This document shows, in pieces, positions 1-35,693 of a DNA stretch of 35,693 bases. The notes under the pieces were generated by a model that was not told the DNA's origin, ran no database searches, and saw nothing but the letters and a program-made list of their open reading frames with translations. The first letter of the stretch is position 1, and each line of letters begins with the position of its first letter. The stretch is from Chitinophagales bacterium (GTDB lineage Bacteria; Bacteroidota; Bacteroidia; Chitinophagales; S012-47), in contig WFPF01000126.1 in assembly GCA_015487695.1 (NCBI GenBank), positions 1 through 35,693 on the forward strand, in the 5' to 3' direction. The translations under genes were made by a program, and so were the position numbers.

Positions 1-1
1 G

Positions 2-634
2 AAGATGCGCACTGACCTTAGCGCACCCCTGCTTCCGTCCATGGGGCAGCTCGACCCGCTGGACGGCCTTGTCACCTTCAGTATGCTCCGCGCAAAGATG
101 AAAGAATGGAAGCTAGATGAGATCAGGCTCGATGCCGCCATTGACGACATGCGGGAAATCTGCGGACACATAAGTACCCTCACAGACGATCCCCTCGGAC
201 TGGGAGGGTTGCTGAGCGATTCCTATTTCCTCTCGGCCCTGATTGCATCCGGATACAACCGCGAAGACGAAGCCCGGCTCGAACGCATGCTGAGCGACTC
301 TGCCAGGGGCATGGCTGCCTTTCTGGCCACCCCCGCCCTTCATCTCCCGGCTGCCCAGCGCCTCGCCTTCCGCGAACTGGGACTCGCCATCGGTTTGCAT
401 GCCCTGGATAAAAGCGGGGAAATCATAGAAAAACATAAAAGCGCCTTTGCACTTTCGTCCGGTTTGCAGGAGTTGCTCTCTATCAATCGAAAGTTTATTC
501 CCGTGGGCGATGCCATCGAAATTTTCTGGCTGGAAGAGCAAAATCAGGAATCGCAAAGCTGGAAGGCTCACCTCAACATCAACACCGTAATGCTGGCCAC
601 GGCCCTCCTGCCCGATGGATATCTTTCATTTTAA
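2..634 (+). CDS. Hypothetical protein, 5'-truncated by the window edge
   Basis: I do not recognise the family. The reading frame is open to the left edge. The first ATG in the window, at position 5, has no convincing ribosome site, and the text around it reads like mid-protein, so this is probably the C-terminal 210 or so residues of a longer gene. The visible part is soluble and mostly helical by composition, with no signal peptide or membrane segment. It has a Leu/Ala-rich middle (residues about 65-150) and a more beta-like end containing EIFWLEE. It is convergent with the subtilase gene, with only 26 bp between the two stop codons. Confidence 0.6.
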   Translation, partial: KMRTDLSAPLLPSMGQLDPLDGLVTFSMLRAKMKEWKLDEIRLDAAIDDMREICGHISTLTDDPLGLGGLLSDSYFLSALIASGYNREDEARLERMLSDSARGMAAFLATPALHLPAAQRLAFRELGLAIGLHALDKSGEIIEKHKSAFALSSGLQELLSINRKFIPVGDAIEIFWLEEQNQESQSWKAHLNINTVMLATALLPDGYLSF

Positions 635-660
635 AACTGAAAACAGGGGGCCATATCTGT

Positions 661-2382
661 CTACTCGACTTTGATGATGCGCAGCACACTTTGATGAAAG
701 ACAGCCCCATTGCCGCTTTCCACATCCACACGCAATAGGTAAACCCCGTTGGCCTTATTTTGCAGGGCAAAGACGGGAATGGCATAGGCCGTGCCGGGAT
801 AGGCATAAATAATATTGTTGTAGTGCAGTTGCCCGCTGATATCGTAGAGGCTATAAGTAACAAGCCGGGGCTCTTCGAAGCGAAATGCAATCTGAAATTT
901 GCCCGTGGTGGGGTTGGGACTGACGGTGATCAGGCTGTCTTTCACCGTGGCCTCCTCGCCACCGGCCAGGTAAAAAGCCGCCTCTGAAAAGTTGGGAATA
1001 CCGTATCCCACCCGGTCATCGGGATGCTCGTAGCGGTGACCGCTTCGCTCGATGGCGTGGAATATGTCCATGTTGTTGCGCTCGGGGAAAGCCTGCCAGA
1101 GACAGGCCGCCATGCCGGCAATAATGGGGCTCGAGAAGGACGTCCCGCTGCCTGTCCGCACCGAGTCGGCAAAGGACCAGAGGTAAGTGCCCCAGCCGAT
1201 GGCTGCCACATTGGGTTTTATGTCCCCGTCAAATGCGGGTCCGTAGGATGAGAAATCGGCCGGAATGGAGTCCTGATTTACGGCCCCGATGGCCAGTACA
1301 CTGTCGCCATCCGCAGGCGCCCCGATATAGTGCCAGTTGCTGTTGCCACTGTTTCCCGCACTGTTGACCATCAGCATACCCCGCGAAGCGGCTATATCGG
1401 CTCCGCGTGTAATGCGTGTGGTGTTTCCATCCATCTCATAGTAGTGATGGTCCATGGTCGAATCGTCAAATGTCGTGTAGCCCAGCGAGGTATTGCATAC
1501 ATCGGCTCCGATGCTGTCGGCAAATTCGGCTCCGGCTATCCAGTTGTCTTCTTCCACCAGCAGTTCGGAGCTCACATCTTCGGTGATGAGAAGCACATAT
1601 GATGCCCGGGGAGCCGTGCCCACATAGAGGCCCGGCACTTCGGCCGCCATGGTGCTGAGCACGTAGCAGCCATGCGATGAGAAGCGATATACATCCTCTG
1701 CGGGGTCCACAAAATTGTGGCTGGCCACAATGCGTCCTTCTTCGCGCAGCAGATCAAATGCTTTGAGATATTCGACCCCGGCAAAACCGGCATCGAGGAC
1801 GGCAATAAGCATCCCTTCGCCCCGGAATCCCATGTCGTGCAGGGCATCGCCACCGATCATGCGAATCTGCGTATAGGCCATTCCGTAGTTGTACTCGAGG
1901 TTGCGCCTGTTGAGCGTACGCGGTAGCGATAGTTTCATCTCCGGGCCCGGATCGAAGTGAAAACGTGCTACCCGCTGCGAGTTCTTCACAAAAGGAAGCT
2001 GCAATATCTGCTGAAGCACCGAAGAATCGGGTACGGTGACCGTTACGGCATTAAACCATTTCGAGCGATTGTGGATCTCGGCACCGAGGGCCCGTACTTG
2101 TTTAATATAATCCTTGCTGACCGGCAGGTCGCGATAATCGATGGGGATGTTTTGCCGCGCTCTTCGCTCCAGGGCACGGGGCGAAAGAAAATCCCCGGGT
2201 GCATCGATGCGGTATTCCGTGGCATCTTTGTCAAGAAATTGTATCCAGTACTTGGGTGTCGATTGCGCCACTCCGGCAGCCGAAGAAAAAAGGAGGAATA
2301 AAATAGCGAGAAGGTATTTCCTTATTCGTATCGTATCAGTCGCTGATGCATGATGTAGCCGTTCGTTGCTTTTTCTTCCCAT
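661..2382 (-). CDS. Secreted S8 family subtilisin-like serine protease with T9SS sorting domain
   Basis: A secreted subtilase of 573 residues. The catalytic triad is visible: Asp197 in AVLDAGF, His237 in SSHGCYVLSTMAA and Ser415 in GTSFSSPIIAGMAA, with oxyanion-hole Asn344 in NSAGNSG. A hydrophobic signal segment (about residues 20-40) ends in AGVAQ. Residues about 45-150 look like a propeptide. The last 85 or so residues (from VSPNPTTGKF) are a type A T9SS sorting domain, so the enzyme is probably released or anchored at the cell surface. The ATG start lies 61 bp inside the upstream lipoprotein gene and gives an unusually long 20-residue N-region. No ATG lies closer to the signal segment, so a non-standard start near the lipoprotein stop codon is possible. 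It is probably co-transcribed with the lipoprotein. The substrate is unknown. Confidence 0.9.
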   Translation of the reverse strand: MGRKSNERLHHASATDTIRIRKYLLAILFLLFSSAAGVAQSTPKYWIQFLDKDATEYRIDAPGDFLSPRALERRARQNIPIDYRDLPVSKDYIKQVRALGAEIHNRSKWFNAVTVTVPDSSVLQQILQLPFVKNSQRVARFHFDPGPEMKLSLPRTLNRRNLEYNYGMAYTQIRMIGGDALHDMGFRGEGMLIAVLDAGFAGVEYLKAFDLLREEGRIVASHNFVDPAEDVYRFSSHGCYVLSTMAAEVPGLYVGTAPRASYVLLITEDVSSELLVEEDNWIAGAEFADSIGADVCNTSLGYTTFDDSTMDHHYYEMDGNTTRITRGADIAASRGMLMVNSAGNSGNSNWHYIGAPADGDSVLAIGAVNQDSIPADFSSYGPAFDGDIKPNVAAIGWGTYLWSFADSVRTGSGTSFSSPIIAGMAACLWQAFPERNNMDIFHAIERSGHRYEHPDDRVGYGIPNFSEAAFYLAGGEEATVKDSLITVSPNPTTGKFQIAFRFEEPRLVTYSLYDISGQLHYNNIIYAYPGTAYAIPVFALQNKANGVYLLRVDVESGNGAVFHQSVLRIIKVE

Positions 2383-3038
2383 GGTTCATTCGGAATTACA
2401 CTTCCCACAAATTTAAGATTGAATTGTATGCGCTCTATCAGACCAATGTCACGAGCGTAACGGGCTTCCGAGTAATGGTACTCCAGCAGGTTTTCGTCAT
2501 CTGACTCAAGGACATGAGCGGTTTTAGCAAATGAATTGGTTCCCAGATCATACGCTTCATCCACCGCAAGGAAAACATTGTTCCAACTGCGGTAAAAGGC
2601 AAAGGTATCATTGTCGGGAAGAAAGGCGGCCCCATCCCATTGCGTGCCCTTCACCGGTGGGAAGACAAAGGGGATCAAGCGAATGTTGTTGGCCTGGTAT
2701 TCCAGGCGCTGGGGTGTTCTCACCAGCATAGTTATCTCGGGGCCCTCCCAGAAAGAAGCTCCCTTTCTGCGCCTGTACTCTTCGGCCAGGTGCACCGTGC
2801 GGCCTTCGGCATCGCGAAAGGTATCGGCAATTAGCACTTTCAATTCCCAGTGAAAAGTATCTCTTCCGCCTGCAAGAAGGGGACTGTAGATGACAGAATC
2901 TATTTCGTAAACGATGGTATGCCCGATATCGAGCGGGTAATAATCGTAGCCCCGGTCGAGCTGAAAGTCACTCAGCCGGGTGCAGGAAGTGAATGCCCAT
3001 AAGGCAAGCAGTGAAATAAGGATCTTATTCTTCATCAT
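2322..3038 (-). CDS. Putative lipoprotein of unknown function
   Basis: A 238-residue protein starting with a lipoprotein signal: Lys-rich N-region, hydrophobic core LISLLALWA and lipobox FTSC, with the lipidated cysteine near residue 19. Two ATGs stand in tandem at the start; either could be used. The mature part is beta-rich and rich in aromatic residues (GYDYYPLDIGHTIVYEID, SFWEGPEITML, FYRSWNNVF). It resembles the many small Bacteroidota surface lipoproteins without assigned function. The gene is upstream of the subtilase and overlaps it by 61 bp on the same strand, so the two may be translationally coupled. It could be an anchor or partner for the protease, but nothing in the sequence proves this. 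Confidence 0.75.
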   Translation of the reverse strand: MMKNKILISLLALWAFTSCTRLSDFQLDRGYDYYPLDIGHTIVYEIDSVIYSPLLAGGRDTFHWELKVLIADTFRDAEGRTVHLAEEYRRRKGASFWEGPEITMLVRTPQRLEYQANNIRLIPFVFPPVKGTQWDGAAFLPDNDTFAFYRSWNNVFLAVDEAYDLGTNSFAKTAHVLESDDENLLEYHYSEARYARDIGLIERIQFNLKFVGSVIPNEPWEEKATNGYIMHQRLIRYE

Positions 3039-3247
3039 GAACTTCTACGTAAGCGGCCCGAAATGGTTGGCTCCATTTGCATTTTGTAAATCTAACGCGG
3101 AAAAAGGCAAGCCGGTCTTCCGCTGTGCTTAATTTTCTGTCGAAAAAGCGGAAAATAGTCCTTTTTACTAATCGCAGGAGCGGGTAATGTGAAAATCAAC
3201 ACTCCGGCTCTGCCGTGTGCCTCTTATCTTGCAAAACTAAAATCCCC

Positions 3248-4021
3248 GTGGAATACGGAATCATCCCACTCAGCCTCGTTCCTGTCCGGGCCCGGGCCTC
3301 GGACGAATCGGAAATGGTCACCCAGCTCCTCTTTGGCGAAGGCATAGAGGTGCTCAGTGCCCGGGCGCAATGGCGCCACATCCGCTGCCTTTTCGATGAC
3401 TACGAAGGCTGGATTGACGAAAAGCAATATGTAAAAACCGAAAAGAAAGTGCTCGAAGAGGCCCTTTTGCAGCCGGCTTACTCGCTGGAGATTGCTCACT
3501 CGATTACCAACCACACCCACCACATTCCGGTGGTCTTGGGTTCCTTTCTCCCCTATTTCGATGGCATCAACCTCAAAATGGCCGGCCGTTCCTATTGGTA
3601 CAACGGACAAGCCTACACGCCTTCTGAAGCTGATGAGCCCCGCGCCCTGCTCGAGAAAATCGTTCTGAAATATCACTATGCCCCCTACCTCTGGGGCGGG
3701 CGTTCGCCTTTTGGCATCGACTGTTCGGGGCTCACTCAGATGGTTTACAAAATCCTCGGAGTTGCCCTGCCGCGCGATGCACGTCAGCAGGCAGATCACG
3801 GACGGGAGGTGGCTTTTGCCTCTACGGCCCGGAGTGGCGATCTGGCTTTTTTCAGCAATAAAAACGGAGACATTGCCCATGTCGGCATTGTGTTGAAAGA
3901 CAAGCGCATCATCCATGCCTACGGCCGGGTGCGCATCGACCGCCTCGACCAACAGGGCATCTACAACGAAGAACTGCAAAAATATACGCATCAGCTGCGC
4001 ATCATCAGGCGCATCTTCTGA
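3248..4021 (+). CDS. NlpC/P60 family cell-wall endopeptidase with N-terminal SH3-like region
   Basis: A predicted gamma-D-glutamyl-diamino acid endopeptidase acting on peptidoglycan stem peptides. An N-terminal bacterial SH3-like region (residues about 1-75, containing VPVRARASDESEMVTQLLFGE) precedes the NlpC/P60 domain. The catalytic residues are Cys159 in FGIDCSGL, His211 in GDIAHVGIVL and His223 in IIHAYGRV. I chose the GTG at 3248 because the protein then begins VEYGIIPLSLVPVRA, like relatives as I recall them; a longer form from GTG at 3215 is possible but adds a Cys-rich tail. The imperfect -7-like string TATCTTGC at 3225-3232 would place transcription start inside that longer version. 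No signal peptide is visible, so export is unclear. The stop codon directly abuts the stop of the convergent neighbour. Confidence 0.88.
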   Translation: MEYGIIPLSLVPVRARASDESEMVTQLLFGEGIEVLSARAQWRHIRCLFDDYEGWIDEKQYVKTEKKVLEEALLQPAYSLEIAHSITNHTHHIPVVLGSFLPYFDGINLKMAGRSYWYNGQAYTPSEADEPRALLEKIVLKYHYAPYLWGGRSPFGIDCSGLTQMVYKILGVALPRDARQQADHGREVAFASTARSGDLAFFSNKNGDIAHVGIVLKDKRIIHAYGRVRIDRLDQQGIYNEELQKYTHQLRIIRRIF

Positions 4022-6082
4022 TCAGGGCCTGCTCAGTTTTTCTGTCAGGCGTTCGAGCTGCCCGAGGCGCCTGTTCAGTGCCTGTACCTGCGATTCAAGG
4101 CTGCGAATGCGGGCGTCCTTCTCTTCTATGAGTTCCTGTTGCTCCTGCATGGCCGATACGATAACCGGTATCATTCCCGTATAATTGACCGCTTCAAAGG
4201 AAATCCCTTCTTCCGGATCAGATGCCCTTTCTTCATCTCCATTTTCATTGATAAGTGGCAAATGATAACTCTCTTTCACCAGTTGCGGCAAAACCCGTTT
4301 CACATCATCTGCAACAAAACCATATTGTTGACTTTCCGGCAAATTCATGCGCAATTGCATATCCTTCCGGAAATGGTAACGCTTTGGATGCAGGGCCAAG
4401 ACTGCCTGAAGCCCGTCCGACAGCGCTTCCACATCCTCTTTCAAGCGTCTGTCTGATGGCAGATAATTACCCGTTGCATATACATCGCCATTAAAATATC
4501 CTGCATAGCTGTTGCTTGCTGTCGGTGCATAGCCCATCACGCCATAATTCCAGTTACCCTGAGAAGCTCTTCCATATATACCCACGTTAACACGGGTATT
4601 GGTAATGGTAGAAGAGCCTACCACACCATAACAGTTGGGATTGGAACCTATAGAGGAAGGTTGTGCCTTTGCATACAAGCCATATATAGACCCGGTTGAA
4701 ATACCTGATCGATAACCGGTACTAAGTATGTTAACATTTGCGTACCCTAATGCTCCGGTCACATATCCTCGATAAATACGAACATAATTGTCATCCTTAT
4801 TAATGACGGATATGCCGCCAGTGTAGATATTTAGAGGTTCAGCATAAGGCAAATTAGTATACATTCTCCTATAAGATATCCCTTGTGCACTTGTCCGTAC
4901 TCTCCAATAAACACTACCATTAAACATGTAATCAATTAAGAGAGAATCATATGATCCTCCTTCAAGAAGCAGTTGCGAAACATTATATGCAAACAATGGG
5001 TCTTTTTTTATGTGAAGCTGTGCCTCGGGTGTATCGGTAAGAATCCCAATGTGCCTGGATCCCAGCCCGATATGAAAAACAGGAACGCTGGGAGAGCCAA
5101 ACAAAGTCGGCCGGGTAAATAAAAAGACATCCCTTGCATCTTCGTATTCGAGGCCCCATTGGGGATAATCCGGAGAATGTCCGATGAGCATGCGCCTGTC
5201 ATTACTTGTTCCTGACGAAAACATTGTGATCATCGGTACACTGCTGCCCGCTATGGCAGGAAAAACAATGCCGGCCTGCGGATCTGCAAAAGTGAGGGTA
5301 CCGCTGTTGCCATCTACCTGAAACTTATCGCCATTGCCTACCGTAAGGGACGCACTGGGACTGGCATCACCTATGCCTACGTTGCCTGCAGTGTAATAAA
5401 TATTGTTTCCACTGCTCAGCCAGGGGCTTGTTGGCAAGTTCACCGAGCCACCGCCCTGACTTAAATTAAGTGTGCTACCGCTCAAAGAGAGGGATTGAAT
5501 TTCATTTGTCGGATCGGCATCGGCATCGTCCACCTCGTCCGTGGATGAAATGACAAAATTGGGATAAGTTCCCGAAACCGTGGTAGCCCCGCTGCCGGTG
5601 ATGACTACCGCATTACCGGGCTCCCACCGGCTTCCGTTCCACACAAGGGCCTGCTTGTTTGCCGCTGGATTGTCGCTTACGTCTGTCAGGTCCGAGAGCT
5701 TCATGTCGGTGGCAATTTTGCTGTAAGGCACCGAGCGGAAAAGCGAAGTGTCGATTTTTGACCCGTTGATTTCGGTGATCAGGTACATGTCATCAGCCGA
5801 CCAGTCGATGTCCTCAAAAATGCCGATCTCTGCCGTTCCCTCGCCCATGGCCAGGTAGAATAGGCCGAAATCATTGGTTTTCGGCTTAAAAGTCTCTTGA
5901 TAGACAATCGGGCCGGCTGCGCTTCCTTCCCGGAACTGAAAGCGTACATTGATATTGCTGTTGGCCAGTACATTGCCGTTGGCATCCCGCGCTACCGCCT
6001 GGTAATTGATGGCCGGGTTTTGTGCGAAGGATGCGGAAAGGATAAACAGAAGGGTTAGAATAATAGATATTGGTTTTTTCAT
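4022..6082 (-). CDS. Secreted tail-fibre-domain protein with C-terminal S74 intramolecular chaperone
   Basis: A 686-residue exported protein. The signal peptide is MKKPISIILTLLFILSASFA, followed by the NPAINYQAVARDANGNVL segment common at the start of Bacteroidota cell-surface proteins. The middle is a long low-complexity beta region (GSTLNLSQGGGSVNLP, GNVGIGDASPSASLTV). A peptidase_S74-type domain begins at SDRRLKED. Ser543 and Lys548 match the Ser-Lys dyad used for self-cleavage in phage endosialidase tail spikes. The last 45 or so residues form a coiled coil (IEEKDARIRSLESQVQALNRR), consistent with trimer assembly. The domain is known from phage fibres, but no other phage gene lies nearby and a Sec signal is present, so I infer a surface fibre or adhesin. 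Part of the middle (about 4600-5000) is AT-richer than the flanks. No T9SS domain is visible. Confidence 0.85.
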   Translation of the reverse strand: MKKPISIILTLLFILSASFAQNPAINYQAVARDANGNVLANSNINVRFQFREGSAAGPIVYQETFKPKTNDFGLFYLAMGEGTAEIGIFEDIDWSADDMYLITEINGSKIDTSLFRSVPYSKIATDMKLSDLTDVSDNPAANKQALVWNGSRWEPGNAVVITGSGATTVSGTYPNFVISSTDEVDDADADPTNEIQSLSLSGSTLNLSQGGGSVNLPTSPWLSSGNNIYYTAGNVGIGDASPSASLTVGNGDKFQVDGNSGTLTFADPQAGIVFPAIAGSSVPMITMFSSGTSNDRRMLIGHSPDYPQWGLEYEDARDVFLFTRPTLFGSPSVPVFHIGLGSRHIGILTDTPEAQLHIKKDPLFAYNVSQLLLEGGSYDSLLIDYMFNGSVYWRVRTSAQGISYRRMYTNLPYAEPLNIYTGGISVINKDDNYVRIYRGYVTGALGYANVNILSTGYRSGISTGSIYGLYAKAQPSSIGSNPNCYGVVGSSTITNTRVNVGIYGRASQGNWNYGVMGYAPTASNSYAGYFNGDVYATGNYLPSDRRLKEDVEALSDGLQAVLALHPKRYHFRKDMQLRMNLPESQQYGFVADDVKRVLPQLVKESYHLPLINENGDEERASDPEEGISFEAVNYTGMIPVIVSAMQEQQELIEEKDARIRSLESQVQALNRRLGQLERLTEKLSRP

Positions 6083-6096
6083 AACGCTATATTTTA

Positions 6097-6112
6097 TTAT
6101 TCTTCAAAGAAT
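6097..6112. promoter_or_regulatory. 16-bp inverted repeat in the nnr / fibre-protein divergent promoter region
   Basis: The sequence reads TATTCTT-CA-AAGAATA, two perfect 7-bp arms around a 2-bp centre. It lies 15 bp upstream of the fibre-protein ATG, within the 109-bp gap it shares with nnr. The leftward strand of the same site reads TATTCTTTG, one base longer than the -7 consensus TAnnTTTG. The site could be an operator, a promoter element or both; no regulator is encoded next to it. Confidence 0.35.
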
Positions 6113-6179
6113 ATTTTCAGGAATTAAAATAAATAACAATTCCATATTAAACAAATTTTAGTACGCAGATATTCTTTCG

Positions 6180-6187
6180 TAATTTTT
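6180..6187 (+). promoter_or_regulatory. Possible -7 promoter element for nnr
   Basis: TAATTTTT matches the Bacteroidota -7 consensus TAnnTTTG at seven of eight positions and stands exactly 4 nt before the nnr ATG. The intervening cagg could instead act as a weak ribosome site, and TATTCTTTC at 6170-6178 is a competing candidate. The call is weak. Confidence 0.3.
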
Positions 6188-6191
6188 CAGG

Positions 6192-7697
6192 ATGAAAATT
6201 CTGAATGCCGAAGAAATCCGCCTGGCCGACCGATATACGATTGAACATGAACCCATCGCTTCCATCGACCTGATGGAGCGGGCCTCCATGGCCTTCGTAA
6301 AGGCGTTTGAGGAGCATTTCCCCGCACCCCGGAAAGTCTGGGCAATGGCAGGAACAGGCAATAACGGAGGTGATGCCCTGGCCATAGCACGGCTCTTGTC
6401 GGAGAGGGGCTACGAGGTGCATGCCTGCATTGCCCGCTACAGCGAGCGCGCCTCGGCCGATATGAAGAGCAATGAACTGCGCCTTCGCAGAGAAAGCAAT
6501 GTGCCGCTGCATGAAATATGGCCGGGCGATGCATTTCCCGAAATCGAAAGGGCTGCAGTCATAATTGACGGGCTTTTCGGTTCCGGGCTGAATCGCCCGC
6601 TCAGCGGATTTGCAGCCGAAGTGATTGAATATCTCAATGCGCTCCCCTGCTATCGCGTTGCCATAGATATCCCTTCGGGCATGTTTACCGACCGTCTTTC
6701 TTCCGCTCCGGTTTTTCGCTCCGACCTTTGCATCACTTTCCAATGCCCGAAACTTGCCTTTTTCATGCCCGAGAATCAGGATTACACCGGTTATTGGGAA
6801 GTAGTTGACATTGGCCTTGATCCTTCCTTTATCGAGCGCCTCGAAAGTCCCTGGCACATGACCGATCCGGAGGACCTGCAGTCCCTTTGGCGGCCCCGGA
6901 AGAAATTTGATCACAAAGGGAAGTTCGGGCATATTCTGCTGGCTGCCGGAAAACGCGGCAGCATAGGTGCAGCTATACTGTCGGCACGTGCGGCACTGCA
7001 AAGCGGAGCCGGGCTGCTTACGGCCCATCTGCCGGCCTGCGGATATACGGCCATGCAAACGGCCGTCCCCGAGGCCATGGTGCGTGTGGATGACGCGGAA
7101 GATGAAATCAGTAAAATTCCTCTCGATGAAAAATACAACTGCGTGGCAGCCGGTCCGGGCATGGGCGTCTCGCCTGCCACTGCCAGGGCACTGGAGGAGC
7201 TGCTTCGAAGTGTAAATGTTCCCCTGCTTTTGGATGCCGATGCCCTCAACCTGCTGGCGCTCCATCCCGAATGGTGGGAACTCCTGCCAAAAAACAGCAT
7301 ACTGACGCCTCATCCGGGCGAATTTGCACGGCTGGCAGGAAAGAGCGAGAGCCACTTTGAGCGGGTAGAAAAAGCCCGCGAAATGGCCATGGAACGAAAG
7401 GTCGTCATCGCACTGAAAGGAGCCTGCACGGCCGTCTGCCTGCCTGACGGGTACGTCTTTTTCAATCCGGGCGGCAATCCCGGGATGGCCACAGCCGGCA
7501 GCGGAGATGTGCTGACAGGCGTCATTGCCGCCTTTCTTGCGCAGGGCTATCCTCCGGCCTATGCGACCCGCCTCGGAGTTTATCTTCACGGCCTTGCCGG
7601 TGATCTGGCGGCTGAAGAGCATGGCGAACTGGGCGTGACAGCCGGCCGGATCAGTGAAAAAATCGGACAGGCAAGCCTCCTGCTGGAGAGCTGTTAA
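6192..7697 (+). CDS. nnr: Bifunctional NAD(P)H-hydrate repair enzyme (epimerase plus ADP-dependent dehydratase)
   Basis: This enzyme repairs damaged NADHX and NADPHX. The N-terminal YjeF_N domain (residues about 1-210) epimerises the R and S hydrates; GTGNNGGDALAIARLL near residues 54-69 is its nucleotide-binding loop. The C-terminal ribokinase-like domain (about 225-501) dehydrates the S form using ADP. It shows LLLDADALNLL, LTPHPGEFARL and GNPGMATAGSGD at 428-439, ending in the expected catalytic Asp439. At 501 residues it has the usual length of the fused bacterial enzyme and both halves look intact. The ATG at 6192 is preceded by tttcagg. It stands alone, divergent from the fibre protein. 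A long open frame on the opposite strand across this gene is a shadow. Confidence 0.95.
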   Translation: MKILNAEEIRLADRYTIEHEPIASIDLMERASMAFVKAFEEHFPAPRKVWAMAGTGNNGGDALAIARLLSERGYEVHACIARYSERASADMKSNELRLRRESNVPLHEIWPGDAFPEIERAAVIIDGLFGSGLNRPLSGFAAEVIEYLNALPCYRVAIDIPSGMFTDRLSSAPVFRSDLCITFQCPKLAFFMPENQDYTGYWEVVDIGLDPSFIERLESPWHMTDPEDLQSLWRPRKKFDHKGKFGHILLAAGKRGSIGAAILSARAALQSGAGLLTAHLPACGYTAMQTAVPEAMVRVDDAEDEISKIPLDEKYNCVAAGPGMGVSPATARALEELLRSVNVPLLLDADALNLLALHPEWWELLPKNSILTPHPGEFARLAGKSESHFERVEKAREMAMERKVVIALKGACTAVCLPDGYVFFNPGGNPGMATAGSGDVLTGVIAAFLAQGYPPAYATRLGVYLHGLAGDLAAEEHGELGVTAGRISEKIGQASLLLESC

Positions 7698-7816
7698 GAA
7701 TGCTCGACAACGCAAGAGGGCAGGGTATTCTGATTTTATTAGGACGGATGTGCATTATTCTTTTAAATTAGTTCTAAACGATTTGCTTCTCTCCCTGTCT
7801 AAATGAAAATTTAACC

Positions 7817-9394
7817 ATGAAATTGATACACCTGCTCCTCTGCCTCCTGCTTTTTTTCAATCCCCTCCGGGCTCAGAATAAGAATCTTTCAAACGGGCGC
7901 TTCTTTGACGGTGAGCCGTATCTGGCCATTCATCCGCAGGACAATGCACACCTGATAGTGGCCTGGATGTCTGTCGTACCCGGATCGCGCGTGGTCATCA
8001 AGACCCGCGTCAGCCTCGATGGCGGGCAAAGCTGGAGCCCGGCCACCGCTCTTCCGCATTCTGTATCAAGTTATACTTCAGCAGACCCCTCGCTGGGATT
8101 CGACCTCAACGGCAATTTATATGCCGTTTATGTGGATTATTCGGGTTCCAACAGTTCGCCCCTCGAAGGTGCCGTGATTATTTGTCAATCGACAGACGGG
8201 GGCTTTAGCTGGTCGACACCGCAAGAAGTAATAAACATAAATATTGAGCCCGGAAAAAGAGCCATCGACCGGCCCTGGCTGGCCATCGATCGCTCGGGAG
8301 GAGCCTATGACGGGCGAATATATGTCAGCACCATGAATGCGAAGGGTGCAAGTGCTCCTTTCCATCCTTATTTATCCTATTCCGCGGATGAGGGCGGGAG
8401 TTTTACGACCCGTTATCTTGACAGCAGCGGCTGGCTGGCCGGAAGTCTGATACCACAACCCATGCCTACCCCGGCCCTTGCCACTGACGGTATTTTCTAT
8501 GCCATTTATCCCTCCTATGTATTGAGTCAGAGTCTTCTTCCTCAGTTTGTCCTGGCTGCCAGCAATGATGGAGGCCAATCTTTTGATTACCGTACTGTTT
8601 TCAAATCAAATACGGCCACGGGTGACAGCCTGGCAAAAAGCGGATACCTGCTCCGTTGCGATCCATCTGATGCCGCACATCTTGCCTTTTTCTTCCTCGA
8701 CCGATCAGAGGGCGACCTCGACCTGTACATGACCGAGAGTTTTGATCGCGGACAAAGTTGGAGTACGAAAATCAGAATCAATGACGACCCCCGGGGCAAT
8801 GGCATTATGCAGGACCTTCTCTGGGCCGACTTCGATGACGAGGGAAATTTGATTGCCGCCTGGCGCGACCGGAGAAACGGCAGCCCGGGCTCTTATATCA
8901 GCGACTATGAAATTTGGGCGGCCTGTCGCCACCGCGATTCCCTGCATTTTTCTGAAAACTTCCGGCTGAGCGACACGCTCATACCCTTCAGAGATATACT
9001 CAAAGGAAGCGGTAATGATTTTATGTGCATCCGCCTGCGCAACGACACCCTCCATGCTGTATGGGGAGATACGCGCGAGGATAAACTGAATATCTGGTAT
9101 CAGAAAAGCGGCCCGGACGGCACGGTCCTTTCGGTCAGAAATCTGGCCGATGAAAAGCCTTCGCCCTTTCATATTTTCCCGAATCCGGCCCGGCAGCAGA
9201 TCTTTATCCGGGGGAAAGGAATCCGGCAGATCCGGCTCTTTGACGCCAGGGGCCGCCTGCTCATGGAAAAACGCTTCAGCGGAAACAGGGAAAGTGTGGC
9301 CCTCGATACGGGCCAGCGGGATGCCGGAGTCTATATTCTGGAAATAGAGGGCCAGGATATCAAAACGCTTGAGAAAGTAATTCTTACGGAGTAA
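7817..9394 (+). CDS. Secreted BNR/Asp-box repeat (sialidase-fold) protein with T9SS sorting domain
   Basis: A 525-residue exported protein with signal peptide MKLIHLLLCLLLFFNPLRAQ. At least four Asp-box motifs are visible: SLDGGQSW (66-73), STDGGFSW (125-132), SNDGGQSF (249-256) and SFDRGQSW (308-315), plus a degenerate one (SADEGGSF, 189-196). This spacing fits a six-bladed sialidase-type propeller. IDRPWLAID is typical of BNR proteins, but I do not see the FRIP motif and full arginine triad of true sialidases, so I do not call it an exo-sialidase. From about residue 450 (HIFPNPARQQIFI) to the end is a type A T9SS sorting domain. It is probably a surface or secreted glycan-binding or hydrolytic protein. 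It overlaps the convergent EEP gene by 11 bp. Confidence 0.85.
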   Translation: MKLIHLLLCLLLFFNPLRAQNKNLSNGRFFDGEPYLAIHPQDNAHLIVAWMSVVPGSRVVIKTRVSLDGGQSWSPATALPHSVSSYTSADPSLGFDLNGNLYAVYVDYSGSNSSPLEGAVIICQSTDGGFSWSTPQEVININIEPGKRAIDRPWLAIDRSGGAYDGRIYVSTMNAKGASAPFHPYLSYSADEGGSFTTRYLDSSGWLAGSLIPQPMPTPALATDGIFYAIYPSYVLSQSLLPQFVLAASNDGGQSFDYRTVFKSNTATGDSLAKSGYLLRCDPSDAAHLAFFFLDRSEGDLDLYMTESFDRGQSWSTKIRINDDPRGNGIMQDLLWADFDDEGNLIAAWRDRRNGSPGSYISDYEIWAACRHRDSLHFSENFRLSDTLIPFRDILKGSGNDFMCIRLRNDTLHAVWGDTREDKLNIWYQKSGPDGTVLSVRNLADEKPSPFHIFPNPARQQIFIRGKGIRQIRLFDARGRLLMEKRFSGNRESVALDTGQRDAGVYILEIEGQDIKTLEKVILTE

Positions 9395-10427
9395 GTGCCC
9401 TTTGCTTTGCTCTCACAAATCGTGCGAATACGGGCAGGTGATCGCTTACGGTTCGCATTTCCGTCACGACCCTGCAATCGATGACCCGAAGCCGGGAGCG
9501 GTCGCTCAGGATGTAGTCGATGCGATAGGCAGGCGCTTCTGAGGGGAAAGTAAATTGAGCGGAAGAGGAATCTCCTTCTTCACAAGAATTTCGATATCCG
9601 TTTTCGAGAAACATTTGAACGGTTTTCTCGCCTTCCTGCGAGCGGGAATCTTTCCGGAAAGCGTTAAAATCTCCGGCTATGAGCTGCGGATGGCGTTCCG
9701 GATCTGAGATATAGTCGAGCAGTTCGCGGGCCTGTTTCTCGCGGGTACCGCGGTCATAGGCTTCGAGGTGCACATTGATGAGGCGGAGTGTATCGCTTCC
9801 CCACAGAATTTCAGCATCCTGAAACAGGCGCTGCAGATAGAATGCCTTCCAGTAGAAAGGCCGGGGCAGTGTAGCCCGGTGGAGTACGCGTTTGTTGCTC
9901 AGGATGGGGTATCGCGAGAGGACGGCCAGGCCGCTGTAGACCGAACCGAAGTGGACCCTTGGCGGCCAGTAAGGAAAGGGCACATAACGATCGTCCCAAT
10001 TGACCGCCATGGCGGCATAGGGATATCCGCAGGCACGGGCTAAGCTGTCGAGCTGCATCATCCGGCAGGAACGGTGCGAGCCGAAATCCATTTCCTGGAA
10101 AAGAATCACATCGGGTCGAAGCTCCGTGATGACTTCTATCGCTGTTTGCAGATTGCTTTCAAAGAGCGCACAGGGCCGATCCACAGCCCGGTTGTTGCTC
10201 ATTCCGCTGAGCCAGCCGATGTTGAATGTTATCACGCGCAGTGTGTCTGATGGGCTATCAGCCGGCTCGCTGCCGTAATCTCTGATCTGAGCATATTCAT
10301 CGCCCGGGTGGAGCGGTGAAGAAGCCAGAAAATAAAAAGAAAGCAATGCGAGAAGCAGCAACAGAAGCCCTGAAAAGAAGTAGGCAATGCCTCTCTTCCG
10401 GCATTTCATCGAAAGGCCTCTACTCAT
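9384..10427 (-). CDS. Membrane-anchored endonuclease/exonuclease/phosphatase (EEP) family protein
   Basis: A metal-dependent phosphodiesterase or phosphatase of the DNase I / Mg-sphingomyelinase superfamily. One N-terminal membrane segment (residues about 14-36) leaves the catalytic domain outside the cytoplasm. The conserved residues of the fold are present: Asn69 in ITFNIGW, Glu112 in ILFQEMDF, His220 in INVHLEA, Asp253 and Asn255 in AGDFNAF, and Asp329-His330 in VSDHLP. The substrate cannot be told; nucleic acid, sphingolipid and phosphoinositide enzymes share these motifs. The first ATG overlaps the end of the upstream asparaginase gene by 8 bp, and a second in-frame ATG at 10409 is equally possible. 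The overlap suggests co-transcription and coupled translation. Confidence 0.87.
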   Translation of the reverse strand: MSRGLSMKCRKRGIAYFFSGLLLLLLALLSFYFLASSPLHPGDEYAQIRDYGSEPADSPSDTLRVITFNIGWLSGMSNNRAVDRPCALFESNLQTAIEVITELRPDVILFQEMDFGSHRSCRMMQLDSLARACGYPYAAMAVNWDDRYVPFPYWPPRVHFGSVYSGLAVLSRYPILSNKRVLHRATLPRPFYWKAFYLQRLFQDAEILWGSDTLRLINVHLEAYDRGTREKQARELLDYISDPERHPQLIAGDFNAFRKDSRSQEGEKTVQMFLENGYRNSCEEGDSSSAQFTFPSEAPAYRIDYILSDRSRLRVIDCRVVTEMRTVSDHLPVFARFVRAKQRALTP

Positions 10428-11415
10428 CCCCGTAAATCTTTACCACGGCTTGCCCGTCTTTTTTCCGGTAGGCCCTGAACATCCCGTTGGTGTTGAAGTC
10501 CATGCTTACATTTCCTTCGGAATCAACGCCTATGAGTCCGCCTGTGCCGCCCATATCCTGCAGCCTCTGATGAATAACCTCATGCATGGCATCCTGCAAA
10601 GAAAGCCCTCCGTATTTCATCCGGGCCGCCACATCATAGGCCAGCACTCCCCGGATATAGTATTCCCCGTATCCGGTAGCTGAAAGCGCACAAACTCCGT
10701 TTTCGGCATAGGTGCCCGCACCGATGATGGGCGAATCCCCCACTCTGCGATAGCGCTTCAGTCCCCGCCCCCCGGTAGAAGTGCCGGCTGCAAGGTTGCC
10801 CCGGCTGTCGAGGGCTACGCAACCTACGGTGCCAAATGCAGGATGGCTCAGCATGATCCTGCCGGCACCCCGTTCATCCTTCATTTTCACCTTTTTGTAC
10901 CATTCCCTGCGGGCAGGTGTAATAAAATATTCAGGCTCCACGATCTCCAGTCCCTGGTCTTTGGCAAAGTGCTCGGCTCCGTCTGCCACCATGAGCACAT
11001 AACTTGAGCGCTCCATGGCCAGCCGGGCCGCTTTTATCGGGTTTTTAATACTGCGCACCGAGGCTACGGCTCCAGCATTCATATCCCTGCCGTCCATTAT
11101 CGATGCATCCAGCTCGGCTATGCCCTCGCTGTTGAGAATGGCGCCCCGTCCGGCATTGAAAAGCGGACTGTTTTCCATATAAACGATCACGCTTTCCACC
11201 GCATCAAGAGCCGAGCCCCCGCTATCCAGAATGGCATATCCGGTGGCAAGCGCTTCCTGAAGCGCCTTCCGGTAAAGGGAATCGCGCGCAGGGCCGAGGT
11301 CTTCCCGCTGGATGGAGCCGGCTCCACCGTGAATGACCAGGGCAAAAGATTGAGAAGAGAGCAGCTGAGTGTAGAAGAGAAGACTTAGCAGTGCGAATAA
11401 AGTCCGTATTCTCAT
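10420..11415 (-). CDS. iaaA: Secreted isoaspartyl peptidase / L-asparaginase (plant-type, Ntn hydrolase)
   Basis: Cleaves isoaspartyl dipeptides and asparagine. It is made as a precursor that self-cleaves before the nucleophilic threonine. That Thr196 is visible in HPAFGTVGCVALD, the second half of the substrate pocket in GTSTGGRGLK and GAGTYAENGVCALSATGYGE, and the N-terminal subunit signature in LVIHGGAGSI and FNAGRGAILNSEG. A signal peptide (MRIRTLFALLSLLFYTQLLSSQ) predicts periplasmic location. The 331-residue length is normal. It is followed by the EEP gene with an 8-bp overlap. The name iaaA rests on family similarity; an N4-glycosyl-asparaginase activity is a less likely alternative. 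Confidence 0.93.
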   Translation of the reverse strand: MRIRTLFALLSLLFYTQLLSSQSFALVIHGGAGSIQREDLGPARDSLYRKALQEALATGYAILDSGGSALDAVESVIVYMENSPLFNAGRGAILNSEGIAELDASIMDGRDMNAGAVASVRSIKNPIKAARLAMERSSYVLMVADGAEHFAKDQGLEIVEPEYFITPARREWYKKVKMKDERGAGRIMLSHPAFGTVGCVALDSRGNLAAGTSTGGRGLKRYRRVGDSPIIGAGTYAENGVCALSATGYGEYYIRGVLAYDVAARMKYGGLSLQDAMHEVIHQRLQDMGGTGGLIGVDSEGNVSMDFNTNGMFRAYRKKDGQAVVKIYGDE

Positions 11416-11612
11416 TTTTTTATTAATTTCTACCCCTAAATTAAATGAATCCCGTGAAGCAAAGACCGCAAGCGAAAAAAGTTCTGTGGGAAAGGACCCT
11501 GTTCCGCATTATATCCGCAGCACGGATTTGAAATTATTTTTCACGCTTTGCCAGGCAATCAACAACTTTACATGCATTATCAATTATCTTCATGGGTCAG
11601 AATTGAGGTTAA

Positions 11613-12404
11613 TTGCCATTGGAACGATACAACAAAATACAGTATGCCGCAGCATATGCCCGCTATCTCGCTGCCGGCAAGTCGAGATGGAGTGTTCATT
11701 CCCCTTTCTTATATGAGGTGATCGAAAAAGTCATCCGCAACAAAACGCACGATCATAAACTGGCTCCCCTGCTGCGCTGGCAGGACAGCCTGAGAAACAA
11801 CCCCGACTGGCTGGCCTGGGAGGAGCTGGGCGCTGGGAAGAGAAGGAATAGAAGGCGCATCAATCGATTTTACCGGCAGACGGTACGCCCATTTTCGCAA
11901 TACCGGATTCTGAGCGGACTCGTGCGCTTCTCAGAAGCGCGAGAAGTGCTTGAGCTCGGAACAGGACTGGGGCTCAGTACATTGGCACTGGCGGCAGCCG
12001 GTGGGCATGCGCGGGTGCACAGCATCGAAGGAAATAAAGCGCTCTACGACTTTGTCCGCATTCACTCTGCGCCCTATCACTCCGGAAATATCGAATTTCA
12101 CCATGGCCGTATCGGCAGTACATTGGCCCTTGTTTTGCCCAAAATCGGAAAAGTGGATCTTGTTTTTTTGGACGGAAACCACCGCTATCATCCCACCATC
12201 CGCTATTATGATCTTCTGCGGCCTTTTTTACATGAAGCTTCGATGCTTGTGCTGGACGACATTCACTGGTCGCGGGGCATGGAATGGGCCTGGGAGGAAC
12301 TCTCGGCCCGGCCCGAGGTAGGGCTCTCGGTTGACCTCTTTCATTTCGGGCTCTTATTTTTCCGGCAGGACCTTGAGAAACGTCACTTCATTCTTCGCTA
12401 TTAG
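11613..12404 (+). CDS. SAM-dependent class I methyltransferase (O-methyltransferase-like)
   Basis: A 263-residue Rossmann-fold methyltransferase. The SAM-binding motif I is VLELGTGLGLSTLALA (residues about 112-127), acidic motif II is HSIEGN and the motif IV region is VDLVFLDGNHRYHPT. LVLDDIHWSRGMEWAW follows, as in YrrM-like O-methyltransferases. The N-terminus carries YLAAGKSRWSVHSPFLYEVI, a segment I associate with Bacteroidota members of this group. The substrate is unknown. No ATG is available at the expected start: an upstream in-frame ATG at 11592 is followed by a stop. Translation must therefore begin at TTG 11613 or TTG 11619. The stop codon overlaps the stop of the convergent thioesterase by 3 bases. 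Confidence 0.85.
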   Translation: MPLERYNKIQYAAAYARYLAAGKSRWSVHSPFLYEVIEKVIRNKTHDHKLAPLLRWQDSLRNNPDWLAWEELGAGKRRNRRRINRFYRQTVRPFSQYRILSGLVRFSEAREVLELGTGLGLSTLALAAAGGHARVHSIEGNKALYDFVRIHSAPYHSGNIEFHHGRIGSTLALVLPKIGKVDLVFLDGNHRYHPTIRYYDLLRPFLHEASMLVLDDIHWSRGMEWAWEELSARPEVGLSVDLFHFGLLFFRQDLEKRHFILRY

Positions 12405-12937
12405 GGCATTTTGTCTTCTTCCCATCCCGGCAGGAAAATAGACTGCAGGGCTTTTGCATTTTCGGGTTTGAGCCGGCCCGAAAGGATGAGACGGAGTTCG
12501 CGCCTGCGTTGGGCGCTTTCAAACAACTGCTTCTCGCGATCGGTTTCGGGCTCCACCTGAATGGTTTTCTTCGGCCGGCCACCGTTGTCGAGCGCTACAA
12601 AAGTGTAGAAAGCCTCATTGGACTTGTGCATGTTCGAATCTCCAAAACTCTGGGTAAACACTTCCAGATAAATCTCCATGGAGGTATTGAAAACCCGGGT
12701 GACAAAAGCATTGATGCTCACCACGTCTCCTTCGCGAATAGGCTGCTTAAAACTGACACTGTCGACAGCCGCTGTGACTACCTGCCCGCCACTGTGCTTG
12801 CTGGCACTGATGCTGCTGGCAATATCCATCCAGCGCAGCAGGTTACCCCCCATCAGGTTGCCATGCGGATTGGTATCGTTGGGCATCACCAGTTCGGTCA
12901 TGGTCACCAGCGATTCTTTGCATTTTTTTTTCTCCAT
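12401..12937 (-). CDS. Hot-dog fold acyl-CoA thioesterase (YciA/BFIT-like)
   Basis: Hydrolyses acyl-CoA to free acid and CoA. The hot-dog active-site helix is NPHGNLMGGNLLRWMD (residues 23-38), preceded by MPNDT, with Asp38 a candidate catalytic acid. AAVDSVSFKQPIREGDVVSI is the conserved strand region of the family. The C-terminal 45 residues are a charged helix (ETDREKQLFESAQRRREL) typical of this subgroup. I chose the ATG at 12937 rather than a TTG at 12961, because a perfect -7 element sits at 12959-12966 and would exclude the longer form. Chain-length preference cannot be read from sequence. It stands as a single gene. Confidence 0.9.
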   Translation of the reverse strand: MEKKKCKESLVTMTELVMPNDTNPHGNLMGGNLLRWMDIASSISASKHSGGQVVTAAVDSVSFKQPIREGDVVSINAFVTRVFNTSMEIYLEVFTQSFGDSNMHKSNEAFYTFVALDNGGRPKKTIQVEPETDREKQLFESAQRRRELRLILSGRLKPENAKALQSIFLPGWEEDKMP

Positions 12938-12958
12938 AGCCCTTGTATTTTCAGGGTG

Positions 12959-12966
12959 CAAAGGTA
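12959..12966 (-). promoter_or_regulatory. -7 promoter element of the thioesterase gene
   Basis: Read leftward the site is TACCTTTG, a perfect match to the Bacteroidota -7 consensus TAnnTTTG, with 21 nt to the ATG at 12937. I see no good -33 TTTG at the usual distance. Confidence 0.55.
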
Positions 12967-13035
12967 GTCAGTTTTGAAGAAGAAAGAGGATTTCCCCGGC
13001 TGTATTGAGCTCACTCCCGCTGCTCCGGCAGTTTG

Positions 13036-14751
13036 CTATTTGCGATTTATGATGCGCATCAGATAGGGCTGTATAAGCTGCAGGCTGACGGAATAGACCA
13101 GCACGAGCACACAGCCGATGAGGTTGAGCCACAAGTATTCTACCCACTCAAGGTTGTAAATGATCAGCACACCGGCCTCGGCCAGAATGGCGCCCCAGAA
13201 AATGGCAAAAGCACTGCGTACGTATTTCACCCAGAAAGCTACGAGGAATATGCCCAGAATGGTCCCGTAGAAGAGCGATCCCAGGATATTGACCGCTTCG
13301 ATGAGATTGTCGAAGAGGCTGGCAAGTTCGGCAAAGACGATGGCCAGAATTCCGAACAAGAGGGTAAACGCCTTGCCGGCTCTCAGGTACTGGCGATCGC
13401 TGCCTTCGCGTTTAAATACCCGTTTGTAGAGATCCACCGTAGTCGTGGCTGCGAGGGCGTTGAGCTCGGCACTGGTGCTCGACATGGCAGCCGAAAAAAT
13501 GACCGCCAGAAGCAGACCGATAAGCCCTATCGGCAGATAGGTCATGATCCAGGTGATAAAGACATAATCGGTATCGTCTTCCCCCTTTTCCATGCCGGGC
13601 ACACTGAGAACAATGAGCGAATCGACCTTTGCCCCTATTTCCTTTTCTTTTGCCTGAAACTTACGAATCAGAGCCAGATGCTCGTCCACTGCCGGCCGGT
13701 CGCCAGTGTCAAAGGCGGCCGTCAGTCGCTTATACTCCCCGCTTTTCAGTTTAAAAACATGCGTACGCTCCCGGTCGAGGGCCTTCAGCTCGTCCGCATG
13801 GGGACTATGCATGGCCTGCTCCAGCGCGATTTCATTGAAGTAAATGGGCGGCTGTGTGAATTCATAGAAAACAAATACCAGCACTCCGGTCAGCAGAATG
13901 AAAAACTGCATGGGCACCTTGAGCAGTCCGTTGAACATGAGCCCGAGGCGGCTTTCGCGGACAGAGGTACCCGAAAGGTAGCGCTGCACCTGGCTCTGGT
14001 CCGTACCGAAATAGCTCAACTGCAAAAAGAGCCCGCCTATGATGCCACTCCAGATATTGTAGCGGTTGCCCAGGTCAAAATCCAGATCGATGATATTCAT
14101 CTTTCCGGCATTCCCGGCTACGGTCAGCGCCTGGTCGAAGTTGACATGATCATAGAGATACCAGATCAGGAAGCCAAAGGCAAAGAACATGCCCGTGAAG
14201 ATGACGGCCATCTGTTGTTTGTGGGTTTGAGCAACGGCTTTCTGCCCGCCACTGACCGTGTAAATAATGACCAATATGCCGATAAAAAGGATGGTAAGCC
14301 CGAGGCTCCAGCCCAGAATTTTGGAAAGGATGATGGCCGGGGCATAGATGGTAATGCCGGCAGCCAGTCCCCGCTGAATCAGAAAAAGCAGGGCCGTCAA
14401 TATGCGGGTATTCACACCGAAACGGTCTTCCAGAAATTCATAAGCCGTGTATACCTTCAGGCGATAGAACATGGGGATGAAAAAGACCGAAATCAGTATC
14501 ATGGCCAGGGGAAGACCGAAATAAAACTGTACGAAGCGCATGCCATCGTCAAAGGCCTGCCCCGGAGTGCTGAGGAAGGTGATGGCACTGGCCTGGGTAG
14601 CCATCACACTCAGGCCGATCGTCCACCAGCGGTCGGCATTGTCGCCCCTCAGGTAGCCTTCGATGTTTTTGCTCCCTCTGCTTTTCAGTGTGCCGTAGAC
14701 GACAATGAAAAGCAATGTGCCAAGCATGACGATCCAATCCCAAAAAGCCAT
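13036..14751 (-). CDS. Sodium:solute symporter (SSS/SLC5 family)
   Basis: An inner-membrane Na+-coupled transporter of 571 residues with about 13 hydrophobic segments. Family marks include WWTIGLSVMATQASAITFLSTPGQAF (residues about 42-67; first repeat, with an unwound helix), the YTVSGGQKAVAQTHKQQ loop, FGTDQSQVQRYLSG and the sodium-site helix FSAAMSSTSAELNALA. A hydrophilic insert of about 100 residues (from FTQPPIYFNE to GEDDTDYVF) separates two helices and is longer than in typical SSS proteins; such inserts may be shared with Bacteroidota relatives. The gene is last in an apparent operon. It follows a 49-residue membrane protein after 6 bp that contain AGGA, and that gene overlaps the PIG-L deacetylase. 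This suggests uptake of a product made or released by the deacetylase. The substrate is unknown. Confidence 0.92.
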   Translation of the reverse strand: MAFWDWIVMLGTLLFIVVYGTLKSRGSKNIEGYLRGDNADRWWTIGLSVMATQASAITFLSTPGQAFDDGMRFVQFYFGLPLAMILISVFFIPMFYRLKVYTAYEFLEDRFGVNTRILTALLFLIQRGLAAGITIYAPAIILSKILGWSLGLTILFIGILVIIYTVSGGQKAVAQTHKQQMAVIFTGMFFAFGFLIWYLYDHVNFDQALTVAGNAGKMNIIDLDFDLGNRYNIWSGIIGGLFLQLSYFGTDQSQVQRYLSGTSVRESRLGLMFNGLLKVPMQFFILLTGVLVFVFYEFTQPPIYFNEIALEQAMHSPHADELKALDRERTHVFKLKSGEYKRLTAAFDTGDRPAVDEHLALIRKFQAKEKEIGAKVDSLIVLSVPGMEKGEDDTDYVFITWIMTYLPIGLIGLLLAVIFSAAMSSTSAELNALAATTTVDLYKRVFKREGSDRQYLRAGKAFTLLFGILAIVFAELASLFDNLIEAVNILGSLFYGTILGIFLVAFWVKYVRSAFAIFWGAILAEAGVLIIYNLEWVEYLWLNLIGCVLVLVYSVSLQLIQPYLMRIINRK

Positions 14752-14757
14752 TCCTGA

Positions 14758-14907
14758 TTAAATTGAATATCGTAAAGTGAGAAAATAGTAGATCAGAATC
14801 TGCAAAAGGAGAAAAAAGAGCAGAAAACGGTAGAAGCCCCGCCAGCTTTTGAAAATGGGCGGTCGCTGATCATCCGGCTGTTCCTTATTTTTCATTTCTC
14901 CGTTCAT
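14758..14907 (-). CDS. Small single-pass membrane protein (49 aa) between PIG-L deacetylase and symporter
   Basis: A short gene found by reading the 153-bp gap between its neighbours. It starts at the ATG of an ATGA overlap with the end of the PIG-L gene and stops 6 bp before the symporter ATG, so all three are probably translated in series. The product begins with a charged stretch, MNGEMKNKEQPDDQRPP, then IFKSWRGFYRF and one hydrophobic helix, LLFFLLLQILIYYFLTL, followed by a basic RYSI tail. By the positive-inside rule the orientation is unclear. It could be an accessory subunit of the symporter; no family is recognised. Coupling on both sides is the main evidence that it is real. Confidence 0.72.
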   Translation of the reverse strand: MNGEMKNKEQPDDQRPPIFKSWRGFYRFLLFFLLLQILIYYFLTLRYSI

Positions 14908-17426
14908 AAAGCCAGAATATTGGCCAGCAGTCGATAGGCACCGGGCACCCCGGCCGGGAGTTGCCGGAAAAAGCTAATGCCCGTGTAAACAAAATGACCT
15001 TTGCCCAGCGGGGCGATCAGCAGTCCGCCTTCCAATCCTTTCTTTTCTCCCGGGTCGCGCATGCTGAATACACTTTCATATTCATCGCCCCATTCGCTGG
15101 CAAAATATAGACCGCGCTCCTGCACCCATGCTTCAAAATCCCTGCTGTTCAGCTTATTCGGTTCGCTCAGAACGCGGCTCACGGGTTTTGTCCAAAGCAT
15201 ATCGGCCCGCTCATCGGTCACCCGGCCGCGGCCCAGCTTGAGACCGAACGGGGCAAAGTCTTTTTTCAGTAAGCCCCAGGTGGTCTGATATTGGACCACA
15301 AGGGTTCCGCCCTCCTCTGCATAGCGCAACAGTCGATCCCACTTCGGTACGAGCCATTTCTGTGTGTTCAGCGCCCGGATACCCACCATCACGGCATCGA
15401 GGCGGCCCCAGTCGATGTGGTTAAAATTGTTTTCGTCAATCATGACCACATGGTAACCCACCTGTTCGAGATAGCCCGGCACATCATCTCCGGCCCCCAT
15501 GATATATCCGATATTCATTTCCTTTTTGCCTTTATCCAGGTCGATACGAATCAGGCGGGCAGCCGACTCGGGGAAGAGCGACTGCTTCGGTATGTGCTCG
15601 TAGTCAATCTCGTGATAGGCCCGGTCATAGACCTTTCCGTTGACTCTGAGGTGCAGCTCCATGGCACCCTCTTCATTGCCATTCCGGTTTATTATTTTAA
15701 TCTTCACAGCGTGCGCATCCCCTGCTTTTTCCAGAAAGAGCAAAGAATCAGGTAATTCGTAGGCCCAGCCTTCTGTCAGCTTAGGCTCAATCTTTACGGA
15801 GAGACTGTCCTTCCAGGCGCGGACATTCAGGTAGACTTCTTTTTCGCTGAGTTCGGGCGTAAAAATGAGCTGCCGCGAATCGGCCGTGATTGTGGCCGGA
15901 GGCGCCACTACGAATGGATCACTTACCTCGCCCCGCACCCGGTCAACATAATTATATACCAGGTCTTTGCTAATGCTAAACTGTTCTCCGTCCAGTTCGA
16001 ATACAAAACGGATGGGCAGTGTGGGCGGATTGATAGCTAACGTGCGAAGGAGCGGATTGCTCACCCGGTACATGCCGATGCCATCCATGGGCTCGCGCAG
16101 CCAGTAGGGGTTGCTGTATCGAAGGCCTGGGGGCAACTTCAGCTTTACTTTTTCACTGAAAATCCGGTTGAAAGGGAGCGCCTCATCCACTTCTATGACC
16201 TGTCCGTCAGGCAGTGCCCATTCGCGCAGATAGATGGTGACGGGCCTTCGGGCAATGACCTGCAGCGTGACATCGAGGCTGTCGCCCGGAACAGCTGCCG
16301 AAGCTTCGGCATGAGCCGTGGGGTAAATGGCTGCGGTCATCAAAATCAGTTTTTCGAGCTCGGGCAGCTTGCGGGCTACCCAGTATTCTTCGCTGTGGGC
16401 ATTCATCCAGCGATAGGCTTCGAGCAGGACAGGCAAAGAAGCTTCGGGTGCCTCCGGATCAAATTCAATCAAAGCCTTTTCGAGCAACTGCCCGAGTTCT
16501 TCACCTCCGGGCACGCGCGACCAATCGCAGACGATGCCGTCAAAAAGATCCTTGTCGAGGATGCCTTCCCCGGCCGGCATCTCCGACACGATGCTGTCGC
16601 CTGCTACGTATTCAAACCATTCTTCAATGCGGCCCATTGTCTGGGCAGCCCCAAATCCCTGGCTTTTGTGCTGGCTGCGGCTCATTCCGGCCACTTCGCC
16701 CATTGAGCGGCCCAGGTTGCTGTTGTACGCTCCGAGGTCAATCATCACCTTGCCGCGGGGGTCAAATTTCTCTCCCGATCCGCGGTAAAACCAGGTCGAA
16801 GTATTCCAGTAAAGGCGTTTTGCCTGCCAGGGTTCTACAAAAGATAGCTGCCACGAATACGCATTGGGGTCGGCTGCCAGGCGAAAAGCTTCTTCGGCCA
16901 GCATGGCCGATGCGGCATGGTGCCCATGTGTGCGGTAATGATATTTTGGCGGTGGAAAACGGGTGACAATGACATCCGGCCGGAACTTGCGAATAACCCA
17001 TACCATATCTTCGAGCACCGCATCGCGGTCCCAGATTTCAAGCGTCTCTTCGGCCGACTTGCTGTAGCCAAAATCGTTGGCACGGGTAAAAAACTGTTCG
17101 CCCCGGTCGATTTTCCGTGCGGCCAGCAGTTCATTGGTGCGCAGCAAGCCCAGCAGCGGCCCTTTTTCCGTACCGATGAGATTCTGCCCCCCATCGCCCC
17201 GGGTAAGGCTAAGATAGGCAGCTTCCACTTTTTTGCTGTTGGCTGCCCAGGCAATAAATCTCGTATTCTCATCATCGGGATGCGCGGCCAGATAAAGGAC
17301 CGAAGCCGGCACCAGCATCTTCTCCATTTCCTGCCTTATTTCACCAATGGAAGGGGGCCTCTTGTTTTGCCCCTGCAGGGAGAGGAAACTGAAGAAAGCC
17401 AGCAGAAGAATTAAAATCTTATTCAT
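14904..17426 (-). CDS. Secreted PIG-L/LmbE family deacetylase, large multidomain form
   Basis: A predicted zinc-dependent N-acetyl-sugar deacetylase, 840 residues from the chosen start. A signal peptide (NKILILLLAFFSFLSLQGQ) is followed by the PIG-L domain (about 38-200). The metal motif is AAHPDDE, with His49, Asp51 and Asp52; the third ligand region is THGHH at 166-170, with H-x-x-H histidines 167 and 170. The remaining 600 residues are beta-rich and lack motifs I can name; the end (VMVGIRALNTQKW, LVVQYQTTWG, HFVYTGISFFRQLP) resembles a glutamine-amidotransferase-like or ThuA-type fold. I chose ATG 17426 because it opens directly on the signal peptide; a TTG at 17462 would only add residues. 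TATATTTA at about 17450-17457 is a possible -7 element. It heads an operon with a small membrane protein and a symporter, suggesting periplasmic processing of an acetylated glycoconjugate. Confidence 0.87.
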   Translation of the reverse strand: MNKILILLLAFFSFLSLQGQNKRPPSIGEIRQEMEKMLVPASVLYLAAHPDDENTRFIAWAANSKKVEAAYLSLTRGDGGQNLIGTEKGPLLGLLRTNELLAARKIDRGEQFFTRANDFGYSKSAEETLEIWDRDAVLEDMVWVIRKFRPDVIVTRFPPPKYHYRTHGHHAASAMLAEEAFRLAADPNAYSWQLSFVEPWQAKRLYWNTSTWFYRGSGEKFDPRGKVMIDLGAYNSNLGRSMGEVAGMSRSQHKSQGFGAAQTMGRIEEWFEYVAGDSIVSEMPAGEGILDKDLFDGIVCDWSRVPGGEELGQLLEKALIEFDPEAPEASLPVLLEAYRWMNAHSEEYWVARKLPELEKLILMTAAIYPTAHAEASAAVPGDSLDVTLQVIARRPVTIYLREWALPDGQVIEVDEALPFNRIFSEKVKLKLPPGLRYSNPYWLREPMDGIGMYRVSNPLLRTLAINPPTLPIRFVFELDGEQFSISKDLVYNYVDRVRGEVSDPFVVAPPATITADSRQLIFTPELSEKEVYLNVRAWKDSLSVKIEPKLTEGWAYELPDSLLFLEKAGDAHAVKIKIINRNGNEEGAMELHLRVNGKVYDRAYHEIDYEHIPKQSLFPESAARLIRIDLDKGKKEMNIGYIMGAGDDVPGYLEQVGYHVVMIDENNFNHIDWGRLDAVMVGIRALNTQKWLVPKWDRLLRYAEEGGTLVVQYQTTWGLLKKDFAPFGLKLGRGRVTDERADMLWTKPVSRVLSEPNKLNSRDFEAWVQERGLYFASEWGDEYESVFSMRDPGEKKGLEGGLLIAPLGKGHFVYTGISFFRQLPAGVPGAYRLLANILAL

Positions 17427-17633
17427 CTTGGGATCTGTTTTAGGAAGCGTAAATATATTCAATCACAGCGTGCTGCCTAAATGGAAGCGCCTTGCTATCT
17501 CTTCTTCTTTCGATTTACGGCTGATTTTGGCCGTTCAGCAGAAGAAACGGGCGCTCCCACCCTTCCGACCGGATGCATGGTAAGATTAAATTCACAGGGG
17601 GGTTATATGCCTGAGGAGTTTAGTCCGCGGGAT

Positions 17634-19019
17634 TTATTGCCTGATAAATGCCCGGGTAATTTGCTTTTTAGCGCTTTGCACTTGCAGCAAATATAATCCT
17701 CGTGGCAGATCAGCAATAAAGAGTTGATAAGCGCTGCTTCCAGAAAGCTGACGGGTCTTGAGTATCCGGCCATCGCCTGCCATGATCGTCAGAGTCAACT
17801 CATCGGAAGGAGGAAAAGCCTCCTGCACATCCATATAGAGATAATCGCCTGCCGGTTGGGGATAGATATTAATGGCCGCTTTCTTCTCGGGGATCTTATC
17901 AGTTCCAACCCAGGCGGGGGTCCATTGGGCAATGTAGCGGGCTTCCACATTGCCGGCAATCGTAAAATCACCTGCGGCATATACTCTTCCTGCCGGCCCG
18001 ATGGCAATAGCCCTGACATTATCGTCCGGGCCGGGGCTGAGGTCGTTCCAGTTGCCGTTCCAATAAGCGATATAGGGCATATCGAATCCCGAAGCACTTT
18101 GTGTGAATCCTCCGCCTAAAAATATATTGCCCAATGAATCCAGGGCAAGGGAAAGAACCAATCCGTTTTTTAAACCGCCTCCCACACTTTGCCAGGCACT
18201 GCCATCCCATAGAATAATATTAAATGATTCCACATTTCCCGCACCATGAAAATAACCTCCGACATAAAGGCGATCTTCTGCATCGAAGACAAGGGCAAAT
18301 GCCGATTGCGTGGCACCGTAGAAATCAGGAGTAAATTTCTCCCAGATGCTACCATTCCACCGCGTCAACCCTTTTACAGCTATTCCTCCTGCACTGTTTA
18401 TATAACCTGCCACATAAAGCAATCCGTTTTTGTCCTTCTTTATCTCACTGCAGGTACCTGTCAGTCCTGATCCAAGGGCTGACCATGCCCCTCCTTCCCA
18501 TTTGGCAATTCGATGGGCTGTTTTTCCACCGGCCTTATCAAAAGCCCCTCCGGCATATACGGTATTGTTGTCGTCAATAAACAGAGCCAGACAATCATCA
18601 TCCAGGCCACTTCCTACTGCCGACCAATTTCCGGTCAATTTATCCCAGCGGGCAATATTGGGCGTACTGATAAAGGTGCCGTTGCTGTTGTACGCATTAG
18701 AGAACGAACCGCCCACATAGAGGTATCTGTTGTTTTTGTCCATGGCCAAAGCATACACCGGCCCGTCCACTCCTTTGCCCAGGGGCAGCCATTCGCTCCC
18801 GTTCCACCGGGCTACATGATTGACTTCTTTCACATTGCCGAAACTCGTCAGGGCCTTTTCGAATAAGCCACCGGCATAGACATTGCCATTGGCATCGGTC
18901 GTGAGCGCATAACAAATTGTATCAAAACCAATACCCAGGGAAGACCACGTCTGGGCGCGGACAGGAAAGGAACTGAAGACCTGAAAGAGAAGAAAGCACA
19001 GTAAGATTAAATTTCTCAT
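17634..19019 (-). CDS. Secreted seven-repeat propeller-like protein with T9SS sorting domain
   Basis: A 461-residue exported protein with signal peptide MRNLILLCFLLFQVFSSFPVRAQ. Seven repeats of about 50 residues each carry a core like VYAGGxFxxAG, at residues about 46, 99, 153, 200, 250, 298 and 345, often preceded by an IARWNGSxWxxLG turn. Seven such units suggest a seven-bladed beta propeller. The repeats resemble those of PQQ/delta-60 or Kelch-like surface proteins, but I cannot name a family. The C-terminal 80 residues (INIYPQPAGDYLYMDV onward) are a type A T9SS sorting domain. Function is unknown; binding at the cell surface is the usual role for such proteins. It is followed on the same strand, after 207 bp, by the PIG-L operon. 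Confidence 0.82.
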   Translation of the reverse strand: MRNLILLCFLLFQVFSSFPVRAQTWSSLGIGFDTICYALTTDANGNVYAGGLFEKALTSFGNVKEVNHVARWNGSEWLPLGKGVDGPVYALAMDKNNRYLYVGGSFSNAYNSNGTFISTPNIARWDKLTGNWSAVGSGLDDDCLALFIDDNNTVYAGGAFDKAGGKTAHRIAKWEGGAWSALGSGLTGTCSEIKKDKNGLLYVAGYINSAGGIAVKGLTRWNGSIWEKFTPDFYGATQSAFALVFDAEDRLYVGGYFHGAGNVESFNIILWDGSAWQSVGGGLKNGLVLSLALDSLGNIFLGGGFTQSASGFDMPYIAYWNGNWNDLSPGPDDNVRAIAIGPAGRVYAAGDFTIAGNVEARYIAQWTPAWVGTDKIPEKKAAINIYPQPAGDYLYMDVQEAFPPSDELTLTIMAGDGRILKTRQLSGSSAYQLFIADLPRGLYLLQVQSAKKQITRAFIRQ

Positions 19020-19544
19020 AGCATAAGGGGTTTAGATTTAGGGTTAATTTTATTCCTTTATATGATGATTCAATTCCGTCCCCGTCCGGCACATCGTCAA
19101 ATACAACCCCGGCTTTTTGCAAGAACACAGAGACTTATCTTATCTCACCGGGCCGGATTTCCCGCACCAATTTTCATTTAAAACTTTGAAAAATAGCCAT
19201 TTTTAATAATACTTTCAAAATTAAGCGGTCAAAGCTGTGTCATTCCGGGCCAGGAAGCTCTATCCGTCCAAGATAGAAAAGGAAGACAAGGAATTGCACG
19301 CTTTGCTGAAGAATGTAAGAACAACGATTGATTGCCATACTATCAGAATTTTTCATCTTATTCCTGTGGATACTGTTTCAGCCGGAATTTGAGATTACTA
19401 TTGAAAACCAGACTTTAGATCAAAGCAGATAAGGGCATTAGGCGCAATGGGTATTGTCCTCACAGCAAAAGGGCCGTGCAATGTTTAACTCGAGGGGCTA
19501 AATCCTCAGAAAGAGGAAGTGAGACAAAAAGAGCATAAGTGCCC

Positions 19545-19579
19545 GATACTGACGTGCAGCCGCAGCTGCGGTCAGTATC
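19545..19579. repeat. Hairpin 1 of a three-hairpin CTGAC...GTCAG repeat cluster
   Basis: Perfect 9-bp arms GATACTGAC and GTCAGTATC enclose a second 5-bp stem, GCAGC-CGCA-GCTGC, with a tetraloop. The outer arms share the CTGAC/GTCAG core with the two following hairpins. The symmetry, length and intergenic location resemble REP-type elements. Confidence 0.7.
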
Positions 19580-19609
19580 CTGACAAGGCCGGCAGGGTCT
19601 TCGTCAGGA
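19578..19609. repeat. Hairpin 2 of the CTGAC...GTCAG repeat cluster
   Basis: Arms TCCTGAC and GTCAGGA pair over 7 bp; AAG/CTT inside extends the stem with one bulged C. It overlaps the end of hairpin 1 by 2 bp. It shares the frame CCTGACAA...TTCGTCAG with hairpin 3, so these two look like diverged copies of one element. Confidence 0.7.
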
Positions 19610-19651
19610 AGCGGGAATCGAATGCGGACGCGCCCCGGGGCGGTCGGCATC

Positions 19652-19675
19652 CTGACAACACGAAGTGTTCGTCAG
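19652..19675. repeat. Hairpin 3 of the CTGAC...GTCAG repeat cluster
   Basis: CTGAC-AACAC-GAA-GTGTT-C-GTCAG: 10 paired bases with a 3-nt loop and one bulged C at the same place as in hairpin 2. It is the most compact of the three copies and lies about 50 bp from the tRNA terminator. Confidence 0.7.
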
Positions 19676-19722
19676 AGCCCGGAATAGCCATTTCGTATGA
19701 ATCTCATATCAGGAAAGGCAAA

Positions 19723-19762
19723 TAAAAAAGCCTCCGACTGACGATGCAAGCGAAGGCTTTTT
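19723..19762 (-). terminator. Rho-independent terminator of tRNA-Leu
   Basis: Directly after the tRNA 3' end on the minus strand, GCCTTCG pairs with CGGAGGC (7 bp, one G-T pair) across a 14-nt loop and is followed by six T. The upstream A-run makes it symmetrical, so it could also stop transcripts coming from the left. Confidence 0.8.
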
Positions 19763-19763
19763 G

Positions 19764-19847
19764 TACCCGGGGAGGGAATCGAACCCTCACTCTGTTGCCA
19801 GAACTGGATTTTGAATCCAGCGCGTCTACCAGTTCCGCCACCCGGGC
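19764..19847 (-). tRNA. tRNA-Leu, anticodon CAA
   Basis: An 84-nt class II tRNA read on the minus strand. The acceptor GCCCGGG pairs with CCCGGGT (one G-T pair), followed by discriminator A. The anticodon stem CTGGA/TCCAG encloses loop TTCAAAA, so the anticodon is CAA and reads UUG. A long variable arm (TTCTGGCAACAGA region) and T-loop TTCGATT fit leucine tRNA. The 3' CCA is not encoded. It is transcribed alone and followed at once by its terminator. Confidence 0.95.
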
Positions 19848-19858
19848 AGTAATAATGT

Positions 19859-19883
19859 CAAAGAAAGCCCTCTTTTGCAGGGC
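19859..19883 (-). terminator. Possible terminator of the dxr-rseP unit
   Basis: Downstream of rseP on the minus strand, GCCCT pairs with AGGGC around loop GCAAAAG and is followed by TTTCTTT. A competing 7-bp hairpin, TTTGCAG-N6-CTGCAAA at 19874-19893, overlaps it; only one can form at a time. The stem is short, so confidence is modest. Confidence 0.4.
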
Positions 19884-19893
19884 CGGCTGCAAA
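19859..19893 (-). promoter_or_regulatory. Candidate tRNA-Leu promoter
   Basis: Leftward, TTTG (19893-19890) and TTTCTTTG (19866-19859) stand 23 bp apart. The second matches the -7 consensus TAnnTTTG at seven of eight positions and would start transcription a few bases before the tRNA. It overlaps the possible rseP terminator, which shares these bases, so the call is tentative. Confidence 0.35.
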
Positions 19894-19919
19894 TTTAAAA
19901 CTTCCGCCAGAATATCCTC

Positions 19920-21251
19920 CTAATTGCCAAATATTAATCTGCGCACATCATTGAAGTTCGCAAATATCAATAAGGAGATCAGAATGACCATTCCGATGAT
20001 TTGCGCCACTTCCAGCACCTTCTGCGGTGGCTCTTTCCCGGTAATCATCTCGAAAAGCAAGAAGACCACATGGCCGCCATCAAGAGCCGGAATGGGCAAT
20101 ACGTTCATGAAGGCAAGAATAATGGAGAGCCAGGCCGTCATGGTCCAGAAACGCTGCCAGTCCCAGCTGGTGCCAAAGATGCTGCCGATAGAGATAAAGC
20201 CCCCTACCGACTCCGAAGCTTTGATTTCATCCGAAGTAAAAATGAGCTTGATCTGCGCGATGTAGTCCGTAAACGTACGGTAGGCCCTTCGAATGCCGGC
20301 AGGAAGCGCCTTCGCCAGATTATAATGGATGGTATCGAGCTTAAGAAAATGACTGGGTGGATAGGGTATGAATCCGATCACTCCGTCATCGGGAACCCGG
20401 ACATTCAGACGTACGGTGTCAGGCTCACGAAGTACGCTTAGTTCGATTTCCTCTCCGATGTGTGCCCGCTTGAGGCTGTCGAACTGGTCGAAGAAGATGG
20501 CCTCTGCGCCATTGATCGCAATAATTTGATCACCGGGTTGAAGACCGGCCTTTTCCGCTTCCGAGTCCCCGGCCACTTCTTTTACCACAACCGGAAAACG
20601 CGGTGCCACGATCATCGCCTTGCGGTGCTTCACCAGCTGACTGATGGTGCCCTCGGGCACTTCTAGTGTAACAATCTCCCCATTGCGCTCGACCGTGATG
20701 GTACGCGCCTCCCGCATGATAAGGAGATAGGGAATGCTTTTGAATTTTTCGACCTTCTCACCGCCAATTTCCAATATTTTGTCTCCGTCATGTATTCCTA
20801 TGGCCCGGCCGATGGAGTCGGTATAGACTCCATATTTCACACTTTCGGCCGGGAGGTATACATCTCCGTAGCGATAGGCCAGACCGGCAAAGATGATGAT
20901 CCCGAGGATGGCATTGACCGTAACACCGCCCAGCATGATAATGAGGCGCTGCCAGGCCGGCTTGGAACGAAATTCCCAGGGCTGAGGGGGCTCTTTCATT
21001 TGCTCGCGGTCCATCGACTCATCGATCATCCCCGAAATTTTTACATATCCACCGAGAGGAACCCAGCCGATGCCGTATTCCGTATCTCCGATCTGCTTTT
21101 TGAATAGCGAGAACCAGGGGTTGAAAAAGAGATAGAACTTCTCCACCTTCACCCCGAAGGCCCGGGCAGCCAGAAAGTGGCCCAGCTCATGCAGCACGAT
21201 GAGAATGGACAGACTTAGAAAGAACTGTGCTGCTTGTATTAAAACTTCCAT
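19920..21251 (-). CDS. rseP: RIP metalloprotease RseP (site-2 protease family)
   Basis: An inner-membrane zinc protease that cleaves membrane-embedded anti-sigma factors or signal-peptide remnants. The active-site motif HELGH is at residues 21-25 (His21, Glu22, His25) in the first membrane helix. The third zinc ligand is Asp391 in PALDGGHVVF. Between them lie two PDZ-like regions, one near GIHDGDKILEIGGEKVE (about 130-205) and one near KAGLQPGDQIIAINGAEA (about 215-290), followed by further membrane helices. The 443-residue length is normal. It lies 72 bp after dxr on the same strand, an order I recall from other Bacteroidota, and is probably co-transcribed with it. The target here is not known; no anti-sigma gene is in the window. 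Confidence 0.95.
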   Translation of the reverse strand: MEVLIQAAQFFLSLSILIVLHELGHFLAARAFGVKVEKFYLFFNPWFSLFKKQIGDTEYGIGWVPLGGYVKISGMIDESMDREQMKEPPQPWEFRSKPAWQRLIIMLGGVTVNAILGIIIFAGLAYRYGDVYLPAESVKYGVYTDSIGRAIGIHDGDKILEIGGEKVEKFKSIPYLLIMREARTITVERNGEIVTLEVPEGTISQLVKHRKAMIVAPRFPVVVKEVAGDSEAEKAGLQPGDQIIAINGAEAIFFDQFDSLKRAHIGEEIELSVLREPDTVRLNVRVPDDGVIGFIPYPPSHFLKLDTIHYNLAKALPAGIRRAYRTFTDYIAQIKLIFTSDEIKASESVGGFISIGSIFGTSWDWQRFWTMTAWLSIILAFMNVLPIPALDGGHVVFLLFEMITGKEPPQKVLEVAQIIGMVILISLLIFANFNDVRRLIFGN

Positions 21252-21323
21252 TTATATCAGAATTTAAAAAGTCAATTTTCGCTATGAGCTGGCAAAAATA
21301 AAAGAAAAGAACGCCAATATTCT

Positions 21324-22487
21324 TTATTTATTAAGCCATTGACGCGCATAGTTGCGGGCCGCTGCATCAGAGGCTTCATAATCGGGGATTCCGGGGCGTT
21401 CGAGAAAGGGAACCGCCTCCATAGTATCTCCGATAAGTTCTGCAATTTGCAGAAAATCAAGCGCTCCGTTCAGAAAGGCCTCCACAGCCACTTCGTTGGC
21501 TGCATTCATCACACAGGCAAGGTTGCCCCCTTTTTCGAGGGCGCGGTAGGCGTGTTTGAGCGTTTCGAAGGTTTCGAAATCGGGCTTTTCAAAGGTCAGT
21601 TGCGCAAAATCGGCAAAATCGAGGCGGGGATAATCGGCCGGCAGTCGCCAGGGAAAGCCCAGGGCATACTGAATGGGTACCCGCATATCGGGCAGGCCCA
21701 TCTGGGCCTTCATGCTGCTGTCGGCAAACTGCACAATGCTGTGAATCACAGACTGCGGGTGAATGATAATATCAATTGCTTCTGCTTTCAGCCCGAAGAG
21801 CCAATGTGCCTCAATGACTTCCAGCCCCTTGTTCATCATGCTTGCCGAGTCGATGGTAATCTTGGCGCCCATGCTCCAGTTGGGATGCTTCAGGGCCTGC
21901 TCACGCGTCACCGAGGCGAGTTCTTTCCGTGTGCGCCCCCTGAATGGCCCTCCGCTGGCCGTGAGGTATATTTTTTCCACCGGATTTTGCCATTCTCCCA
22001 CGAGGCACTGAAAGATGGCCGAATGCTCGCTGTCTACAGGAAGCAGCTTCACTTTTCGCTGGGCGGCCAGTTCGGTAATGATATCTCCGGCCACCACCAG
22101 CGTTTCTTTGTTGGCCAGGGCAATGTCTTTGCCAGCATCTATGGCACTTATCGTGGAACGCAGGCCCGCAAATCCGACTACGGCCGTCAGTACCATGTCG
22201 ATGGGTTCCATGCGCACCACTTCTTCGAGTGACTTGCTGCCCGCATATACTTTTACGCCTTCGGGCCAGAGTGCATCCTGGACCTCCCTGTATTTTGATT
22301 CATCGCAGATCACCGCCACATTGGGCTTAAACTTTTTAGCCTGCTCGATGAGCAATGCGGCATTGCCGTTGGCAGTCAGCACTTCGACCGCAAAATGATC
22401 GGGAAAGCGCCCGATCACATCCAGTGCCTGGGTACCGATGCTGCCGGTTGAGCCAATGATGGCGATGTGTTTCTTTTTCTGCTCCAT
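21324..22487 (-). CDS. dxr: 1-deoxy-D-xylulose 5-phosphate reductoisomerase (MEP isoprenoid pathway)
   Basis: Converts DXP to 2-C-methyl-D-erythritol 4-phosphate with NADPH, the first committed step of the non-mevalonate isoprenoid pathway in the cytoplasm. The NADPH loop is GSTGSIG at residues 12-18. The metal-binding acids are Asp152 and Glu154 in PVDSEHSAIFQCL and Glu223 in MMNKGLEVIEAHWLFG. TASGGPFRGR and IHPQSVIHSIVQF are also diagnostic. At 387 residues it is full length. I chose ATG 22487; the longer frame begins with a TTG that lies inside a perfect -7 promoter element. It heads a unit with rseP. Confidence 0.97.
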   Translation of the reverse strand: MEQKKKHIAIIGSTGSIGTQALDVIGRFPDHFAVEVLTANGNAALLIEQAKKFKPNVAVICDESKYREVQDALWPEGVKVYAGSKSLEEVVRMEPIDMVLTAVVGFAGLRSTISAIDAGKDIALANKETLVVAGDIITELAAQRKVKLLPVDSEHSAIFQCLVGEWQNPVEKIYLTASGGPFRGRTRKELASVTREQALKHPNWSMGAKITIDSASMMNKGLEVIEAHWLFGLKAEAIDIIIHPQSVIHSIVQFADSSMKAQMGLPDMRVPIQYALGFPWRLPADYPRLDFADFAQLTFEKPDFETFETLKHAYRALEKGGNLACVMNAANEVAVEAFLNGALDFLQIAELIGDTMEAVPFLERPGIPDYEASDAAARNYARQWLNK

Positions 22488-22505
22488 AATTTCAGCTTGG
22501 CTGCT

Positions 22506-22513
22506 CAAAGCTA
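22506..22513 (-). promoter_or_regulatory. -7 promoter element of dxr
   Basis: Read leftward, TAGCTTTG is a perfect match to TAnnTTTG, with 18 nt to the dxr ATG. It settles the dxr start, since the TTG of the longer frame is part of it. I do not see a convincing -33 element. Confidence 0.6.
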
Positions 22514-22554
22514 AGGCAGAGCAATGGCTTTTCTTCGATTCGGATGCAGAAACT

Positions 22555-24069
22555 TTAACGCTTCAACTCTTCCTCCATCCTGTATTTTTCAAGGCCTTCG
22601 GCAAAGTTCCGGTCATTTGAGAGGCGCGGAATCTTGTTTTGCCCGCCCAGTTTGCCGCGGCTGCGCATCAGATCGCGAAATGCATCCCTGCGGAGGCGTC
22701 TGAGTTTCAGGGGCTGAAGAATTTTGCCCCGGATGAGATCATCATAATAGACATTGCGGCTGCGCAGGGCTTTATCGAGGTCGAGGCGAAATGCCTCCGG
22801 GTTTTCCGCTTCTTTGGCAAATTCAACAAACCATTCGTGATAGGGCAGGCCACCCTCGGGGGGCACCACCCTGGGGGCTACGTGAAATTCCTGAATCCGG
22901 GCTCCGTGTTTTTCGGCTGTCGTACGCATGGCCCATTCCACCTCTTCGGCTATCACGTGCTCGCCAAATGCAGAAATAAAATGCTTGGTACGGCCCGTCA
23001 CAACGATGCGATACGGATCTTTCGACACGAAGCGCACCATGTCTCCGATATCATAGCCCCAAAGCCCGGCATTGTTGTTGATTATCAGGGCATAATTGGT
23101 ATCCAGCTCCACCTCAGCCAGGCGCAGGCGTCTGGCACCCGGTTTTCCATATTCGCTCATCGGGATGAACTCAAAGAATATTCCTCCGCGCACATTGAGC
23201 AGGAGCCCCTCTCCTTCCTGCGTATCCTGATAGGCAATAAATCCTTCGGAAGCGGGATAGGTCTCAATGCTGTCGACAGGGCGCCCGATAAGCTCGCTGA
23301 TAACCGGCCGGTAAGGTTCATAATTGACTCCTCCGTAAATCAATACCTTAAAGTTCGGGAAGACCTCCCCTACTTTGCGCCCCGTGCGTTTTACAATCTT
23401 TTCAAAATACATCTGCACCCAGGGTGGAATGCCACTGATCATGCGCATATCGGCATCGATGGTCTCGTCAATGATCTTTTCCAGTTTCAGCTCAAAATCC
23501 TCGATGCAGTTGGTCTCATAGCTTGGCAGCTGATTGGCTTTTGCGTAGGCCGGCACATGGTAGTTGACTATACCCGAAAGACGTCCGATGCGGATATTCC
23601 CGCGTTGTTCCAGTGCGGGGCTGCCGGAGATAAACATGATTTTACCGTCAAAAACCGATGCATCGTTTTTCTCCACCACATAAAACATGAGCGAATTGCG
23701 GGCCCCGTTAATGTGCGTTGGTATCGACTCTTTGCTGAGCGGAATGTACTTGGTGCCGGAGGTAGTACCGCTGGTTTTCGAGAAATATTCGGGCATGCCG
23801 GGCCATAACACACTGATCTCTCCGTCAAAGATTCGTTCGATGTAGGGCCTGATCTCTTCGTAGCCGCGCAGGGGCACCGCTTCCCTGAAAGATTCATAAT
23901 CGTGAATGGAGGCAAAGTCGTGATCGCGCCCGAAAGCCGTTCGCCTGCCCTGGTCGAGGAGATAGCGAAAAATACGCTCCTGGGCTTCAAGCGGTCGTGC
24001 TATCCAATACTTTTCCTTCCGGACAATCAGCCGGGCATACGGCATGATCAATTTTGATTTCCAACCCAT
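22555..24069 (-). CDS. GH3 family acyl-adenylating protein
   Basis: A 504-residue protein of the GH3 superfamily, known from plant auxin and jasmonate amido synthetases and widespread but uncharacterised in Bacteroidota. The ATP-binding motif is SKTSGTTSGTKYIP at residues 97-110. YPASEGFIAYQD and INNNAGLWGYDIGDMVRF match the second and third adenylation motifs, and VVTGRTKHFISAFGEHVIAEEVEWA the C-terminal hinge. The family activates a carboxylate as acyl-AMP and joins it to an amine, usually an amino acid; the bacterial substrate is unknown. The ATG is only 4 nt after a perfect -7 element, which predicts a leaderless mRNA. It stands 67 bp from dxr and divergent from the NSS transporter. Confidence 0.9.
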   Translation of the reverse strand: MGWKSKLIMPYARLIVRKEKYWIARPLEAQERIFRYLLDQGRRTAFGRDHDFASIHDYESFREAVPLRGYEEIRPYIERIFDGEISVLWPGMPEYFSKTSGTTSGTKYIPLSKESIPTHINGARNSLMFYVVEKNDASVFDGKIMFISGSPALEQRGNIRIGRLSGIVNYHVPAYAKANQLPSYETNCIEDFELKLEKIIDETIDADMRMISGIPPWVQMYFEKIVKRTGRKVGEVFPNFKVLIYGGVNYEPYRPVISELIGRPVDSIETYPASEGFIAYQDTQEGEGLLLNVRGGIFFEFIPMSEYGKPGARRLRLAEVELDTNYALIINNNAGLWGYDIGDMVRFVSKDPYRIVVTGRTKHFISAFGEHVIAEEVEWAMRTTAEKHGARIQEFHVAPRVVPPEGGLPYHEWFVEFAKEAENPEAFRLDLDKALRSRNVYYDDLIRGKILQPLKLRRLRRDAFRDLMRSRGKLGGQNKIPRLSNDRNFAEGLEKYRMEEELKR

Positions 24070-24073
24070 GGCA

Positions 24074-24081
24074 CAAAGTTA
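24074..24081 (-). promoter_or_regulatory. -7 promoter element of the GH3 gene, 4 nt from the ATG
   Basis: Read leftward the string is TAACTTTG-TGCC-ATG. The -7 element is perfect, and the spacing puts the predicted transcription start at or next to the A of the start codon. A TTTG upstream is 25 bp away, a little beyond the usual -33 distance. Confidence 0.6.
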
Positions 24082-24144
24082 GCGCGAAGATTCCGCTCTT
24101 CATTTTCAAATTGTATAATTTGGTGCGATAAAATGTAAAATTAT

Positions 24145-25542
24145 ATGCAGGAAAGAGGAAAATTCAGCAATAAAATTGGATTCATAGCCGCAGCAGCCGG
24201 TTCGGCCGTAGGGTTGGGCAATATTTGGAAGTTCCCATATGAGACCGGAGCCAACGGAGGTGCCGCCTTTTTGCTCATTTATCTGCTTTGCGCCTTTGTC
24301 ATTTGCATGCCGATCATGGTGGCCGAAATAGCCATGGGCCGCCATGCCCGCCTCAATCCCTACGGCACCTTTAAAAAGCTGGGCAGCCGAACCTGGGGCA
24401 TTGTGGGCCTGATTGGCATTATCAGCGGAGCGGTCATTCTTTCCTTTTACAACGTGGTCTCGGGCTGGGCTTTCGGCTATTTTCTGCAGATATCCTTCGG
24501 AAACCTTCTGCAGGAAGCCGATTTTTCCGCTTTCTTTACCAGATACATTGCCGATGTCGGGGACAACCTGCTCTACTCGCTGGCCTTCATGGTGCTGACG
24601 GCCGCCATTGTGCTGGGCGGTGTACAAAAGGGCATTGAGCGCTGGACAAAGATTCTCATGCCCCTGCTGATCGTCATTATGCTCATACTCATCGTCTACG
24701 GCCTCACCCTCCCGCATGCCGGACAGGGCATTGAGTTTTATCTCGTTCCCGACATGGGAGAAGTGACGGCCAATACCTTTTATATGGCCCTTTCGCAGGC
24801 ATTTTTCTCCCTTTCGCTGGGCATGGGGGCCCTTATCACCTACGGTTCCTATATCAGCGATGACGATCATATTGTCAACTCGGCCGCTCTGGTAACCATC
24901 ACCGACACGCTGATTGCCTTCATGGCCGGCCTGATGATTTTTCCGCTGGTTTTTTCGCAGGGCATTGAGCCGGGCTCGGGTCCCGGGCTGGTCTTCGTTT
25001 CCCTGCCGGGCATTTTCGAGGCCATGGGCCCCGGAATCGGCAATATAATTGGCGGAGCTTTTTTCCTCCTGCTTTGCTTTGCTGCCCTCACCTCCACGGT
25101 TTCCCTGCTCGAGATTCCCGTAGCTTTTATCACCGACCAATATAAGATCAGCCGGAAGAAAGCAGTAATCGGGCTGGCCACGCTCATCTTCCTGCTGGGA
25201 CTTCCCAGCATGCTCTCACAGGGAGCGGTCGGCTGGCTGAGCGAGTTTGTCAGCTATGGCGGAAAAAGCCACGACTTCATGACCGTGATCATTGATATTT
25301 TCTCCGACATCGGACTGCCGCTCGGGGGCCTCCTGATTTCCATTTTTGTAGCCTATCGCTGGCGCATGCATAATTTCTCGGCCGAAGTAAGCAAGGGGAA
25401 TCCGGGTTTTCCGGGCTCACGTCAGGAAAAATTTGTCAGCATTATGCTTTCATACGTCAGCCCACTGGTTATCTTCTTCATGCTTATGGTGATCATTATG
25501 GAAAAATTCTTTGAAGTGGATATACTTAGCTATCTCTTTTAA
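24145..25542 (+). CDS. Neurotransmitter:sodium symporter family (NSS/SNF) transporter
   Basis: An inner-membrane Na+-coupled amino-acid-type transporter, 465 residues with about 11-12 helices. The first helix carries the family signature [14 protein letters not shown] at residues 19-32, followed by [13 protein letters not shown]; the unwound part binds substrate and sodium. [10 protein letters not shown] and [17 protein letters not shown] are also characteristic. Bacterial relatives of this size (Tyt1, MhsT type) carry hydrophobic or aromatic amino acids; the substrate here is not readable. The rightward promoter is unclear: TATAATTTG at 24114-24122 is one base longer than consensus. The next gene starts 43 bp downstream. 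Confidence 0.93.
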
Positions 25543-25548
25543 GATGCA

Positions 25549-25581
25549 TTGCCCGGGCGCCCGCATTTCTTGGTATTTTCG
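25549..25581 (+). promoter_or_regulatory. Candidate -33/-7 promoter of the DUF255 lipoprotein gene
   Basis: TTG at 25549-25551 and TATTTTCG at 25574-25581 are 22 bp apart. The -7 string matches TAnnTTTG at seven of eight positions and lies exactly 4 nt before the ATG at 25586, the same spacing as for the GH3 and PKD genes. Confidence 0.45.
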
Positions 25582-25585
25582 CAGC

Positions 25586-27679
25586 ATGAACGGAATAAAA
25601 AGCTGTGCCGCCCTTCTTCTTTTTCTCTTTCTCTTTGCCTGCAAGGCACAAAACCATGAAGAAATGAAAAACCCCAACAATCACCTCAGCGGCTCGGACA
25701 GTCCCTATCTGCTCCAGCACAAAGACAATCCGGTCAACTGGTATCCCTGGGGTGACGAAGCCCTTGCGAAAGCCAAGGCCGAAAATAAGCTGCTGGTCAT
25801 CAGCATCGGCTATGCCGCCTGCCACTGGTGCCATGTGATGGAGCACGAAAGCTTTGAAGACAGTGTGGTGGCAGCCGTAATGAACCGGAACTTCGTATCT
25901 ATTAAAGTTGACCGCGAGCAACGCCCCGACATTGATAACATTTACATGACGGCCGCGCAGATGATCACCGGCCGGGGCGGCTGGCCCCTCAATGTGATTG
26001 CCCTCCCCGATGGGCGCCCCGTGTATGCAGGAACCTATTTCCCAAAAGAACAGTGGATCAAGTTTCTCAAGTACTTCTCGAAAATGTGGAAGGAAGAGCC
26101 TGAGAAGCTTATCGAGCAGGCCGAAAAAGTGACTGCCGGCATTCAGCAGAGCGAGCAATTGCCGATGGTGACGGTAAAAGGAGAATTTGGCAAGGAGGAC
26201 CTGGACAATATCTGGGAAAAATTTGAGAAACACATTGATCCTGTGAGAGGCGGACGCAGAGGAGCTCCGAAATTTCCGATGCCCGACAATTGGGAATACC
26301 TGATGGAATATGCCGCGCTTGAAGACAATACCCCGGCTGCCCGGGCGGTGGAGACGACCCTCGATGCCATGGCCCGGGGAGGTATTTACGATCATGTGGG
26401 AGGGGGTTTTGCACGATATTCCACCGATGATCAATGGCATATTCCGCACTTTGAAAAGATGCTCTACGACAATGCGCAGCTGGTCAGCCTCTACAGCCAT
26501 GCCTGGCAATGGAAAAAGAAAGCCCGCTACCGGGAAGTGGTCTACGAAACCCTTGCCTTTGTCAATCGCGAGCTGCGATCGCCCGAAGGCGGATTCTTCT
26601 CCTCGCTGGATGCCGACAGCGAAGGCGAAGAGGGCAAGTTTTACGTATGGACAGCCGGGGAGATCAGGGAGCTGCTCGCTGACGATGCTCCGCTTTTCAT
26701 GGACTACTACGATGTGCAGGACCGCGGCAACTGGGAAGACGGAAAGAATGTATTGCGTGTGGATGAAAACTTAGAGGATGTGGCATCCCGGTATAAGATA
26801 TCCCTAGAAAAAGCAAAGGAAATCATTGAAAGGTCGAAGAAGAAGCTGCTGGAAGCACGCAGCCAGCGCGTCCGGCCCGGACTGGACGACAAAGTGCTGA
26901 CGGCCTGGAATGCCCTCATGCTGGAAGGATTTACGGACGCCTACCTGGCCTTCGCGGAGCCCGAGTTTCTGGAAGCCGCTCTGGTCAATGCCCGTTTTCT
27001 GGAGAAGAACATGATGGGCGAAGACTACCGCCTGCTGCGCAACTACAAAGACGGAAATGCCTCTATTCCTGCATTTCTGGATGATTATGCCCTGCTCATT
27101 AATGCCTACATCAAACTCTACGAAGCCACATTTGACGAGCACTGGCTGGAAAATGCACAGGGCCTGGCTGGCTATGCCCGCGAGCATTTTTTCGACAGCA
27201 AGAGCGGGCTCTTTTTCTACACCAGCGACAAGGACCCCTCACTGATAGCCCGCAAGACGGAAGTGAGCGACAATGTCATTCCTTCGTCCAATTCGGCCAT
27301 GGCCATGGCCCTCTTTCGACTGGGGCAATATTATTACAACGATGACTACCTTGCCATGGCAGAGCAGATGCTGCACAACGTAAAAGAACAGATCCTGCAG
27401 CAGCCGCCCTATTTCTCAAATTGGGCGCGCCTGCTACTTTTACAGGTTCATCCTCCCTACGAAGTAGCCATCACCGGGCCCGGAGCCCATGACATGATGC
27501 TGAAACTGGCCGCGCACTATCTTCCCGATGTGCTCTTTTCCGGGGCCGAGAAAGAAAGCTCGCTTGAACTGCTGAAAGACAAGTTCAGGAAAGAACTGAC
27601 TATTTATGTCTGTCAGAACAAGGCCTGCCGGAAGCCGGTACACACGGCAGAAGATGCGCTGAAACAATTGCGCCCCTGA
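25586..27679 (+). CDS. Exported thioredoxin-fold DUF255 (YyaL/SPATA20-type) lipoprotein
   Basis: A 697-residue protein whose N-terminal thioredoxin-like DUF255 domain (about 30-190) begins with [24 protein letters not shown] and carries the redox-type motif CHWC (Cys79-Cys82), followed by RGGWPLNVI. The C-terminal two thirds resemble an alpha/alpha six-barrel of the N-acylglucosamine 2-epimerase type ([33 protein letters not shown]). The biochemical role of the family is not established. I chose the ATG at 25586, because the protein then opens with a lipoprotein signal, LFLFLFAC with lipidated Cys19. Starting at 25511 would bury that signal and overlap the upstream transporter. Export matters, since homologues are usually described as cytosolic or mitochondrial. 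Confidence 0.88.
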
Positions 27680-27728
27680 GCCATTTAAATCTTCGGCCGG
27701 GTTCTTTCCGTCCTCCCGGTCTGAAGCG

Positions 27729-27736
27729 TATTTTTG
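27729..27736 (+). promoter_or_regulatory. -7 promoter element of the ade-cobB unit
   Basis: TATTTTTG is a perfect match to TAnnTTTG and is followed by CAC, with 38 nt to the ade ATG. The -33 region has only a degenerate TTTC about 21 bp upstream. Confidence 0.6.
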
Positions 27737-27774
27737 CACTGTTAACACATATGCTCAACCATTAATCCGCAGCA

Positions 27775-29397
27775 ATGAAAATCCAGGGCCAGATCGTAGA
27801 CATCCACGCAAAGCGCATCTTTAAAGGCGAAATAATCGTCAGAAACGGAAAGATCGAATCGATCAGAGAAGCCGGGCACAGTCGGGATGAGTACATCTTG
27901 CCCGGCTTTGTGGATGCCCACATTCATATTGAAAGTTCTATGCTCGTGCCTTCTGAGTTTGCCCGCATGGCCGTTCGTCACGGGACGGTTGCCACAGTCT
28001 CCGACCCGCACGAGATAGCCAATGTGCTCGGTGTGCCGGGGGTTGAGTTTATGATTGAAAACGGAAAGAAAGTCCCTTTTAAGTTCAATTTCGGGGCCCC
28101 TTCCTGCGTACCGGCCACTTCATTTGAAACCTCGGGGGCCGTCATCGATTCCGGGGCCATTGACAAACTTCTGCAAAAGGAGGAAATTCTCTACCTGACG
28201 GAAATGATGAACTACCCGGGTGTCATCCACAAAGACCCGGAGGTAATGAAAAAACTGGAGCTGGCACATAAATACGGCAAACCCGTTGACGGCCATGCTC
28301 CGGGCCTAACCGGCAGCGATCTCGATCAATACATCGCTACCGGCATCACCACGGATCATGAGTGCTTTAGCTTCGAAGAAGGCTTGGAAAAAATAGAAAA
28401 AGGGATGAAAATCCTCATCCGCGAAGGATCGGCAGCCAAAAATTTTGAGGCTCTTATCAATCTCCTGCCCCAATATCCCGGGCAAATCATGTTTTGCAGT
28501 GACGACAAGCACCCCGATGACCTGCTGCTCGACCACATCAACCGGCTGTGTGCCAGGGCCCGGGCCAAAGGCATGGAACTCTTCGACATTCTCCGCGCGG
28601 CCAGCCTGAATCCGGTGGAACACTACGGCCTCGATGTCGGACTGCTTCGCACGGGCGATCCGGCCGACTTTATTGTCGTAAGTGATCTCGATGAATTCGG
28701 GGTACTCGAAACCTATATCAACGGGCAATGTGTGTATTCTGACGGTGTATCGAAGATTGAGGCCGTGGACTTCGAGGTTCCCAACAATTTCAACATCGGG
28801 GCAAAGCAGGTATCCGACTTTCGATTCGAGTCTACGGCCGGGCAGATACGGGTAATCGAAGCGCTGGACGGAGAACTCATTACACGCGAGCTCATTGCCG
28901 AAAGCAAAATAAGAGACGGCAACCTGGTTTCCGATCCCGGGCGCGACATTCTGAAGATGACCGTGGTCAACCGCTACGAAGAGAAAGCCCCGGCCATTGC
29001 TTTTATTAAGAATTTCGGCCTGAAAGAGGGGGCCATCGCCTCTTCGGTAGGCCACGACTCGCACAACATTCTGGCTGTGGGCGTAAGCGATGAAGCCATT
29101 TGCCGGGCGGTCAATTTGCTGATTGAGGCCCGGGGTGGTATTTCTGCGGTCTCGGAAAAAGAAGAAAAGGTGCTTCCCCTGCCAGTGGCAGGTATTATGA
29201 GTGACAAAGACGGTACGGTGGCAGGCAAAGGCTATTCGGAACTCAGCCGGATGGCCCGCGCTATGGGTTCCCGCCTCCACGCACCCTACATGACGCTTTC
29301 CTTTATGGCCCTGCTGGTCATCCCCGAACTGAAGCTGAGTGACCGGGGGCTTTTCAATGGCAAGCGCTTTGAATTCACTCCGCTCGAGCTCAAATAA
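27775..29397 (+). CDS. ade: Adenine deaminase
   Basis: Converts adenine to hypoxanthine and ammonia in purine salvage; a binuclear-metal amidohydrolase of 540 residues. Metal ligands are visible: His49 and His51 in [11 protein letters not shown], His174 in VDGHAPGL, His195 in TTDHE, and Asp243-Asp244 in [25 protein letters not shown] and [23 protein letters not shown] are typical of the C-terminal domain of Ade-type enzymes. Length is normal and nothing is missing. The gene is preceded by a good -7 element, and its stop is 8 bp before the sirtuin ATG, so the two form an operon. Confidence 0.95.
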
Positions 29398-29405
29398 AGC
29401 GGAAG

Positions 29406-30104
29406 ATGAGCAGGAAAAAAGAAAACATCGTTGTGCTCAGCGGAGCAGGCATCAGTGCCGAAAGCGGCATTGCCACTTTCCGCGATTCGGGCGGGCTTTG
29501 GGAAAAATATGCCATCGAAGATGTGGCTACACCGGAAGCCTGGCAACGCAATCCGGAGCGGGTGCTGCAGTTTTACAACGAACGGAGGCGGCAACTGCGC
29601 GAAGCAAAACCCAATGCGGCCCACAAAGCACTGGCCGGGCTTGAAGAAAAATTTGATGTGCAGATCGTCACGCAGAATGTGGACGACCTGCACGAACGAG
29701 CCGGATCGCACAGGGTATTGCATCTGCATGGCGAACTGATGAAAGCCCGGAGCACCGTTGACCCGCAGCTTATTTACGACTGGAACGGAGACATCCGCCC
29801 CGGTGATTGCTGCGAAAAAGGTTCGCAACTGCGGCCGCATATCGTGTGGTTTGGAGAAAGCGTACCGGCCATGGAAGATGCCATCCCCTACTTTCGCACG
29901 GCCGATCGCCTTCTGGTAGTTGGCACTTCACTGGCGGTCACTCCGGCTGCTTCGCTCATCCACTTTGTCCCCGATTCGTGCCCGGTCTTTCTCGTAGATC
30001 CGGACATCGGGCTTCTGCCACCTATTCCCAATTTAAGATACATTGCCATGAAAGCAGGAGAAGGAGTGCCCCTGCTCGTAAAGCAATGGCTCGAAGAAAA
30101 ATGA
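29406..30104 (+). CDS. cobB: SIR2 family NAD-dependent protein deacylase, class III-like, without zinc cysteines
   Basis: Removes acyl groups from lysine using NAD+. NAD-binding motifs are SGAGISAESGIATFRD (residues 12-27) and TQNVDDLHERAG (89-100), with catalytic His108 in LHLHGE. Tyr57-x-x-Arg60 in FYNERRRQ is the class III signature for succinyl and malonyl lysine. The four-cysteine zinc ribbon normally found after His is absent: the stretch ARSTVDPQLIYDWNGD, then CCEKGSQLRPHIVWFGE, has only an adjacent Cys135-Cys136 pair. The fold is otherwise intact (232 residues). I recall similar zinc-less forms in other Bacteroidota. It follows ade by 8 bp and overlaps a short downstream frame by ATGA. 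Confidence 0.93.
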   Translation: MSRKKENIVVLSGAGISAESGIATFRDSGGLWEKYAIEDVATPEAWQRNPERVLQFYNERRRQLREAKPNAAHKALAGLEEKFDVQIVTQNVDDLHERAGSHRVLHLHGELMKARSTVDPQLIYDWNGDIRPGDCCEKGSQLRPHIVWFGESVPAMEDAIPYFRTADRLLVVGTSLAVTPAASLIHFVPDSCPVFLVDPDIGLLPPIPNLRYIAMKAGEGVPLLVKQWLEEK

Positions 30105-30220
30105 AATTTACTATTGCCATTTCTGTGAAAATTATGAGTAAAAAAAGAAAAGCAAAGGCAAGAGCACACCGTCTGCTCATGGCCGGAAAGGCCCTTCTTC
30201 ACCGGGCAGATGACGTCTGA
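30101..30220 (+). CDS. Possible small basic peptide (39 aa) coupled to the sirtuin gene
   Basis: An ATG-started frame that overlaps the sirtuin stop as ATGA. It encodes MKFTIAISVKIMSKKRKAKA and then a basic tail ending HRADDV. A second ATG at 30134 gives a 28-residue version beginning MSKKRKAKARAHR. The product is strongly basic, with no recognisable domain. The overlap supports it, but the size and lack of known relatives make chance quite possible. Confidence 0.3.
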   Translation: MKFTIAISVKIMSKKRKAKARAHRLLMAGKALLHRADDV

Positions 30221-30298
30221 AAGCGTTCGGGGAGGATAATTTGACAATAGATTGATTGAGCAATTGAAGAAAGAAGCCTTTTGAATAGATGAAAATGA

Positions 30299-30306
30299 TA
30301 TTTTTG
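30299..30306 (+). promoter_or_regulatory. -7 promoter element of the PKD protein gene, 4 nt from the ATG
   Basis: The string is TATTTTTG-ATAG-ATG: a perfect TAnnTTTG with a 4-nt gap to the start codon, predicting a leaderless transcript. The nearest upstream TTTG is about 15 bp away, slightly short for a -33 element. Confidence 0.6.
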
Positions 30307-30310
30307 ATAG

Positions 30311-33300
30311 ATGCGCAAAATTCTCTCTTCTCTGATACTGGCCGCTTTTCTCCTTATTCATGGCAATGCCTTTGCCGCTCACCTGGTCGGGTCCGAGATT
30401 TACTACGAGTGCATTAACGACAGCACCTACCGCGTGACCATCAAGGTCTACCGCGATTGCAAGCAGACGACAGGGGCCCAGTCATTTGATGCCCAAATTA
30501 CCGTTGGCATTTATTATGGCAACGGGAGCCTCTTTCGATTTGAAACAGTAGCTCTCAGTGAAGAAAACGATGTGCCTGTCAATGTGGATTATCCCTGTGT
30601 GGACGAGCCGGATGTATGCATCAAGCAGGGAATTTATCGCTTCACTACGCAGATTCCGCCCTCGGAGTTGGGCTACGACCTGGTGTGGCACCGCTGTTGC
30701 CGTGCCAATGACATTGTAAACATCGTCAATGCGGGCGATGTCGGCATGTCGGTATGGGCACACATTCCGGCTGTAGAACCCAATCAGCCGGTCTGCAACA
30801 ACAGTCCTAAATTCAATGCCGATCCGCCCATTCTCATCTGCACCGACCAGGATCTGGAAATAAATTCCTCTGCGAGCGATCCGGATGGTGATTCGTTGGT
30901 CTACGAACTTTGCGCCCCATTTGACGGAGCCAATACCGACCCCGGAGCACCGGTTACGAACATCCCCGATCCTCCTCCTTTGAATCCGGTCACTTTTTCT
31001 GCCCCCTATTCGGCCACATACCCGCTGCCCAGCAGCCCGCCCATGAACATCGACTCACTGGGGATCATCCGCCTAAAACCCACGCAGGCCGGTCGTTATG
31101 TGGTTGGTATCTGTGTCAAAGAATATCGTGACGGCAAGCTCATTGCCACACACCTTCGTGATTTTCACTTCCAGGTGCTTTTTTGTCCGCGCCTGGCATT
31201 TGTACAGCCCCTGCCCGACACGCTCGTTCTCTGCAAACCATTTACGGTCAATTATCAGGCAGATGCCACCAATGCCGTAAGCGTTTTCTGGGACTTCGGT
31301 GACCCGACCACGAGCAACGATACCTCTTCTTCTTTCAATCCAAGCTATACCTATCCGGCTCCGGGTACCTATACGGTCACACTCTACGCCCTCAATGCCC
31401 AGGGCTGTGGTGATACGGCTTATGCCAAAGCCGTCATCCGCAATGCGGTCAGGCCCGACTTCGATTATATCAAAGTCTGCCCCGGTGAGCCCGTGCAATT
31501 TACCAGCACCTCCGTAAGCGAAGCAGGAAATATTACACGCTATGCATGGAAGTTTGGCGATGGCGACACCTCGGACCTTGCCAATCCCCTGCATCAATAC
31601 ACTTCGGGAGGCAGCTTTACGGTCAGCCTGGAGATTTTTACGGATCAGGGCTGCTCGGAGCGCATTTTAAAACTGGTGACCTTCCATCCCAGGCCCGTTC
31701 CGAATTTCAACTATCAGAAGGTCTGTCTCAATCAGGCCGTGCAGTTCAACAATCAGTCGAGCATCAGCTCGGGCAGCATCGCCTCGTATCAGTGGGACTT
31801 CGGTGACGGCAGCCCGACCGGCAGCGGAAGCAATCCGCAGCACATCTACAGCGATACGGGGACTTATATTATCCGCATGATTGCCATATCCGATAAGGGA
31901 TGCATTGATTCCGTCAGCAAAAGCCTTTATGTAAAACCCTACCCTGTGGCCAGGGTCATGTCGGACACGAGCACCTGCAAAGACAAGGGCATACAGCTCA
32001 CGGCTTCCGGAGGCAGCAGTTATCAGTGGATGCCTGCCAACACCCTCTCACAGGCCAACATCCCCAATCCCATCGCCAGTCCGAAGGTGCCGACCATTTA
32101 TACTGTTATTGTCAGTGACGACTGTGCATCCGATACGGCAAGTATTGCCATCGGCATTTATCCCGATCCGGTTCCTGATTTCTCCTATGTGCCGAAGTGT
32201 GCCAATGAGCCGATCAGCTTCAATGACCTTTCCGTTTCGGGTATTCAGTCCTGGAAGTGGGAATTTCCGGGAGGGAGCGTGGAAACAAGCAAGAACCCGG
32301 TTCATACGTTTAATGACAACGGACCGCACCAGGTCATCCTGACGGTGAGCAACCAGTTTGGCTGCGACTCGAGCATCAGCAAAGAAGTGATTCCTTTTGA
32401 AGTGCCGGATGTGAAGTTTCAAAGCATCAAACCCGCCTGCCTGCTGAAAGAAGCCGTTTTTATTGATGAAACCTTATTTGCCCGCGACAGTGCCGTAGCC
32501 TGGAACTGGACTTTCGGTGACGGCAGCAGTGCCAGCGGTGACACCAGTTCACATACTTACCAGAGCACGGGCAGCTTTCCGGTTACTTTGCGCGTCCTCA
32601 GCGACAAAGGCTGCATGGACAGCCTGACAAAGAATTACATCATTCCGAAGATTGTGATTGGAAGTGCCAGCGGTGACACCACCATTTGCGTGCATGACCG
32701 CGCCCGTTTGCAGGCCAGCGGTGGCATCTTCTACCGGTGGCTTCCTTCGGCCAGTGTCAGCAACGACAGCATTGCAGATCCATGGGCCATGCCGCTGGAA
32801 AATACGGTTTATACGGTGCTGATATCCGATACCTGCTATCTGGACACGGCCTATGTTGCTGTAAATACCTACCCCATTCCCGACCCCTTTTTCGAATTTG
32901 ACCCGGCCTGCGAAAACGAAGCCATTGTTTTTACGGAAAACTCACAGCTTTCGGGTGATACGGTGATTAGCTGGGATTGGGACTTTGCCGGGCTGGGCAG
33001 TGCCAGCGGCAATCCGGTAGCTTTTATATTTGACAGCATCGGACCTTTTGAAGTGACCCTGCGGGTGGTCAACAACTTCGGGTGCGATACGACCGTCAGC
33101 CGAACGGTATCGCCCTATCCCCTGCCGCTGGCGGATTTTGCCATCGATAGCATCCCCTGCCCCTACGATGACCTTCCCTTCAGAAACCTTTCCAGCATCG
33201 TTTCGGGAAGCATTGCCGGCTATCAGTGGGACTTTGGTGACGGAAGCACGGGCAGCGGCCAGGACCCTTCTCATGTCTACGGAGTGCCCGATACCTATAC

Positions 33301-34135
33301 GGTCGTGCTTACGGCTATCAGTGATTTTGGCTGTGAAGACACGGCCGTGGCGGTCATATCATTCAAACCCTATGTGCGTGCCTCCATTGCGGGCGATACT
33401 ACGCTTTGCATTGGTGATACAGGCGAATTGACCGCCAGCGGTGGATATTTTTACGAGTGGAGCCCTGCCTCTGCAGGGATTTTCTCACCCTTTGATTCTG
33501 TGACGAAAATTCTTCCGGCCAGCAGCACCACCTATTCGGTCAGGGTTTCGGATGAATGCTACAGCGACTCAGCCAGCATTTCGATCGTTGTAAAGGCATT
33601 GCCGGATTTCAGCATTACTCCGGACACATCCATTTATCTGGGAGAACAGGCCCGGCTTTATATCAAGGCAGCGCCCGATGTGGACAGCTTCATCTGGTTT
33701 CCGGCTTCGATTCTGGCTCCCGGCAGCGACCCGCATGACAGCATCCTCTTTGCCCGGCCCGATTCCTCGACCTATGTTTTTATATTCGTGCGCAACATCG
33801 ATGGCTGCCGGGGTGTGGACTCCTTATACATCACTATCCTCGATGGTTTTGTAGCCATTCCCAATGCATTCTCGCCAAACGGAGACGGGTTGAATGACCA
33901 TTTCTTCCTTATCAGCAGAGGATCGGTGACGGTCAATGTCTTTCAAATCTATAATCGATGGGGCGAACTGGTTTACAGTTATTCGGGACCGGGTGATCAG
34001 AGTAGTGGATGGGATGGCAGCTTTAGGGGAAAAGCCCAGGACCCGGGCAATTATACTTATGTCTATGAAGTGGTTACCGATGATGCCTCAAGGCAGGTCT
34101 ACCGTGGCAAGGGAAGCGTGCAGCTTATTCGTTAA
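30311..34135 (+). CDS. Giant secreted PKD/Ig-repeat protein with type B (CHU_C) T9SS sorting domain
   Basis: A 1274-residue surface or secreted protein. The signal peptide (MRKILSSLILAAFLLIHGNAFA) is followed by a conserved N-terminal domain (AHLVGSEIYYECINDSTYRV) and a DPDGDSLVYELC segment up to about residue 298. Seven PKD domains follow, each with a WDFGDG-like core (YQWDFGDGSPTGSG, WNWTFGDGSSASG), in the order PKD x3, Ig-like 1 (550-625), PKD x2, Ig-like 2 (788-862), PKD x2, Ig-like 3 (1028-1100), and a further Ig-like unit. From residue 1181 (VAIPNAFSPNGDGLNDHF) to the end is the gliding-motility-associated CHU_C domain that directs T9SS export. It is probably an adhesin or gliding-surface component. 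Its stop overlaps the convergent XRE gene by 11 bp. Confidence 0.92.
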   Translation: MRKILSSLILAAFLLIHGNAFAAHLVGSEIYYECINDSTYRVTIKVYRDCKQTTGAQSFDAQITVGIYYGNGSLFRFETVALSEENDVPVNVDYPCVDEPDVCIKQGIYRFTTQIPPSELGYDLVWHRCCRANDIVNIVNAGDVGMSVWAHIPAVEPNQPVCNNSPKFNADPPILICTDQDLEINSSASDPDGDSLVYELCAPFDGANTDPGAPVTNIPDPPPLNPVTFSAPYSATYPLPSSPPMNIDSLGIIRLKPTQAGRYVVGICVKEYRDGKLIATHLRDFHFQVLFCPRLAFVQPLPDTLVLCKPFTVNYQADATNAVSVFWDFGDPTTSNDTSSSFNPSYTYPAPGTYTVTLYALNAQGCGDTAYAKAVIRNAVRPDFDYIKVCPGEPVQFTSTSVSEAGNITRYAWKFGDGDTSDLANPLHQYTSGGSFTVSLEIFTDQGCSERILKLVTFHPRPVPNFNYQKVCLNQAVQFNNQSSISSGSIASYQWDFGDGSPTGSGSNPQHIYSDTGTYIIRMIAISDKGCIDSVSKSLYVKPYPVARVMSDTSTCKDKGIQLTASGGSSYQWMPANTLSQANIPNPIASPKVPTIYTVIVSDDCASDTASIAIGIYPDPVPDFSYVPKCANEPISFNDLSVSGIQSWKWEFPGGSVETSKNPVHTFNDNGPHQVILTVSNQFGCDSSISKEVIPFEVPDVKFQSIKPACLLKEAVFIDETLFARDSAVAWNWTFGDGSSASGDTSSHTYQSTGSFPVTLRVLSDKGCMDSLTKNYIIPKIVIGSASGDTTICVHDRARLQASGGIFYRWLPSASVSNDSIADPWAMPLENTVYTVLISDTCYLDTAYVAVNTYPIPDPFFEFDPACENEAIVFTENSQLSGDTVISWDWDFAGLGSASGNPVAFIFDSIGPFEVTLRVVNNFGCDTTVSRTVSPYPLPLADFAIDSIPCPYDDLPFRNLSSIVSGSIAGYQWDFGDGSTGSGQDPSHVYGVPDTYTVVLTAISDFGCEDTAVAVISFKPYVRASIAGDTTLCIGDTGELTASGGYFYEWSPASAGIFSPFDSVTKILPASSTTYSVRVSDECYSDSASISIVVKALPDFSITPDTSIYLGEQARLYIKAAPDVDSFIWFPASILAPGSDPHDSILFARPDSSTYVFIFVRNIDGCRGVDSLYITILDGFVAIPNAFSPNGDGLNDHFFLISRGSVTVNVFQIYNRWGELVYSYSGPGDQSSGWDGSFRGKAQDPGNYTYVYEVVTDDASRQVYRGKGSVQLIR

Positions 34136-34736
34136 CAGAGTCACTTTTGATAAAGATATCCGAATCTTTACTACGGTCTGAATCTTTGGATTCATAGTAA
34201 CTTTTATATACAGGGTATCTTTTGATAAAAGAAAGCATAGACTCGAGGGAGCGCAACCTTTCCCTCAGGCGTTCAATCTCATTCACAAGTACTTGAATAT
34301 GTTTATCTACATCTTCTGAATCCATAATCTTATGAAATTCCGAAATAGATAATTTTTCCTTTAAAAAAGTTAAGTTTTCATTTAATACCGGGCTTTCCGA
34401 TTCAAGTTTCGTACGATCTTCCGATGTGAGTAGCCGAAAGTCTCTTTTCATATCCGCTTTCAGATTGAATGAATCATCCGTCCTAAACGAGTAATGCTCT
34501 TCTTCGAACTGAATAGTCATGTCTCCCCGATTGCTTAGATCCTCCGCAGTAAGACCATGAATATCCACACCGAAAAGATTTGCGATTTTTCTCAGGGTTT
34601 TGTACGGAGGCATGGAAATGCCCATTTCATAATTGGAAATGGTTGTGCGCTTCACGTCCAATCTTTTTGCAAGATCCTCTTGTGACCATCCGAGCTTCTT
34701 TCTCAGGAAAGCAATATTGGCTCCGAAACGATCCAT
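34125..34736 (-). CDS. XRE family helix-turn-helix regulator with C-terminal coiled coil
   Basis: A 203-residue DNA-binding protein. The HTH_3 domain spans residues about 6-65 (IAFLRKKLGWSQEDLAKRL, then VKRTTISNYEMGISMPPYKTL). The rest is charged and unrecognised, with a coiled coil near VNEIERLRERLRSLESML and an Asp/Ser/Lys-rich tail containing two KDSD repeats. I chose ATG 34736, because relatives begin just before the HTH; the longer frame adds a 24-residue basic-hydrophobic leader with no match. TATATTTA lies 5 nt upstream (34742-34749). It is divergent from the ARPP-1-like gene, and the 134-bp gap carries inverted repeats that are likely its binding sites. The gene is AT-richer than the flanking DNA. 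The coiled coil suggests it works as a dimer or higher multimer. Confidence 0.88.
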   Translation of the reverse strand: MDRFGANIAFLRKKLGWSQEDLAKRLDVKRTTISNYEMGISMPPYKTLRKIANLFGVDIHGLTAEDLSNRGDMTIQFEEEHYSFRTDDSFNLKADMKRDFRLLTSEDRTKLESESPVLNENLTFLKEKLSISEFHKIMDSEDVDKHIQVLVNEIERLRERLRSLESMLSFIKRYPVYKSYYESKDSDRSKDSDIFIKSDSVNE

Positions 34737-34741
34737 ACGGA

Positions 34742-34749
34742 TAAATATA
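34742..34749 (-). promoter_or_regulatory. Candidate -7 element of the XRE gene
   Basis: Read leftward, TATATTTA matches TAnnTTTG at seven of eight positions and lies 5 nt before the chosen ATG, so the message would be nearly leaderless. The half-site at 34759-34763 is just upstream, where a bound regulator could block its own promoter. Confidence 0.4.
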
Positions 34750-34758
34750 CGGAATAAT

Positions 34759-34763
34759 GTCAA
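34759..34763. promoter_or_regulatory. Operator half-site GTCAA
   Basis: GTCAA in the same orientation as the first arm of operator 1 and 18 bp before it, in a TGTCAAgat context. It has no matching TTGAC arm at the proper distance. Read as part of an array, it would place a regulator contact close to the XRE -7 element. Confidence 0.4.
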
Positions 34764-34776
34764 GATAGTTTTAAAT

Positions 34777-34791
34777 GTCAAATATTTTGAC
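34777..34791. promoter_or_regulatory. Operator 1 for the XRE regulator (GTCAA-N5-TTGAC)
   Basis: GTCAAATATTTTGAC is a 15-bp inverted repeat with 6-bp perfect arms (GTCAAA and TTTGAC) around TAT. It covers the TTTTG that would be the -33 element of the rightward ARPP-1-like promoter, so binding should affect that gene directly. No footprint is available; this is inferred from symmetry and position. Confidence 0.65.
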
Positions 34792-34818
34792 TTATATTCG
34801 TTTCGCAATCTACATTTA
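34787..34818 (+). promoter_or_regulatory. Candidate promoter of the ARPP-1-like gene
   Basis: TTG at 34787-34789 and TACATTTA at 34811-34818 are separated by 21 bp. The -7 string matches TAnnTTTG at seven of eight positions. The -33 element lies inside operator 1. The predicted start of transcription leaves a leader of about 45 nt that contains operator 2. Confidence 0.5.
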
Positions 34819-34853
34819 TTTGATATTGTATCATTTAAATGTTTTTTATCACC

Positions 34854-34868
34854 GTCAAAATTATTGAC
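34854..34868. promoter_or_regulatory. Operator 2 for the XRE regulator (GTCAA-N5-TTGAC)
   Basis: GTCAAAATTATTGAC shares 15-bp length, arms GTCAA and TTGAC and an AT-rich centre with operator 1. It ends 2 bp before the ATG of the ARPP-1-like gene. A bound protein here would block elongation rather than initiation; as RNA, the same bases could form a weak hairpin over the start codon. Confidence 0.6.
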
Positions 34869-34870
34869 TT

Positions 34871-35693
34871 ATGCAGACAAAAGAAGCTCTTCTATTTTCA
34901 TCCGTTCAAATCGGTGATCCCAGTCCTTTTGGCAACTACCAAATCTACCCGCTCTTCCTCAACGGAGACTCACACCCCGCTTACACGACCCTTTTATCGC
35001 CCGGCAGCAAAGAAAAAATAAGAATAAGTGAGGAAGAAAATGCCCGGGTAGGTCGTATACAAATCAGCAATCAGGCTGAAGTGCCTGTACTCATTCCCAA
35101 CGGCCAGGCGCTTATCGGAGCCAAGCAAAACAGAACCGCGAACCGCGACTTTCTGATTCAGGCCGGCAGCAGCTCTTTCATTGATGTATCATGTACAGAA
35201 AAAGGGCGCTGGAGCTTTCGTGGTTTTAAGAATTTCATTCCTTCTGATGACCTTGATCCTTTATGGATTAAGAAAGTGAAGATAATCGAGGAGCTAAAAG
35301 GGCTCGGAAAAATCAAAGCAGGAGAATTCCCCTTAAATCATTCTCTAAGTTTACAATCAAGAATATGGGATAATATTAATTATCACAGTAAATCCGGAGG
35401 TGTAGAATCCCGTACCTCCGCACTTCGGGATATTACGTTGAAAAGGGATGAAAATCTACGAAAAAAGAGGATACAAATTCCTGAACTTAAAGCGGATCAG
35501 GAAGGCATCCTGGTCACAAAGCGCGGCAATGTCATAGCTATGGAGTGCCTGAGGGGGCCGGAAAACTATGCCCTCTATCACAAAGCCATTGTCAGAAGTT
35601 TAACCTTCGAAGATTTTCAAATGGACCGTATCAGGGAAGAAAGTCATCCCGATCTGGTTTACGAGTGGCTCGATTCGTTGAACGAAATGACAC
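34871..35693 (+). CDS. ARPP-1 domain-like protein, 3' end cut by the window edge
   Basis: The frame is open from ATG 34871 to the window end, 274 codons seen. The first 110 residues match what I know as the ARPP-1 domain (ARG and Rhodanese-Phosphatase-superfamily-associated protein 1). Features include FGNYQIYPLFLNGDS, the core VPVLIPNGQALIGAKQNRTA with its invariant GAKQNR, and FIDVSCTEKGRWSF. The biochemical role of the domain is not established. The rest is less conserved, but ILVTKRGNVIAMECLRGPENY resembles a second half of the same family. There is no signal peptide, so it is probably cytoplasmic. It is divergent from the XRE regulator, with two operators between them, and the local DNA is AT-rich. 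Family assignment is from memory of the motif; function is unknown. Confidence 0.7.
   Translation, partial: MQTKEALLFSSVQIGDPSPFGNYQIYPLFLNGDSHPAYTTLLSPGSKEKIRISEEENARVGRIQISNQAEVPVLIPNGQALIGAKQNRTANRDFLIQAGSSSFIDVSCTEKGRWSFRGFKNFIPSDDLDPLWIKKVKIIEELKGLGKIKAGEFPLNHSLSLQSRIWDNINYHSKSGGVESRTSALRDITLKRDENLRKKRIQIPELKADQEGILVTKRGNVIAMECLRGPENYALYHKAIVRSLTFEDFQMDRIREESHPDLVYEWLDSLNEMT

Follow-up and report, generated by a model that had tools for sequence, protein, structure and literature searches.

The window analysed here is the entire contig C126 (35693 bases) of a Chitinophagales genome of 2.77 Mb in 137 contigs (G000, hereafter the host genome). At its right end, the gene of an XRE-family regulator and that of a protein of the ARPP-1 family diverge from a spacer in which two putative operators are found, and the contig ends within the ARPP-1 gene, truncating the copy named ARPP-1a. 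The features of the locus are listed below together with their counterparts in G003 (JALSIH01), a Chitinophagales MAG of the same genus.

34125-34736, minus strand: XRE-family regulator of 203 aa, with an N-terminal HTH at about residues 4-60 (Pfam HTH_3) and a helical C-terminal part
34737-34870, no strand: divergent spacer between XRE and ARPP-1, 134 bp
34759-34763, plus strand: GTCAA half-site, probably within an XRE promoter element (TATCTTGA on the minus strand) and not an operator; GCCAA in G003
34777-34791, no strand: putative operator 1, GTCAAATATTTTGAC, exact GTCAA-N5-TTGAC, on the core promoter of ARPP-1; unchanged in G003 (L039 8166-8180)
34786-34818, plus strand: ARPP-1 promoter predicted by promoter scoring, TTTG at 34786-34789, 21 nt, TACATTTA at 34811-34818
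34854-34868, no strand: putative operator 2, GTCAAAATTATTGAC, exact GTCAA-N5-TTGAC, 2 bp before the ARPP-1 ATG (34871); GTCAAATTTATTGAC in G003 (L039 8241-8255)
34871-35692, plus strand: 5' part of ARPP-1 gene a (PF20208), 274 codons up to the end of the contig

The main features of an earlier, sequence-only reading of this locus are borne out. The regulator matches HTH_3 (E 5e-18) and HTH_19 (E 2e-15), with an HTH of the Cro/CI type, and the divergent gene matches PF20208 (E 4e-44, 151.5 bits against a cut-off of 27). Both 15-bp sites described in the gap are exact; the first holds the TTTG of the best-scoring promoter, and so covers the predicted -33, while the second stops 2 bp short of the start codon.

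On its other side, the XRE gene converges with that of a 1274-aa PKD protein carrying a type IX secretion domain (30311-34135), the two ends overlapping by 11 bp. The remaining neighbours encode a Sir2 protein, an adenine deaminase and an S74 adhesin-like protein; an S74-domain-like surface protein is encoded at window positions 4022-6082. The stress or conflict setting suggested from the layout finds no counterpart here, since no such genes adjoin the XRE/ARPP-1 locus. Among the neighbour domains examined there was no rhodanese-phosphatase, chaperone or nuclease gene, and ADP-ribosylglycohydrolase (PF03747) was absent from the five window neighbours and the neighbour on contig C123, all of which carry other domains; the same search does detect PF03747 beside ARPP-1 in L117.

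Conservation in a sister species

Gene order in G003 is the same as in the host (PKD protein, XRE on the minus strand, ARPP-1 on the plus strand), and its spacer carries GTCAAATATTTTGAC and GTCAAATTTATTGAC at positions matching the host sites. Between the two spacers, all 20 arm bases and 29 of the 30 bases in the sites agree, compared with 74% of the sequence outside them (Fisher P 0.004). Neighbours and inverted repeats are thus retained together in a related genome. The GTCAA half-site that had been counted with the full sites is present in the host but absent from G003, where its position reads GCCAA. Because of this change, and because it lies inside a TAnnTTG-like stretch, the half-site is probably part of the XRE promoter's own element and is not counted as an operator.

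The two regulators share 88% identity in the HTH and 28% in the C-terminus, as expected if selection holds the DNA contacts, and the ARPP-1a orthologue of G003 (315 aa) is 56-57% identical to the window protein. Relatives were found by an alignment query of genome contigs, a single-protein query having given no match. The locus was found in two genomes only, and conservation as used here refers to one species pair and one paralogue. Relatives of the upstream Sir2 gene occur in two further genera of this family, with neither XRE nor ARPP-1 adjoining them, and for this reason the XRE/ARPP-1 module appears to be genus-level.

A second ARPP-1 gene beyond the window

In G003, a second ARPP-1 gene (ARPP-1b), 34% identical to the window protein, lies downstream of the first. 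It is preceded by its own site pair, GTCAACTATTTTGAC and GTCAAAATTTTTGAA at 9888 and 9963, with the 75-bp spacing repeated and the second site once more reaching the start codon; this second site has a mismatch in one arm (TTGAA). What this promoter shares with that of ARPP-1a is mainly the site pair, with almost no conservation elsewhere. The gene after ARPP-1b encodes an S74-type protein whose host counterpart is on contig C123, and the first 246 bases of that contig (C123:1-246, L194) encode the C-terminal end of an ARPP-1 protein (81 residues, 75% identity to G003 ARPP-1b), beside the same S74 gene. The host therefore has both ARPP-1 genes with an assembly gap between them, and the locus continues past the window, as had been suspected. 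Contigs C126 and C123 probably join across a short gap, in which the second operator pair of the host is predicted to be located.

The three complete or near-complete ARPP-1 proteins of the genus, one from the window and two from G003, form one clade in the tree (100/98), with ARPP-1b on a long branch; the duplication is thus placed before the split of the two species.

Occurrence of the operator pair

The exact motif occurred twice within the 134-bp spacer in 0 of 20,000 dinucleotide shuffles (the observed pair spans 92 bp), and a repeated inverted-repeat pair with any 5-bp arm appeared in 18 of 5,000 spacer shuffles. For what are still candidate operators, conservation is a stronger proof of the pair than these shuffle statistics.

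The genome search for GTCAA-N5-TTGAC that the earlier reading had proposed gave a divided answer. The single site is not enriched in the host genome (7 exact places versus 8 for the reversed control). Beyond the pair, four of the remaining five exact sites are within ORFs of at least 80 codons and one (C18) is in no such ORF, and no gene start was found near any of the five. The doubled site gave another picture: when two such sites 48-76 bp apart were sought in 398 genomes of the order, G000 yielded one place and G003 two, precisely those described above, and the only other hits were five unrelated places, including several tandem repeats, which makes the arrangement almost unique in the order.

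A wider regulon was considered and set aside, the other exact sites having no nearby gene start. A near-perfect single site, GTCAAATTTTTTGAG, at L197 1500-1514 (host contig C11), lies immediately ahead of an ORF that carries an FkbM methyltransferase domain; this promoter-like site could be a further target or a product of chance.

Promoter placement

The promoter consensus of Bacteroidota is TTTG/TANNTTTG (PMC6847099). The combination of TTTG at 34786, 21 nt and TACATTTA at 34811 is the top-scoring promoter of this type on the plus strand in the window, and the same placement is conserved in G003, there as joint best. An alternative placement uses TATATTCG at 34793 (TATGTTTG in G003), in which case site 1 falls between the promoter elements. 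Site 1 is on the ARPP-1 core promoter under either placement, and site 2 is downstream of either predicted start and extends as far as the ATG. Each of these positions is that of a repressor. The centre-to-centre spacing of 75-77 bp corresponds to 7.1-7.3 helical turns, which allows a DNA loop without proving or strongly favouring one. Upstream of the second ARPP-1 gene of G003, the plus strand yielded no good match to a promoter.

The regulator and its output protein

No ligand-binding domain was recognised in the XRE protein, and the domain search gave no match to a WYL domain. Its HTH resembles those of antitoxins and phage repressors in general models, with every match below cut-off. The AlphaFold model is weak overall (pLDDT 56, with about 75 for the helix at residues 143-173), and the predicted structure was set aside as evidence because of this weakness.

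ARPP-1 proteins are distributed across many bacterial phyla and the archaea. The literature searched held no experiment on ARPP-1 (PF20208, DUF6569). The function of the output protein had been called not deducible, but it is not wholly opaque: PMC9503650, which named ARPP, describes an invariant Cys and Gln and predicts an enzyme, with sugar-containing molecules as proposed substrates. In a 29-row alignment including the window protein, Q86 and C108 are invariant; the window protein retains Q86, R88, C108, E110, R113, W114, Q162, W166 and G212, of which Q86, C108, W166 and G212 are family-invariant. The model of the G003 ARPP-1a orthologue (pLDDT 90, pTM 0.90) had no match in the PDB or viral libraries. 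By inspection, the ARPP-1 proteins of the genus are without a signal-like leader, unlike many ARPP-1 proteins of Bacteroidota. The anti-phage defence models of PADLOC gave no match for either ARPP-1. A link with phages was rejected, with no phage record and one partial match to a viral contig.

ARPP-1 neighbourhoods in other genomes

The ARPP contexts described in PMC9503650 comprise ADP-ribosylglycohydrolases, HIRAN, WYL regulators and PF01522 deacetylases; the regulators named there are WYL and Nudix, and the section consulted mentions no pairing of MerR or XRE with ARPP-1. Upstream of ARPP-1 in named genomes (n=55), WYL/WCX regulators were counted about 11 times, MerR five times and HTH_3 in G003 only, the WYL and MerR counts being approximate, as neighbouring genes were taken from the longest ORFs, a simple rule that is rough in GC-rich genomes. 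MerR-type regulators are directly upstream of ARPP-1 in L123, L130, L174, L175 and L181 (Actinomycetota and Gemmatimonadota). In one genome of the class, several ARPP-1 ORFs stand in a row, including an apparent split copy (L057 7460-11363).

To look for pairing outside the genus, a sample of genomes was examined. At about 40 loci of the order and class, no XRE gene was found beside ARPP-1, save regulators of the different XRE plus Peptidase_M78 type, which occur close to ARPP-1 in L075 and also, beyond Bacteroidota, in L150. A pairing conserved across Bacteroidota, which the earlier reading had proposed to look for, thus did not emerge, and among these loci only the genus has it. Moreover, a repeated inverted repeat was absent from all the divergent ARPP-1 spacers tested, whether of WYL, MerR or other loci. 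Since ARPP-1 is elsewhere often beside WYL or MerR, the XRE gene is, judged by its neighbourhood, a new occupant of a recurrent regulator slot, and this replacement of one regulator by another (WYL, MerR, XRE) suggests one need met by different sensors.

Discussion

The self-regulated switch with an ARPP-1 output is well supported by the conserved gene order, operator pair and HTH, together with the copied pair at ARPP-1b. With a probability of roughly 0.7, we consider that an autoregulated XRE repressor keeps two ARPP-1 genes off until a cellular signal arrives. The regulator, probably as a dimer, would bind the GTCAA-N5-TTGAC sites. At site 1, on the ARPP-1 core promoter and near its own promoter, it would repress both ARPP-1a and itself. 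Site 2 follows the predicted transcription start and precedes the ATG, and the protein bound there may form an added roadblock or help a loop with site 1. The copied pair would place ARPP-1b under the same control. Once a cellular signal lifted repression, two ARPP-1 proteins, both cytosolic, would be produced; these are predicted to be Cys/Gln enzymes with sugar-containing molecules as substrates.

The position of the sites also bears on the sign of the regulation. Some XRE proteins are activators, and site 1 lies against or across the -33 region, a place from which activators can work; XRE might thus recruit RNA polymerase through site 1 to activate ARPP-1, perhaps repressing itself. Such a role is unlikely, as site 1 lies on the -33 or, under the alternative promoter, on the spacer between the elements, and site 2 is downstream of the predicted start and just before the ATG, a position suited to a repressor.

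It is less probable still that the sites serve a different regulator of wider scope, with XRE as an incidental neighbour. Binding of XRE to the sites is a prediction, and a single near-site does precede an unrelated gene on C11, but the doubled site is practically confined to the ARPP-1 genes of the genus, the other exact sites of the genome are not before gene starts, and the HTH is the best-conserved part of an otherwise fast-changing XRE neighbour.

The sub-threshold likeness of the HTH to those of antitoxins and phage repressors could be read as a toxin-antitoxin pair in which XRE neutralises an ARPP-1 toxin. This is very improbable: the genes are divergent rather than in a single operon, and so are not co-transcribed as in type II systems, ARPP-1 is widespread alone, many of its forms have an N-terminal signal-like leader, and PADLOC is without an ARPP-1 match. 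Least credible of all are RNA hairpins or chance palindromes in a spacer that is AT-rich, with sites that are short, as site 1 is upstream of the predicted start, the stems are only 5 bp, and the arms are fully conserved between species and nearly so in the promoter of a diverged paralogue.

Returning to the autoregulated repressor, a more specific and doubtful extension is that the dedicated XRE repressor and its doubled operator control a two-member ARPP-1 module which senses and processes a sugar- or ADP-ribose-type damage product. Were this true, it would be the first ARPP system with a regulatory circuit readable from sequence, which could be used to find the inducer of the family. A defined candidate operator and repressor provide a handle in themselves, as a promoter reporter could show which signal induces ARPP-1.

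In classical autorepressors of the XRE/Cro/CI type, an HTH_3 protein faces a divergent target, and palindromic sites are in the common spacer, one of them over the promoter. The present locus resembles them in its HTH_3 protein, the palindromic sites of the spacer and the site on the promoter, but differs in the XRE C-terminus, a poorly conserved helical region with no known sensor or peptidase domain. The predicted anti-ADP-ribosylation systems centred on ADP-ribosylglycohydrolase (ARG), with Nudix or WYL repressors (PMC9503650), likewise have ARPP-1 under a presumed negative regulator. Unlike them, the locus has no ADP-ribosylglycohydrolase, rhodanese-phosphatase, chaperone or nuclease gene nearby, and because no ADP-ribosylglycohydrolase is beside it, it is not classed as an ARG-centred conflict system. 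In layout the locus is also like the two-gene ARPP-WYL neighbourhoods of PMC9503650, in which ARPP-1 adjoins a one-component DNA-binding regulator, often divergently; here, by contrast, the regulator is an XRE protein without a WYL domain, the putative operator is doubled and traceable, and two ARPP-1 genes are present.
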